This document shows, piece after piece, positions 1 through 64,000 of a stretch of DNA of 64,000 bases. Source of the DNA: Microglena sp. YARC (lineage: Eukaryota > Chlorophyta > Chlorophyceae > Chlamydomonadales > Chlamydomonadaceae); contig CM039464.1 of the NCBI GenBank assembly GCA_022414725.1, positions 53,796,268 to 53,860,267 on the forward strand, in the 5' to 3' direction. A program made the translations under genes and the position numbers. The notes beneath the pieces are model-generated. The model was not told the origin of the DNA. It made no database searches and saw nothing but the letters and a program-made list of their open reading frames with translations. The first letter of the stretch is position 1; the number at the start of each line of letters is the position of its first letter.

Positions 1-220
1 GAAGAGGTGCCGCCGAGGTATAGCTTATCATAACTTTCTTCAACATCCCAAAACAGACTATAAAGAGTAGTATGTGGAGTGGTAGATGCCGTGGCAGTCA
101 CCTCAAAAATGCAAAATTCATTTCTCGTGTATCGGTCTGGCCAGTTCAAACTGGTTATGCAGCGTCCATTATCAACAACCGGGCAAGAGCCTGTGACCGT
201 GGTGAATGATGCCTCTCCAC
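1..220 (-). CDS. CUB-domain exon, unit 1 (partial, cut by window edge)
   Basis: The minus strand reads from a splice acceptor (cag at 221-223) into the first half of a CUB domain. It includes SCPVV, a CITSLNWP motif, an FCIFEV strand and LFWDVEES, then runs off the window. CUB domains are extracellular beta-sandwich modules that bind protein or carbohydrate. It is identical to the start of the complete copies in units 2 and 3. Confidence 0.75.
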
Positions 221-643
221 CTGTCCAAAGAGAAGAATATAGCGGATAAGATTGTTGGTGCTAAGGCATGGGTGTGGTGTGCAGGTGGGTGTGGGGATAC
301 GGGGCCAGTGGGGGGAAAGTGTCTGTGGTGCTTGGTGTAATCAACTTCGATCAAGTGACAATGTCATCCACCCCCTTCAGTAAAGAGGGTGGGGGTGAGG
401 GTGAGGGGTAGACTTTAATTTATTAAAATGGAGTGTGCTGTACTGGACTAGATGAGGTTGATGGGAAGGGTTCTATGTGGATCATGCAAGACAAGTGGGA
501 AAGGAAGGGAATGGGGTGGAAATGGAAAGAATGATAGGAATCCTTTGAATGGCTGAATACAGATACTTGTTTGCCAACAATGCTGGACACAACCAGTGCC
601 CATTGTTTCTTTTACAACATGCCTTAGCACCAAATTCACCTAC

Positions 644-709
644 CAAGGTTTGGAGGGGGCAATGGTCGCTGGGGGGGTGAGGGAGGGGGCGATGGGTGCG
701 GCGGGGGTG
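644..709 (-). CDS. Proline-rich linker exon a, unit 1
   Basis: The 66-nt minus-strand segment lies between a TGTGCAG acceptor (710-712) and a GTAGGT donor (638-643). It encodes about 22 residues that are mostly Pro with Ser, His and Arg. Its length is a multiple of three, so it can be added or skipped without changing frame. It probably links CUB modules. Confidence 0.5.
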
Positions 710-1840
710 CTGCACAAGCAAGGGTGCGCACAAAAGCATGGGTCAGTTGCTTATGTGTTGCATAAGTACGTCCATATTCAAATTGTTACCTTATTTAAAT
801 TATGTTTTGATCAAAATCAGAAAGCGGCTAGCTTAGTGGGTTGATGCAAAGAATGCGTTGTTGTGGCTCCAGGGACATCTGCATGGATGTATCTTTGACT
901 ATCAGCTTGGGCAATTCAAAAAGGGAATATAAAGCAACATCCATTGTCAACAACCTAGCAAGAACCATCAACCTTAGTCCATGAAAGAAAGGAAAAAGTG
1001 AACACTCTGTACCTGCAACATTTCCAAGACTTATTTTCATGAATCATGTTCCCATCGGAGGATATATGAGCATTGCAATGCATGATAAGGACGTGTTTTG
1101 AACACTTTTTAGGCAAAACAATTGACAATTCTGGAGCATTTCACCTCGGCTGCTCAATTCACATTCATCAAGCAAGACAACCATCAAGTGGAGGCATTAG
1201 GACCAACCGCCAGCAGAGACCAGCCCAAGATTTTGCCATTCTTTCTTATTATAATTCAGCACATCCAACCTTCTCATTATTGAGAGCTACATAAGAAGCA
1301 AATGCCACCAACGCCACCCCAGTCCAAAGGCCAGCCGGCACATGCATCATGGCTGCCGCCCCCCGCTTCACGCACCCATCGGCCCGACCAATACCAAACC
1401 AGAGATTCTCCCGACCCATGCACACGGTACCTACCGCAGTAGGAGCCAGAGGTTCCGCCCAACCAAGCCAGAGGTTCAATTCAATTTAATTCATTTCACT
1501 AAGAAGGGGAATTCATTTGGGATGTGCCTCAAGTCACCAATAATTCATGTAATGGAAGCGTATGTTTTGGGTAAAGAGATTTGTATTGAATGGGTGCGTG
1601 TAAACTACTCTTAGATATACCGTGACTGCAATCAATGTCAATGGCAATGTCATCCAGCCCCTCCAAGAATGCAACATACACCCTTGCCCACCTAGTTGGT
1701 CAATCATAAGATAGCACTTCAATACGTGCAGTTCGATTCTCTATGTGCCTAGCTGGGCTACCAAGGTGAATGGGGTGAATGGGGTGAGGGTGAGGGGGAG
1801 TTTGGAAGGAATTTCACTTCGTTAAAGACTAGATAAGTGG

Positions 1841-1945
1841 GAATGGAACGGAATGGAATGGAATGGAGGGGAATGGAATGGAGGGGAATGGAATGGAATG
1901 GAATGGAACAGAATGGGATGGAACAGAATGGGATGGAATGGAATA
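1841..1945. repeat. GGAAT simple-sequence block, unit 1
   Basis: Repeated GGAAT pentamers with GGAGG and AGAATGGGAT variants fill this stretch. It lies in an intron of the CUB gene. Homologous blocks occur in units 2 and 3 with different copy numbers. Confidence 0.9.
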
Positions 1946-2064
1946 ATGGAATGTAAGGATGGATATTTTAGGAATTGATGGTAACGGATACTGGCCTGCA
2001 ACAAATGATGGTCCTAAATGAGGGAAAGTTTCTTGGTAACATGCTTTAGCACCAAATTACTTAC

Positions 2065-2130
2065 CAGTAGATTGGGGGGGCAATGGTCTTGGCAGGGGTG
2101 AGGAAGGAGGCGGTGGTAGCGGAGGGGGTG
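2065..2130 (-). CDS. Proline-rich linker exon b, unit 1
   Basis: A 66-nt minus-strand segment lies between a CTGCAG acceptor (2131-2133) and a GTAAGT donor (2059-2064). It encodes about 22 residues, mainly Pro with Leu, Ser and Arg. It resembles exon a in length, phase and composition, which suggests that the linker itself was duplicated within the unit. Confidence 0.5.
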
Positions 2131-2687
2131 CTGCAGTAGGGTGTATACAAAAACATAGGTCAGTACCAAGTGGGTTGCATAAGCACATGCATATTAATAT
2201 TGCTACCTTGATGAAATAATGTCTTGACCTACATGGAAGTGGCTACAATTTGGAGTGGTGTAAACGGTATGAGTGGATATTGATCAACATCCAGTGCTGG
2301 TCCTGAACACGAAATATTGACTGTCAACAAAGAAGGAAGTGTCCCCCCTTCACCCCCCCCCCCCCCCCCCCCCCCATTCCAGCACAAATCACGTACACAC
2401 CCTCATCAACAAACATCATCTTGAATTAGTTACAAGGATACTGTCTTTTGCTGGACCGTAACTCAGACTACCACAACAGACCCTGAATTCTGAACGATTG
2501 TTCAAGGAGGATAGAGTTCAGGGTTTACAAGTTTTCTTGTTTACATGTTTGTTCAGATGGGGGATGGGGAGTAGGAGGGCAGGAAACGGTGGAAAGGCCT
2601 TGATATTGATACCAGTATTTGACCAATGGTGGTCATGAACAAGCATCTGTACTTTCTCTCTGAGATGCTCTTCCCACACCAACTTAC

Positions 2688-3056
2688 ATGGGAGGGAAGG
2701 GAGCCGAGTATCTCCCGCAAGAAGAAGACACAGTTTGAAACCATGATGGGTCACTACTGCATCTGTGGCCCATGTCAGGCGGTCTCCATCATTTAGGCTG
2801 ATTCCAGATGGGGCTTCGGCAGAGTAGAAGGCACCAGAAGAGGTGCCGCCGAGGTATAGCTTATCATAACTTTCTTCAACATCCCAAAACAGACTATAAA
2901 GAGTAGTATGTGGATTGGTAGATGCCGTGGCAGTCACCTCAAAAATGCAAAATTCATTTCTCGTGTATCGGTCTGGCCAGTTCAAACTGGTTATGCAGCG
3001 TCCATTATCAACAACCGGGCAAGAGCCTGTGACCGTGGTGAATGATGCCTCTCCAC
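2688..3056 (-). CDS. CUB-domain exon, unit 2
   Basis: This 369-nt exon lies between a GGACAG acceptor (just above 3056) and a GTAAGT donor (2682-2687), and both ends split a codon in phase 1. It encodes a near-complete CUB domain with conserved CITSLNWP, FCIFEV, LFWDVEESYDKLYL, GDRLTWATD and GFKLCLL segments and cysteine spacing typical of CUB. A symmetrical phase 1-1 exon is the usual form for a shuffled extracellular domain. The spliced gene is probably a multi-CUB secreted or surface protein. Its 5' and 3' ends are not identified, so no product name is offered. Confidence 0.75.
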
Positions 3057-3481
3057 CTGTCCAAAGAGAAGAACATAGCGGATAAGATTGTTGGTGCTAA
3101 GGCATGGGTGTGGTGTGCAGGTGGGTGTGGGGATACGGGGCCAGTGGGGGGAAAGTGTCTGTGGTGCTTGGTGTAATCAACTTCGATCAAGTGACAATGT
3201 CATCCACCCCCTTCAGTAAAGAGGGTGGGGGTGAGGGTGAGGGGTAGACTTTACTTTATTAAAATGGAGTGTGCTGTACTGGACTAGATGAGGTTGATGG
3301 GAAGGGGTTCTATGTGGATCATGCAAGACAAGTGGGAAAGGAAGGGAATGGGGTGGAAATGGAAAGAATGATAGGAATCCTTTGAATGGCTGAATACAGA
3401 TACTTGTTTGCCAACAATGCTGGACCACAACCAGTGCCCATTGTTTCTTTTACAACATGCCTTAGCACCAAATTCACCTAC

Positions 3482-3546
3482 CAAGGTTTGGAGGGGGCAA
3501 TGGTCGCTGGGGGGGTGAGGGAGGGGCGATGGGTGCGGCGGGGGTG
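3482..3546 (-). CDS. Proline-rich linker exon a, unit 2
   Basis: Same position and splice signals as exon a of unit 1, but 65 nt long because one G is missing from a G run. If real, this copy would shift the frame; homopolymer miscounting is equally likely. Confidence 0.4.
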
Positions 3547-4680
3547 CTGCACAAGCAAGGGTGCGCACAAAAGCATGGGTCAGTTGCTTATGTGTTGCAT
3601 AAGTACGTCCATATTCAAATTGTTACCTTATTTAAATTATGTGTTGATCAAAATCAGAAAGCGGCTAGCTAAGTGGGTAGATGCAAAGAATGCGTTGTTG
3701 TGGCTCCAGGGACATCTGCATGGATGTATCTTTGACTATCAGCTTGGGCAATTCAAAAAGGGAATATAAAGCAACATCCATTGTCAACAACCTAGCAAGA
3801 ACCATCAACCTTAGTCCATGAAAGAAAGGAAAAAGTGAACACTCTGTACCTGCAACATTTCCAAGACTTATTTTCATGAATCATGTTCCCATCGGAGGAT
3901 ATATGAGCATTGCAATGCATGATAAGGACGTGTTTTGAACACTTTTTAGGCAAAACAATTGACAATTCTGGAGCATTTCACCTCGGCTGCTCAATTCACA
4001 TTCATCAAGCCAAGACAACCATCAAGTGGAGGCATTAGGACCAACCGCCAGCAGAGACCAGCCCAAGATTTTGCCATTCTTTCTTATTATAATTCAGCAC
4101 ATCCAACCTTCTCATTATTGAGAGCTACATAAGAAGCAAATGCCACCAACGCCACCCCCAGTCCAAAGGCCAGCCGGCACATGCATCATGGCTGCCGCCC
4201 CCCCGCTTCACGCACCCATCGGCCCGACCAATACCAACCAGAGATTCTCCCGACCCATGCACACGGTACCTACCGCAGTAGGAGCCAGAGGTTCCGCCCA
4301 ACCAAGCCAGAGGTTCAATTCAATTTAATTCATTTCACTAAGAAGGGGAATTCATTTGGGATGTGCCCTCAAGTCACCAATAATTCATGTAATGGAAGCG
4401 TATGTTTTGGGGTAAAGAGATTTGTATTGAATGGGTGCGTGTAAACTACTCTTAGATATACCGTGACTGCAATCAATGTCAATGGCAATGTCATCCAGCC
4501 CCTCCAAGAATGCAACATACACCCTTGCCCACCTAGTTGTTCAATCATAAGATAGCACTTCAATACGTGCAGTTCGATTCTCTATGTGCCTAGCTGGGCT
4601 ACCAAGGTGAATGGGGTGAATGGGGTGAGGGTGAGGGGGAGTTTGGAAGGAATTTCACTTCGTTAAAGACTAGATAAGTG

Positions 4681-4793
4681 GGAATGGAACGGAATGGAAT
4701 GGAATGGAGGGGAATGGAATGGAGGGGAATGGAATGGAATGGAATGGAATGGAACAGAATGGGATGGAACAGAATGGGATGGAATGGAATAAT
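4681..4793. repeat. GGAAT simple-sequence block, unit 2
   Basis: Pentamer repeats homologous to those of unit 1, with a slightly different copy number. Confidence 0.9.
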
Positions 4794-4910
4794 GGAATGT
4801 AAGGATGGATATTTTAGGAATTGATGGTAACGGATACTGGCCTGCAACAAATGATGGTCCTAAATGAGGGAACGTTTCTTGGTAACATGCTTTAGCACCA
4901 AATTACTTAC

Positions 4911-4976
4911 CAGTAGATTGGGGGGGCAATGGTCTTGGCAGGGGTGAGGAAGGAGGCGGTGGTAGCGGAGGGGGTG
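4911..4976 (-). CDS. Proline-rich linker exon b, unit 2
   Basis: 66 nt on the minus strand, with a CTGCAG acceptor above and a GTAAGT donor (4905-4910) below. It is the direct counterpart of 2065-2130. Confidence 0.5.
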
Positions 4977-5535
4977 CTGCAGTAGGGTGTATACAAAAAC
5001 ATAGGTCAGTACCAAGTGGGTTGCATAAGCACATGCATATTAATATTGCTACCTTGATGAAATAATGTCTTGACCTACATGGAAGTGGCTACAATTTGGA
5101 GTGGTGTAAACGGTATGAGTGGATATTGATCAACATCCAGTGCTGGTCCTGAACACGAAATATTGACTGTCAACAAAGAAGGAAGTGTCCCCCTTCACCC
5201 CCCCCCCCCCCCCCCCCCCCCATTCCAGCACAAATCACGTACACACCCTCATCAACAAACATCATCTTGAATTAGTTACAAGGATACTGTCTTTTGCTGG
5301 ACCGTAACTCAGACTACCACAACAGACCCTGAATTCTGAACGATTGTTCAAGGAGGATAGAGTTCAGGGTTTACAAGTTTTCTTGTTTACATGTTTGTTC
5401 AGATGGGGGATGGGGGAGTAGGAGGGCAGGAAACGGTGGAAAGGCCTTGATATTGATACCAGTATTTGACCAATGGTGGTCATGAACAAGCATCTGTACT
5501 TTCTCTCTGAGATGCTCTTCCCCACACCAACTTAC

Positions 5536-5904
5536 ATGGGAGGGAAGGGAGCCGAGTATCTCCCGCAAGAAGAAGACACAGTTTGAAACCATGATGGGTC
5601 ACTACTGCATCTGTGGCCCATGTCAGGCGGTCTCCATCATTTAGGCTGATTCCAGATGGGGCTTCGGCAGAGTAGAAGGCACCAGAAGAGGTGCCGCCGA
5701 GGTATAGCTTATCATAACTTTCTTCAACATCCCAAAACAGACTATAAAGAGTAGTATGTGGATTGGTAGATGCCGTGGCAGTCACCTCAAAAATGCAAAA
5801 TTCATTTCTCGTGTATCGGTCTGGCCAGTTCAAACTGGTTATGCAGCGTCCATTATCAACAACCGGGCAAGAGCCTGTGACCGTGGTGAATGATGCCTCT
5901 CCAC
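5536..5904 (-). CDS. CUB-domain exon, unit 3
   Basis: This 369-nt exon has the same acceptor, GTAAGT donor (5530-5535), phase and encoded CUB domain as unit 2, with essentially no coding differences. Identity this high in coding and intronic sequence points to recent duplication or gene conversion. Confidence 0.75.
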
Positions 5905-6329
5905 CTGTCCAAAGAGAAGAACATAGCGGATAAGATTGTTGGTGCTAAGGCATGGGTGTGGTGTGCAGGTGGGTGTGGGGATACGGGGCCAGTGGGGGGA
6001 AAGTGTCTGTGGTGCTTGGTGTAATCAACTTCGATCAAGTGACAATGTCATCCACCCCCTTCAGTAAAGAGGGTGGGGGTGAGGGTGAGGGGTAGACTTT
6101 AATTTATTAAAATGGAGTGTGCTGTACTGGACTAGATGAGGTTGATGGGAAGGGGTTCTATGTGGATCATGCAAGACAAGTGGGAAAGGAAGGGAATGGG
6201 GTGGAAATGGAAAGAATGATAGGAATCCTTTGAATGGCTGAATACAGATACTTGTTTGCCAACAATGCTGGACCACAACCAGTGCCCATTGTTTCTTTTA
6301 CAACATGCCTTAGCACCAAATTCACCTAC

Positions 6330-6395
6330 CAAGGTTTGGAGGGGGCAATGGTCGCTGGGGGGGTGAGGGAGGGGGCGATGGGTGCGGCGGGGGTG
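6330..6395 (-). CDS. Proline-rich linker exon a, unit 3
   Basis: 66 nt flanked by a TGTGCAG acceptor and a GTAGGT donor (6324-6329). It is in frame, like the unit 1 copy. Confidence 0.5.
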
Positions 6396-7529
6396 CTGCA
6401 CAAGCAAGGGTGCGCACAAAAGCATGGGTCAGTTGCTTATGTGTTGCATAAGTACGTCCATATTCAAATTGTTACCTTATTTAAATTATGTGTTGATCAA
6501 AATCAGAAAGCGGCTAGCTTAGTGGGTTGATGCAAAGAATGCGTTGTTGTGGCTCCAGGGACATCTGCATGGATGTATCTTTGACTATCAGCTTGGGCAA
6601 TTCAAAAAGGGAATATAAAGCAACATCCATTGTCAACAACCTAGCAAGAACCATCAACCTTAGTCCATGAAAGAAAGGAAAAAGTGAACACTCTGTACCT
6701 GCAACATTTCCAAGACTTATTTTCATGAATCATGTTCCCATCGGAGGATATATGAGCATTGCAATGCATGATAAGGACGTGTTTTGAACACTTTTTAGGC
6801 AAAACAATTGACAATTCTGGAGCATTTCACCTCGGCTGCTCAATTCACATTCATCAAGCCAAGACAACCATCAAGTGGAGGCATTAGGACCAACCGCCAG
6901 CAGAGACCAGCCCAAGATTTTGCCATTCTGTCTTATTATAATTCAGCACATCCAACCTTCTCATTATTGAGAGCTACATAAGAAGCAAATGCCACCAACG
7001 CCACCCCCAGTCCAAAGGCCAGCCGGCACATGCATCATGGCTGCCGCCCCCCCGCTTCACGCACCCATCAGCCCGACCAATACCAACCAGAGATTCTCCC
7101 GACCCATGCACACGGTACCTACCGCAGTAGGAGCCAGAGGTTCCGCCCAACCAAGCCAGAGGTTCAATTCAATTTAATTCATTTCATTAAGAAGGGGAAT
7201 TCATTTGGGATGTGCCCTCAAGTCACCAATAATTCATGTAATGGAAGCGTATGTTTTGGGGTAAAGAGATTTGTATTGAATGGGTGCGTGTAAACTACTC
7301 TTAGATATACCGTGACTGCAATCAATGTCAATGGCAATGTCATCCAGCCCCTCCACGAATGCAACATACACCCTTGCCCACCTAGTTGGTCAATCATAAG
7401 ATAGCACTTCAATACGTGCAGTTCGATTCTCTATGTGCCTAGCTGGGCTACCAAGGTGAATGGGGTGAATGGGTGAGGGTGAGGGGGAGTTTGGAAGGAA
7501 TTTCACTTCGTTAAAGACTAGATAAGTGG

Positions 7530-7672
7530 GAATGGAACGGAATGGAATGGAATGGAGGGGAATGGAATGGAGGGGAATGGAATGGAATGGAATGGAATGG
7601 AATGGAATGGAATGGAATGGAATGGAACAGAATGGGATGGAACAGAATGGGATGGAATGGAATAATGGAATG
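7530..7672. repeat. GGAAT simple-sequence block, unit 3 (expanded)
   Basis: This is the longest of the three blocks, with an uninterrupted GGAAT run in its centre. It shows copy-number change between otherwise near-identical units. Confidence 0.9.
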
Positions 7673-7783
7673 TAAGGATGGATATTTTAGGAATTGATGG
7701 TAACGGATACTGGCCTGCAACAAATGATGGTCCTAAATGAGGGAACGTTTCTTGGTAACATGCTTTAGCACCAAATTACTTAC

Positions 7784-7848
7784 CAGTAGATTGGGGGGGC
7801 AATGGTCTTGGCAGGGGTGAGGAAGGAGGCGGTGGTAGCGGACGGGTG
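7784..7848 (-). CDS. Proline-rich linker exon b, unit 3
   Basis: Counterpart of 2065-2130, but 65 nt and with a changed GC-rich end. A one-base difference would break the frame of this exon if it is not a sequencing error. Confidence 0.35.
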
Positions 7849-8410
7849 CTGCAGTAGGGTGTATACAAAAACATAGGTCAGTACCAAGTGGGTTGCATAA
7901 GCACATGCATAATAATATTGCTACCTTGATGAAATAATGTCTTGACCTACATGGAAGTGGCTACAATTTGGAGTGGTGTAAACGGTATGAGTGGATATTG
8001 ATCAACATCCAGTTGCTGGTCCTGAACACGAAATATTGACTGTCAACAAAGAAGGAAGTGTCCCCCTTCACCCCCCCTCCCCCCCCCCCCCCCCCCATTC
8101 CAGCACAAATCACTTACACACCCTCATCAACAAACATCATCTTGAATTAGTTACAAGGATACTGTCTTTTGCTGGACCGTAACTCAGACTACCACAACAG
8201 ACCCTGAATTCTGAACGATTGTTCAAAGAGGATAGAGTTCAGGGTTTACAAGTTTTCTTGTTTACATATTTGTTCAGATGGGGGATGGGGGAGTAGGAGG
8301 GCAGGAAACGGTGGAAAGGCCTTGATATTGATACCAGTATTTGACCAATGGTGGTCATGAACAAGCATCTGTACTTTCTCTCTGCGATGCTCTTCCCCAC
8401 ACCAACTTAC

Positions 8411-8767
8411 ATGGGAGGGAAGGGAGCCGAGTATCTCCCTCAAGAAGAAGACACAGTTTGAAACCATGATGGGTCACTACTGCATCTGTGGCCCATGTCA
8501 GACGGTCTCCATCATTTAGGCTGATTCCAGATGGGGCTTTGGCAGAGTAGAAGGCACCAGAAGAGGTGCCGCCGAGGTATAGCTTATCATAACTTTCTTC
8601 AACATCCCAAAACAGACTATAAAGAGTGGTAGATGCCGTGGCAGTCACCTCAAAAATGCAAAATTCATTTATTGTGTATCGGTTTGGCCAGTTCAAACTG
8701 GTTATGCAGCGTCCATTATCAACAACCGGGCAAGAGCCTGTGACCGTGGTGAATGATGCCTCTCCAC
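8411..8767 (-). CDS. CUB-domain exon, unit 4
   Basis: This exon is 357 nt, with a 12-nt in-frame deletion relative to units 2 and 3 that removes four residues in a loop. Both splice sites (donor 8405-8410, acceptor just above 8767) and phase 1-1 are kept. A few substitutions elsewhere show that this unit is older. The in-frame deletion and kept splice sites suggest coding constraint. Confidence 0.7.
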
Positions 8768-10655
8768 CTGTCCAAATAGAAGAATATAGCGGATGTGGTT
8801 GTTGGTGCTAAGGCATGGGTGTGGTGTGCAGGTGGGTGTGGAGATACGGGGCCAGTGGGGGAAAGTGTCTGTGGTGCTTGGTGCAATCAACTTCAATAAA
8901 GTGACAATGTCATCCACCCCCTTCAGTAAAGAGGGGGGGGTGGGGTTGAGGGTGATGGTGAGGGGTAGACTTCCCTTCATTCAGCTGGAGTGTGCTGTAC
9001 TGGACTAGATGGGTTTGTAAGGGTCTGTATCAGGATAATGCAAGACTGGTAGGAAAGGAAGGAAATGGGGTGGAAATGGAAAGAATGAATGGAATGATGG
9101 GAATCTTGGAAATAATAGATATGGAACCTGGTCTGCCAACAATGCTTGTCCCCAACAAGCGCTCACTGCTTACGATACACCATGCCATTTCAGTTATCAC
9201 CAAAAGTACTTACCAAGGGATGGAGGGATCTGTGGTTGCGGCGGGGGTGCTACAGCAGGGTGCATACAAAAGCATGGGTCAGTTTCATATGTGGTGCATA
9301 CGTACATGCATATGGGTATTCAAATTGCGACCTCGATGAATGATGTTTTGACCTAAATCAGAAAGTGTCTGGATTAGTGGGTTGATAGACAGAATGCACA
9401 ACTGTGGCTCCATGGAAATCTGCATGGAAGCATCTTTGACTGTTGGCTTGGCCAGTTCAAACTGGTTATGCAGCGTCCATTTTCAACAACCAGGCCAGAG
9501 CCTGCGATCGTAGTGAACCATGCCTCTCCACCTGTTCAAAGAGAAGAACAATTAGTTTTGGGATACATAAACTGTTTTATTGACTATGAGTAGACTACTC
9601 TTACATTTTACAGTAACTTCAATCAATTGACAAAGCCATTCAGCCCCTCCACAAATGCAACACACACCCTTGCTTGCCAAGTTGGTAAATTATGAGTTAT
9701 CATTTCAACAAGAAGAGTTCAATTTGCTATTTTCCTAGCAGGACCACCACAGTGAATGGAATGGGGAGTGGGGGGGGGGGGGGGGGGGGGGGGGGAAGGA
9801 ATTTCATTTTGATAATCACAGAACTCTTCCCTTCCTGTCTCAAGTGAGAAAGGAAGGGAAGAGGGTGGAAATGAAGGAATGGTAGGAAATCTTTGAATTG
9901 CTGGATACAGATACTGGGCTGCCAACAATGCTGAACTAGTGCCCATTGTTTCTTTTACAACATGCCTTAGCACGGCTTAGCAACAAATTACTTCCCAGGG
10001 GATGGGCGGGGCAATGGTCGCGGCGGGGGTGGGGAAGGGGGCGGTGGTCGCGGTGGGGGCGGGGAAGGTGGCGGTGGTCGCGGTGGGGGTGCTGCGGTAG
10101 GGTGCATACAAAATATGGTTAAATTACAAGTGAGTTGCATAAGTACATGCATATTAATATTGCTACACTGATGATTGAAATAATGTCTTGACCTACAATA
10201 TAGAGTGGGTACAATTTGGAGTGATGTGCATGTTATGAGTGGATATTGATCAACAACCAGTGCTGGTCCTGAACAAGAAATTTCAACTTTCAGCAAAGAA
10301 GGATTTCCCCCCCTTCAACCTTCTCCCTCTCCCCCCCCCCCCCCCCCCCCCCCCCGTTCCAGCAAAATCACGTACCACCCTCATCAACAAAAATCATCTT
10401 CAATTAGTTACAAGGGAAATGAATTTTGCTGGACCGTTGCATAGACCATCATAGTAGACCCCGCAATTCCAACCATTGTTCATAGAGGACAGAGTTCAGG
10501 GTTCACAAGTTTGGGTGCTGAAAGGGGGGATGGGGGGAGTAGGAGGACAGGGAATTGTGGAAATGCTAGTATATTGATGCCAGTTTTGGGTCAATGGTGG
10601 TCGTGAACATGCATCTGTACTTTCTCTGCAATGCTATTGCTCCAACCCAACTTAC
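8560..10655. repeat. Diverged fourth tandem unit (intronic part)
   Basis: Similarity to units 1-3 is strong to about 9100 and then patchy. The same landmarks appear in order (a poly-G tract at 9769-9795, a proline-rich exon near 10.0 kb, a poly-C tract near 10.33 kb) before a diverged CUB exon. I see no other gene in it. Confidence 0.6.
10001..10091 (-). CDS. Expanded proline-rich exon in the diverged unit
   Basis: The minus strand encodes a regular run of PPPPS and PPPPR blocks after a CGCAG acceptor (10092-10094). The donor position seen in other units (GTAAGT) is changed, and the nearest GT is a few bases away, so the 3' boundary is uncertain. Ser/Arg-punctuated polyproline of this kind is common in green-algal and plant cell-wall proteins. 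That is a weak pointer to host identity. Confidence 0.4.
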
Positions 10656-11205
10656 ATATCCGAGTATCTCCGGCAAGAAGGAGACACAGTTTGAAACCAG
10701 TACGAGTCACTCGTCCATCTGAAATCCATGTGAACCGGTCTCCACTGTATAGTTTCTGTCCTGTTGGCGGGCTATATGGGATGGATGGTGGGGCGTAGTG
10801 GGGTGGGATTATTCTACGGTAGTCGAAGTTGTAATCAGGATGGAGTTCGCTGGAGTAGCTGAGCTTGTCATAATATTGAACATCCCAATACACAGGTTGT
10901 AGGGTAATACGCGGAGTGGTAGATACCGTGGTATACGTAATCACCTCAAATGCGCAAACTTCATTATTTGTGTAGTTCCTTGGCCAGTTCAAACTGGTTA
11001 TGCAGAGTCCATTATCAACAACCGGGCAAGCGCCTGTGACCCTTCTGAACCATGCCTCTACTATCTCAGGAGGGGGTGGTTTGGTTGGGACAAAGAATCC
11101 GGCTGTGACTGCGACCGAGACTACCGTCAGCTGAGTTCTGATCCCGAAGAGGTCCGTGAACCGCTTTTGCAAGTTGATGGGAGTCTGGGAGATTGTCAAA
11201 TCAGC
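10656..11205 (-). CDS. CUB-domain exon, diverged unit, with N-terminal extension
   Basis: This 550-nt exon lies between a TTTTGCAG acceptor and a GTAAGT donor (10650-10655). The first part encodes about 60 residues (ADLTISQTPINLQ onward), then a PPPP spacer. A CUB domain follows with CITSLNWPRNY, CAFEV, GDRFTWISD and GFKLCLL. The donor end is in phase 1, as in the other CUB exons. The acceptor is phase 0 and matches the phase-0 donor of the exon upstream at 11733-11899, so the two should splice together. This may be a distinct, older module of the same multi-CUB gene. Confidence 0.65.
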
Positions 11206-11732
11206 CTGCAAAACCACAGGACAGACATGATTAGCAAGGAAACGGTTGAAGTACAGGGGTGGCAATTATGTTCAGTTATTGACTTATTGTACACTAATCG
11301 TATCTGCATTGGCTATGCTATTGTTTGATTCAATTCAAATTGCTATACAAATCCAATGAGAATGTTGCTGTATGAGGAATGCATAAAATGCATGCCAAGA
11401 TCACTCAGGCCAATTGGATAATAAAACATGTTTAACCCACGAGGATACAGTGGAGTTGACGGGTGATTGGAAGGTAGGGATCTACAACCAGCATTACCTC
11501 AAATGTATTGTGCTGTTGGCTGATATGAGTTGGGCTATGCTGTATAGTGAGCCAGCAATGGGCTGCATATTGTTACTGCTAATGCTTCTGATGATGATGA
11601 TGGTGATGGTGGTGCTGATGATGACTACATTATCCTGGCCTTACTGGACTCCACATGTACCCACAACTTGACGAAGTTGGAGATGCTTTAGAGGAATAGA
11701 GGTGGTTATGAAAAAATGGATTCATAACTCAC
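11206..11732. other. Intron, no features
   Basis: Sequence between two predicted host exons. Apart from a short GAT/GGT microsatellite near 11590-11625 I see nothing in it. Confidence 0.5.
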
Positions 11733-11899
11733 CTCTGAACTGCTGACTCCTAAGAAGGTCAGCCGAAAAGTCACCTCCGCCCATGCGTTGTCATAATCCA
11801 TGGCTGATACAACCGAAAGCACCTCCACCATGACGCCCGTCCCAAAATGTGCTTTCAAGCTATCCAAAACCCCCTGCTTGAACATGCCAATGTGTACAT
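11733..11899 (-). CDS. Host exon upstream of the diverged CUB exon
   Basis: A 167-nt segment lies between a CTTGCAG acceptor (above 11899) and a GTGAGT donor (11727-11732). It encodes VHIGMFKQGVLDSLK onward and ends GVSSSE in phase 0, compatible with the exon at 10656-11205. The pattern of alternating hydrophobics (VMVEVLSVV, AEVTFRLTF) suggests a small beta-rich extracellular domain. I do not recognise the family. Confidence 0.5.
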
Positions 11900-11939
11900 C
11901 TGCAAGCATATAGAGAGCCAGGGGATGTAGAATGCACGT

Positions 11940-12170
11940 TTAAGTGATACAATTGGTCTAGTGGTACATCAAATCGCTTAGACGAAGCGGGGTCGGGGGT
12001 TCGATTCCCTCTACGGTCACCCTGAGCGTTGCAGGTCGTTGTCAACCACGATGGTAGCTTGTCCAGTCGAGGTGGTAGACCGTTCTCTGCCCGCGTACGA
12101 TGGGTTCCCTTAATACCACGCCCCACCAGGCGTTATCATTACCTAGAATGCCAATAGCAGACAGATTGAC
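11940..12170 (+). mobile_element. tRNA-derived SINE
   Basis: It has RNA polymerase III box A (TGGTCTAGTGG, 11954-11964) and box B (GGTTCGATTCC, 11998-12008), 33 bases apart. The cloverleaf fails: the acceptor arms do not pair and the anticodon loop lacks the invariant T33. The 160-base tail is unrelated to tRNA. The antisense peptide NRTPDPASSKR is typical of such box B regions. It lies just outside the transposon that borders the viral segment. Confidence 0.65.
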
Positions 12171-12212
12171 TTAGGTGATTAGTGACCTAGCTTCAAGGCC
12201 GGTGAATTACAG

Positions 12213-13570
12213 CTGGTCCGGTAGCCTTCAGCTTCGTGATTGCATAACCATATGCTACGCGAACCCTTAGGTCAGGATGATCCAACTTCATCTTGCGCTT
12301 GATCCCTGCCCAAAATGAGTCCATAGCCTTGCGCTTGCCAATGTACCTCTGAAAGTTGTCTCGGGATTCTCTGCGACGGAGTGCCATCCTCCACCACTCG
12401 TCGGAAAACGTAGCGTACTTTTTCAAGTAAGCCGAGATATCATCCTTCCTGGATGTACTCAACGCTGCTCCATTTTCACGCAGAGACTCCCATCTAGGAA
12501 TCATGTCTGAGAAACGTTTTTCTTGCTGTTTTTCTGTTTCTTGATACCAGACTTGTGGTAAAAAGCTCCGCGTGTAAGCTTCCATGTCTTGCTTTTGTCG
12601 TCTTCCAGATACGTGACTGTAGCGATGTTGCTCCTACCAGGATCCACACCCAGAACGACGATACCCATATCGGGCAATGTCGTTTTGAGTTTATGGTCAT
12701 ACTGTTCTGAGACGCTCATACCTTCCTCGTCACGAGACCTCTTACTTGTCTTCTTCAGATCGGATACACAAACCTGTACTGTCTTGCTGTACTGCATGCT
12801 CAATGAGACTCCGTCAGTACAGATGCTACAATCGAACACCCACCCTGTCTTGACAGGTGGTTTCTTGAAGAAGGAACCTGCGACTGTTTTTCGGGCGTTC
12901 ACGAGCGTGTCATACCTACCCTTTGCATGTCTGTACTCGTCAGTAGCCTTGATATCCTTAACGTCAGCATCGTACTTCTGTTGGGCCAACTTGTATGCCT
13001 CCCATTCACCAGGACCACATGATTTTTCCTCTTAAATGCAGGCTTTAGAGGCAACATGAAGCGGTCGGGATCCTTTACATTTTTCCACTTTGAAAGCTCG
13101 ACGATGTTTGGGTCTTTGGGGAACACGTGCCTGAACAGGTTCACGAGGGTCTTCATGTCAAGGCGGACATGCGCCCGTTGGGCATTGAAGATGGGCATCA
13201 ACCGGATACGACGTGCAACCATAGCCTCGAACCGTGTCTGCATCCAATAATTGAACCGGACCATGGTCGGGAAGTCCATGTCTTTGCCATAGTCATCATA
13301 AAGTCGACTTCCATCTGGAACTTTCAGCCTGACTCGAACTTCACGGACGTACTCCTGAACAGACTCTGGCCAAGATTCCATCTCCTTTATTTCTTGTTGG
13401 ATGACCCTCATCACGTCGTACACACGGATGGTCTTCGGAGCTCCCAGTGCATTCAAAGTATCCTTAGTGAGGCGGGTCAGACGAGGTACCAAAGGAACCC
13501 ATGCGTTGTTCGACATGACAGTGCTCAATGTGTGACCGGCATAGTTCAAAACCTGGTCGAAATAGATAGG
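12213..13570 (-). pseudogene. Fanzor (TnpB-like RuvC nuclease) pseudogene, family A copy A
   Basis: It is nearly identical to the intact Fanzor of copy B (22721-25084) but damaged in four ways. The N-terminal 170 or so codons, including the SAP-like segment, are deleted at a junction near 13575. Single-base indels in A runs shift the frame near 13025 and 12530. The coding sequence ends abruptly near 12213 before the second and third RuvC motifs. The first RuvC motif (GVDPGRSN) is still present. Fanzor proteins are RNA-guided DNA nucleases; this copy cannot make one. Confidence 0.85.
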
Positions 13571-13594
13571 GTAGGAGTTACATCACAGAACTCT

Positions 13595-14503
13595 TTATAC
13601 AAACATCACATACGTGTTCCATACGTGGTCAAAACAACCCATAATGATTTTATCAGTGAGGTTGCTGAATGCTAAGGAAATTATATCAGACACGTGCGTC
13701 TTTGTATCGTTTGGTATATAGTACAATCGACGAAAGTCCTTCTTCACCTTAGCGAAGCACAGCTCAATAGCATTGAATTCTGGACTGTAAGGAGGAGTGT
13801 AACAAATATGTACGGGGCTTCTGAGGACCAAGTTCTTATGGATACTGGCGTTGTCCATTATTACTACTGAATTATTGCACAAACTCAATGAGTCAATAAA
13901 TGCAGCGAAGTCCGTCTTCTTCACAGATCCTTTCTTCACAACGAACTCCTTCCTACCATCTGAAAAAACTGCCATCAACAAACTATGGTGTACCCACCCA
14001 CCAGTAGTTTTAACGATTACAGGTTTTCCTACAGGGGAATACCCATAATGTGGCTTGAGACGCTCAATAAACCCACATTCGTCAACTGATACTAAAATTT
14101 TCCCAGCATTGATTGTATCCTTGTATCTACTACAAAATTCAGTGACAAGTGGAACTAAGTCCCCTTTACACTGTCCACGGAGTTTGCTCCTTTTTCTTGT
14201 AAAACCAATGAGTTTTATGAAACGATACACTGTTTTAGTTGATAATCGTAAATTGTGAGTACTTTTGAAAAATGCAACAACACCTCTTGCGGTTGTGCAT
14301 TGAGTTGACAATAAAAACAATTTCAACAAATCTTTGTTCGTCTCAAAAAGTTTGCTTACAAATTCACGTCGTTTTCGATTTACACCAAAGCGTTTCCACC
14401 TCCATAGAGTAGAACGACTGATGTTCGTAAACACAGAAGTTTTTAACACACCCAAGTCAGCGACCATTCTTAACGCCAATTTTCTAACGGCGATGTCGTA
14501 CAT
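13595..14503 (-). CDS. Mariner/IS630-like DDE transposase, family A
   Basis: 302 residues with an ATG start. The N-terminal half carries helix-turn-helix DNA-binding segments (SRSTLWRWKRFG; STKTVYRFIKLIG). The catalytic half has D141 (SVDECGF), D217 (VIMDNASIHK) and E247 (PPYSPEFNAIE), the DDE triad that cuts and joins DNA. The D217-E247 spacing is 29 residues, shorter than the usual 34 of IS630/Tc1-type enzymes. It is the only uninterrupted transposase in the window and could act in trans on the TA-flanked terminal repeats of other family A copies. It lies directly upstream of the Fanzor gene on the same strand. Confidence 0.85.
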   Translation of the reverse strand: MYDIAVRKLALRMVADLGVLKTSVFTNISRSTLWRWKRFGVNRKRREFVSKLFETNKDLLKLFLLSTQCTTARGVVAFFKSTHNLRLSTKTVYRFIKLIGFTRKRSKLRGQCKGDLVPLVTEFCSRYKDTINAGKILVSVDECGFIERLKPHYGYSPVGKPVIVKTTGGWVHHSLLMAVFSDGRKEFVVKKGSVKKTDFAAFIDSLSLCNNSVVIMDNASIHKNLVLRSPVHICYTPPYSPEFNAIELCFAKVKKDFRRLYYIPNDTKTHVSDIISLAFSNLTDKIIMGCFDHVWNTYVMFV

Positions 14504-14605
14504 TTATTTCCATCTGATATATGTTTCATTTTACGGTCCCGCCGACTGTAGACGCGCTTCCTCTTTCCTCCGACACCAACTTGAGTTGTGTCCGTGAGAG
14601 AGATT

Positions 14606-14672
14606 TTTTGGTCGCTGACTTGGGTGGGTGTGTTAAAAACTTCTGTGTTTACGAACATCAGTCGTTCTGCAA
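14606..14672 (+). mobile_element. Short fragment of the family A transposase 5' end
   Basis: About 65 bases match the start of the family A transposase (TCGCTGACTTGGGTG onward, with a 4-base insertion), in the opposite orientation to copy A only 56 bases away. It lacks a terminal repeat of its own. It looks like debris from a rearrangement at the copy A end. Confidence 0.7.
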
Positions 14673-14723
14673 CCTTCGAGTTTTCCCTTCATTTTTTTTC
14701 CCGCATCATCTGAGAGATAGAGG

Positions 14724-15125
14724 ATGAGGTCGAATAAATTTCTAGCAGTAGTGCGCGTGTACCGTGAGAACCAGCTCGCGCTCCGTGATTCCTTTTCGCG
14801 TGTCGTCCCCTCCCCCCTCGAGATGGCGCAGTCCGAGGTGCGCTCCGCGTTGATGGACGCCTCCATCGCAGAGTACCTCGCTGGTCGCGCGCGTCTTTCA
14901 ACTGATACTACTACTCCAAAGATGAATTATAATAAATCTATCGAGTCGGCATTGGCATCTCTGACAACCGAAATGGATAAGAGCAGTGTTGGTGAGTACA
15001 CATGTACATCCGCCTCCCAAGATCACGAAGATATTTCAGAGGCAATTCGGGGGGGAGACGTGCAGCTCGTTCGCTCTCTCGTAATGGAACGTAGAGAAAG
15101 TCACTCTGTGGGGCAGACCACTTAA
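14724..15125 (+). CDS. Hypothetical protein
   Basis: 133 residues with an ATG start. It is rich in Ser, Thr, Arg and Glu with several amphipathic stretches (MDASIAEYLAGRARL; SIESALASLTTEM; DISEAIRGGDVQLVRSLVMERRE). The last resembles the start of an ankyrin-like helix pair, but one match is not enough to call it. It is the first gene inside the virus-like segment and its 5' flank is transposon debris, so the natural start could have been lost. Function unknown. Confidence 0.4.
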   Translation: MRSNKFLAVVRVYRENQLALRDSFSRVVPSPLEMAQSEVRSALMDASIAEYLAGRARLSTDTTTPKMNYNKSIESALASLTTEMDKSSVGEYTCTSASQDHEDISEAIRGGDVQLVRSLVMERRESHSVGQTT

Positions 15126-15213
15126 ATGAAACATGGCATCATGCCTGTGTCCCGAACCCTTTATTTGGATATTACACTCTGACAATAATTCCCCATACTT
15201 GACTGTATTATCT

Positions 15214-15474
15214 CTATCCATTCATTGACATCTCGTCTGGTGGACGCAACAGTTCCGTCTTGGACGCAACGGGATCGTATTGGAAATTTCTTTGTTTGTT
15301 TAAGGTGCAAAAAATCCCTAAAAAATTTGTGACAGCCAACATCAACATACCGAATGCTATAACTGTCCAACATGTTTTGAGTTCGTGTTGGATGTCCACC
15401 GGTGACAAGCGCCCTCCTAGAATCATGTCAATGTGTCGGATGAACCCCATTGAATCGGACACAAAAGGTGACAT
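15214..15474 (-). CDS. Small membrane protein
   Basis: 86 residues, ATG start. One clear transmembrane segment lies near residues 35-55 (CWTVIAFGMLMLAVTNFLGIF), preceded by a polar N-terminus and followed by a basic, polar tail. Single-span proteins of this size are common virion membrane components in NCLDVs, which is the only basis for suggesting a viral role. No family recognised. Confidence 0.45.
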   Translation of the reverse strand: MSPFVSDSMGFIRHIDMILGGRLSPVDIQHELKTCWTVIAFGMLMLAVTNFLGIFCTLNKQRNFQYDPVASKTELLRPPDEMSMNG

Positions 15475-15598
15475 ATTTATTTTTTGGAGGAGTGTTGCTT
15501 ACAATGTTGTGGACAGGTTCTCGGCTTGATAAGTATTATCATACTCAAATCCTTATACACATTATAATTCTAAACAATTTATTTTGGTTACAAACAAT

Positions 15599-16712
15599 TC
15601 AATGGTTTGCGCTTCCCTCATCGTCCCTGCGCAACAATGTGTCAAGTGCAGTGCGCATGACATCCTTCGTAAACAACGCCCCTTTCGATTTGACTTCTTC
15701 GGTATTTCCGCTAATTTCTGCGAGTTGCTTCGCTCCAATGCCGCACGCAGTGAGCAGCGCCCGAAGCTCTGTCGCTTTGGTCGGGAGGAGGTTCCGGGAG
15801 GAGGTTTCGGGAGGTTCCTTCTCCTCTCCTGATATTACCATCGAAAACACCTTTGTGTCGATGTCGGAAGCGGATGATAGCGGGCAGCACTCGCGTGCGA
15901 CCCTTTTTAATACAACCAAAAGGGGGCTGTAATAATAACCAGATGTGGAGGTGGTCGTAGGGTACATTAGAACATACTTTGCGTCCTCCTCATTGAAGTG
16001 CAAAAGGAGCGCCCGGTCTCTCACGGATGTGTCCGCTGGATAGATGCGTGCATAACAACCTCGGAGCACGACTAGCGCCAGGTCCAGTGAGCACGCCGTG
16101 TGGAAGATCACAAGATCCGTCAGTCTGTCGTCGCGGAAGAGTACGTCCGTGTCGTACACGTGATCGCATGTCCTCTGCAGACGGCACTCGCTGCCCGGTC
16201 ACTCTTCTGAAACGCTTCACCAGGCCGGTAGCGTCGGCTGCTGCACCTAATGTTGCTTGCGTGACAAGTCGTGTCACTTGCTTCTCTTGATCTTCGAGTG
16301 GTAGCAGTTCCAGTCCCGGTTGGATCCCCTCTGCTATCGACATCGCGAACGTGTGCTTGTTCAGGAATATTCTAGAGGAAGAAGATTCCTGTGGGCTGCT
16401 CTGTTGTATACTGCTACTGCTGAGGCGGCTTCCGGTAGTGTGAGTAGTAGTAGTAGTAGTAGTAGTTCTGTTGTTTCTCACAAACTTCAGGTGTTTCTCG
16501 CGTAGCGCTTAGAAAATCCCTAAGACATCGTCAGGACACGACGACGGGGCAGAGGCTACAAAAGGAGACTTCTTAGGTGGTTGTTGTGTTGATGTTGATC
16601 GATCCTTGGTGGTGGCTTCTTCGTTGACGTTGACTGCGTATCCGTGACTACAGACGGTTTTTAGAAACGCGCGCCGGTATCTTTCTATTTGATTGTCGTT
16701 GTTCAAGGTCAT
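15599..16712 (-). pseudogene. Unknown viral-type protein, broken by a stop and a frameshift
   Basis: One reading frame runs from an ATG at 16712 through an in-frame TAA (16509-16511) to about 16160. The coding signal then moves to another frame and runs on to 15599. Together they would give about 370 residues. The middle carries a poly-Thr tract from a TAG/TAC microsatellite (about 16440-16470). The C-terminal part (DVLFRDDRLTDLVIFH onward; 186 residues) is well ordered and ends with a helical KATELRALLTACGIGAKQLAEI segment. No family recognised. The combination of a stop and a shift suggests decay. Confidence 0.5.
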
Positions 16713-16790
16713 GTTGAGGGAGTTGTAAGGAGAACACACTGTTCTTTTACACTTGTTTTGAGAAGAACTTTAAATACAATCCAAGAAAAA

Positions 16791-17015
16791 TCATTGGCGA
16801 TAATAATCATGATTCATCTCCTCGTTGAAAAAACTTTGCTGTCGCCATGCTCTCCACCCTCCCCATGATTCAAAGTCAAAGTCAATGTACTCGACCGTGT
16901 CACATTCATATATTATCCGCGGCGTATTATTACTATTGCGATTCATAAGTGTATTATGATACCCCCCTAAACCATAATCACGTCTAGGCTTATCGTAGTT
17001 CCAAAAGCAATCCAT
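16791..17015 (-). CDS. Small hypothetical protein, aromatic and acidic
   Basis: 74 residues, ATG start at 17015, rich in Tyr, Trp, Asn and Asp (DTVEYIDFDFESWGGWRAW). No membrane segment or known motif. It fills the gap between two minus-strand and plus-strand viral-type genes and has an AT-rich upstream region. Moderate chance of being real. Confidence 0.35.
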   Translation of the reverse strand: MDCFWNYDKPRRDYGLGGYHNTLMNRNSNNTPRIIYECDTVEYIDFDFESWGGWRAWRQQSFFNEEMNHDYYRQ

Positions 17016-17143
17016 CAGAATAAAGTATGATGTACTTCGAATTTATTTTTCAAAATGAGCTCCTGACGCGCGCACACGCAGATTCAGTCAAATGAGATTA
17101 TTTTTTATTACTTCATGGTACCTACATAAAAATAAAACAAATT

Positions 17144-17680
17144 ATGACCCCCCCCACAATTGTTTTCGTGAATTCGAATTCTTGCATGCACTGTCGCAAG
17201 TTCGCTCCTATGTGGGAGGAATTCGAGATGAGATATAAGTCAAAGTTCCCATTGTCTAAGATCTTAAAAATCAACCATGACCTTTTGAGAACCGAAAAGG
17301 GTGCATTTATGACCAAATTGTCAAAGTCCTTCAATGGCTACGTCCCTTTTATTTGCGTTTTTGACGCAAACGGAAATGTAAACGAGTACTCGGGATCTAG
17401 GACGGTCGAAGATATCGAAGCGTTTGCTTCTCAGTTCATGATTGACGCCACGACCAAAATCCAATTGAAGACTTCAACTAAAAAAACATCTGGTTATACT
17501 TCTTCTGGTAATACATCAAGAGGGGCATACTTGGAATTGAAGACTGTTAAGGAATTGAAAGATATGCTAAGACATGGCGGATTTACTTTAAGTGGAAAAA
17601 AGAAAGATCAAATCGATAGATTGTGTGAATTGTCTGTGAAAGATTTCAAACAACTTTCAATACAGTCAACGGAATACTAA
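17144..17680 (+). CDS. Thioredoxin-like protein with C-terminal SAP domain
   Basis: 178 residues, ATG start. Residues 5-105 form a thioredoxin fold with a C14-M-H-C17 redox site (NSNSCMHCRKFAP), a cis-Pro context (GYVPFICVF) and the final strand GNVNEYSG. A Ser/Thr-rich linker leads to a SAP-like helix-extended-helix at about 128-165 (TVKELKDMLRHGG; KKDQIDRLCEL), a DNA-binding motif. Viral thioredoxins and thiol oxidoreductases usually serve disulfide formation in virion proteins; fusion to SAP suggests that it acts near DNA. The last residues and the stop codon are supplied by a family A transposon end starting at 17661, so the natural C-terminus is probably altered. Confidence 0.75.
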   Translation: MTPPTIVFVNSNSCMHCRKFAPMWEEFEMRYKSKFPLSKILKINHDLLRTEKGAFMTKLSKSFNGYVPFICVFDANGNVNEYSGSRTVEDIEAFASQFMIDATTKIQLKTSTKKTSGYTSSGNTSRGAYLELKTVKELKDMLRHGGFTLSGKKKDQIDRLCELSVKDFKQLSIQSTEY

Positions 17681-17880
17681 AATGAAACCGCTTCGTGTAT
17701 TACGGTGTAATCTAATGGTGTAGCAACCCACGGGGCAGTGGAACACCAATACGATTTTGAATCAACAAATTGCAGGATGTTAACGAGAATATCGTGGTTC
17801 TTTTTTAGATCACGGCTCTCCATCCTGCAGACTCCGTATCGTTCGTTTGTCGGTACTTTCGAGAGTGTCCATTGAAGAAA
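17661..17880 (-). mobile_element. Solo family A transposon end
   Basis: Starting at a TA (17661), the sequence CAGTCAACGGAATACTAAAATGAAACCG and what follows to about 17755 is the reverse complement of the 3' end of family A (compare 20490-20569 and 25090-25205). The rest to 17880 matches 56870-57010 but no coding part of the element. This is therefore a remnant or a short non-autonomous derivative. It supplies the stop codon of the thioredoxin-SAP gene. Confidence 0.7.
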
Positions 17881-17990
17881 ATTATGTTTTTGACATCGTC
17901 CCCAGACCCGACTAAGTTGTGTTCTTCATCTTCTGATAAGACTTCTTCTGGAGTGTAAAGCTATAATGTGTATCAAATATATAAAAGAGG

Positions 17991-19442
17991 ATGTCTAACT
18001 TTTTGCATCGTAAATTAGTTGGTACTTCCTTGCGTGTCGATGGGTACCATGTTCCGTTGGATGCGATTCCGGATGCCGAGATATCACATATTAGGGAGGA
18101 TCTCACAATGACTCCATTGCAGCCCTTCGGGCAGGAATTTTTCGCGTGTGCCCCTGTTCGGTTCCCTTTGTTCCGTTCTTCAGATACTGAGTTGATTCTT
18201 CCGAAATACTACGGTCTTGAGCGGTTTGGTGTCCCATCCAACTCCGCCGACTATTTCCACTGTGACGATTCTGGTGGTGGTGGCCGGGTAGCGTTTATCG
18301 GGCAGTTGCGTCCCGTTCAGGAGTCCGTTGTTTCTTCCTTCCTTGAGCGTGCCCGCGACCCCAAGGTGGCTGGCGGCATCATCACGTTGCCTTGTGGTGG
18401 TGGAAAAACTGTCGTAGCTCTGAAGATAGCCTCTGAGCTAGCGTGCAAGACGTTAATCGTAGTCCACAAGGAGTTCTTACTTTCCCAGTGGCGTGATCGG
18501 ATTGAGCAGTTCATGCCCTACGCGTCGTTGGGGCTGGTGAAGGCCGGGGTAACTGATACACATGGTCGCGACGTCGTGCTTGCGAGTCTGCAAAGTCTTA
18601 GCATGAAGTCTTATGCTGCCGACACCTTCTCTGAATTTGGATTGCTTATCGTTGACGAGTGTCACCGGGTGGGCACGGAGGTTTTCTCGCGCGCCCATTT
18701 CAAGACGACGTTCCGGTACTCCCTTGGGCTTTCTGCCACGCCTGACCGGAAGGACGGGATGGCCCGGGCGATCGTGTACCACCTGGGTCCACAGGTGCCT
18801 CTTCTTCAATTTGATGATTCGGTATCGAGTAGTACCGGCAATGACAGGGTTGTCCGTGTTCGCGTGGTTCGGTTTTCTTCGGATGCTAGGGAGTACGCGC
18901 GTGAGGAGGTGATCCACAGGCGCGTCGCGGACGGGCGAATTAAGGCAGCCCCTTGCATTTCTCGCATGATAACCAACGTGTGCGATTTCGAGCCTCGCAC
19001 GGCCTTCGTGGTGGAGCTCATATCCGACGTGTTGGCGAGTGCCCCGGATCGGCGTGTGCTGGTGTTGTCCGATCGAAAGTCTCAGCTTCAGCATGTGCAC
19101 GACCTGCTGGTTGCAAAGGGAATCGCGGTTGGTTTTTACTGGGGTGGCATGAAGCCTTCTGAATTGAAGGCGTCCGCGTCACGCCGGGTGATTTGCGCCA
19201 CGTTCCCCTATGCCGCAGAGGGCATGGACATCCCTGAGCTGGACACGCTTGTCCTTGCATCCCCAAAGACGGATGTTGTTCAAAGTTGCGGTCGAATCAC
19301 TCGTTTCCGACCTGATGCTGCTGCTACTAATACTAATAATCCTCTTGTGATAGACGTCGTGGACACTTTTGCGGGTATTTTTGTGGCTCAGTCGCGTAAG
19401 CGGCAACGTTTCTACGCTTCTATGGGTTTCGCATTTGATTGA
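17991..19442 (+). CDS. SF2 DNA/RNA helicase, A18/XPB-like
   Basis: 483 residues, ATG start eight bases after an AT-rich stretch. Helicase motifs are in order: Walker A PCGGGKT (K139), Ia IVVHKEFLLSQW, Walker B VDECH (D222), III LGLSATPDRKDG, and VI QSCGRITRF (Q431). The DECH box with the ATPDRKDG motif places it with the XPB/A18-type superfamily 2 helicases found across NCLDVs, where poxvirus A18 acts in transcript release. All motifs are intact and no break is visible. It is one of the best-preserved viral genes here. Confidence 0.85.
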   Translation: MSNFLHRKLVGTSLRVDGYHVPLDAIPDAEISHIREDLTMTPLQPFGQEFFACAPVRFPLFRSSDTELILPKYYGLERFGVPSNSADYFHCDDSGGGGRVAFIGQLRPVQESVVSSFLERARDPKVAGGIITLPCGGGKTVVALKIASELACKTLIVVHKEFLLSQWRDRIEQFMPYASLGLVKAGVTDTHGRDVVLASLQSLSMKSYAADTFSEFGLLIVDECHRVGTEVFSRAHFKTTFRYSLGLSATPDRKDGMARAIVYHLGPQVPLLQFDDSVSSSTGNDRVVRVRVVRFSSDAREYAREEVIHRRVADGRIKAAPCISRMITNVCDFEPRTAFVVELISDVLASAPDRRVLVLSDRKSQLQHVHDLLVAKGIAVGFYWGGMKPSELKASASRRVICATFPYAAEGMDIPELDTLVLASPKTDVVQSCGRITRFRPDAAATNTNNPLVIDVVDTFAGIFVAQSRKRQRFYASMGFAFD

Positions 19443-19668
19443 TTCATTTGGTGGTCTAGCTGGATACACTTGGCTGTATGAATACAGTCAACATCAGTAG
19501 TGTGCGTATTGTAATGATGATTACTACGAGTGGGAAGATTGGAATAGTTGATAACATTACGGAGTGCGTAACCTACACATTTTTGATATTTTAAAACTAT
19601 ATCGACATTTTTTTGATTTGCATTTGTATGTCTCCCAATAAGCTCTGGAAGTTTCTGTAAAACAAATA
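19443..19668. other. AT-rich intergenic region
   Basis: 226 bases with a T-rich stretch just upstream of the next gene (TTTTTTGATTTGCATTTG). It is probably the promoter region of the gene at 19669; no specific motif can be proved. Confidence 0.3.
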
Positions 19669-20009
19669 ATGTTCAAGATAAATCTGTTTGCTTTTATCAT
19701 CGCTTTCTCCTTTGGAATAGGCTACTGTTACATGATGTCCCCCCCTCCCAAGGTCGTCGTTAGGTTTCCTTCACCCGCTAATGCCGGGTCTATCGTTTAC
19801 CAAGACAACGCCAAAAATTGCTTTACGTTCGATGCTAAGGAGACTGCGTGCAGTAAGGATGCCATTGCTCAGCCTATTAATGTAGAGGACTTCAAGGGGG
19901 GTATGATGTCTGGTAGGAGGAAATCGACTCAATATCGTGGCACTTACGATAATATTCTTCGTCATTGTTCGCATTCATACAGTTTGGGACATTTGATACC
20001 AGCTTACAG
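19669..20009 (+). pseudogene. NCLDV conserved virion-type membrane protein, truncated
   Basis: It starts with a hydrophobic signal-anchor (residues 3-22, INLFAFIIAFSFGIGYCYMM). A PPPKVVVRFPSP segment and a cysteine-bearing NAGSIVYQDNAKNCFTFDAKE stretch follow. That pattern is known to me from small membrane proteins shared by many giant viruses. After about 114 codons the sequence changes abruptly, at 20010, into the 3' part of a family A Fanzor gene. The frame stays open, giving a 262-residue chimera that ends at 20457. The original C-terminus is lost. The chimera could be made but is unlikely to function. Confidence 0.6.
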
Positions 20010-20569
20010 CCTCTTCAAAGAGGAGGTTCATGTGACAGATGAGTTCAAGACGACTCTCATGTCTTGGGAAACCGGTGCCAAGAAGGAATGTGTTTACAAG
20101 ATTCCAAGTGTCCAAATAACCACGGAAGGTCAGATTCGTCTAGGTTACGAGTTGTTGGGTCACACCCCATTGAAGGAGACTCCAAAGGTCTCTTATTGCG
20201 ACCAGTTGGCGGTGAGGGTGTACTGCACACGTCAAAAAATCCAAGAAAAACACAGGAGGGGTGGCTTAGCCCCCTCTCTTGTCGACAACAACTCGATCAA
20301 GAGGTACCCTGAGGTACGAGGACTGCGATTCTCTCCAGAAACCAGCACTTACTCGGACCGGGACCGCTCCTCTGCTCTCACAATCGCAAGGCTGCACTGC
20401 ATGGAACTGTTGGGTCAAGGGAGACCGCTTTCATTTTGCAGGGATGCGTGTTGTTGATGATGGGCTACAAAAAAACATGATGGTGTTCCACTGCAATGTG
20501 GGTTGCTACACCATAAGGTGTACCGTACACTCCAGAAAGCGGTTTCATTTTAGTATTCCGTCGAGTGTA
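20010..20569 (+). mobile_element. Detached 3' end of a family A transposon
   Basis: From CCTCTTCAAAGAGG onward it is almost identical to 24640-25205 of copy B. It covers the last 140 or so Fanzor codons (RuvC-II VTDEF and RuvC-III SDRDRSSALTIA), the 3' non-coding end and the terminal repeat closing at TA (20568-20569). No 5' part is present. The break falls on a near-palindromic 14-mer, which may have promoted the rearrangement. Confidence 0.85.
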
Positions 20570-20582
20570 TCTACTCGATTAT

Positions 20583-21413
20583 TCAACGGTCACATGTCCC
20601 ACAATTTGTGTCTCCGACTGTAGTATCGTCATGCTCGTCTTCTTCTTGAACGGCTTTGTGTATTGCCGCTTTAACCGTGAGGTCAAATATTTGTCGCTTT
20701 GACGCAGTTCGACTTCTTGTGTTTTTGCGGCTTCTCGTGGGTACTGTGTTGCGTGCGAACTCGACTGCCTCTTCCCAGTCTCTGGGTCGTCGAATCATTT
20801 CATTTTGTTGGTGAGTAGAACGGACAGATGGAACAGCTGTGTCTGTGTGCGTGTTATCGGGCATGCAAATGATGCAGTGTTCTTCGTTGGCGTGGAAGAG
20901 TTTTTTGAATGCGGTTGCAAAGTTGGGATTCCCTTCTTGTGCTCGTGTGTTTGGTGGTAGGTTCTTGAACGTCAGCACGAATCTGCAAAATACGTTGGAG
21001 TTATTCGCGACAATGTTCTGTAGCGTGGTCACGAACTTGTGTCCGATGCGTGTTGAGTACTGAAGCAGGAGGCTATCGACAAACCTCACTCTGTATGCGC
21101 ACGATTTATTTGTTTTGGGAGATTCCTTGGTAGAATTCTCGGAGTGCATCATTCTGTGCACTGGTTGGGTGCTCGGGACAAGTAGTATTAGTCCTTTATT
21201 GTCTATGTTTGGCGACTGCGCGTTTACACAATCTGGATCCCATTCCACGATGTCTACTTCGGGTTGGGTGTTTTTCCAGTCCATGACCGCGTATTCTTGT
21301 ACTAGTAGGATTCCTCTGTCAGACATTGTTTTCGTGGCCGTCGCGCATGGGTGGCAAGCCTTGAGGACTGCGTTGATGAAGTCTGCGTTAGTGAGTGTAA
21401 AGGGGACTTCCAT
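20583..21413 (-). CDS. Hypothetical viral-type protein, 276 residues
   Basis: ATG start, no interruption, stop 14 bases from the transposon end at 20569. The N-terminal 200 residues look globular (FTLTNADFINAVLKACHPC; GILLVQEYAVMDW; GHKFVTTLQNIVANNSNVFCRFVLTF). The tail is basic then acidic (RSRKNTRSRTASKRQ; EEDEHDD). I considered a sliding clamp because of the N-terminal pattern but could not find clamp signatures. It is divergent from RPB9 on the other side. Function unknown. Confidence 0.55.
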   Translation of the reverse strand: MEVPFTLTNADFINAVLKACHPCATATKTMSDRGILLVQEYAVMDWKNTQPEVDIVEWDPDCVNAQSPNIDNKGLILLVPSTQPVHRMMHSENSTKESPKTNKSCAYRVRFVDSLLLQYSTRIGHKFVTTLQNIVANNSNVFCRFVLTFKNLPPNTRAQEGNPNFATAFKKLFHANEEHCIICMPDNTHTDTAVPSVRSTHQQNEMIRRPRDWEEAVEFARNTVPTRSRKNTRSRTASKRQIFDLTVKAAIHKAVQEEDEHDDTTVGDTNCGTCDR

Positions 21414-21470
21414 TTTAACAAAAGGATTACTATACCTTATGTACCGTATTTGAAGATTTGCGTCTGCACG

Positions 21471-21945
21471 ATGATGCGTTTTTGCGATGCCTGTGACAAC
21501 ATGATGTTCATTTGCTCGTCGTCGCAGTCTTCAATTGGTCAGAACGATGAGCAGCATTTGTACTTTGAATGTCGCAACTGCCAGAGCGTCGCTCCCGTCA
21601 AGGACGCCTGCATCTTCGAGAGCAACCACTCAGACGACCGGAATTCTTATGAGCAGTTCATGTTGAAGAACATCCGGTAAGACGTGACGCTGCCTCGGGC
21701 ACACAACATCCCTTGCCCCACGTGCAGTCGCAACAACGATGATAACGATGGGGGATCTTCCTCTGTTCTCTTCATCAAGTACGACGCCGACCTGAAGTTC
21801 TTGTACTTTTGCGAACGGTGCGACACGTTCTGGAAAGCAGGTGGAGGTCGCTCAGCTGCCGCGGATTCTCCTAAAGATGCTGCCCCAGATTCTCCTAAGG
21901 ATGCTGTCGCAGATTCTTCTAAGGATGCTGCCGCGGATTCTCCTA
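21471..21945 (+). pseudogene. RNA polymerase subunit RPB9-like, 5' segment
   Basis: It begins MMRFCDACDNMMF, the classic N-terminal zinc ribbon of RPB9. CRNC follows, then (after an in-frame TAA at 21678-21680) the second ribbon with DVTLPRAH, CPTC and CERC. An Ala/Asp/Ser/Pro repeat tail follows and is interrupted at 21944 by transposon copy B. RPB9 aids start-site choice and proofreading by RNA polymerase II-type enzymes; NCLDVs encode their own. The frame continues unchanged past the TAA, so the stop is a point change or a sequencing error. The C-terminal end lies beyond the transposon at 25206-25309. Confidence 0.8.
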
Positions 21946-21990
21946 CAATCGGCGGAACAGTAAAATGAAACATATATCAGATGGAAATAA

Positions 21991-22709
21991 ATGTACGACA
22001 TCGCCGTTAGAAAATTGGCGTTAAGAATGGTCGCTGACTTGGGTGTGTTAAAAACTTCTGTGTTTACGAACATCAGTCGTTCTACTCTGTGGAGGTGTAA
22101 ATCGAAAACGACGTGAATTTGTAAGCAAACTTTTTGAGACAAACAAAGATTTGTTGAAACCCGCACAACCGCAAGAGGTGTTGTTGCATTTTTCAAAAGT
22201 ACTCACAATTTACGATTATCAACTAAAACAGTGTATCGTTTCATAAAACTCATTGGTTTTACAAGAAAAAGAAGCAAACTCCGTGGACAGTGTAAAGGGG
22301 ACTTAGTTCCACTTGTCACTGAATTTTGTAGTAGATACAATCAATGCTGGGAAAATTTTAGTATCAGTTGACGAATGTGGGTTTAGTGAGCGTCTCAAGC
22401 CACATTATGGGTATTCCCCTGTAGGAAAACCTGTTATCGTTAAAACTACTGGTGGGTGGGTACACCATAGTTTGTTGATGGCAGTTTTTTCAGATGGTAG
22501 GAAGGAGATCGTTCTTAAGTAAGGATCTGTGAAGAAGACGGACTTTCGAATCCAGAATTCAATGCTATTGAGCTGTGCTTCGCTAAGGTGAACGTCGATT
22601 GAACTATATACCAAACGATACAAAGACGCACGTGTCTGATATGATTTCCTTAGCATTCAGCAACCTCACTGATAAAATTGTTTTGACCACGTATGTGATG
22701 TTTGTATAA
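21991..22709 (+). pseudogene. Family A transposase, degraded
   Basis: It matches the intact transposase of copy A along its length. It has lost about 60 bases near 22160, carries further indels near 22100 and 22330, a stop at 22520-22522 and a deletion near 22545 that removes the second catalytic Asp region. The DECGF motif has become DECGFSERL in one open stretch (22313-22522). It cannot encode an active enzyme. Confidence 0.85.
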
Positions 22710-22720
22710 AGAGTTCTGTG

Positions 22721-25084
22721 ATGTACAAATTATGTAAGATGGCAACGAAACCTCCAACAGTCGCGAAATTGAAGGAGCTACTAAAATTGGCCGAAGTAGC
22801 ATACTCCTCAAAGGACAAGAAGGACGATATTGTCCGTTTATGCGAAGACAATGGTCTCATAGCCAGACCCCCTCCAGAGTACAAGACCGTGGAAAAGATG
22901 TGCGTCGTGAAGTGCGCCATGAAGAAGGCAATGAGTCTTGACGATGAAGAATTCGGTAAGTTCAGGGGGCATGTGGATCAGCTCGTCAATGTGGTGAGCC
23001 GCATGTTACGGCGTTCCAGTCTGGTGCTGACTTTCCATGTCACGAGGCTCATGGAGGGCGACCTGCCGATTCCTAATATGTACGATATGAAGGATACCTA
23101 CCGGAAGGATTGGCTAAGGATCGGAGTTGACGGCGTCTTTCCAGATGAAGAGAGTAGAATATCATACGAAGCCGTGAAAGACGTAATTGGAAAGGTGCTT
23201 GGTAGCGATGACCCTGACTACATCAACTCCTACCCTATCTATTTCGACCAGGTTTTGAACTATGCCGGTCACACATTGAGCACTGTCGTGTCGAACAACG
23301 CATGGGTTCCTTTGGTACCTCATCTGACCCGCCTCACTAAGGATACTTTGAATGCACTGGGAGCTCCGAAGACCATCCGTGTGTACGACGTGATGAGGGT
23401 CATCCAACAAGAAATACAGGAGATGGAATCTTGGCCAGAGTCTGTTCAGGAGTACGTCCGTGAAGTTCGAGTCAGGCTGAAAGTTCCAGATGGAAGTCGA
23501 CTTTATGATGACTATGGCAAAGACATGGACTTCCCGACCATGGTCCGGTTCAATAATTGGATGCAGACACGGTTCGAGGCTATGGTTGCACGTCGTATCC
23601 GGTTGATGCCCATCTTCAATGCCCAACGGGCGCATGTCCGCCTTGACATGAAGACCCTCGTGAACCTGTTCAGGCACGTGTTCCCCAAAGACCCAAACAT
23701 CGTCGAGCTTTCAAAGTGGGAAAATGTAAAGGATCCCGACCGCTTCATGTTGCCTCTGAAGCCTGCATTTAAGAAGAAAAAATCATGTGGTCCTGGTGAA
23801 TGGGAGGCATACAAGTTGGCCCAACAGAAATACGATGCTGACGTTAAGGATATCAAGGCTACTGACGAGTACAGACATGCAAAGGGTAGGTATGACACGC
23901 TCGTGAACGCCCGAAAAACAGTCGCAGGTTCCTTCTTCAAGAAACCACCTGTCAAGACAGGGTGGGTGTTCGATTGTAGCATCTGTACTGACGGAGTCTC
24001 ATTGAGCATGCAGTACAGCAAGACAGTACAGGTTCGTGTATCCGATCTGAAGAAGACAAGTAAGAGGTCTCGTGACGAGGAAGGTATGAGCGTCTCAGAA
24101 CAGTATGACCATAAACTCAAAACGACATTGCCCGATATGGGTATTGTCCTTGTGGGTGTGGATCCTGGTAGGAGCAACATCGTTACAGTCACGTATCTGG
24201 AAGACGACAAAAGCAAGACATGGAAGCTTACACGCGGAGCTTTTTACCACAAGTCTGGTATCAAGAAACAGAAAAAACATCAAGAAAAACGTTTCTCAGA
24301 CATGATTCCTAGATGGGAGTCTCTGCGAGTAAATGGAGCAGCGTTGAGTACATCCAGGAAGGATGATATCTCGGCTTACTTGAAAAATTACGCTACGTTT
24401 TCCGACGAGTGGTGGAGGATGGCACTCCGTTGCAAAGAATCCCGAGACAACTTTCAGAGGTACATTGGCAAGCGCAAGGCTATGGACTCATTTTGGGCAG
24501 GGATCAAGCGCAAGATGAAGTTGGATCATCCTGACCTAAGGGTTCGCGTAGCATATGGTTCTGCAATCACGAAGCTGAAGGCTACCGGACCAGGAGAGGT
24601 AGCTGTGCCTACGGGATCTATGTTCGCTTCCTGCAAGCGCCTCTTCAAAGAGGAGGTTCATGTGACAGATGAGTTCAAGACGACTCTCATGTCTTGGGAA
24701 ACCGGTGCCAAGAAGGAATGTGTTTACAAGATTCCAAGTGTCCAAATAACCACGGAAGGTCAGATTCGTCTAGGTTACGAGTTGTTGGGTCACCCATTGA
24801 AGGAGACTCCAAAGGTCTCTTATCGCGACCAGTTGGCGGTGAGGGTGTACTGCACACGTCAAAAAATCCAAGAAAAACACAGGAGGGGTGGCTTAGCCCC
24901 CTCTCTTGTCGACAACAACTCAATCAAGCGGTACCCTGAGGTACGAGGACTGCGATTCTCTCCAGAAACCAGCACTTACTCGGACCGGGACCGCTCCTCT
25001 GCTCTCACAATCGCAAGGCTGCACTGCATGGAACTGTTGGGTCAAGGGAGACCGCTTCCATTTTGCAGGGATGCGTGTTGTTGA
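22721..25084 (+). CDS. Fanzor RNA-guided nuclease (TnpB-like), SAP-containing, full length
   Basis: 787 residues from ATG 22721 (a second ATG at 22739 is also possible). Residues 11-46 form a SAP-like helix pair (TVAKLKELLKLAEVAY; KKDDIVRLCEDNGL). A long helical region follows, then a split RuvC domain: D481 (GVDPGRSN), E651 (VTDEFKTT) and D757 (SDRDRSSALTIA), the expected D-E-D catalytic set. The zinc-ribbon cysteines between motifs II and III of many TnpB proteins are not evident. Fanzor proteins use an RNA made from the transposon 3' end to guide DNA cleavage; they were first described inside eukaryotic and giant-virus transposons. All catalytic residues are present, so it may be active. 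Confidence 0.85.
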   Translation: MYKLCKMATKPPTVAKLKELLKLAEVAYSSKDKKDDIVRLCEDNGLIARPPPEYKTVEKMCVVKCAMKKAMSLDDEEFGKFRGHVDQLVNVVSRMLRRSSLVLTFHVTRLMEGDLPIPNMYDMKDTYRKDWLRIGVDGVFPDEESRISYEAVKDVIGKVLGSDDPDYINSYPIYFDQVLNYAGHTLSTVVSNNAWVPLVPHLTRLTKDTLNALGAPKTIRVYDVMRVIQQEIQEMESWPESVQEYVREVRVRLKVPDGSRLYDDYGKDMDFPTMVRFNNWMQTRFEAMVARRIRLMPIFNAQRAHVRLDMKTLVNLFRHVFPKDPNIVELSKWENVKDPDRFMLPLKPAFKKKKSCGPGEWEAYKLAQQKYDADVKDIKATDEYRHAKGRYDTLVNARKTVAGSFFKKPPVKTGWVFDCSICTDGVSLSMQYSKTVQVRVSDLKKTSKRSRDEEGMSVSEQYDHKLKTTLPDMGIVLVGVDPGRSNIVTVTYLEDDKSKTWKLTRGAFYHKSGIKKQKKHQEKRFSDMIPRWESLRVNGAALSTSRKDDISAYLKNYATFSDEWWRMALRCKESRDNFQRYIGKRKAMDSFWAGIKRKMKLDHPDLRVRVAYGSAITKLKATGPGEVAVPTGSMFASCKRLFKEEVHVTDEFKTTLMSWETGAKKECVYKIPSVQITTEGQIRLGYELLGHPLKETPKVSYRDQLAVRVYCTRQKIQEKHRRGGLAPSLVDNNSIKRYPEVRGLRFSPETSTYSDRDRSSALTIARLHCMELLGQGRPLPFCRDACC

Positions 25085-25205
25085 TGGGCTACAAAAAACA
25101 TGATGGTGTTCCACTGCAATGTGGGTTGCTACACCATAAGATTACACCATAATGTGTACCGTACACTCCAGAAAGCCGTTTCATTTTAGTATTCCGTCGA
25201 GTGTA
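25085..25205 (+). ncRNA. Candidate Fanzor guide-RNA (fRNA) scaffold at transposon 3' end
   Basis: These 121 bases between the Fanzor stop and the terminal TA are repeated, with little change, at 20460-20569, and in part at 34975-35064 and (inverted) 17661-17755. The core is GGGTTGCTACACCATAA followed by GTACACTCCAGAAAG. In known Fanzor and TnpB systems the scaffold is transcribed from this position and the guide comes from the flanking DNA, here the RPB9-like tail. No promoter or structure was proved; assigned by position and conservation only. Confidence 0.35.
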
Positions 25206-25309
25206 ATGATGATGTCGTGGGAGAGAGGAAGTCTGTCAGTTTCAGGTCGGTGTCTCGCAATCCTCACAGTCCCGCACGGAAAAAAGTTGTAAAGAAAACA
25301 GTTGTATAA
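25206..25309 (+). pseudogene. RPB9-like gene, 3' segment beyond the transposon
   Basis: With the transposon and one TA removed, the RPB9-like frame runs straight into this segment and stays open for 34 more codons. It has a basic tail (SPARKKVVKKTVV) and ends at TAA 25307-25309. It lies 49 bases before the RPB6-like start, so the two polymerase genes were neighbours before the insertion. Confidence 0.75.
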
Positions 25310-25358
25310 AGGCAAAAAACTATTGACATAGAGAGAAATTACCTTTACTGCTTATTTG

Positions 25359-25619
25359 ATGTCTTCTTTCGTCACTCTGTCGTCTTCCCTGACTACTTAC
25401 GAGCGCGCCAAAGTAATCGGGATGCGCGCCAAACAAATTGCTAGGGGTGCTCCCGCATTGATCAACGTCCCCCGCATGATGGGTTCTCGTCGTTTTGACG
25501 CTTGCGAGGTTGCAAGCGCAGAGCTTGACGCTGGATTGCTGCCTCTTGTGGTCGCTAGGACTTTATCAGACGGCAAGACGGAGCTCGTGCGCATTTTTAA
25601 GTCGTCCTCGACTTCATGA
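25359..25619 (+). CDS. RNA polymerase subunit RPB6-like
   Basis: 86 residues from ATG 25359. It carries the RPB6/omega signature: LTTYERAKVIGMRAKQIARGAPALINVP, then an ASAELDAGLLPLVVARTL segment and DGKTELVRIFK. The acidic N-terminal extension of cellular RPB6 is absent, as in several viral versions. RPB6 holds the largest polymerase subunit in the assembled enzyme. The upstream 50 bases are AT-rich. The gene is uninterrupted. Confidence 0.85.
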   Translation: MSSFVTLSSSLTTYERAKVIGMRAKQIARGAPALINVPRMMGSRRFDACEVASAELDAGLLPLVVARTLSDGKTELVRIFKSSSTS

Positions 25620-25638
25620 TTTTTTGGCGGGCAATCAA

Positions 25639-26121
25639 TCAATTTCGTCTTGAGAAGATGACAACCAATGTAGCGAGGAGTGCGATCATCTCTATTGCAG
25701 CATATACGTGCACGCGTTTCTCCCACGAGCGTCGGACCATGTCTCCTGGAATCCTCGCGACGGGTGCCGGTATCTCATCGTCCACCTCGAGCGCTGCATC
25801 GAGGATGGCGACTGCTTCTCTGTGCCATCGTGATACGCACATGCCGTACGTGGCGCTGAAGACGATGATTGCCGCAACTAGGGAAGCTATGACGAGACGG
25901 GTTGCTCCTTGTGCCTTGGTCGCAAATAGGAATGCGGCTAGCGAAAACCCAATACCGGACAAGAGGAACATGTTACGTGCTCCGCTGTGATATGTGCTTT
26001 GAATCTGTGCACTGCTTGTCAATGCAGCTAGCATAGCCTTACCGACCATTGCTGGAGAATTTGCATTTGTTTGTGGTGGAACAACGCCGCCTGTATTCGT
26101 TAGGGGTGTTGCTTGCATCAT
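25639..26121 (-). CDS. Membrane protein with three predicted spans
   Basis: 160 residues from ATG 26121. Hydrophobic segments lie near residues 50-67 (NMFLLSGIGFSLAAFLF), 74-96 (LVIASLVAAIIVFSATYGMCV) and the C-terminus (YAAIEMIALLATLVVIF). The N-terminus is polar and Asn/Pro/Thr-rich. Convergent with RPB6, with only 19 bases between stops. It could be a virion membrane protein, by context only. Confidence 0.6.
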   Translation of the reverse strand: MMQATPLTNTGGVVPPQTNANSPAMVGKAMLAALTSSAQIQSTYHSGARNMFLLSGIGFSLAAFLFATKAQGATRLVIASLVAAIIVFSATYGMCVSRWHREAVAILDAALEVDDEIPAPVARIPGDMVRRSWEKRVHVYAAIEMIALLATLVVIFSRRN

Positions 26122-26283
26122 GGTACACACAATGTTTACATTTGGAGGACAAAAAAATATGTAAACCTGGTTTCAGATGCGATCGTCCCCCCCAGAGCGT
26201 CCCAATGTGGCTGACATTCGCAAGGAGAGTTTCAAAAAATAAAATGAAAACAACTGTATTGTGTCTACATCATCAAGAACCGC

Positions 26284-26763
26284 ATGCCGAGTAGTAAAAG
26301 AAATGCTGGATTTTCGATTCGCATGATTCACCCTACGATCGCCTTGGTCATGTGGTTCCTTTACTTTTTTGTCATGGCGTATGCCGTCTGGTTCCAATTT
26401 TGGGCTTGGAACATTGCGGAAAAGTGTGAGAAGATGGGTTGTCCGATGGGTCAGGATAAATTCCTTCTCATGTTTCTTCGCGTCGCGCCTGCTTTGATTA
26501 CGCTGTACGCGATATCCCAGCTTGCAGGTGTTGTAGGGTTTTGGTTGGACATATCGGTATTTGTCTTGTTGATGAGTTTCCTCGTTTCGACCAAGATTTT
26601 CTTACATAAGCATGCGAAGAGGGGGGATGCGTGCAGGGACTGTGTTAGTAATGGGTACACGAACGACGTCGCGGACATGTTGTTCTACATATTTTCATGT
26701 ATTCTAGTTATCTTCACGACTTTCTGTATCGTCTGGATACTCAAGGGGAAGGGGGGTATTTAA
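26284..26763 (+). CDS. Membrane protein with four predicted spans
   Basis: 159 residues, ATG start. Hydrophobic segments lie near 16-40 (IALVMWFLYFFVMAYAVWF), 60-80 (LLMFLRVAPALITLYAIS), 83-105 (GVVGFWLDISVFVLLMSFL) and 130-153 (MLFYIFSCILVIFTTFCIVWIL). A cysteine-bearing loop, CEKMGCPMG, follows span 1, and another (GDACRDCVSNG) precedes span 4. Family not recognised. It belongs to a cluster of three membrane-protein genes. Confidence 0.6.
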   Translation: MPSSKRNAGFSIRMIHPTIALVMWFLYFFVMAYAVWFQFWAWNIAEKCEKMGCPMGQDKFLLMFLRVAPALITLYAISQLAGVVGFWLDISVFVLLMSFLVSTKIFLHKHAKRGDACRDCVSNGYTNDVADMLFYIFSCILVIFTTFCIVWILKGKGGI

Positions 26764-26766
26764 GAA

Positions 26767-27027
26767 TTAGAAAGTGCTAATGAGGAACAAATGATATAAT
26801 GCCAACGCAATGAAGATGCTGATGCGTGTCCATTTGATGGTCGGTGTAAAAAAATTATATACAAACTCTCTGATAATGAATATTATCCATATCAGGGAGA
26901 CGACGAACCACGTTAATGCGCGTGCGCTCATGAACATGGATCCCGACACGCCAAATGAGTCGACATTAGGTGACATGAAGGTGCTCGAGCTTTGTTCCAT
27001 GTCCGGGAACTTATGAACTTCTGTCAT
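26767..27027 (-). CDS. Small membrane protein with two predicted spans
   Basis: 86 residues from ATG 27027. Two hydrophobic segments occupy the C-terminal half (LTWFVVSLIWIIFIIREFV; ISIFIALALYHLFLISTF). The N-terminal 30 residues are polar. It is convergent with the preceding gene, with three bases between them. Confidence 0.5.
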   Translation of the reverse strand: MTEVHKFPDMEQSSSTFMSPNVDSFGVSGSMFMSARALTWFVVSLIWIIFIIREFVYNFFTPTIKWTRISIFIALALYHLFLISTF

Positions 27028-27105
27028 TGAATCAATCGGTCTGATGTTGTTGCCGTGTTAAACTCGTCGAAGGTAAAAAAAACACAGTTGTTCTCAAATA
27101 ATTAC

Positions 27106-27688
27106 TTATTCGCGACCCTTGCAATCCTTGAGCAATGACACGATCCTGGGGATTGTGAGGAGGAGGCGCTTTTGGCGCTGGATCTTGCGCGCCGAGCACC
27201 ACGCTCGCAACCACTGGGACGCTATGTTCTGTGCAACGTCCCATTCCTGATTTGCGAGTCCATCAGATGACACCCAATCGATCATCTCGTCATCCACCTC
27301 AATAAAACAGGCTGCTTACAATCTTGCGTGTGAGGGTAACGTAATCTACGGAACACCAAGAAGTGTACGGGAAGACGGCTTCCAAACCAAGAAGCATGCC
27401 TTGGAAGAGGGGATCGCATATGCATTCGTCCGGCGAGACTGTCATCAGATTGTTGATAAACAGCTTGGCGTGGTTTCCGTCGGTGAAGTCTTTGGCAGTC
27501 ATTCCTCCGTGGCAGACAGACACCTGTTGTATTTCGTTGTCCCACGATTGAACGGCGAGCTTTGCAAGTACCTCCCAAACGCGCGCCATGGGCGGAATGA
27601 GTTCTCTTGCGCGATCGCACAATGGATCCAACGGAACGCCCCAAGTGACATTGGCAACATCGTTGTATAATTCAGTAAAGTTTGCCAT
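27106..27688 (-). pseudogene. Hypothetical viral-type protein with one frameshift
   Basis: Starts at ATG 27688 (MANFTELYNDVANVTWG) and reads 129 codons to a TGA at 27299. A second frame continues at once and remains open to 27106, with IEVDDEMIDWV and a basic, IQ-like AWCSARKIQRQKR segment. The switch falls in a TTTT run, so one base gained or lost explains it. The joined length would be about 193 residues. No family recognised. It could instead be two overlapping genes, the second with ATG at 27297. Confidence 0.45.
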
Positions 27689-27689
27689 T

Positions 27690-27735
27690 GTGTTTGTGGG
27701 TATTTGTGGGTATTTGTGGGTGTTTGTGGTTATCG
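27690..27735 (+). repeat. Short GTTTGTGGGTATTT direct repeats
   Basis: Four near-copies of a TTTGTGGGT(A/G) octamer to nonamer in tandem, just upstream of the repeated module at 27772. Confidence 0.6.
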
Positions 27736-27771
27736 GTTTCTTTTATGACAATTCAATTTTTTACATGACAG

Positions 27772-27920
27772 CCTATATTGATGCGCACGATGTTAGCCAT
27801 CAGTTTGACTTTTCAGGGTACTTTGAACATGTAAATTCAGTGTCTTTAGATGCCTTGATTTTTGTGTGTCAGTCACCTGAAGACAGTATCTGTATTGACA
27901 AGATCGGTTACAAATCTTGA
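27772..27920 (+). repeat. IDAHDV/FSGYF module, copy 1
   Basis: A 150-base segment encoding IDAHDVSHQFDFSGYFEHV and CQSPEDS recurs at 47636-47752 and 49505-49645, near the decayed ankyrin genes. Here it ends ...DKIGYKS and stop. The reading frame is kept in two of the three copies, so it may be the tail of a multigene family. Family unknown. Confidence 0.55.
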
Positions 27921-27949
27921 ATTGGTCAAATTTTCAGAATCCCCAAAAT

Positions 27950-27984
27950 AGAAGGTGTCCCACTTTATTTGAGAACTACTGTAT
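27950..27984 (-). mobile_element. Family E transposon end (solo)
   Basis: GGTGTCCCACTTTATTTGAG followed by AACTACTGTA is the inverted form of the terminal sequence TACAGTTGTTCTCAAATAAA seen at 43154. It ends in TA, as do other Tc1/mariner-type insertions. It lies 24 bases before the EEP gene start. Confidence 0.6.
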
Positions 27985-28007
27985 ATAGTGTCAGTCAGGT
28001 ATTATTC

Positions 28008-29528
28008 ATGTATGAATCCCCTAAGAATTTCATCGTATCCAATACGGTGAAAAGTGATATTGTTTCGGTAAGCGGAACAACTATTCCCATCGCCGATGTG
28101 GAGTGCAATCCTAAGTCGACAGGGGGATTCCGAGTTTGCTCTCTTAACGTGAGTCGTTGGGAGATCCCCACGTCTCCTACCCCCATTGACAACGAAGGGG
28201 CTATGATTTTACGTTGCCTCCCTGACAGAGTTATAAATCTGTTGTCGAAGCTGGAGCCCGACGTTGCCTTGTTCCAAGACTTCGGTCCCCTTCCGGAGTC
28301 CATCGTCAAGCTGACGCGCGCGTACATCGGTGCGTCTCGTGGCAATGTTAGCACGACTCGCAGGGCAGGAAGGGTTGGTCGTGTGCGCGTTGGGTATTCG
28401 AAGATAGACGACATGTTGAGTAAGTTGGCATTGTTGCCGTCTGATGATAAGGAGTCGTGGGTAGATGGTTTGAGTGTGTATTCGGCTCGCGACATTAAGT
28501 TGTTGTCAGCTAGTTCCTCAAAATCCTCCAAGCGTTTTCGAAAGGTTATGGTACAGACCGGTAGGCCCAATGATGGAGGCGGCCTCGTGATTTACAATGT
28601 TGGGCTTGGTGACCGCTACGAGTCCGGACGTACACACCCCAAACAGAAAGGTGCTATCATACAGAGTTTGTGCGACGACATCATAGATGAGCGGAGCAAA
28701 AAGGGTGCGAGAATGATCATGGTCATCGGTGATTTCGGGAAGAATAGTACCGCTTTGTCTGACAATCTCCGCACATGTGGAATGATTATGCTGAACGATG
28801 ACACCCCCACGACCCGAGACGGAGGTGTTTCTGACCTTTGTTGGGTAAGCATAGAGTTGTACCGTGCAAGTTACATCCGGCCTGTGCACAATCGGGGGCA
28901 AATAGTTATTCCCCTTATTGACGTGTGTCCCCACCACTTCCCTGTGTGCGTGGACATTGTCTGGCACTCTGAGAATGATGATGACGCATTAGCCATGCTT
29001 TCTGTATCGCGTTCGTTGCTAGAGAGTTGTCTGTTACACACGCCGGGTGTAGATCGCATCGGCGGAATCCATGTCCGTGAGAACATTTCTTTTGATGGAA
29101 AAAGTTCGCGGAAAGGCAATTCCTACAAGAAGAAGAATTTTGGAAAGTCATCATCATTCGTAATGTTCACAAACTTTGTACCTACCCAACGTGTGAGAAC
29201 CCTTTCGATAGGCGACACTGCTGGTGCGGGGTTGTTCCCGGCCTTAGTGGAAGGCGTGCTGTCATCATACGGTGTGTTTGTGGAGGCTGTAAACGGATGG
29301 TGGGTCCTCGACGTTGCGGGGCGCAAACACGTTTGGGGGTACATGATCAACGTCCCTGAAAAGGTGTGTGACAACATGGCGCCGCTTTATGTCCACTATT
29401 GTAAAGAGTACATTCCGATCGATTACATCGAGTACTCACGTTGGCTTGCATTGGGTCCTGCGCATTCTAAAAATAGTACAAGTAGTGTATTATTATTGCC
29501 TAGGTTCCTTCGTACCGTCATTTTGTGA
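28008..29528 (+). CDS. Endonuclease/exonuclease/phosphatase (EEP) family protein, degenerate
   Basis: 506 residues from ATG 28008. EEP motifs appear in order: FRVCSLNV (Asn), PDVALFQDFG in place of the usual Q-E, GGLVIYNVGL, VIGDFGKNS in place of GDFN, GVSDLCWVS, and CPHHFPVCVDI with the catalytic His. The fold is that of DNase I, AP endonucleases and phosphodiesterases, but two metal or substrate positions are changed (E to D, and N displaced), so activity is doubtful. About 190 residues follow that I do not recognise. The stop overlaps the next gene by four bases. Confidence 0.6.
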   Translation: MYESPKNFIVSNTVKSDIVSVSGTTIPIADVECNPKSTGGFRVCSLNVSRWEIPTSPTPIDNEGAMILRCLPDRVINLLSKLEPDVALFQDFGPLPESIVKLTRAYIGASRGNVSTTRRAGRVGRVRVGYSKIDDMLSKLALLPSDDKESWVDGLSVYSARDIKLLSASSSKSSKRFRKVMVQTGRPNDGGGLVIYNVGLGDRYESGRTHPKQKGAIIQSLCDDIIDERSKKGARMIMVIGDFGKNSTALSDNLRTCGMIMLNDDTPTTRDGGVSDLCWVSIELYRASYIRPVHNRGQIVIPLIDVCPHHFPVCVDIVWHSENDDDALAMLSVSRSLLESCLLHTPGVDRIGGIHVRENISFDGKSSRKGNSYKKKNFGKSSSFVMFTNFVPTQRVRTLSIGDTAGAGLFPALVEGVLSSYGVFVEAVNGWWVLDVAGRKHVWGYMINVPEKVCDNMAPLYVHYCKEYIPIDYIEYSRWLALGPAHSKNSTSSVLLLPRFLRTVIL

Positions 29529-30472
29529 AAAACACGAGTGACGCCTTGTGTGACTTAATCCGCTTTCCTTCGAGTGGGGGTGGGGAGTCAGTGCTTCGGT
29601 TTGATGTGAACGCCTCGAACGATCGTTACGTCGGAATTATGGAGGGTATTTACTCCTCTGCGACCGCCTTTAAGACCCTAGACTGTTTGAAGAAGACGCC
29701 GCGAGTGTGGACGCGCTTCACTGAGTTGAACATCACGCTTGCTGTCGGTCGCTTTGACGCTGTGCAGAGTAGGGAGACTGTGGCGTTTTCGGACTTTCCT
29801 TTGTTGTGGGAGCCTATTTTTACATACTACAATGAAGTCCTCACAGTTGCGCGAAAAAACCTAAAGCGTCTGCAAAACAATGCTGAGGATGACGACGTGT
29901 TTCCTCCACTCATCATGTTCCGTTCCCAGAACCCCTCTTCGGGGTTTTTGACGACCAAATCATTCGGGGATCTTGTGGAAGGTGATGTCGTTGAGACAAA
30001 TACATTTACATTCACCACTTACTCATCGCATACTCAGTCGATCGTCCTGTCCAAGTCGTACGACATGGAGGTGGTTTACGTCGTCCCCACATCCCTTATC
30101 CTAGAGCTTTTCATATTGTCCAGGGCATCGCAGAGCATGGGGAAGATTAACAACCTTCCGTGTCTATTTCTCCGTGAGGAGATCATGATCCCGCCTTTTG
30201 CCTTGCACAGGGTACTCCGTGTGTGTAACGGGTATGTCGAGACTCCGAAGGGGACTTCGACGAACATTGTCCACAGCGGGACCGGAGGCATCATGTTCGA
30301 AAAGATCCGGATGTACTGGTCGGACAAGACCACCACCGAGGAGTCTTCTCGTTTCCTGCGTCGCTTCGTCGTCGTGGAGATGCTAGGGTTTTCAAAGAAT
30401 CGTATTTCGGAGTTCGACCGTGCCTACGGGACGGACTTCACTACTCTTTACAAATCCCGCACGCTCATTTGA
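29525..30472 (+). CDS. ADP-ribosyltransferase-like protein (tentative)
   Basis: The open frame starts after a TAG at 29501. There is no ATG before 29639, so translation would begin with GTG 29525 or at MEGIYSSATAF, or the frame belongs to the preceding gene through a shift. Three segments fit the R-S-E layout of ADP-ribosyltransferases: IMFRSQNP, TFTFTTYSS and LREEIMIPPF, where the last matches the (x-x-E)-[IV]-[LM]-x-P catalytic strand. Arg replaces the first Glu or Gln of the E-x-E pair, so substrate preference cannot be guessed. Tightly linked to the EEP gene. Alternative: an unrelated viral structural protein. Confidence 0.4.
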   Translation: MKNTSDALCDLIRFPSSGGGESVLRFDVNASNDRYVGIMEGIYSSATAFKTLDCLKKTPRVWTRFTELNITLAVGRFDAVQSRETVAFSDFPLLWEPIFTYYNEVLTVARKNLKRLQNNAEDDDVFPPLIMFRSQNPSSGFLTTKSFGDLVEGDVVETNTFTFTTYSSHTQSIVLSKSYDMEVVYVVPTSLILELFILSRASQSMGKINNLPCLFLREEIMIPPFALHRVLRVCNGYVETPKGTSTNIVHSGTGGIMFEKIRMYWSDKTTTEESSRFLRRFVVVEMLGFSKNRISEFDRAYGTDFTTLYKSRTLI

Positions 30473-30523
30473 AATGTTGCAACAGGTTAAAAAAAGATTG
30501 CGAGAGAAGCAAAGCAATCAAAC

Positions 30524-32836
30524 ATGGAGGGCGCTCAACAACTCGATATATCCGACGACGCTTGGAGTGCGTCTTTGGTCCCTCATACTTCCTACACGAG
30601 CTTGGCATGCCCCCTTCTCTCCAGCCCATCGCTCGCTCTTTTGCCAATGGTGACACCCGAGGACGGTCTCTCGTCCCGGCGCACGGTCGCCGCAGGGAGA
30701 CGTATCAACGAATATGAAGAGGATATGTGCGAGTTTCTGAGAATCCGCTTCACTCCTGAGGACGTTCCCGACGAGGCGGGATTCCTGATGCGCCACGACG
30801 TGAACAAGATTTCCTTCGATTTGCGTCATGCATCTCTTTCGGTATCCAAGACGGCTCTGGACGCGTCGGACGGTGTAGTGTGCTCTGTAACGAGGACTGT
30901 GCGCGTGTTGCAGACCCTTCCTTGTGTTGCAATGCAGACTCTAGATGTGACCCGCGCCGTGTCAGACAAAGCGTTGTTCATCGAACATTTCGTCCGTGCA
31001 CCGATGTCATATGGTAATGGTGCTGCAGCGTGGACCTTCGACGGCTCCCTTTACAACACCTGTGCGGCGCAGCACTTCGTACTGAGCGCCGCTTCCTCGG
31101 ACTGCGTTGGTGGTGGTGGAATGCTCGCTGCTTCTTACATGGGATTGGGTGAGGTGACTTGCGAGGGGTTCAATGTCATTCCAGGCGAGGGCGCAGGAAG
31201 CGAGGCGCGTGTCCGTTTGCGTGTCCCTCCTGAAACGGAGTCTTTCACGTTGCACATTCTGTGTTGTTGTTCAGGAGGAAAGAAAGCGCGCGAGTCCATG
31301 CTTGCGTTGCTTCGCGTAGGTACGTCCGCAAGCAGTCTCGTTTCGCGTCACGACATGGCATGGGAAGATCTGTGGCAGTCAAGGGTTGACATAGTGTCCA
31401 AGACTGCAGGGATGTTGCAGGAGGAAACTTCCGCATTCATGCGTGACCTTTTCACTCTGCGCATGGCAATGTACCAGCTTCACGCCTCTTGTGGAGGCTT
31501 GATGGACCTTTCGGGAACCTCTGCGTCGGGGGCGTCGTGTGTGCATGTGGCGATTGCTTCGAGTCTGCTTTTGCCTGCTTATCGTGGTCAGGTTGTTCCT
31601 TTATCTCGTCTGCATGAAGATGGTGTTCCTGAGCTGGGACTGTCGGGTTTGTACCTGGACATGGTCCCATGGTCAGATATTGGGCGTTGGTCCGATCCTG
31701 CGACGGGCGCTCCGAGGTTTTTGTTGCCAATGAGCAATTGTTTGCGCCCCTTTGCTGGTTGTATGCACGCTGTGTCCCTTTGGGATACCTACCGTCTATC
31801 GGGGGACGTTGGTTGGCTTGCGCGTGTGGCATTCCCCGTGTTGTCCAACGTGGCTGATATGGTTTGCAGTATGGCTCAGGTGGGGGAGGCTCAATCGACG
31901 TATCCGTACTTTATAAGATACCACCTTCCATCGGGGTTGTTGCAAGGGTTTGGGGGGGAGTTATCTGGTGAGGACCATGTGTTAAGCGTTGCTTCAGCTG
32001 TGACTGCTTTGCGGGCTGCTTCACAAGCTTGTCTTATTGTAGCACCTTCGGACATTCGTCGCTATCGATGGACCGATGTTTGCGACGGTCTCTTCTTGCC
32101 TTTTTTAGACGGCGCGCCTCCTCAGGTTCTCGCAGTTGACAATTCTTCTTCTGATATTATCGATTTGCGTACCTTGGGGGATGTGTTGCTTCCTCTGTGC
32201 CATCCTTCGTTGCGTGTCGCTGTCAGTTCTGTAGGATCTCAGGTGGACGCTGTTCTTTCTGATACATTCGAGTATTGGTTTCCACGTTTGTCATGGGATA
32301 ACGTCGGGGAATTGTCTCGTTTGCCTCCTTCAGTGGCGCGCTCTAGGCGAAGGCGGCGTGCTTGCAACTTGTTGTGGTGTTTGCATGCGCGTGCGCGTAT
32401 TGCGCAACAAAGACCTTCTAATATTGACGGTTTTGTTTCTGCTCTTCGGGAGTTTTTCTCAGAGTTCCGTGACGCTTGGGGGTGCATATCTATCGACGAA
32501 GGGTTCGGGGCTGACCTAGACTTGTCTCTATCGCTTCTCCTTGTCATTGTGGCGGGTCTTCTGGGGGCGTCCATCAACGGCGAGGTGGCGGACAACCTAT
32601 ATTACTCGGAAGGAGGAGAGGGAGGCGTAGGGGGGTGGGGGGTGTCGGTGTCTACGAGCGCGGTCATGCCATCTACTTGGCAGTTGGTGTCTCTGTTGGG
32701 TGCCGGTGGACGGTTAAATAAGGACTCGCATGTCCCTAACCGTGTGTTGTTGCCAAGTTTGGCGTTGGTCTCCTTTGGGGTCGCGTACGAATCATGGACG
32801 GTAGAGTCATCGACGACGATGCTTACGCGTCCTTGA
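30524..32836 (+). CDS. GH65-like glycoside hydrolase/phosphorylase
   Basis: 770 residues, ATG start, uninterrupted. The N-terminal 260 residues are beta-rich, as in the N-domain of GH65 enzymes. Then come the alpha-helical barrel features: HDMAWEDLWQSRVDI, LFTLRMAMYQLHAS, YRGQVVPLS and SLWDTYRLSGDVGWLARVAFPVLSNVADM, which follow the order in kojibiose/maltose phosphorylases and acid trehalases. The usual catalytic-site context (YxGHxFWDxE) is replaced by YRGQVVPLS, so it may not be catalytic. Family GH65 acts on alpha-glucosides. Its role in a virus is unknown; a sugar-binding virion role is a guess. Confidence 0.55.
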   Translation: MEGAQQLDISDDAWSASLVPHTSYTSLACPLLSSPSLALLPMVTPEDGLSSRRTVAAGRRINEYEEDMCEFLRIRFTPEDVPDEAGFLMRHDVNKISFDLRHASLSVSKTALDASDGVVCSVTRTVRVLQTLPCVAMQTLDVTRAVSDKALFIEHFVRAPMSYGNGAAAWTFDGSLYNTCAAQHFVLSAASSDCVGGGGMLAASYMGLGEVTCEGFNVIPGEGAGSEARVRLRVPPETESFTLHILCCCSGGKKARESMLALLRVGTSASSLVSRHDMAWEDLWQSRVDIVSKTAGMLQEETSAFMRDLFTLRMAMYQLHASCGGLMDLSGTSASGASCVHVAIASSLLLPAYRGQVVPLSRLHEDGVPELGLSGLYLDMVPWSDIGRWSDPATGAPRFLLPMSNCLRPFAGCMHAVSLWDTYRLSGDVGWLARVAFPVLSNVADMVCSMAQVGEAQSTYPYFIRYHLPSGLLQGFGGELSGEDHVLSVASAVTALRAASQACLIVAPSDIRRYRWTDVCDGLFLPFLDGAPPQVLAVDNSSSDIIDLRTLGDVLLPLCHPSLRVAVSSVGSQVDAVLSDTFEYWFPRLSWDNVGELSRLPPSVARSRRRRRACNLLWCLHARARIAQQRPSNIDGFVSALREFFSEFRDAWGCISIDEGFGADLDLSLSLLLVIVAGLLGASINGEVADNLYYSEGGEGGVGGWGVSVSTSAVMPSTWQLVSLLGAGGRLNKDSHVPNRVLLPSLALVSFGVAYESWTVESSTTMLTRP

Positions 32837-32854
32837 TACATTTTTACGTGTAGT

Positions 32855-33213
32855 TCAGATTGGTGAAGGAATCAGGTGGCTGTGCTCTGCATTTGGCTGA
32901 ACAAAGATGTGGTTGTACAGACACGAACTTTCTCGAGTGATGCCTGCGCCTTTCCCGGCGGAAGAGATGTCTTGGCACGGGAACGACGCAGTGATGACGT
33001 CGGGTAGTTCCGGAACGTCTACCGCCTTGAGTGTTGTGACGTCCTCGAAGATGGTGGCCTTGACGAGGTTCTGCGCTTCATGTTGGACTCCAACACGCTC
33101 CTTGCGAAGGGTTCGATCTTGCAGTAGGTCTTGCAGATCGAACGTAGGGCCAACGCGTTCCCACCGATCCCCGATAACAGATCGAGACATTTGAGCTTCT
33201 TTTGCCGATGCAT
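32855..33213 (-). pseudogene. C5 cytosine DNA methyltransferase, truncated and frameshifted
   Basis: It starts at ATG 33213 with CLDLLSGIGGNALAL (motif I, AdoMet binding). It shifts frame near 33070 and continues with ITASFPCQDISSAGKGAGI (motif IV with the catalytic Pro-Cys), then breaks off near 32900. Only about a third of a normal enzyme remains and the target-recognition domain is absent. Family members methylate cytosine in DNA and are common in algal viruses. Clearly non-functional. Confidence 0.8.
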
Positions 33214-33346
33214 ATTATTTATTACATTAATGACTACACAAATTGAACAGGGAGGTCATGCGATGATTCTGTCCACGTAGGGTTCACGGTGTGTGTCCCA
33301 CGCAACGATCAGATATTATTGGGGAGACAGACGGTTGAACGGTTTA
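33214..33346. other. Intergenic, nothing recognised
   Basis: AT-rich stretch between the methyltransferase start and a transposon end. No open frame or repeat seen. Confidence 0.3.
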
Positions 33347-33402
33347 CCAAAGAGTCTGGATGATTATAAGGTGTGCCCACTTTATTTGAGAACAACTTTA
33401 TA
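33347..33402 (-). mobile_element. Family E transposon end (solo)
   Basis: AGTCTGGATGATTATAAGGT followed by GTGCCCACTTTATTTGAGAA matches the inverted end of family E (compare 57575-57620 and 52632-52680). It ends at TTTA rather than a clean TGTA. The next gene starts three bases later. Confidence 0.55.
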
Positions 33403-33404
33403 AA

Positions 33405-34061
33405 ATGACCACCATTGTATTGTCAACATCCAGCATCCTGCTTGCCAAGCAGACGTTCAAGCCTGTCGACAATCTCCAGGACAGTCTCTACATGCTGGCT
33501 TCGAGTTCAAATGTGCCTCCGCCATGGGACTTTGAGGTTCGCAACACGCAAGGAGACCTGCTGAATCTCACCTCCACGCGTTGTGTTTCCAAGGAGCCGT
33601 TGTTTGCTACTGTCAAGGCAGATGCTGTACCTGCTATTTCAGCCAAGGTTGAGAAGCAAGCGGACGAGCTGGCGCTGTTGCTGAAAGCAGCAACGGCATC
33701 GGGCAAAATTCAGCTCTGCGCCTGTGCAGCAACTGTCATAAAGGCTGCAACTGGCGCTGTCTTTGAAACCACCAGCATCTCACGTATTTCCAACAATGTT
33801 TCAACTCCCGAGGTCACAAGGCTGACCACCAAGGCAAGCCTGTCGCCTACTGAGTTTGCTGAGCGATTTAACAAGCTCCTGAATCGACGCAACAACAGCG
33901 TTGCTCACCAGGAGACCGGCCCGCTGCTGGAGGAGGAGGTCGAGAGCTGCAAGGAGCTATTGTCAGCGCCTCCAGTCCTGCGCATCAAGCACCACTGGGA
34001 GGCCTGGGTCATCAATGTCTACACCGAGCTCGCAGCAGCGTTCCCTCTTTGCTTCAATTAA
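33405..34061 (+). CDS. Hypothetical protein, 218 residues
   Basis: ATG start just after the family E end. Mostly helical, with a coiled segment (ISAKVEKQADELALLLKAATASGKIQ) and a C-terminal charged helix pair (FAERFNKLLNRRNNSVAH; LLEEEVESCKELL). Codon choice looks more GC-rich than the neighbouring viral genes, so it may have come from the host or from a transposon. No domain recognised. Confidence 0.45.
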   Translation: MTTIVLSTSSILLAKQTFKPVDNLQDSLYMLASSSNVPPPWDFEVRNTQGDLLNLTSTRCVSKEPLFATVKADAVPAISAKVEKQADELALLLKAATASGKIQLCACAATVIKAATGAVFETTSISRISNNVSTPEVTRLTTKASLSPTEFAERFNKLLNRRNNSVAHQETGPLLEEEVESCKELLSAPPVLRIKHHWEAWVINVYTELAAAFPLCFN

Positions 34062-34196
34062 TTATAATCTATGGATTACTTCTCCATTGTGAGCCGCTCG
34101 TGGAACACGCGAGTGGCAAAATTACGGTGATTCTGATTCCGCAAACAAGACCCAGCTGCTGTCAAGTTTGTCAAGTTCAACGCGATATGTGATGGC

Positions 34197-34535
34197 ATGA
34201 TCCCCAAGGACGCGATCGTACACACCTGCAGGATGCAGGACCTGTCTCGGTGCGCGCCTGAAAAGTATCATCACGAGATGAACATCTTCAAAGACGAGTC
34301 GAATGTCGTGCGGCATCCGAGCCAATTTACATTGATCCCCGAGAAGGTGCACCGTCGCTTAGAGGCAATGCCGCAGCTCATCCAGGTGTTGCAACCCTCA
34401 TCCTCCTGTGGTTTTCGCTTCGGGAAGCGAATTCAAGAGATCGACACGGACTGGTCTGTGGACGTCGAAGAAGAAGCGATGCGCAACCTGTGTACATTGC
34501 CAACGTACAAGAAGAGAATTGATCAAAACAATTAA
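34197..34535 (+). CDS. Hypothetical protein, 112 residues
   Basis: ATG at 34197, though the same frame is open upstream for at least a dozen codons (AAVKFVKFNAICDG), so the start may be further 5' or the gene truncated. Charged and globular with several His, Cys and Met (VHTCRMQDLSRCAPEKYHHEM). No family recognised. Confidence 0.35.
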   Translation: MIPKDAIVHTCRMQDLSRCAPEKYHHEMNIFKDESNVVRHPSQFTLIPEKVHRRLEAMPQLIQVLQPSSSCGFRFGKRIQEIDTDWSVDVEEEAMRNLCTLPTYKKRIDQNN

Positions 34536-34654
34536 GGGGGGGCATGATCGCGGAAAGCGGTGATAATAGGTCTTCGTCCACGTAGGTGTGCGGCGACATG
34601 TTCATGTGCGTCAACGAAGTGGGTTCTGAATCGGGTTTAGGGTTATGAATCGTC

Positions 34655-35064
34655 TACAGTCGGCGGAACAGTAAAATGAAACATATATCAGATGGAAATA
34701 AATAAATGTACGACATCGCCGTTAGAAAATTGGCGTTAAGAATGGTCGCTGAATTGGGTGTGTTAAAAACTTCTGTGTTTACGAACCTTCAGCGATACAT
34801 TGGCAAGCGCAAGGCAATGGACTCATTTTGGGCAGGGATCAAGCGCAATATGATGATGGACCATCATCCTGACCTGAAATCTGCTCTCACAATCGCAAGG
34901 CTGTACTGCATGGAACTATTGGGTCTAGGGAGACCGCTTCCATTTTCCCGGTGCAAGGATGCGTGTTGTTGACGGGCTACAGGTGTTCCACTGCCCCGTG
35001 GATTTCTACACCATAAGGCACACACTCCGGTGTGGCCGTACACTCCAGAAAGCGGTTTCATTTC
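34655..35064 (+). mobile_element. Family A internal-deletion derivative
   Basis: It starts at TA (34655-34656) with CAGTCGGCGGAACAGTAAAA and the transposase start. It jumps after about 30 codons to a Fanzor segment (QRYIGKRKAMDSFWAGIKR), jumps again to the Fanzor end (SALTIARLYCMELLG), and then runs into the 3' non-coding end. It is cut off just before the right terminal repeat. An open frame of 88 codons (34706-34972) fuses transposase and Fanzor pieces. The two internal deletions show how MITE-like derivatives arise from this family. Confidence 0.85.
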
Positions 35065-35280
35065 GCACCCCCCCAGCCATTCTTCTGGCACGTGCTAGGC
35101 CACTTTTGGCAGGCGTAAGGTTGAATCTGCCGTTGTCTACGACGTTGTAGGTGTCGACGAACATTTTTCGCATGGACTCGTCGGTTGCGACGAGACCCTC
35201 CCTTGTCGGGGGCGTCATGGATACAAAAACGATTATGGCTAACAAAATAATTGCGAAGGCTGTGTACACATCGACCATGA
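35065..35280 (-). pseudogene. Viral-type membrane protein, truncated at its 3' end
   Basis: ATG at 35280. One N-terminal transmembrane segment (VYTAFAIILLAIIVFVS) is followed by TPPTREGLVATDESMRKMF and a basic region. After about 72 codons the frame enters the family A derivative. The layout is like other N-anchored virion proteins. The upstream side is cut close by transposon copy C1. Confidence 0.5.
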
Positions 35281-35314
35281 TCTTTGTATTATTTATAGTT
35301 TTATTATTGGCGGC

Positions 35315-37272
35315 ACTTCCAGTTTGCAATATTTCTTTGGCCTCGCAAGAATTGCGGGGCGGATCGGGTACATTGTAAAGCAATTGTGGATGTTAATGGC
35401 TGCATTTAGGTCACGGTTTACAAACAACTTGCTGTTCTCCATGGTGGAATTGCACCATAGCAAGCCTCGAACCGTGCGCCCTTCTTTTTCGGACTGCACA
35501 CTCTGGAGGACGGTGGTGCTGTCCTTGTGCCAGATCTTTGTGGTACGGAATTCGTCAATGACGGCAACTCGCCCCTTGAAACGGTCGCTAAACGCATTGA
35601 ACGCGCTCGTTGTAGGGACAGAAAGTTCACCCTTGCCACCAGGGGCAAACTTAGCAGAACCGTATGCGACGACAATTGTTTTCCTCTCACCGACAGCCTC
35701 CTGGACCTCGTTGAAGAAGCGTGCTAAGACACGTTTCTTGCCACCGTAGAGCCGCAGGCGCTGCGCGCCCCACCGCGACTTGGACATCTCCCCCCATCAA
35801 GAATCCCAATGGTTGACCATTACAGCCACGTAAGCGTCAAACGACACTAGAGACGTGTGCTTGGGACTGTTGTCCTTCAGGTCGTCAAGGCAGTCCTGGA
35901 TGTTGGACAACCACTTCTTGGTCGGCCCTCTCGATTTGAAGACCCCGCTCTCAACGTAGTACCGCTCCCGCGTGAGTCTCTTGCTCCCGCGTGAGTCTCT
36001 CGCAGTGCCTCTTCCTCTTCCTACCCCCCTTATCTTTTTCTTCGACCTTATTTTTCTTCCAAGTCAAAAAGGCAATGTTGCAGCGGCCAGGGTCGTTTGC
36101 AACGACCACCACATTGGGGTCGGACTCGGAAAACTCGCGGAGAATCTTGGTCTGCTAATTAATCGCCGTTCCGTCGTCCTTGATTGAAATCTTTTTCTTC
36201 TCGGCCCTAAGAAAGTGGGTACAAGCCATTACGCCGTCAGTGTCTATGGTGCATGTAAACACACCTTTCCCAGCAGAACGGATGTTTTCCACATCGAAGA
36301 CCTACTCCCAGTGCTCCTTGTTCGTCAGCGTCTTTTCGAGACTCTCGATGAGACCCACGTCCTTGAGGACGCCCAGTAGGCCGTCGGTGTCTATCGTGAT
36401 GAAGGCGTGCTTGACTGTTGGGATGGGAGCGATGTTGACCAGCTTGGCGTAGCCCTCGTCCTCTGTGGCCTCGAGGTATCGATTGATAAAGACGTTGTAC
36501 CGGATCATCTTGGCGCTGTTGGAAACGCTCTTGAGCCACTGTCGGTTGATCTTGTCCCGTCCGAGGATCGAGTGCTGAATCTTAAGCAACATCTTTGTTC
36601 GCTCCGGTAGGAGCGAATGTATCGCTATGAGGTCTTCCTTTACTCCCCAAGAGTGGATATCGTAGAGGAGGTATCGGTGGAATACGGTCTCGTCAATGCC
36701 GTACTCATCTTTGATCTCCTTGGCCAAGATCCTGTTTTCCTTCGAGTAAACGAACTTCTTGATCCATGTGGAGAGATGGACTCTGTAGTGGTTATTGAAG
36801 TTGGTCAGGTACTTCTTCGACGCGTGGCTGTACAGGTTTCGATCGCCATCGTAGCGAGCGATGGCACCCACGTATTGTTTCTTCTTTTTCACAATTACCT
36901 CGCGCCCCTCAATCTTCTCCCTAAACCAATAGTTGTTGTGAAAGAACCTTTCGACTGTGGCGTCCCTCGTCTCCATGTGCGCCTGTCTCGACCCCACCAT
37001 AAGCTGCCGAATGAAGTTCTGGTCGACGCTAGGTACACTTACAGTGTGCAGTTGCGCATCTGGTACCCCTTCAAAGACTTCTTTTTGGATACGCTGTCGA
37101 CCCGCTCCTTAATCACCTTGATGATAACGCCCTTGTTGTCCTTATCCGCTATGATCCGACTCAGTGTACACTTTACCACGTTCTCCTCGCCGTTTTTCCT
37201 GTCCTTAATTTTGGCCGCCCGGTCCGGTCGCGTACGCTTGTCTGGAGGCTCTTTATTGACTATCGTCTCCAT
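35315..37272 (-). pseudogene. Fanzor pseudogene, family C copy C1
   Basis: It starts METIVNKEPPDKRTRPDR. A deletion of about 50 bases near 37080, a stop at about 36300, a lysine-to-stop change near 36160 and frame changes near 35990-35800 break it. Conserved parts are the RuvC-I motif (ANDPGRCN, near 36090), RuvC-II (VIDEFRTTK, near 35550) and RuvC-III (NRDLNAAINI, near 35410). It has no SAP segment and is only distantly related to the family A Fanzor. Confidence 0.85.
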
Positions 37273-37301
37273 TTAGTAGCCAATGTCGCTATTTCCTTGT
37301 A

Positions 37302-38213
37302 TCAAGGTCCAGAAATTGTATTCAATGACTTTTGAAAAAAAGCCTCTACGTATTTCTCTTTAACAGAACTCAAAGCCTTATACACATCTTGGCTTTTATA
37401 GAAATCGCGTTTGACGATGGAGAACACCCCTTCTATTGGGTTGAACCAAGGTAGTAGGGAGGAGTGTATAGGAGCTCCCACCCCCTTGAAGCTGCAAGTG
37501 TTTTGACCTTCTTGGAGTGGTGAAACGCCACGTTGTCAAGTATAATTACTGTGTCAGTTGGACAGTCCAAATTTTCTAAAAACTCAACAAAAGTATGCGT
37601 GTTGAAAGACCCTTGCCTGATGTTAAAATAAATTTCTCCTTTGCCTTGTTGAATAAGACAAAGTGCTGACATTGTCGTCACCCTAGGTTCTCAACCTCGG
37701 TACAACCAGTAGCTCTCCCTTTGGTGAGTAGCCAAACACGTCTCTCGTATGTCTTCCAAATGAAGTTTCGTCGATCGATACAAAAGTCCTCCCTTCCCCT
37801 TTTAACCGTTCCCTTTGGCTTATGAATGACGTGGTTTTCTCATATAAGTTATCAGGCCTGGAGAAGAACTTTGCTTTTTTCTTTGTGAGCCCAAGCCTTT
37901 TTATCACAACGTGAATCAACTCTTTTGATACCTCAAATCCGAAAGCATCCGTTACCTTATGACGAAGACCAGCAAGAGATGCGAATGGATCTATTTTTAA
38001 TGACGCCTTTAAGAACTCTATGACCACATCCGATTTTGTAGGTTTATTCCGTTTGTACACTTTTTTAGTGGGGTTTGAGATCCACCTCGAGACTGTCATG
38101 TGGCTTACATTTGCAAGTATAGCCACTCTCCTCAAACTTTGCAGCAATGTGTACATGTGTACAACAATCGACCGTCTGTCCAAGTTGTACATAGAGAATT
38201 GGAATTGATTCAA
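37302..38213 (-). pseudogene. IS630-like DDE transposase, family C, frameshifted
   Basis: It starts near 38213. HTH segment RVAILANVSHMTVSRWI lies in the N-terminus, then FVSIDETSFGR (first Asp). After a shift near 37682 comes IILDNVAFHHSKK (second Asp), and after another near 37450 the PIEGVFSIVKRDF region (Glu). Counting over the conserved parts gives 34 residues between the second Asp and Glu, the usual DD34E of IS630-type enzymes. Two frameshifts make it inactive. Confidence 0.8.
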
Positions 38214-38246
38214 TATACTGTAACATTATTGACCGGTCTGTGTGTA

Positions 38247-38690
38247 ACGACCTCCAACGACACCGTCGTGAAGGTGAGGGAAGCCCTTCAGGGGTACGCG
38301 AGGGAGAACCCAGACGAAGTCGAGGAGGGGTCGGTGAGGACGGGGTGGACATGCGTGGAGGGAGGAATCGCCAAGGTCATGTCCGTGCACTGGTCCTACA
38401 CATTCGTGGTGCACGACGTGAACCGGTTTAATAGGGCGCGCACGGCTGTCTCGGATTTCGTGGTCGCGTCGCTCGGAATGGACGCTTGCCTGTCGAGTAT
38501 GGGGTACGCGTCGGCGGGGGGAGGAGCATTCAACGATTCCGTGGCCGTCAAAAAGTACATGGCGCATTCGATGTTCGAAGTGAATTCGTGATCAAGTCTC
38601 TCTGGCACACGGACAAGCATTACGGAGGTACAAAGAGCGGGCGTTTTCCTACAGAATCGAAAACATATATCGTCTCCGTTGAATTTTAGT
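38247..38690 (+). pseudogene. Viral-type gene fragment between two transposons
   Basis: An open frame runs from the C1 end into VVKVREALQGYARENPDE, then VMSVHWSYTFVVHDVNRF and AFNDSVAVKKYMAHSM. It stops at 38591, after which another frame continues with IKSLWHTDKHYGGTKSGRF to 38689. One indel would join them. Both gene ends are lost to the flanking elements. It is globular and not recognised; codon use is like the neighbouring viral genes. Confidence 0.45.
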
Positions 38691-38731
38691 TACACTCAGA
38701 CCGGTCAATAATGTTACAGTATATTGAATCA

Positions 38732-38967
38732 ATTCCTCCCTACTCACCTTGGTTCAATCCAATAGAAGGGGTAGTCTGTTCTTCTGCATCCGATGTTGTG
38801 CCAGTCTGTGGCGTATAAGTTATTCTTTGCGGGTTCTAGATATGTTCTCCATCGTCAAACGCGATTTCTATAAAAGCCAAGATGTGTATAAGGCTTTGAG
38901 TTCTGTTAAAGAGAAACACGTAGAGGCTTTTTTTCGAAAGTCATTGAATACAATTTCTGGACCTTGA
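38732..38967 (+). pseudogene. Family C transposase C-terminal remnant
   Basis: It retains PPYSPWFNPIEG (third catalytic residue) and, after an inserted 68-base stretch, MFSIVKRDFYKSQDVYKAL to the original stop. The first two catalytic residues are gone. Confidence 0.8.
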
Positions 38968-38996
38968 TACAAGGAAATAGCGACATTGGCTACTAA

Positions 38997-41058
38997 ATGG
39001 AGACGATAGTCAATAAAGAGCCTCCGGACAAGCGTACGCGACCGGACCGGGCGGCCAAAATTAAGGACAGGAAAAACGGCGAGGAGTACGTGGTAAAGTG
39101 TACACTGAGTCGGATCATAGCGGATAAGGACAACAAGGACGTTATCATCAAGGTGATTAAGGAGCGGGTCGACAGCGTATCCAAGAGGACTTATCTTGCC
39201 GGTGTTGCGGTGAACCGGATATTAAAAGAAGTCTTCGAAGGGGTACCAGATGCGCAACTGCACACTGTAAGTGTCCCTAGCGTCGACCAGAACTTCATTC
39301 GGCAGCTTATGGTGGGGTCGAGACAGGCGCACATGGAGACGAGGGACGCCACAGTCGAAAGGTTCTTTCACAACAACTATTGGTTTAGGGAGAAGGTTGA
39401 GGGGCGCGAGGTAATTGTGAAAAAGAAGAAACAATACGTGGGTGCCATCGCTCGCTACGATGGCGATCGAAACCTGTACAGCCACGCGTCGAAGAAGTAC
39501 CTGACCAACTTCAATAACCACTACAGAGTCCATCTCTCCACATGGATCAAGAAGTTCGTTTACTCGAAGGAAAACAGGATCTTGGCCAAAGAGTTCAAAG
39601 ATGAGCACGGCATTGACGAGACCGTATTCCACCGATACCTCCTCTACGATATCCACTCTTGGGGAGTAAAGGAAGACCTCATAGCGATACATTCGCTCCT
39701 ACCGGAGCGAACAAAAGATGTTGCTTAAGATTCAGCACTCGATCCTCGGACGGGACGAGATCAACCGACAGTGGCTCAAGAGCGTTTCCAACAGCGCCAA
39801 GATGATCCGGTACAACGTCTTTATCAATCGATACCTCGAGGCCACAGAGGACGAGGGCTACGCCAAGCTGGTCAACATCGCTCCCATCCCAACAGTCAAG
39901 CACGCCTTCATCACGATAGACACCGACGGCCTACTGGGCGTCCTCAAGGACGTGGGTCTCATCGAGAGTCTCGAAAAGACGCTGACGAACAAGGAGCACT
40001 GGGAGTCGGTCTTCGATGTGGAAAACATCCGTTCTACTGGGAAAAGTGTGTTTACATGCACCATAGACACTGACGGCGTAATGGCTTGTACCCACTTTCT
40101 TAGGGCCGAGAAGAAAAAGATTTCAATCAAGGACGACGGAACGGCGAATAAGAAGCAGACCAAGATTCTCCGCGAGTTTTCCGAGTCCGACCCCAATGTG
40201 GTGGTCGTTGCAAACGACCCTGGCCGCTGCAACATTGCCTTTTTGACTTGGAAGAAAAATAAGGTCGAAGAAAAAAGATAAGGGGGGTAGGAAGAGGAAG
40301 AGGCACTGCGAGTTCGGGAGCAAGAGACTCACGCGGGAGCGGTACTACGTTGAGAGCGGGGTCTTCAAATCTAGAGGGCCGACCAAGAAGTGGTTGTCTA
40401 ACATCTAGGACTGCCTTGACGACCTGAAGGACAACAGTCCCAAGCGCACATCTCTAGTGTCGTTTGACGCTTACGTGACTGTAATGGTCAACCATTGGGA
40501 TTCTCGATGGGGGGAGATGTCCAAGTCGCGGTGGGGCGCGCAGCGCCTGCGGCTCTACGGTGGCAAGAAACGTGTCTTAGCACGCTTCTTCAACAAGGTC
40601 CAGGCGGATGTCGGTGAGAGGAAAACAATTGTCGTCGCATACGGTTCTGCTAAGTTTGCCCCTGGTGGCAAGGGTGAACTTTCTGTCCCTACAACGAGCG
40701 CGTTCAATGCGTTTAGCGACCGTTTCAAGGGGCGAGTTGCCGTCATTGACGAATTCCGTACCACAAAGATCTGGCACAAGGACAGCACCACCGTCCTCCA
40801 GAGTGTGCAGTCCGAAAAAGAAGGCGCACGGTTCGAGGCTTGCTATGGTGCAGTTCCACCATGGAGAACAGCAAGTTGTTTGTAAACCGTGACCTAAATG
40901 CAGCCATTAACATCCACAATTGCTTTACAATGTACCCAATCCGCCCCGGAATTCTTGCGAGGCCAAAGAAATATTGCAAACTGGAAGTTGTGGTAGGACG
41001 CAAAATTGATTACAAGCTGACAGGTTCTTTACAGAACGCAGTGTCGAGCGAAGTGTAG
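38997..41058 (+). pseudogene. Fanzor, family C copy C2, nearly full length
   Basis: ATG at 38997. The frame is open for 243 codons and then shifts in an A run at 39713. It continues to 40281, shifts in another A run, meets a TAG at 40407-40409 and shifts once more near 40826. RuvC motifs are present: D at 40216 (ANDPGRCN), E at 40751 (VIDEFRTTK) and D at 40891 (NRDLNAAINI). Three of the four lesions are one-base homopolymer changes and could be sequencing errors; the TAG is a C-to-T change relative to copy C3. Confidence 0.8.
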
Positions 41059-41130
41059 AAGATAAACACATACAAGAGGATTTTGGGGGACTCGGGATAT
41101 TATGTAACATAATTCCCTTGTCCGAGTGTA
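41059..41130 (+). ncRNA. Candidate fRNA hairpin at family C 3' end
   Basis: Between the Fanzor stop and the terminal TA lies a strong inverted repeat. ACTCGG (41090-41095) pairs with CCGAGT, and inside it ATTATG pairs with CAUAAU around a TAA loop. The same sequence closes copy C3 (63640-63687). The position fits a Fanzor guide-RNA scaffold, but it could equally be a transposase-binding palindrome or terminator. Confidence 0.3.
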
Positions 41131-41204
41131 CGGGTAAGGACATGACCACTTTATCATCGATCGACTCCTTCGCTCAACGGGACTGCTGGATCCTCGTCTG
41201 TGCA

Positions 41205-41318
41205 CGGTAACATCCGGAACGACTCGCTAGCTTGAGATATCAGCACCGAGGAATCACAAATCCGCTCCAGACAATGTTTCGCAACCAGTCAAAATCGGCC
41301 GGAATGCAGGAACGCCCA
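41205..41318 (-). mobile_element. Family M MITE, truncated copy
   Basis: Matches about 110 bases of the M elements at 43727-43904 (inverted) and 63012-63173. It contains CTCGCTAGCTTGAGATATCA and CAAATCCGCTCC and ends CAGGAACGCCCATT. The other terminus is missing. Confidence 0.75.
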
Positions 41319-41458
41319 TTGTACCTCAGGTACATCCAAGTACATCCAAGTACATCGAGTACCGCTTGCGCATCGAGTACGAGTAATGTGATTTGTTTGT
41401 TTTATTGTTACATTTACGATAGGTCTCCTATATTGTCTGTCGTCGGAATCGATCTCTG
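41319..41458. other. Intergenic with short direct repeats
   Basis: Contains three near-copies of GTACATC(C/G)AAGTACATC at 41335-41365, then AT-rich sequence before the RING gene. Nothing else seen. Confidence 0.3.
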
Positions 41459-42059
41459 ATGGGAGATGTCATCTATATATCGTCGTCGTCAGAGGACGAA
41501 GGTACATGCAATTGTTTGCTTTCAATATAATGTACAACTGCGATGTCGTTTTACATTTCCATCTGACACGGGTTTTCATTTTATTCCTGTGACTACAGAT
41601 GAAGAGGAGGCTCCCAGTATTCCCATTGAGAATGAGGTCGAGGTGGTTGAGATCGAGCGCCCTTTGTGGGAGTGTCCTTGCTGCCTAAACAATCATGTTG
41701 CAGCGCTCGCCCTTCCCTACGATCACCTCGTGTGCGGAGACTGCTTTCCAAGACTGAATTCGTGCCCTCTTTGCCGCGACTCCATAGCTGGCCCTAGTAG
41801 TGTTAGTGTTGTGCCTCTGACTGTGCGACGTGCCAAACGTGGGCAGAGAGCATTGGAAGTGGACTTGACGCATGATGACGAAGATGAGGGTGCCGCGGGT
41901 GCTAAATGGTGTTGCCCTCAATGCGCAAATCTGCGCACGAAGGGGTCTTCATGCAAGGAATGCAAAGCTGCAAGATGCAAAGACTGTTGGAAAAGAAGCC
42001 AATACAAGTGTGTGTTCTGTACAATCGGCACCCCTTTGCGACTGCCGCTACATTTGTGA
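41459..42059 (+). CDS. RING-type zinc finger protein with an intron-like insertion
   Basis: ATG at 41459 begins MGDVIYISSSSEDE. A 97-base insertion (41502-41598) follows, then EEEAPSIPIENEVEVVEIE and a RING-like domain: CPCC, DHLVCGDC, CPLCR. The third zinc ligand of a C3HC4 RING is replaced (PYDH for the usual PCGH), so zinc binding or ligase activity may be impaired. A second cysteine cluster (CCPQCANL, CKECKAARCKDC, CVFC) forms a C-terminal zinc module. RING proteins are usually ubiquitin ligases, and many giant viruses have them. A start at 41466 in another frame would read through the insertion, but loses the acidic N-terminus. Confidence 0.6.
41502..41598. mobile_element. Transposon-derived, intron-like insertion in the RING gene
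   Basis: 97 bases bounded by GT and AG. The right half is the inverted, degraded left end of family A (CATTTCCATCTGACACGGG, TTTCATTTTATTCC, GACTA). Removing it as a GT-AG intron leaves the RING reading frame open, and so does precise excision at a TA. Whether it is spliced cannot be told from sequence. Confidence 0.5.
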
Positions 42060-42216
42060 TTTGATCTGATGAAAATGGACACCTTGGGATTTTGACAGTT
42101 GACCATCAATCTTTGTAACCGATCAAACCCATTCAGAAGTGTCTTCGCTCATGCTGTCTCACATTGTGCGCGTTAAAGCGTTAACATTGTTGGTATATCA
42201 TGATTGATACAACGGC
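42060..42216. other. Intergenic region with a repeat of the 27.9-kb flank
   Basis: Bases 42072-42128 are, in inverted orientation, similar to 27895-27960 (GATCGGTTACAAA ... GGTGTCC). This suggests a shared mobile or duplicated segment next to family E ends. Confidence 0.4.
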
Positions 42217-42498
42217 ATGCACGGGCTAGAAAAAATGAATCTAACTGGCAACTTGAATGCGAATAGGATCAAGCTTGGGGATAAGTGGACTTTAAGCGGC
42301 GTGGGTGACAAGCATGGCAATGACGACTGGTTGCGACTATTCAATAAAGATGGGACTGGGTACTACGGGGGGCTGGCTGCCGGGCGATTGTGGTCTGGAG
42401 GGGCTACGCACCTCAACGGGCCCACGTCCACAAGAGACATCAACGCCAACGGAAATGTGAATGTAACAGGCAAATTGAATGCGAATACGGACACGTGA
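42217..42498 (+). CDS. Giant-virus fibre-like structural domain protein (short)
   Basis: 93 residues, ATG start. The central KLGDKWTLSGVGDKHGND then DDWLRLFNKDGTGYYGGLAAGRLWSGG is a motif I know from repeated structural proteins of algal and amoebal giant viruses. It is flanked by NLNANRIKL and INANGNVNVTGKLNANT repeats of the type seen in fibre shafts. The gene is shorter than usual and may be a fragment. It probably encodes a virion surface component. Confidence 0.55.
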   Translation: MHGLEKMNLTGNLNANRIKLGDKWTLSGVGDKHGNDDWLRLFNKDGTGYYGGLAAGRLWSGGATHLNGPTSTRDINANGNVNVTGKLNANTDT

Positions 42499-42515
42499 GC
42501 CACATTCGAAAAAGA

Positions 42516-43088
42516 CTATAACCTCTCAATATCCTCTGGCATCTGGTTGAGCAGACGACCCAGTTCATCACATGCGTCACAGGCGTCATTGAACAACGGG
42601 AAAAGCAAGCCCCTCAGGACGGGGCCGGTGGTTCTCGTGGTAGCATCCACAGGGAAGCTGATGTCCCAGTGTCCAGATGTTTTGTTAGACAGTATCAGCA
42701 ATGGAATGTAGTGCTTGGCAAAATTGCGGAGAGTGTTTGCCGTCACGCCCCCTTTGATAATGTACTCAGTTGTGCGCTCCTTTATAACCCGCAGCTCGGC
42801 AAATCTGGGATCCAAGAATGTCCTGTCCTGAGCCCAATACACATCGGCGGCATCAGGAAGTACCTGCATCTTCTTCTCAACGTACACTGCAATTCCATCC
42901 AACAAGGATACAAGCAACGCTGTGCCGGTCTGAAAGTTGTAGCACAGATCGTCGTGACTGCATCCCGGCAGAGCAGCAGCAGATGCAGCCATCAAGTGAG
43001 CCCGGATATGGAGGAGCGCATTGTGAAATGAAAGCATGACACCTGGGTCATTTATCCCAGCCACCGTTTCAAACAAGTCTCCCCCCCC
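42516..43088 (-). CDS. Hypothetical protein or host exon
   Basis: An open stretch of about 190 residues lies on the minus strand, mostly helical (DPGVMLSFHNALLHIRAHL; TGTALLVSLLDGIAVYVEKK; LRNFAKHYIPLLILSNKTSG). It is preceded by a pyrimidine-rich TTTTTTGCAG acceptor at 43089 and lacks an ATG near its start. This looks more like the last exon of a host gene than a viral gene. No family recognised. Confidence 0.4.
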   Translation of the reverse strand, partial: GGGDLFETVAGINDPGVMLSFHNALLHIRAHLMAASAAALPGCSHDDLCYNFQTGTALLVSLLDGIAVYVEKKMQVLPDAADVYWAQDRTFLDPRFAELRVIKERTTEYIIKGGVTANTLRNFAKHYIPLLILSNKTSGHWDISFPVDATTRTTGPVLRGLLFPLFNDACDACDELGRLLNQMPEDIERL

Positions 43089-43151
43089 CTGCAAAAAATA
43101 TGCAAGAGTCAGCATGTTCTGTTTTATTTATTTCATCATTCTCCCTTACAC

Positions 43152-43187
43152 TGTACAGTTGTTCTCAAATAAAGTGGGACACACCGC
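43152..43187 (+). mobile_element. Family E transposon end
   Basis: TA (43154-43155) is followed by CAGTTGTTCTCAAATAAAGT then GGGACACACC, the clearest copy of this terminal sequence. It abuts the truncated end of the packaging ATPase. A possible opposite end (AAGGTGTCCCACTTTC) lies at 43651-43666. Confidence 0.65.
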
Positions 43188-43199
43188 ATGGAAGAAGAG

Positions 43200-43556
43200 G
43201 GGAACTCACTCGCACGTCCACACGAAAACTGAGGAAACGATGTCGATACTGGTCATTGGACCAGCTTTCATCGTACATGCATTGATCAAGTATGAAAAAG
43301 GCGCGAGGGTCGATACCAGGTTGCGTGTGCGACAACTTGACAATCTTCTTCTGGCGCTAGAGGATGTCGTGTTTAAATTCATCATGAATGAACATGGTTG
43401 GAAACATGTTTCCGACATGTTCGGTGGGCGAGATCATGGTCCCTGTAGGCACGTCACGTCGCGGTGGTGGTACAACAAGTCCTTCAACAACACGGATTTC
43501 CCGGTGTCGCTTTTGCCAATCATCACGACGATATTGTTGCTTCCAATCGAAGCCAT
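43200..43556 (-). pseudogene. A32-type DNA packaging ATPase, truncated and broken
   Basis: The minus strand starts at ATG 43556 with NNIVVMIGKSDTGKSVLLKD (Walker A) and LLYHH. A 5-base duplication (GACGTG/ACGTG near 43450) shifts the frame. The next frame gives ISPTE, MFIHDEF, then a TAG (43357-43359), then RQKKIVKL, DPRAFFILDQCMYDESW (Walker B) and ends at the family E element. This order and spacing is that of the FtsK/HerA-type ATPases that package NCLDV genomes, a core gene of these viruses. Roughly the first 120 of about 250 residues remain, and it is not functional. Confidence 0.8.
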
Positions 43557-43726
43557 GTTAAACTTGCGCAACTGAAGATTGGTGGAAGCCTCATGATTGG
43601 CTCCTCCCTAGGAAGCGTTGTACATCGTGGTTGTGTCACTGCTCATGTACGACAAGGTGTCCCACTTTCAAATGTCCCTAGCTGTATGCGCTTGCAACAA
43701 TTGCCTTTATCAGCTTGTGCAGCATA
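43557..43726. other. Intergenic, upstream of the packaging ATPase
   Basis: Apart from a family E-like AAGGTGTCCCACTTTC at 43651-43666, no gene or repeat recognised. Confidence 0.3.
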
Positions 43727-43904
43727 CAATGGGTGTTCCTGCATCCCGGCCGATTTTGACTGGTTGCAAAACATGGTCCGGAGCGGATTTGTGATTCCTC
43801 GGTGCTGATATCTCAAGCTAGCGAGTCTTTCCGGATGCTCTAAATTCTGAGTAGAAATTTAAAAAAATCCGCCGGGAGGAAGGAACGCCCATTACTTTTT
43901 TGTA
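43727..43904 (+). mobile_element. Family M MITE, complete copy
   Basis: About 178 bases with terminal inverted repeats AATGGGTGTTCCTGCATCCC and (inverted right end) AATGGGCGTTCCTTCCTCCC. The interior matches the copies at 41205-41318 and 63012-63173. No coding capacity. The flanking bases do not show a clear duplication here. Confidence 0.8.
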
Positions 43905-43988
43905 GCTCCGAATATTCAGACATTCTTGCCGTCGACCACTTTTTTGTTTGTTTTTGTGGAGCGTTCGGTGTGCGACATGTGAAAAGTA

Positions 43989-44755
43989 ATGAGACATAAT
44001 ATTACGAACACATTTCCCATGGAAATGAAAGACATGCTATCATCGTCATCTTCTCGCTCGGTCTCAGACGTTGTGGTTGCTTGGTACAACGAACCGGGGG
44101 TGGAACGATGGGTATCCGCGCTTGCTTTTGCGTTTTTGGAGCGTCCTGCAAGCGAGCGGTACCGGATATTCGTGTTCCACAAGGGTAGTACTGCCGAAGA
44201 TGCAAAGCAACGTTTGTTCGATGTCTTGGGTACAAAGTGTAGTGATGTCGATGTCTTTTTCGAGCATCTGGATAATGTGGGTCGTGAGGCAGATACGTGG
44301 TTGCATTACACGGTGGCGCGTTTGCGTGCTGGCGACATGCCTGTGAACCGTGTGGCCTTCTTGCAGGGTGATCCTTGGGACCATTTTGGGACGCCGCATG
44401 GCGGCAGGGAGAGGAATCTAGATGTGTTTTCATCAAAGCTTGTGGCATTGCTTGCGCCTACCGCTCATCCGATGGCATCGAACCCTGAGCCATTGTTTTG
44501 CAACCTGATGAGCGAGTCGCGTGTCATGCGGAGAGGGCTCTCGCACCCTCAACGTCTGGACCTTGAGCGCGTTTGGGTTGAGGCCTTCGGATGCGAATGT
44601 AAGGTGGACAGTTATGTGTTTCGCTGCGGGGGGCGCAGTACCTTGTGGACGCCGTGCGCCTTTCTCAAGAAAAGCCATTGTCTTGGTGGACGTCCCTTCA
44701 TCATAAATTGCGTGCTGACGAGATCAATGCTTGGGAGATCGAGCGGTTTTGGTGA
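43989..44755 (+). pseudogene. DUF3431 (glycosyltransferase-like) protein with a late frameshift
   Basis: ATG at 43989. DUF3431 hallmarks: DVVVAWYNEPGVERW near the N-terminus, the DNVGREADTWLHYTVARL helix and VAFLQGDPWDHF. The family is related to glycosyltransferases and is found in fungi, algae and giant viruses; exact activity is unknown. In the run of Gs at 44628-44634 the expected frame changes. After it the frame that ends at TGA 44753-44755 carries the usual C-terminal SWWTSLHHK and NAWEIERFW pattern, whereas the original frame drifts on to 44792. A one-base loss in the G run explains this and may be a sequencing error. Confidence 0.7.
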
Positions 44756-44779
44756 TGGTGTATACAAACAAAATGCATC

Positions 44780-45169
44780 ATGCTTGGAATAAGCATTGTT
44801 TCAAACATGAACGATCACTCCGCTACAGCTGTTCCTCCTCCTCATTACTTGCGTCGTAGCATCAAACGAATACCATTAAAAGATGATGGCGCTGTCGACT
44901 ACGATGAAAAGCTTAAAAAGGAGATTGGATACATCAATTACCATTTCATGCACAAGAAAGAAGTACTTGAACGCAGAATACAACAGTTGGAGCAGGAGAG
45001 GGAAAAGCAAATCAAATTCGCAACCGATCGGAACACTATTGCCCAATTGGAAGGCAACGTTGATTTGGTGCGGGCCGCTGAGAACTATCTTCGTGTTGAA
45101 GCGATCGAGGATGAGTGTTGGGCTTCGAAAGCCATCTTGAAACCGCCTGATCTAAATTCAGTAGAGTAG
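44780..45169 (+). CDS. Hypothetical coiled-coil protein
   Basis: 129 residues from ATG 44780 (or 120 from the ATG at 44807). The centre is a predicted coiled coil of about 45 residues (HKKEVLERRIQQLEQEREKQ). No family recognised. The frame ends where a degraded family M end begins (AAAATTCAAAAAATCCGC). Confidence 0.5.
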   Translation: MLGISIVSNMNDHSATAVPPPHYLRRSIKRIPLKDDGAVDYDEKLKKEIGYINYHFMHKKEVLERRIQQLEQEREKQIKFATDRNTIAQLEGNVDLVRAAENYLRVEAIEDECWASKAILKPPDLNSVE

Positions 45170-45330
45170 AAAATTCAAAAAATCCGCAGTGAGGCTAGAA
45201 CACACATTCTGTACCGCTTGCAGTTACCGCCAGGCAAGTGCAACCAAGGGTTTATAGGGTTTATCCCAACTCATTATTTATTTATACCATCCTGTGCGCT
45301 TGCATGCATGTACACACATGTTCATAGAAC
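45170..45330. repeat. Shared 5' flank of the ankyrin genes, copy 1
   Basis: Begins with a family M-like end, then GTACCGCTTGCAG, GGGTTTATAGGGTTTATCCC and CATCCTGTG, and runs into the ankyrin gene. The same order recurs at 47755-47971 and 49850-50040, so the promoter region has been duplicated with each gene. Copy 2 has extra GCATGCCAGGCAAGTGC repeats. Confidence 0.7.
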
Positions 45331-47458
45331 ATGCATTCACACACGCGATCATCGTTTCCACTACTAACGTGTCCCTATGACATTCTTGATCGTATTGCCC
45401 TATTCTCTTCCAACCCCAAGATTGTATTAGTGTGTACAACTCTGCACAAAAGATTTTCGGGATGGCCCCTTACCGGATTAATCCAACAACCGCAGCGAGT
45501 TGGAGAGATGATGGCGAAAGGGGGGCGCGCCGACCTTCTAGCAGTATGCTTGGTGTCCAATCCTCTTGTACAGGTTAAGGGGGCCCTACAATTGAGGGCG
45601 AACCAAAATGAAAACAAGCTTCTCTATGTGGCTGCCAAGGAAGGTCACGCAGATGTCTGCAAGCTGCTCATGGATCCAGAGGTGGCTGGAATTGAGTTCA
45701 GAGCCCTGGCGAACTCTAGCGACAGCATGGCATTGTGGCTGGCTGCAAAGGAAGGTCACGCAGATGTCTGCAAGCTGCTGATGGATCCAGAGGTGGCTGG
45801 ACTTGAGTATAGGGCCCGGGCGAACTCTAACGACAGCTGGGCCTTGTGGGCGGCTGCCAAGGAAGGTCACGCAGATGTCTGCAAGCTGCTGATGGATCCA
45901 GCGGCGGCTGGACTGGAGTATAGGGCCAGGGCGAACTCTAGCGACAGCTGGGCCTTGCGGGAGGCTGCAAAGGAAGGTCACACAGATGTATGCAAGCTGC
46001 TGATGGATCCAGAGGTGGCTGGACTTGAGTTCAGGGCCAGGGCGAACTCTAACGACAGCAGGGCCTTGTGGGCGGCTGCCAATGAAGGTCACGCAGATGT
46101 CTGCTAGCTGCTGATGGATCCTGCGGTGGCTGGACTTTATTACAGGGCCTTGGCAAACTGTAGCGACAGCTGGGCATTGTGGGCGGCTGCCAAGGCAGGT
46201 CACGAAGATGTCTGCAAGCTGCTGATGGATCCTGAGGTGGCTGGACTTGAGTACAGGGCCCGGGCGAACAATATCAACATCAGGGCCTTGTGGGCGGCTG
46301 CCAAGGAAGGTCACGCAGATGTCTGCAAGCTGCTCGTGGATCCAGCGGTGGCTGGACTTGAGTATAGGGCCCGGGCGAACTCTAGCGACAGCTGAGCCTT
46401 GTGTGAGGCTGCAAATGAAGGTCACGCAGATGTCTGCAAGCTGCTGATGGATCCAGAGGTGGCTGGAATTGAGTACAGGGCCCGGGCGAACAATATCAAC
46501 AGCAGGGCCTTGGGGGCGTCTGCCAAGGCAGGTCACGCAGATGTCTGCAAGCTGCTGATGGATCCGGCAGTGGCTGGACTCAAGTACAGGGCCAGGGCGA
46601 ACAATATCAACAGCAGGGCCTTGGGGGCGTCTGCTAAGGCAGGTCACGCAGATGTCTGCAAGCTGCTCATGGGATCCAGCTGAACTTGAGTTCAGGGCCC
46701 GGGCGAACTCTGTCAACAGCTGGGCCTTGTGGGAGGCTGCCAATGAAGGTCACGCAGATGTCTGCAAACTGCTGATGGATCCTGCGGTGGCTGGACTTGA
46801 GTACAGGGCCCTGGCGAACTCTAGCGACAGCTGGGCATTGTGGGCGGCTGCCAAGGCAGGTCACGAAGATGTCTGCAAGCTGCTGATGGATCCAGAGGTG
46901 GCTGGACTTGAGTACAGGGCCCGGGCGAACAATATCAACATCAGGGCCTTGTGGGCGGCTGCCAAGGAAGGTCACGCAGATGTCTGCAAGCTGCTCATGG
47001 ATCCAGCGGTGGCTGGACTTGAGTATAGGGCCCGGGCAAACTCTAGCGACAGCTGGGCCTTGTGTGAGGCTGCAAATGAAGGTCACGCAGATGTCTGCAA
47101 GCTGCTGATGGATCCAGAGGTGGCTGGAATTGAGTACAGGGCCCGGGCGAACAATATCAACAGCAGGGCCTTGGGGGCGTCTGCCAAGGCAGGTCACGCA
47201 GATGTCTGCAAGCTGCTGATGGATCCGGCAGTGGCTGGACAGGGCCAGGGACAGGTCCAGGGACAGGGCCAGGGCCAGGGACAGGTCACGCAGATGTCTG
47301 CAAGCTGCTCATGGGATCCAGCTGAACTTGAGTTCAGGGCCCGGGCGAACTCTGTCAACAGCTGGGCCTTGTGGGAGGCTGCGAAGGAAGGTCACGCAGA
47401 TGTCTGCAAGCTGCTGTGGATCCTGAGGCGGCAGGCCCCGAGTACAGGGCCATTGTGA
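45331..47458 (+). pseudogene. F-box/ankyrin-repeat protein, copy 1, decayed
   Basis: ATG at 45331. Residues 12-40 resemble an F-box (LTCPYDILDRIALF; IVLVCTTLHKRFSGW). They are followed by ankyrin repeats with a 37-residue (111-nt) period and the core AAKEGHADVCKLLMDPEVAG. The frame is interrupted by TAG at 46105 (lysine codon changed), TGA at 46393 (Trp codon changed) and a short, frame-shifting unit near 46672, after which it continues in another frame to 47458. A GQGQ minisatellite (47240-47285) replaces part of a repeat. F-box/ankyrin proteins usually link targets to SCF ubiquitin ligases and are frequent in large DNA viruses. Confidence 0.7.
46114..47340 (+). repeat. Internal 0.66-kb duplication inside the ankyrin array
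   Basis: Bases from 46114 and from 46775 run in parallel for about 560 bases, including variant repeats (NNINIRALW, NNINSRALGASAK) in the same order. The first copy carries the TGA (46393) that the second lacks. So a block of about six repeats duplicated as a unit, and the nonsense change arose afterwards. Confidence 0.8.
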
Positions 47459-47635
47459 AACTTGACAGCAGCTGGGTCTTGTGTTAGGCAAGACACGTTT
47501 CTTTCTTGCCACCGTAGAGCAAGTATTTATCCACTCTCCTCAATTTTTCTCAAGCGAAAATATAGCTGCGTGTGCCCAATAATTCCAGATGTAGCAGAAA
47601 TATTTGATTATGAGGCAGGAACTCTTTGAAAATGA

Positions 47636-47752
47636 TTATTGATGCGCACGATGTGAGCCAGCACTTTGACTTTTCAGGCTACTTTGAAGATGCAACTTCT
47701 ATGTCTTTACACTCCTTGAATGTTTTTTGTCAATCTCCTGAAGACAATATCA
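47636..47752 (+). repeat. IDAHDV/FSGYF module, copy 2
   Basis: Encodes IDAHDVSQHFDFSGYFEDA and CQSPEDNI, matching 27772-27920. It lies 180 bases downstream of ankyrin copy 1 and is followed by a family M-like end. Confidence 0.55.
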
Positions 47753-47971
47753 AAAAAATATCCGGGAGGCAGGAAAACCCATTCTGTACCGCTTGCAGAT
47801 ACCGCCATGCAAGTGCCGCTTGCATGCCAGACAAGTGCCCCTTGCATGCCAGGCAAGTGCAGCTTGCATGCCAGGCAAGTGCAACCAAGGGTTTATAGGG
47901 TTTATCCCAACTCATTATTTATTTATACCATCCTGTGTGTTTGTATGCATGTACACACATGTTCATCGAAC

Positions 47972-49181
47972 ATGCATTCGCACACGCGATCATCGTTTCC
48001 ATTCCTAACGTTTCCCCATGACATTCTTGATCGTATTGCCCTATTCTCTTCCAACCCCAAGATTGTATTAGTGTGTACAACTCTGCACAACAGATTTTCT
48101 GGATGGCCCCTTACCGGACTGATTCAACCACCACAGCGAGTTGGAGAGATGATGGCGAAAGGGGGGCGCGCCGACCTTCTAGCAGTATGCTTGGTGTCCA
48201 ATCCTCTTGTACAGGTTAAGGGGGGCCCTACAATTGAGGGCGAACCAAAATGAAAACAAGCTTCTCTATGTGGCTGCCAAGGAAGGTCACACAGATGTCT
48301 GCAAGCTGCTGATGGATCCAGAGGTGGCTGGACTTGAGTACAGGGCCGTGCCGAACTCTAGAGACAGCTAGGCATTGTGGGCGGCTGCCACGGCAGGTCA
48401 CGCAGATGTCTGCAAGCTGCTGATGGATCCAGAGGTGGCTGGAATTGAGTTCAGGGCCGTGGTGAACTATAGCGACAGCTGGGCATTGTGTTCGGCTGCA
48501 AAGGAAGGTCACGCAGATGTATGCAAGCTGCTGATGGATCCAGCGGTGGCTGGAATTGAGTTCAGAGCCCTGGCGAACTCTAGCGAAAGCAGGGCCTTGT
48601 GGGTGGCTGCAAAGGCCGGTCACGCAGATGTCTGCAAGCTGCTCGTGGATCCAAAGGTGGCTGGACTTGAGTACAGGGCCCAGGCGAACTCTGTCAACAG
48701 CTGAGCCTTGTGGGCGGCTGCAACGAAAGGTCACGCAGATGTCTGCAAGCTGCTCATGGATCCAGAGGTGACTGGACTTGAGTACAGGGGCTGGGCGAAC
48801 CATATCAACAGCAGGGCTTTGGGGGCGGCTGCCAAGGCAGGTCACTCAGATGTCTGCAAGCTGCTGATGGATCCAGCGGTGGCTGGAATTGAGTTCAGGG
48901 CCAGGGCGAACTCTAGAGACAGCAGGGCCTTGTGGGCGGCTGCCAAGGCAGGTCACGCAGATGTCTGCAAGCTGCTCATGGATCCAGAGGTGGCTGGACT
49001 TGAGTTCAGGGCCCGGGCGAACTCTAGCGACAGCAGGGCTTTGGGGGCGGCTGCCAAGGCAGGTCACGCAGATGTCTGCAAGCTGCTGATGGATCCAGAG
49101 GTGGCTGGACTTGAGTTCAGGCACAATATCACCTTTTTAGGTAAGTTGCCCGGGGATTTTCATAACTTTATTGAACTATGA
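47972..49181 (+). pseudogene. F-box/ankyrin-repeat protein, copy 2, decayed
   Basis: Starts at ATG 47972 with an F-box almost identical to copy 1. An extra G in a G run near 48226 shifts the frame. Ankyrin repeats of the same 37-residue type then follow, with stops at 48369 (Trp codon to TAG) and 48702 (Trp codon to TGA), and run to 49130, after which an unrelated tail ends at 49181. Copies 1 and 2 are tandem duplicates including their 5' flanks. All in-frame stops are single-base changes of Trp or Lys codons, as expected for decay. Confidence 0.7.
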
Positions 49182-49504
49182 ATGAACTGTCAACAGCTGG
49201 GCCTTGCGTGTTTTCTAGAATTTAAAGCTAGAAGGCTTCTAATTTTGGGCGTCACGCAGGGATGCCTGCTTGCTTTTGTATGGATCCAGAGGCGGCTGGC
49301 CCGAGTACGGGCCACTGTTTGAATCTTGAAACAAGCAGGTTTCTTGTGTTAGGCAAGACACCGTTTGCTTCTTGCCACCGTAGAGCAAGTATTTATCCAC
49401 TCTCCTCAAACTTTTCAGAAATGTGTTCAGTTTGCTCAACAGAAAATATGTATTCCAGATGTAGCAGAAAATTTTGATTATGAGGCCAGGAACGCTTTGA
49501 AAAT
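49182..49504 (+). other. Ankyrin gene 3' remnant
   Basis: Degraded ends of the ankyrin gene: GGATCCAGAGGCGGCTGGCC at 49281 and GTTAGGCAAGACACC near 49350 match 47420-47510 of copy 1. No open frame survives. Confidence 0.5.
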
Positions 49505-49645
49505 GATTATTGATCGCACGATTGAGCCAGCACTTTACTTTTCAGGCTACTTTGAAGATTGTAACTTCTGTGTCTTTACAGTCCTTGAATGTTTGATGTG
49601 CCAATCTCCTGAAACAAATCGGTTGTATTGACAAGATCGGTTACA
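49505..49645 (+). repeat. IDAHDV/FSGYF module, copy 3 (degraded)
   Basis: ATTGATCGCACGATTGAGCC and TTTTCAGGCTACTTTGAAGA match the other copies, and GACAAGATCGGTTACAAA closes it as in copy 1. Indels break the encoded peptide. Confidence 0.5.
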
Positions 49646-49719
49646 AAACTTGATGAAACTTGAATTCTTAATGTAAGAAAGAAAGACAATTTGCCACCAG
49701 TACATTTGTTTTCTTGCCT

Positions 49720-49880
49720 CCCAGAGGGATTTTGACTGGTTTCGGAAGCCTGTCTGGTCGGAATTGCAATTCCGCGGAGAGCTAAATCTCTGGTTGGCGA
49801 GTGAGTCGTTCGTACGGCTCTAACTTCTTGCTTTGAAAATTCAAAAAAATCGCCGGGAGGGCAGGAACACCCATTCTATA
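49720..49880 (+). mobile_element. Family M-related element, diverged
   Basis: GATTTTGACTGGTTTCGGAA at the left and AAAAATCGCCGGGAGGGCAG plus GAACACCCATT at the right match the two ends of family M. The interior is different. It precedes a third copy of the ankyrin 5' flank, which is cut by the assembly gap. Confidence 0.5.
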
Positions 49881-50070
49881 CCGCTTGCAGATGACCGCCA
49901 GCAAGTGCGCTTGCAAGACAGGCAAGTTCCGCTTGCGTCTTGACGCTTGTCATGCCAGGCAAGTGCCAACCAGGTATAGGTTTATAGGGTTTATAGAGTT
50001 AAACCAACTCATTATTTATTTATACCATCCTGTGCATAAAATTGTCAACGCTTCTAGTATCTCTCGCTGG

Positions 50071-51070
50071 NNNNNNNNNNNNNNNNNNNNNNNNNNNNNN
50101 NNNNNNNNNNNNNNNNNNNNNNNNNNNNNNNNNNNNNNNNNNNNNNNNNNNNNNNNNNNNNNNNNNNNNNNNNNNNNNNNNNNNNNNNNNNNNNNNNNNN
50201 NNNNNNNNNNNNNNNNNNNNNNNNNNNNNNNNNNNNNNNNNNNNNNNNNNNNNNNNNNNNNNNNNNNNNNNNNNNNNNNNNNNNNNNNNNNNNNNNNNNN
50301 NNNNNNNNNNNNNNNNNNNNNNNNNNNNNNNNNNNNNNNNNNNNNNNNNNNNNNNNNNNNNNNNNNNNNNNNNNNNNNNNNNNNNNNNNNNNNNNNNNNN
50401 NNNNNNNNNNNNNNNNNNNNNNNNNNNNNNNNNNNNNNNNNNNNNNNNNNNNNNNNNNNNNNNNNNNNNNNNNNNNNNNNNNNNNNNNNNNNNNNNNNNN
50501 NNNNNNNNNNNNNNNNNNNNNNNNNNNNNNNNNNNNNNNNNNNNNNNNNNNNNNNNNNNNNNNNNNNNNNNNNNNNNNNNNNNNNNNNNNNNNNNNNNNN
50601 NNNNNNNNNNNNNNNNNNNNNNNNNNNNNNNNNNNNNNNNNNNNNNNNNNNNNNNNNNNNNNNNNNNNNNNNNNNNNNNNNNNNNNNNNNNNNNNNNNNN
50701 NNNNNNNNNNNNNNNNNNNNNNNNNNNNNNNNNNNNNNNNNNNNNNNNNNNNNNNNNNNNNNNNNNNNNNNNNNNNNNNNNNNNNNNNNNNNNNNNNNNN
50801 NNNNNNNNNNNNNNNNNNNNNNNNNNNNNNNNNNNNNNNNNNNNNNNNNNNNNNNNNNNNNNNNNNNNNNNNNNNNNNNNNNNNNNNNNNNNNNNNNNNN
50901 NNNNNNNNNNNNNNNNNNNNNNNNNNNNNNNNNNNNNNNNNNNNNNNNNNNNNNNNNNNNNNNNNNNNNNNNNNNNNNNNNNNNNNNNNNNNNNNNNNNN
51001 NNNNNNNNNNNNNNNNNNNNNNNNNNNNNNNNNNNNNNNNNNNNNNNNNNNNNNNNNNNNNNNNNNNNNN
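50071..51070. other. Assembly gap (1,000 N)
   Basis: Exactly 1,000 unknown bases, so probably a placeholder of arbitrary size. It begins inside what looks like the 5' flank of a third ankyrin gene. Confidence 0.99.
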
Positions 51071-51600
51071 ACTATTACATTTCTTGGTTGGAATGCCGAA
51101 TGGGATTGCGAAGAGTGTGTCAATGACCTATCACATACTCGAGTCCGAGCACCTGCTGAAAGTTTGCTGAGGAATCACGAAGGTTTCCAGCAACGTTGTA
51201 CAAATAAGCGAGATCTTCGCACAGGAACCGATGCATACGAGAAGAGCAAAGAAATTACCGCGTCGTCGCCATGGAAGGAACATAAAAGAAAGCACAACCA
51301 CACAGAATTGAGTGCATACAGGCATTTAAGGCATCATGAAAAATGCCTAAACGACAGCGACTGTTCGTCGCGAATACGAGTTTGCGATAATTACCCCTAA
51401 ACGAGCGCGCGCTATGTCTGTGGCAAGTGGAGAAAACGTGTGTGTCATTGGTACCATCCCATGCTCTTGTTGGTGCCATTAGAAAGACGAACAAGGTTTC
51501 TCATTACAGTTGAATTACTTTAGCCATAGCACAATTACGCTTCTATCATGCTCAATGATATTTATGCGGTTGCCACCGGGTGTTTGATACAGTTCCTGCC
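51071..51600. other. No supported gene
   Basis: Short open frames on both strands but no recognisable motif, splice pattern or repeat. Confidence 0.3.
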
Positions 51601-52160
51601 TTTCCTGTAACCCTACGAACGTCGTTTCACATTGAACTCCGTTTGTCTTCGATAGTGTTCTTGTTCCTCCTTGAACAGTCTCGCACACCCATGACGAAAA
51701 CATCAGAGACGCTATGTATCCGCAACCACCGCCCTGTTCAACCAGGCACTCGTGCCTTTGGGCTCACCGGACAGTTCGGGTCGGTGACGGAGCTCGAGAA
51801 CTCGGTCACAGTCTCGATGTACTCTGTCTGACGACGGCACCGCTGCTTACGTGACAGCGGTCGCAATGGCGTCTTGCCCTTTTTGGTGCTTGAACCACAG
51901 ACAAGACGATTGGCGTGGTCACGCACGTCCACACGATCCCTGCGCCACCACACCTTGACGCGGCCAAGCTCGGTACAGCGAACGGACATCTTCTGCATCC
52001 CACGGAGTTTCGGGAGATCCGCATGTAGTCTTGCGCGGGCTGCGTGTCGCTGCATGTGCGACTTCCCCTCGTACGTCGAGAAAGGTTCATGAGTGTTGGG
52101 CAGATCATTTCCTCCTTGACAGAACACCGGTGCTGTACTTGTCATGTCAACCCACTTCAA
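51600..52160 (-). pseudogene. Possible Fanzor-like relic (third type)
   Basis: The minus strand contains a basic stretch ending CGSSTKKGKTPLRPLSRK, then ETVTEFSSSVTDPNC. A frame-broken continuation holds a RIHSVSDVFVMGVRDC segment. The order of a small-residue strand, a VTE(F/Y)xSS motif and a later cysteine is what TnpB/Fanzor proteins show around RuvC-II and the zinc ribbon. No RuvC-I or RuvC-III motif was found, and stops interrupt it. Weak assignment. Confidence 0.25.
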
Positions 52161-52631
52161 TAGTCATTCTGATCGCAAAAAATATCACAACATCTTGGCG
52201 AGCTTACACAGGGCACCTTGCTCTGCACACCTTTACCGCAGGTACTCGCCACATACACGATGTTTCGATCTCTATATCATGCTCCTGGATCGCCTTCGAA
52301 TACCGCATGTCGCAGCAGATCGGGAGTACTTCGTTCGCAAGTCAAGAAACATGTGTCACCATTGGTTGTCGTTGTCGACCTGACAAAGGATTCTGTTTCG
52401 AAGGAACTGCATGTATCGACGAAGTCAGGGTTCTCAGTAATGAAGTAGCCTCACAATGTCGGGTGTGTTGCCGTGCAGTATTGACGTGCCTCGGAACTTG
52501 AGCGTACTGCGGGATTGTCGCCGCTTCCGAAGACGTACGGCAAATCTTTCAGGCAGTTCCTGATGCTGAGATAGGGCGGAAATGGAATAGCAAGGCGATT
52601 TTGACAACATACAGCGGTGTCGGTGCAGCCT

Positions 52632-53288
52632 TACAGTAGGTTCTCAAACTAAAGTGGAACACACCTTACTAATACTCCAGACTGCAGATCGTTGCTTTTT
52701 GAGCAACGTCTGGGGTGGAGTGAAAGGTAACCTCCATCTGTCATCATCTCCTGCGACATCTATCACAATCCGTCACATCTGTCACCATCTGTCACAACCG
52801 AGTCGGCCTCCCGTCGCCACCCACTCCGGTTCCTCGCGGGAATACCTTTAATGGGGCTTCCCTCTGGTCGCCCCCGGCCGTCCTCGCTGTGCGGAGGTGA
52901 AAAGGAGGCTCCGGCCGCTTGCTTGAATAAATCTGCAACTGAATACCTGAAGCAGTTCGAACAGAAAATCCCCTGTTCGTAGAGAAGGACACAGCCCCCG
53001 GGGGTTGTACCCTATTGATTACCCAATATGGAGAATTCATTGTCTTTATTACTAATTTCCCCCGGACGATGACTATACGGGTGCTTAATTCACAGGTAGC
53101 ATTCAGCCAGGGCATCATACTCTGGGTCAGTACGATTGTCATTGAGCTCTTGACCGTTGTATATATTAGCAAACTATCCTCAGACATCCACAAATATTGT
53201 AGTGGAAAACGGACCTGTACTCTTGGCTTGCAGGGGATATCATTCAACTTACTTGAGTATTCCCAACAATTATTTGAGAACAACTGTA
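52632..53288 (+). mobile_element. Family E non-autonomous element with both ends
   Basis: TA (52632-52633) is followed by CAGTAGGTTCTCAAACTAAA. The other end, AATTATTTGAGAACAACTG, is followed by TA (53287-53288). About 655 bases in between have no transposase. The region 52880-53050 is similar to 56290-56385, which suggests related copies. It is the only family E copy here with both termini. Confidence 0.6.
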
Positions 53289-55734
53289 TGCATTACTAAA
53301 AAATCAAAATAATTGAAAACCATTTCCATCTGACAAACAAAGTAATAAAAACAACCAACCCAGACTCTATCCACAACGTTAAAATAACTAATTAATGTCA
53401 ACCCAGTCGGTGAGAAAAGTATGGTTGCAACTTGCTAATGCCTGAGTACAAATCACATGATCCGTATGCTCCGCATTGGTTTCGCTTTGCACAGATTCAC
53501 TTTTCCGCTGTGATGTTTCACATCTCGGAGAGCTTTCTTTTCCAGCGTTCTCTAAGTTCGTGACCACAGATCATATCGACATGGACATGTCTGAATGCCT
53601 GTTGACATCCATGATTGTACTGTGGACAAAGAAAAACAAACAAGTTGTTTGCTCTGAAAGCCTTGTTTATGTCCGAAGACGATCACAACCACACTACCGC
53701 ACAATGGAGACGGATGTACTATACACCCGACCTGGCATTCGAGCACAGGCAAGCATCGACTTCATTGGACGAAACTACAGCGCTGGAATACCGCTACTTT
53801 TGATACAGAAAGATCCAGGAAGGTCTTCTTCGAGAAGATTTTGCATGTCTTGTTGCGCGTCAGCTAAGGCAGTTCGAGTGATCGCAGAGCAATACCCGAA
53901 CACCTCCAGAGTCGAGAAGAATGGAGATGGGACATGTCATCACAGTGCTCGATGCCTTCATCGTGCGAAACCACGCTCAACTAGACGTGCACTTAAAAAC
54001 CCCGTCAGACTAGACAGGGGCCACTTAAAAAACCACGTCAACATAGAACCCCGAATTCTTCTGTATTTTTTCCATGAATACGGGCTCTGCTTGTTCATGA
54101 CCACCATTTGGTGATCGACAGCGTTCGCCGTTTAGTTATTTTCTGTCGAAGAAACGAGGCAACTGATGTTGCAACCTCCCAAGAATCTTTTACAAACAAC
54201 CGTACAATTGTGTCGTAAGACTTAAAGTTACGTAGTGAGTGTGAACTGTGGGCCCCCCTCGGTCGCCACCACTCGGTTCCTCTTCGCGACAGCTGTAAAT
54301 TCAACGGTAGCATTTCAGCAGGCCATCAATGCTCTTGGCTCAACATGCATGGAGCAAATATTTGTGTCTCAATATTTTTTGGATCTAGAACCCGGAGTTC
54401 AAAACCAATACCAGGAGAGGGTGCGTCGCTTGGATGATGCGCCGTTAAGACAAACACAAGATTTTGATGGCGAGTCATGGCCTGCCTGCAGATGAACGAT
54501 CCTAATCCCCTTTCTTAAGATCTGTTGTAATAGCGCGCAGAATGCGATCCACCTGATCGGATATGACTGTTGTGCACTCCTCCACCGTCTTGCACATCCA
54601 AGCGAAACACTCACCAGTTCGCATCTGATAAGGCTGGTACCCGTGCAAGCTGTGCTGCGGGCAATGGATAAGCAGACTGAGCAATGTTGACTGCTCCCGC
54701 TTCACGTTGCATCGCCTCGGTCTCCTTTCCTCACCACTGCAAAGGCAGCTATCAAACTGCGTGGTGTCAGTAAGAACACGCGTAGCGCACAAACTGAAGT
54801 TGGCATCGCGCATTTTCATATCCCGTGGAGCCGAAGTTAGCGAATGCTTGGTGTATCGCTGGTGTTCGAGGCGAGATACAATGCCATGTGTGCAGAACCA
54901 TGGCCGCCACCCCCCGATCCATCACAACAACAGTCGGTGCGTAGGCGTAAGGTCTCGAAAGCCAGAGCCTGTGGTTGTGCTACGACGGTTGGTTGTCTGG
55001 GGCCAACGACCAATGGCCAGCGCATCCTGGTTCTCAGCAATCTGCCAATAACGAAGCCATCTTGCGTGTGAGCAACGGAGCAAAATGCACCCTGTGCAGT
55101 GAGGTGACTTGCAGATCTCCATTGGACGCGCGGTACAGGCCCAGCTCTGAATGTGTATTGTCAAACTGCGCCATACGTTGGGAAGGATTGCTTCATGCAT
55201 AACATGCTCACACTGTCTGGTATCTTTATCGGATTAGATGAGACGACAATGAGGGGTTTATATTTGTTCCAGGCGTTCAGTGAACTCAGTGAAGCTCAGT
55301 GGAGTGTGACTGAGGACTCGTACGTTGCTTCTTCTACTTTTCGAGAGTGTACGGCCACACCGGAGTTGTAACCTAATGGTGTAGCAATTCATGCGGGCAG
55401 GAGAAAATGATTTTTTTTCGTGTTCAATTGTACGCAGGGGGAATGGACAAGGTAGCAGTTGTGGCAAGAGCATGAGTCCTACTTTAGTCACAACCGGTAG
55501 GCTAGACGAGGGACCGTTCTTGGCAGGTTCTTCATTGTTAGGTTACTTGCATCCAACTGACCAGAGCTCACCTCGAATTGGACTCGGGCAGTCACATTCG
55601 AATATACATGTGAAAATGCTTAGTCAAACAAAATTGTCGTGTGTTACCTCGTGCAAACAACAGGATTCCTTGTTACGGCTCTCAGTTCCTGAGCGGATGG
55701 TAGTCGCTCACACTCAATGATGTTAGTGTTGTTG
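53289..55734. other. Non-coding region with repeat debris
   Basis: The longest open frame (53476-54114, plus) has no recognisable domain and begins without support. Bases 54235-54310 resemble 52795-52845. A sequence like the family A 3' end (GGCCACACCGGAGTTGTAAC, TAATGGTGTAGCAA) is at 55350-55388. Otherwise nothing supported. Confidence 0.35.
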
Positions 55735-55870
55735 TCTACAGGAATTCTCACAATAAGAGTGGGAAACACACCTATTAATCATCCAGACTGAGGTCGTTGC
55801 TTGTTGGCACGTTGGAGCGGGAGGCAGGATACACTCTCATCACGGCGGCACCTGTGTATTGACAGTGCGC
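55735..55870 (+). mobile_element. Family E end (degraded)
   Basis: TACAGGAATTCTCACAATAA then GTGGGAAACACACC and ATCATCCAGACTGAGGTCGT align to the ends at 52632 and 57572. Confidence 0.5.
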
Positions 55871-56414
55871 CTATGGACCCCTCCCATCAAAAATAACGAA
55901 AACGTAACAAATTCAGGGAAACCTACCATCTTCACATCCCGGTTTGTTTCATCCTCAACCAACCAACCTAAGAAACTGCGTGTCAATGCGATGAGAACCA
56001 CGGTACCGCAATTAAATCAAGTGGACGGGAGCCACCTTCACCTATTCTCCCACAAGCGGAGCGACCCGGGGGCGATTCGGAGGTGGACCCAAAAGATTCC
56101 GCGAGAACGAGTGCGGCAGGTGTCGAACGGAGGGGAGCCCACAGTGTCACAATTAACCAGCAGACACGACACACACAACCGGAGGAAGGGAATGTCGAGC
56201 GAAATCGTGATCGTAGCGCGCGAAACAAGCAACGCACGAACTCCATTTGGGCATCGTTCAGTCCTGAAGGCACCGGCGAGACAGCATCATTCCTGAACGG
56301 CAGTTCGAACAGAAAATCTCTGTTGTAAAGAGACAGCAGCCCGGGAGTTGCCCCTATGATTACCTATGGAGAGATGTCGTTGTCTTCCTTTACACTCGAC
56401 GGCAATACAAAATG

Positions 56415-56700
56415 AAAACAGTTTTACAAATCCGGCTTCCATACCCAACAAAAGCGAGCTTGCAACTGCGCTATGAAAGAGAGTGCCCGAGAAACAATTG
56501 CCGATACGTACGTCGGATGGTTTCGAGGCTGAGGAGGCCACAAGCAGCAGCTGCCTCGGTATAACCTCCAGCCCGGCGGCAAGAGTTCTAGTCGATGCAT
56601 CCATTTCAGTTTGAGGGGTGGCGAGCATCGCCCTAAGCTCCGATACGTCTTTGTGTCCATCCGTGTATAACAACTGTTCAAGAATATATATTACGTGGCA
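56415..56700 (+). repeat. 280-base duplicated segment, copy 1
   Basis: Similar to 57258-57532 throughout, sharing for example CAGCAGCTGCCTCG and AGTTTGAGGGGTG, with many small indels. It contains the antisense of a short open frame but no known gene. Confidence 0.6.
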
Positions 56701-56764
56701 AACGAGAAAGATTTCTTTCAACCAACACAACTACACAAAATTTTAACTCATTTCAATCAGTACG

Positions 56765-57015
56765 GAATTACCCTAAAAATGAAACCGCCTCGTGTACGCG
56801 ACACTCTACGGTGATAACCTAATGTGGAACCTAATGTGCTAACCTATGGTGTAGCAACCCACGGGTAGTGAACCCAATACGATTTTGAATTCAACAGAAT
56901 GCAGGATGTCTAACGGAGAATAATCGTGGTTTCTTTTTTAGATCACGGCTCTCACCATACGTGCAGAGGGAACTCCGTATACGTGTCTTTGTCGCGGTAC
57001 TTTCCGAGACGTTCC
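56765..57015 (-). mobile_element. Solo family A-type end with the 17.7-kb flank
   Basis: GGAATTACCCTAAAAATGAA then ACCGCCTCGTGTA and a triplicated AACCTAATG(G)TG segment match the family A 3' end inverted. The following 150 bases (GAATGCAGGATGTC, CTTTTTTAGATCACGGCTCT) match 17760-17880. So the two loci are copies of the same composite remnant. Confidence 0.6.
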
Positions 57016-57204
57016 ATTGGAAGGACAGCCGCACTTGCGGATCGGCTCTTCCCCAAAGTACCGTGCGCCCAAGAACACGGGGTCTTTTTTGAGTGCAATG
57101 CGTATGTAAGGAGGTTTCTTGCTGGACGGCGTCATTTTATAGGACATTCACTCAACAATACTATGATTGTCACCACACTATACCTGTTTTTTTATGTTTG
57201 CATT

Positions 57205-57242
57205 ACTTACTGTTCCACCGCGACTGTAGGCATATACGGGTA
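57205..57242 (+). mobile_element. Degraded family A terminal repeat
   Basis: ATGTTTGCATTACTTACTGT then TCCACCGCGACTGTAGG is a corrupted version of the inverted end TTTCATTTTACTGTTCCG..GACTGTAG. Confidence 0.5.
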
Positions 57243-57257
57243 GCTTAAATTCAACGG

Positions 57258-57532
57258 TTTGTTACAGAAATCGGCCTCATACCCAAAACGAGTTGAACTG
57301 CGATTGAAAAGGGAGTGCAGAGCAACAATTGCCGTACGTACGATCGGCATGTTCAGGCTTGAGGAAGGCACAGCAGCAGCTGCCTCGCGTTACCTCAGCC
57401 CGGGCGGCAGGTTCTATCGAAGCATCATCAGCTTGAGGGGTGTCGCTACATCGCCCTCAAGTTCCGATAAGGTCTTTGTGGTCCATCCTGTATACAAAAC
57501 TATTCAAGCTATATATATTAACCGTCTAATAT
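57258..57532 (+). repeat. 280-base duplicated segment, copy 2
   Basis: Partner of 56415-56700. Both copies are followed or preceded by family A and family E ends, so the duplication probably rode on transposons. Confidence 0.6.
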
Positions 57533-57539
57533 AACGTTT

Positions 57540-57650
57540 TTTTGATGTTTCATTTACTGTTCCCGTCCGACTGTAGTTCCAGAAAGTAAAGTGGGACCAA
57601 CACCTTATAATCCATCAGACTTCAGAATCGTTGCTTTTGGGCAACATTAT
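57540..57650 (+). mobile_element. Back-to-back family A and family E ends
   Basis: GATGTTTCATTTACTGTTCC then CGTCCGACTGTAG is a family A end. At the shared TA a family E end follows (TACAGTAG-like TTCCAGAAAGTAAAGTGGGA, CACCTTATAATCCATCAGAC). Confidence 0.55.
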
Positions 57651-59454
57651 GGGGGGCAGCAGGCTTGAAGACGGTTCCGAAGATACAAGCCTCTTTGGTA
57701 CAGCAGTCACTTCTCTTTGCATACGAATGACCGATTGAAACAAAACGGAACCTCGCATCTCGTTGTTTGCCCCCACAGATGCAAGACGGATTCCGTGAAC
57801 ACACGCATGTGACAGCCGAGGCGTCCCCTCAATCAGAAGTAACAACAACATTTCACTGGGTATACATGATGCTGCCGCGATCGCTTTCACCAAAATGCGA
57901 TCAGTGTTTGCGAGTCAGTCGACTGCGTCATCGAGTTTGCAGAGCATGAACAATCAGCACCGTCGAAGTTTGTTGTTGCTTCTTGACTCTCCTTTCTCAG
58001 TGGGTTGGGCCCCTCGGAAAGGCGGCGCACGACAAAACACACAGAATAAGGCACCACTGTTACCTTCTGTATGCAACCTTCGTCACGCCACTTTGACACT
58101 CCTTCCATTGACCCTTCCGCCCCAGTTGTCAATGACGAGTTGCGGGAGGAGCCCAATGGACCAACACAGACGATCACCGAGCACCGAGTCATCATGTGAG
58201 TGTGACCACGTGATCATTTCAACAGATTCATCAGTCCGCCTCTTCAAGTGCCCTCCAGAGACAGCCACAACGACATAGAAAAGTTGAGTGGGTGCAAAAG
58301 CGAAACCCCGTTGATGTGGTGATCCTTGCAATGTCAAACCATCCACATTTCTTGCACCCGAACATTGTTCCTGCTTCCGCATGTGCACACATAAAGTCTT
58401 CGAATGTGATCCGTAGGAACATACAGTTATAATCAACATATACACAACAAAGTGCATTGCTTTACTGGAATGATACGGAGGGCGATTGGTTGGCAAGCAT
58501 CACTGTTCATGGGTCGTGGCAAAATTGTGATCTGGCTCTCTCATCATCCATCATACTGCGGGGAGACGCCGACGCACTTGTGTCCAAATATTTGACCCTG
58601 AGATCATACAGTAAATCGCACACGATTCTCCCTTATCCACATTCATCTCTGAGTACAGTCAAACACACGATTTCCCCTTACTCATACATTCCCTCGCCGG
58701 TGGGGACCTGCAGCAAGCTATCAGGTGTAGCCCAATTTGGATCTGGGCCGCATAAATCCACGAATTATGATCCCATAGTTCACTCTACGATGTCCAACTA
58801 AAAGATCCTAATTACAGAGTTTTTGATCTCAGAGATGTCGGTGAGAGGCGTTGGCCATGGCAGAGAATCCATGATTCTCAGGATATGCGCCGCCACATTG
58901 TAACCCGATGTCTAAAGTCATCGATAGCCTCTGATATTGTTCCCCCTATTCCCCCCTGACATGCCAACAAGGAATCTTCCACAGTTCGAACATACTGCAA
59001 ATGAACCTTGGGGATAAAAATCGGGGGGGGACTTTACTGTGTCGCTGTATACTGAACGGTGACTGTGAACACGTGGTGGCATTTGTCATGGAAATTTTTA
59101 GAATTGATTGGGCTTTATTTGTAACATAAGCACGCCTATCTATAATCTAAAAACTGAAGATCGTTGCTTTTGGGCAACGTTGAGGGGTGTACGTACCCAT
59201 GTCATGCGTACTCACCTCCCTTATATTCAAGCATGTGATTTTGGGCACGGGCATGCAACGCATCTCTTGGCAGGGTATACAGAAGGCACGCAGCGTCGGT
59301 GAATAGGCGACTAGAACTGTCAAGTCATACACGTCCGTACACGCGTTAAGCTGGATGAGATACAAATGAAGTTGCTTGAGTGGGCGGACCTCTACAAGTG
59401 GTTCTGTGACAACGTACACAGCATTCCGACCCGCCTCCTGCGCTTTCTTGTATG
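57651..59454. other. No supported gene
   Basis: Several short open frames lie on each strand (for example 58083-58496 minus) without recognisable domains or splice sites. A family E-like AAGATCGTTGCTTTTGGGCA occurs at 59157-59176. Confidence 0.3.
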
Positions 59455-59515
59455 TCGAGAATTCTTAACGCCAATAATTTATAATGGCGATGTCGTACAT
59501 TTATTTCCAAATAAT
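59455..59515 (-). mobile_element. Family A transposase 5' fragment
   Basis: TCTTAACGCCAATAATTTAT then AATGGCGATGTCGTACATTT is the inverted start of the family A transposase with small changes. No terminal repeat is attached. Confidence 0.65.
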
Positions 59516-59946
59516 TGTCGCTTATGTATTAAAAACAAACCAACGTATGGGACACAAATTTGTCATCGTATCTGCCTCTTGGTCCGTCACTTGAAGCATG
59601 ACAACATATATTACATCCACATTAGGAAACTCTGGAGGTTTCGCATCATAGCACTGGATAAGCCCCCTTACATATTGCATTACTGAACTCACTATCGGAT
59701 GTGGCAGGTGACTTCAATTGCCAGCGCATCAGAGATGACAATGGACTCTTCTGCGGCCGCAAGCACTGATGTGGGCGCAGGAGAAGGGTTCGACTTCAAG
59801 AGGATTGCTCTCGATGCATGTATTGTCACAATCAGCGAATTATGAACACACTGACTCGCGAAAATAGACCAGGGGGGCAAAGAGTGAATTCCTGTGCACT
59901 ACATTATAATCTCTCTACGGACATTCAAAAGTAAATATGTAGAACT

Positions 59947-60141
59947 ATGTTCTCTGTGACTAAGTACAGAGACAAGCTCCTAACGTTGTTTGATCTCGAC
60001 GAAGCAGCCAGATTTTACGCAGAGCCTAAGAACAAAGAAATATCTTCATCCTTTTTCAGGAGGTGTCATGTGAAACACGTTATAAAAAATAGGGAGCAAT
60101 TCGTCTCAATTAACAAAATCACGGAGGCATTCTTCAAGTAG
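59947..60141 (+). CDS. Small hypothetical protein
   Basis: 64 residues, ATG start (MFSVTKYRDKLLTLFDLDEA), then basic (FFRRCHVKHVIKNREQF). It has a protein-like composition with no homology that I can name. It is isolated in transposon-rich DNA, so it may be chance. Confidence 0.25.
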   Translation: MFSVTKYRDKLLTLFDLDEAARFYAEPKNKEISSSFFRRCHVKHVIKNREQFVSINKITEAFFK

Positions 60142-60699
60142 TTATTTTTGTGAAATATTGTTGTTCACGAGAGGAGTGTGCGTTTTTGCTGAGTTATGAT
60201 GAGCAATGCACTTGTCATTCAGCGCGGATACGTGTTCGTGCCCCTGACTGAATTTTATAGAAGTGACCTACACCCCAAAAAAACAATCACCAACTGTTTC
60301 TTCATTGGAGTCCCGTCACTCCACACATGAGATATTTGTAAGCAGTTGAGACAAGAATTGCAGCTGCTAGGTTGTGTTGCACCTTGAATCTCCGCACAAA
60401 GGGGATGTTCGTTGCTCTACATTTTTTATACATTGTTAACGAAACTAGATCATGCAACAACTTTTGAGTCGTCGGCTACAGCATGATCTTTGTTTGCGTA
60501 TCAATCATGTTGATTTGGATCGTCGTCTAACACATCTTGTCGGCAAGCACCCATGAGCTAAGATGTGTTTTTTTACGTTCACTCAGCCGGTCAATAATGT
60601 TACCAGTATATTGAATCAATTCCAATTCTCTATGTACAACTGGACAGACGGTCGAATTGTTGTACACATGCTACACATTGCTGCAAAGTTTGAGGAGAG

Positions 60700-61320
60700 A
60701 TGGCATTATACTTGCGAAAGTAAAGCCACATGACAGTCTCGAGGTGGATCTCAAACCCACTCAAAAAACGAAACTTCATTTGGAAGACATACGAAGACGT
60801 GTTTGGACTACTCACCAGAAAGGGAGAGCTACTGGGTTGTACCGAGGTATATGAGACACTAGATGCGGGTGACGACAATGTCGGCACTTTGTCTTTATTC
60901 AACAAGCAAAGGAGACATTTATTTTAACATCAGGCAAGGGTCTTTTCAACACGCGATACTGGTTGTTTGAGTTTTTAGAAAATTTGGACTGTCCAACTGA
61001 CACAGTAATTACAACCGAACTGTACTACCTGACAACGTGGCCATCTATCGTCATTACGTGGCCGCTTCACCACTCCAAGAAGTCAAAACAACTTGCCAGC
61101 TTCAAGGGGGTGCGGAGCTCCCTCACTTGTTTTTGGCACACTCCTCCCTAGTGCTCACCTTGGTTCAACCCAATTTAGAAGGGGTGTTCTCCATCGTCAA
61201 ACGCGATTATTTCTATAAAAGCCAACCCATGTGTACTAAGGCTTTGAGTTCTTGTTAAGGGAGAAACACGTAGAGGCTTTTTTTTCGAAGTCATGGGAAT
61301 ACAATTTTCTGGACCTGATA
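60700..61320 (+). pseudogene. Family C transposase remnant, copy C3
   Basis: Pieces of the transposase are recognisable: SLEVDLK at the N-terminus, LENLDCPTDTVI and HHSKK in the middle, and EGVFSIVKRD at the end. Large parts between the HTH and the second catalytic Asp are missing. Many frame changes. Confidence 0.75.
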
Positions 61321-61347
61321 CAAGGAAATAGCGACATTTGGCTACTA

Positions 61348-63610
61348 AATGGAGACGATAAGTCAATAAAGAGCCTCCGGACAAGCGCGTACGCGACCGG
61401 ACCGGGCGGCCAAAATTAAGGGACTAGGAAAAACGGCGGAGGAGAACGTGGTAAAGTGTACACTGAGTCGGATCATCAGCTGATAAGGACAACAAGGACG
61501 TTATCATCAAGGTGATTAAGGAGCGGGTCGACAGCATTCCAAGAGGACTGCTATCTTGCCGGTGTTGCGGTGAACCGGATATTAAAAGAAGTCTTCGAAG
61601 GGTACCTACAGATGCGCAACTTCACACTGTAAGTGTCCTAGCATCGACCAGAACTTCATTCGGCAGCTTTATGGTGGGGTCGAGACAGGCACATGGAGAC
61701 GAGGACGCCACAGTCGAAAGGTTCTTTCACAACAACTATTGGTTTAGGGAGAAGATTTGAGGGGCGCGAGGTAATTGTGTTGAAAAAAGAAAGAAAACAA
61801 TACGTGGGTGCCAATCGCTCGCTACGATGGCGACCTCGAAACCTGTACAGCACGCGTCGAAGGAAGTACCTGACCAACTTCAATAAACACTACAGAGTCC
61901 ATCTCTCACACATGGATCAAGAAGTTCGTTTTTTACTCGAAGGAAAACAGGATCTTGGCCAGGAGATCAAAAGATGAGCACGGCATTGACGAGACAGTAT
62001 TCCACCGATACCCTCCTCTACGATATCCCACTTCTTGGGAGTAAAGGAAGACTCATAGCGATACATTCTCTCCTACCGGAGCGAACAAAGATGTTGCTTA
62101 AGATTCAGCACTCGATCCTCGGACGGGACGAGATCAACCGACAGTGGCTCAAGAGCGTTTCCACAGCGCCAAGATGATCCGGTACAACGTCTTTATCAAT
62201 CGACTACCTCGAGGCCACAGAGGACGAGGGCTACGCCAGCTGGTCAACAATCGCTCCCATCCCAACAGTCAAGCACGCCTTCATCACGATAGACACCGAC
62301 GGCCTACTGGGCGTCCTCAAGGACGTGGGTCTCATCGAGAGTCTCGAAAAGACGCTGACAAACAAGGAGCACTGGGAATCGGTCTTCAATGTGGAAAACA
62401 TCTGTTCTACTGGGAAAGGTGTGTTTACATGCACCATAGACACTGACGGCGTAATGGCTTGTACCCACTTTCTTACGGGCCGAGAAGAAAAAGATTTCAA
62501 TCAAGGACGACGGAACGGCGATTAAGAAGCAGACCAAGACTCTCCGCGAGTTTTCCGAGTCCGACCCCAATATGGTGGTCGTTGCAAACGACCCTGGCCG
62601 CTGCAACATTGCCTTTTTGACTTGGAAGAAAAATAAGGTTGAAGAAAAAGATAAGGGGGGTAGGAAGAGGAAGAGGCACTGCGAGTTCGGGAGCAAGAGA
62701 CTCACGCGGGAGCGGTACTACGTTGAGAGCGGGGTCTTCAAATCTAGAGGGCCGACCAAGAAGTGGTTGTCTAACATCCAGGACTTGCCTTGACGACCTT
62801 GAAGGACAACAGTCCAAGCGGCACATCTCTAGTGTCGTTTAGACGCTTACGTGACTGTAATGGTCAACCATTGGGGATTCTCGATGGGGGGAGATGTCCA
62901 AGTCGAGGTGGGGGCGCGCAGCGCCTGCGGCTCTATGGTGGCATCAAGAAACGTGTCTTAGCACGCTTCTTCAACGAGGTCCAGGCGGATGTCGGTGAGA
63001 GGAAAACAATTAATGGGCGTTCCTGCTCCGGCCGATTTTTTTAAATTTCTAATCAGGATTTAGAGCCTCCTGAAGACTCGCTAGCTTGAGACATCAGCAC
63101 CAAGGAATCACAAATCCGCTCCATACCATGTTTCGCAACCAGTCAAAATCGCCGGGAGGCAGGAACGCCCATTAATTGTCATCGCATACGGTTTCTGCTA
63201 AGTCTGCCCCTGGTGGCAAGGGTGAACTTTTCTGTCCCTACAACGAGCGCGTTCAAGGGCGTTATAGCGACCGTTTCAAGGGGCGAGTTGCCCGTCATTG
63301 ACGAATTCCGTACCACAAAGATCTGGGCACAAGGACAGCACCACCGTCCTCCAAGTGTGCAGTCCGAAAAAGAAGGGCGCACGGTTCGAGGCTTGCTATG
63401 GTGCAGTTCCACCATGGAGAACAGCAAGTTGTTTGTAAACCGTGACCTAAATGCAGCCATTAACTCCAATTGCTTTACAATGTACCCAATCCGCCCGGAA
63501 TTCTTGCGGCGAGGCCAAAGAAATATTGCAAACTGGAAGTGTGTGGTAGGACGCAAAATTGATTACAAGCTGACAGGTTCTTTACAGAACGCAAGTGTCG
63601 AGCGAAGTGT
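61348..63610 (+). pseudogene. Fanzor pseudogene, family C copy C3
   Basis: ATGGAGACGATA start as in C2. RuvC-I (NDPGRCN, near 62590), RuvC-II (VIDEFRTTK, near 63300) and RuvC-III (NRDLNAAIN, near 63445) are all present but in different frames. A 166-base MITE plus target duplication interrupts the coding sequence at 63008. At the site of the C2 nonsense codon this copy has CAG. Confidence 0.8.
63012..63173 (+). mobile_element. Family M MITE nested in Fanzor copy C3, with AATT target duplication
   Basis: The 162-base element starts AATGGGCGTTCCTGCTCCGG and ends, inverted, AATGGGCGTTCCTGCCTCCC. It is flanked by AATT at 63008-63011 and 63174-63177. The uninterrupted site in copy C2 (near 40625) has a single AATT. 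This defines element boundaries, target and duplication length directly. Confidence 0.9.
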
Positions 63611-63926
63611 AGGAGATAAACACATACAAGAGGATTTTTTTGGGGGACTCGGGATATTATGTAACATAATTCCCTTGTCCGAGTGTAAAGCTAACGGGAT
63701 AGAAACATGTAAATCTAAGAGTTACGCGCGCGACGGCGTAAGCAAAAACTGCGGTACTAATGGGACAGGGGGGGGCACGGGCAAACTCGGTATACAAAAT
63801 ATAATGGGGGTGGGGGGCAACGGGGAATAGAGTACTGAAAAAGAAGGTGGTTACAATATCCCGAGCGTTTGTGGGTTGCTACACCCTTACATTACCATGC
63901 GATTCACACCAAAGCGTTTCCACCTC

Positions 63927-63999
63927 TACAGTCGGCGGAACAGTAAAATGAAACATATATAATTTCCATCTGTTTCATTTTACTGTTCCGATGACTGTA
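63927..63999. mobile_element. 73-bp near-palindromic family A mini-element
   Basis: TA, then CAGTCGGCGGAACAGTAAAA TGAAACATATA, a few central bases from the subterminal ATTTCCATCTG, then TTTCATTTTACTGTTCCG and TGACTG, and TA. Both terminal repeats are complete and almost nothing is left between. It should be movable by the family A transposase if that is active. Confidence 0.85.
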
Positions 64000-64000
64000 G

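Follow-up and report, generated by a model that had tools for sequence, protein, structure and literature searches.

A Fanzor carried by TA-flanked elements in a virus of brown algae has already been published (ESv-1 in EsV-1; PMC3627910), and PGv-1 and other Tc/mariner Fanzor1 elements from the same source combine a mariner-type transposase with a Fanzor1 within one pair of terminal inverted repeats (TIRs) in giant-virus DNA. An alternative RuvC-II glutamate (Ealt) is typical of Fanzors, TDG has been named as a Fanzor motif, and a C4 zinc finger occurs in 'many' Fanzors, not in all (PMC10711439). The native target-adjacent motif (TAM) measured for SpuFz1 is CATA, which ends in TA (PMC10432273). 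Of Fanzor function, 'little is known' (PMC10711439). A Fanzor in a mariner transposon is a known kind of element; within the partial literature covered, the zinc-less, HeH-bearing variant reported here was not found in print.

We analysed a stretch of 64,000 nucleotides from Microglena sp. YARC (GCA_022414725.1, contig CM039464.1), referred to as the window, which sits at 53.8 Mb of its contig in a 568-Mb genome. It holds a transposon at 21944-25205 with TA on both flanks and imperfect terminal repeats. Our preferred reading, to which we assign a probability of roughly 0.7, is that this is a member of a Tc1/mariner-type family whose cargo is a Fanzor1 from an HeH-bearing, zinc-less clade, working as proposed further below. 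The features of the element are:

21944..21945, no strand: left TA target-site copy, with C at 21943 before it (CTA)
21946..21971, + strand: left terminal inverted repeat (repeat pairing, motif count)
21991..22709, + strand: decayed Tc1/mariner-like (DDE_3) transposase gene with frameshifts and stops, readable in pieces
22721..25084, + strand: Fanzor1 ORF, 787 aa (translation, database relatives, profile, AlphaFold model, fold search)
22757..22849, + strand: N-terminal HeH/SAP-like segment, residues 13-43 (Pfam, model, alignment by eye, profile)
24161..24163, + strand: RuvC-I aspartate D481, DPG motif (profile and alignments)
24671..24673, + strand: RuvC-II alternative glutamate E651 (alignments; definition from PMC10711439)
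24692..24703, + strand: first CxxC position of the zinc ribbon, here S658..T661 (alignments)
24959..24970, + strand: second CxxC position of the zinc ribbon, here S747..T750 (alignments)
24989..24991, + strand: RuvC-III aspartate D757 (alignments)
25103..25205, + strand: right-end non-coding region, predicted guide-RNA scaffold of three stems, with the right TIR and the TA taking part in the third
25178..25203, - strand: right terminal inverted repeat (repeat pairing, motif count)
25204..25205, no strand: right TA target-site copy (flank reading)

The left repeat is 86% complementary over 28 nt to 25178-25205, and the TIR motif has nine matches in the window compared to a mean of 0.14 in shuffled sequences. 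One piece of the transposase gene (22307-22519) matches DDE_3 with E 4.4e-4, which is under the Pfam cut-off, and stretches of the gene are 60-75% identical to an intact 302-aa relative at 13595-14503 (DDE_3 1.6e-23). The preliminary description had spoken of a mariner element. The TA flanks, the TIRs, and the DDE transposase gene agree with this, but the transposase is broken in the window copy. The intact relative belongs to one of several further copies in the window:

12196..14551, - strand: sister copy A, with left end, intact transposase, and frameshifted Fanzor residues 169-630, the HeH part being deleted
17661..17748, - strand: lone right end, inverted, starting at the 3' end of a thioredoxin-like ORF (17144-17680)
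20009..20569, + strand: sister copy C, Fanzor residues 641-787 and right end, continuing the frame of an unrelated ORF ahead of it
34655..35063, + strand: sister copy D, internally deleted, with left end, two Fanzor scraps, and a damaged right end

Copy C forms the end of an in-frame chimera (19669-20457, + strand) in which an unrelated ORF contributes about 114 residues that lead directly into Fanzor residues 641-787, and it retains a residue (HT for H) that is missing from the full copy. Two left ends at 63927-63999 point towards one another across a gap of a few bases and resemble a palindromic mini-element. A distant transposase-like ORF (37701-38213, - strand; Pfam LacI 2.2e-6, HTH_Tnp_IS630 0.009) shows 23% identity over 169 columns to the element's transposase. 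Exactly 1000 N at 50071-51070 probably represent a scaffold gap.

The uninterrupted reading frame of 787 residues claimed in the preliminary description was confirmed, as its translation has one terminal stop and no internal ones; a frame of this length for which the databases hold 29 relatives at E <= 0.001 is not due to chance. Its true start codon is uncertain, given that the majority of the other copies have an open frame whose first ATG is 13 codons farther upstream. Profile, AlphaFold model, and fold search concur in placing the protein as a full-length Fanzor1 with the predicted WED/REC/RuvC/NUC fold and an unbroken RuvC core. Short single-sequence matches to Ni-superoxide dismutase and VRK1 vanished with profile search and were discarded. 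D481, E651, and D757, previously described as lying in canonical contexts, are found at the positions given earlier; E651, however, is the alternative glutamate of Fanzors and not the one canonical for TnpB. When the window protein is aligned with its 29 relatives (30 rows, those lacking a letter at a site being left out), aspartate is conserved at D481 in 29/30 and at D757 in 28/29, and glutamate at E651 in 28/28. The TDG motif of the WED domain (T423, D424, G425) is invariant in the 30 rows and profile-aligned to GtFz1 and SpuFz1. In a wider set, all 47 rows with coverage of these sites read D-E-D, and 50 of 51 have DPG at the first one.

The zinc ribbon tells a different story from the catalytic triad. 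The window protein has none of the four zinc-ligand cysteines, E651 being located six residues upstream of the expected zinc-finger start, and 46 of 47 members have lost the C4 ribbon, whereas the triad is kept by all 47. Cysteine is found at the four ligand positions in 1, 1, 24, and 1 of the 47 covering rows, and any CxxC between E651 and D757 in just one of 48 rows. The only complete ligand set is that of P0054, an outlier devoid of HeH; P0050 and P0052 have neither the ligand set nor HeH. The Fanzor motif of Bao and Jurka (2013), with its C4 zinc finger between [TS][TS] and RD, is accordingly not found in the window protein. On the alignments, we assign the window Fanzor to a divergent, zinc-less branch of Fanzor1 and do not regard it as a typical member; the likeliest order of events is that the zinc ribbon was lost first and HeH was gained afterwards.

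A second, distant Fanzor family is represented in the window by three broken copies:

35302-37099, - strand: broken copy
38997-40998, + strand: broken copy, with readable start
62001-63299, + strand: broken copy

The readable copy has one cysteine and no CxxC between DEFRTT and NRD. The copy with the readable start (38997) has about 30 residues ahead of the core and no HeH. Because this distant family retains DEFRTT and NRD without CxxC, loss of the zinc ribbon looks tolerated.

A search of the 568-Mb genome with P0001 resulted in at least 58 rows that represent 57 loci, at least 56 of them besides that of the window. This is a lower bound (57 of 2086 candidates scored; two rows merged as one locus). 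No internal stops occur in 40 of the 58 matching rows. For the transposase, there are at least 134 matches in the genome (130 of 2777 candidates scored). We examined 41 copies, consisting of 40 of the 56 further loci and the window copy. A Fanzor frame of at least 780 codons is present in 30 of these, a transposase frame of 302 in 12, and both in 11; the complete element has about 3,450 bp. The Fanzor frame of L044 enters foreign sequence after residue 764, and L013, L018, L038, and L046 have altered C-termini. The closest pair of copies is only two coding changes apart, and because of such near-identical copies we consider this multi-copy family to have been recently active.

Across the 30 open copies (435 pairs), mean dN is 0.0174 and mean dS 0.0448, with a ratio of 0.39 (0.38 without L044, 406 pairs). 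Pooled pN/pS in the 30 copies is 0.17 for HeH, 0.40 for WED/REC, 0.41 for RuvC, and 0.46 for the zinc-equivalent region. For the last 37 residues (751-787) it reaches 1.49, or 1.56 without L044, at a very low pS (0.009-0.016); this value, based on very few changes of either kind, speaks against uniform constraint.

These data bear on the idea that this Fanzor, having no zinc ribbon, has ceased to be a nuclease and acts as an RNA/DNA-binding regulator, or is merely in decay. In favour of this, the window protein is devoid of all four zinc ligands, 46 of 47 members lack three or four of them, and pN/pS exceeds 1 near the C-terminus, albeit with few changes. Against this, the triad is complete in 47/47 members across a deep clade, dN/dS is 0.39, many copies have open frames, and the second Fanzor family, too, is without CxxC but preserves DEFRTT and NRD. 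We thus consider this idea improbable and prefer to view the window Fanzor as a protein that would cut DNA under RNA guidance. A zinc-ribbon-free nuclease branch with a natural head of the DNA-binding type would also indicate what the NUC domain can do without.

In the AlphaFold model of the window protein, the N-terminal segment consists of two helices (14-23 and 34-43) joined by an extended loop (pLDDT of the block 73-83), that is, the helix-extended loop-helix of about 35 residues that characterizes the SAP/HeH/LEM group. It lies outside the Fanzor core, as the fold match to solved Fanzor1 structures begins at residue 56-58. The SAP-like N-terminus of the preliminary description is supported as an HeH-type helix-loop-helix in the full-length model, but Pfam HeH scores 18.1 bits on the window protein, below the cut-off of 28.9, and the isolated N-terminal piece, modelled from single sequence, came out poorly (pLDDT 60.7). 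An N-terminal profile (A3, built from 23 of 28 N-terminal pieces, some of them trimmed) has FluMu gp35 as its best match (E 0.0048). By eye, the pattern LKxLL...K..DL..LC..NGL is recognizable in 45 of 48 members with readable N-terminus (the window protein included; for P0052, the first part of the N-terminus lies outside the inspected sequence). The HeH-like segment occurs in tandem in P0024-P0027, P0047-P0049, and L003, some members having two or three, and an additional internal copy is found in P0021 and P0030. Each of these lines is weak by itself; together they support an HeH-type, SAP-like motif.

In a midpoint-rooted tree of 46 of the 54 rows (those with at least 740 aa), 43 rows lie beyond one branch (bootstrap 96, SH-aLRT 90; P0020, inside it, is without readable N-terminus). 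Outside are the module-less P0050, P0052, and P0054, of which P0052 and P0054 form long branches with an unsure join. Because that branch of 43 rows leaves out just the three module-less ones, a single gain of the HeH module is the simplest reading. Capture of the module by the window copy alone is ruled out by its presence in nearly the whole clade; judged by the alignments, the segment is a trait of the Fanzor1 clade and not of a single copy. The thioredoxin-like ORF at 17144-17680 (+ strand) also has a SAP-like segment, at its C-terminus (Pfam SAP E 0.0046, under the cut-off), which shares 50% identity with the Fanzor HeH across 30 residues. A SAP-bearing Fanzor or TnpB was not found in the part of the literature covered: the word SAP has no match in Bao and Jurka (2013; PMC3627910), and its one match each in PMC10432273 and PMC11423790 appears within Homo sapiens.

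The module might instead be a LEM-like protein-binding motif, with for example a chromatin or nuclear-envelope partner, and not a DNA-binding SAP. The best Pfam match is indeed HeH/LEM, reached at E <= 0.1 by 11 of 30 members. Ish1, a family with a putative role in nuclear-envelope organisation, is matched by one relative at 5e-10, and P0021 has a precomputed Ish1 domain annotation. On the other hand, L002, also a relative, scores 27.1 bits with Pfam SAP, above the cut-off of 23.9 (although its best stretch covers only 17 of 37 positions), and basic residues are recurrent in the loop across members. A protein-binding module is thus a serious but less favoured alternative to the SAP-like, DNA-binding one.

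L002 and L003 derive from short contigs in bacterial MAGs and have probably been misbinned. L003 has the same gene order, with a 333-aa transposase followed by a Fanzor with three HeH-like segments, and its contig ends inside the element; in L002, the Fanzor is divided over two frames and has perfect 31-nt repeats of the same type on either side. Viral contigs scanned with P0001, A1, and the TIR pattern yielded no relative, nor did phage records, while the helicase ORF of the window matched one distant viral contig.

The element had been described as virus-borne. Ankyrin, RING, and MscS genes in dense ORFs characterize the window and two further stretches (L052, with ankyrin and RING genes in its neighbourhood, and L053, with an MscS-type channel). 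The ankyrin and RING genes of the window have clear relatives beside L028, L033, and L048 and in L052 (73 flank pieces, 50 kb in total). Among these is an ankyrin-repeat gene at 45331-46107 (+ strand) with relatives of 84-94% identity (matched stretch) beside L028, L033, and L048. Some copies thus appear to lie in virus-like DNA, and the virus-borne setting stands to this extent, its basis being gene look-alikes and dense ORFs. It might be argued that the copies have spread through duplication of integrated viral DNA and not by transposition, given the virus-like nature of three stretches and the near-identical DNA that flanks L028 and L048. The intact ends, however, have distinct 12-mers (31 left, 38 right) with TA on either side, and L028 and L048 are inserted six bases apart in their shared sequence. 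We thus regard spread by duplication as very improbable compared to transposition.

The flanks of the insertions are asymmetric. Left ends were located in 34 of the 41 copies, with C ahead of the TA position in 32 (binomial p ~1e-19 at a C frequency of 0.21 in the flanks). The TA is intact in 31, and among these C precedes it in 30, the exception being L018 with T; as a background, 45 of 326 TA in the flanks are preceded by C. The 38 intact right ends show no C-like bias (G14, C9, A9, T6). Further left ends with CTA are found in the window (14549, 34654, 63926, 63998) and in L024 and L030, while one in L014 has GTA. The empty site of L021, located beside L029, reads ATACTAGG. L028 and L048 are located on two chromosomes, at positions that differ by six bases within one duplicated sequence, and each shows the empty CTA of the other. 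Since empty sites place the C in the target, we could rule out that it is part of the element. A possible empty site for L031/L024 (82% alike) has ACTC where CCTA is expected, and a candidate for L034/L032 lies within a tandem repeat and is not clean.

A second transposase class (92-94% identical, 328-codon frame) has C at 18 of 19 intact left ends (20 fetched; the exception, L067, has A). We had considered this class as a Fanzor-free control. Both elements fetched whole turned out to carry Fanzor (L082, 98%, and L083, 92-99% in pieces, to P0002), whereas for the other 18 the left end alone was seen. No Fanzor-free relative that could serve as control for the CTA bias was found.

The one-sided C could have been left by a Fanzor TAM, CTA. 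Alternatively, the transposase alone might set the CTA preference in an end-specific manner, with the Fanzor as a passenger without role in element location. Both biased classes have transposases 92-98% identical to that of the window and so agree with either reading, the non-identical terminal repeats would permit an end-specific preference, and CTA is also the site of copy D, a deleted derivative, and of the left-end pair at 63927-63999. These derivatives could, however, date from a time when a full copy supplied the Fanzor. Tc1/mariner elements integrate at TA, which is symmetric, so that a one-flank reading is not expected from the transposase. The C-bearing side and its overlap with the TSD match those of a TAM: C is on the side where the TAM of a Fanzor must lie (PMC10711439), and the TAM of SpuFz1 likewise ends in TA (PMC10432273). 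We consider a preference set by the transposase alone unlikely, though by no means far-fetched, and favour CTA as the putative TAM. If this is true, a native target motif could be deduced straight from the dozens of insertions that a genome of today contains.

Past the Fanzor stop codon, two hairpins are followed by the right repeat. Stem 1 is almost invariant among right ends. Stem 2 has 97.7% of cells paired in 13 rows and a covariation of 0.208 compared to 0.070 in shuffles (0/500), and in L045, L046, and L049 five of its eight pairs are changed on both sides with pairing retained. This covariation represents one lineage (3 of 13 hand-picked rows; L025, without stem 2, was left out), could be mimicked by a one-base slide on both arms, and is accompanied by two of five measures that are not above shuffles (both-side pair changes 41/500, further pair types 193/500). 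For nine hand-picked right ends, folding predicts three stems, with the TA closing the last (z -1.1 to -3.8), and right ends of a sister subfamily have the same layout with a different first stem. The right end of the window copy, in which stem 2 has two broken pairs, folds like shuffled sequences when taken as 121 nt (z 0.03) and with z -1.18 when taken as 103 nt (14 of 100 shuffles as good). We infer that the right end is a candidate guide-RNA scaffold which the Fanzor would bind.

Taken together, the preferred reading would operate as follows. The DDE transposase would cut and paste the element at TA. The Fanzor would bind RNA from the right end of the element, with the two hairpins and the right-repeat/TA stem as scaffold and the first bases of the right flank as guide. 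The RNP would recognise the empty donor site by its 5'-CTA and the guide match behind it and would cut there with the RuvC residues D481/E651/D757, and repair from an element-holding copy may then restore the element, by analogy to TnpB. Elements at CTA would thus be kept or copied. The HeH module may tether the Fanzor to DNA or chromatin. A more far-reaching version, in which a deep Fanzor1 branch lost its zinc ribbon and then acquired one to three chromatin-holding HeH/SAP modules, resulting in a CTA-guided homing mariner transposon, is tentative and, in our view, has the odds somewhat against it. A near-identical multi-copy family provides natural data on why Fanzors ride in eukaryotic transposons, here in the form of a one-sided flank motif, empty sites, and intact and broken copies side by side.

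Among the known systems, ESv-1 of Ectocarpus siliculosus virus 1 resembles, by its description, the window element in its Fanzor1, TA target-site copies, and terminal repeats, and differs in that no transposase is assigned to it in the text covered (PMC3627910). PGv-1 carries a third protein (GIY-YIG), for which the window element has no room (PMC3627910). The IS4-type Fanzor element of Ectocarpus endogenous viruses is also a Fanzor transposon, whose insertions vary from one integrated phaeovirus to another, but has an IS4 transposase and 8-nt target-site copies (PMC13236599). The reRNAs of Fanzor1 from SfAV and other insect viruses are three-stem right-end RNAs with TIR and TSD in the scaffold (PMC10711439), a layout also predicted for the nine right ends folded here. 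With SpuFz1 (PDB 8gkh/9ceu-9cez), GtFz1 (9cer-9cet), and PpFz1 (9cf0/9cf1), the window protein shares the predicted fold from residue 56-58 on, the profile-aligned TDG and DPG region, and the DED triad with the alternative glutamate; with SpuFz1 it may also share a native TAM that ends in TA. It differs from SpuFz1 in being without the C4 zinc ribbon, and from all three solved Fanzor1 proteins, to which it is 11-16% identical, in its HeH-like N-terminal module.
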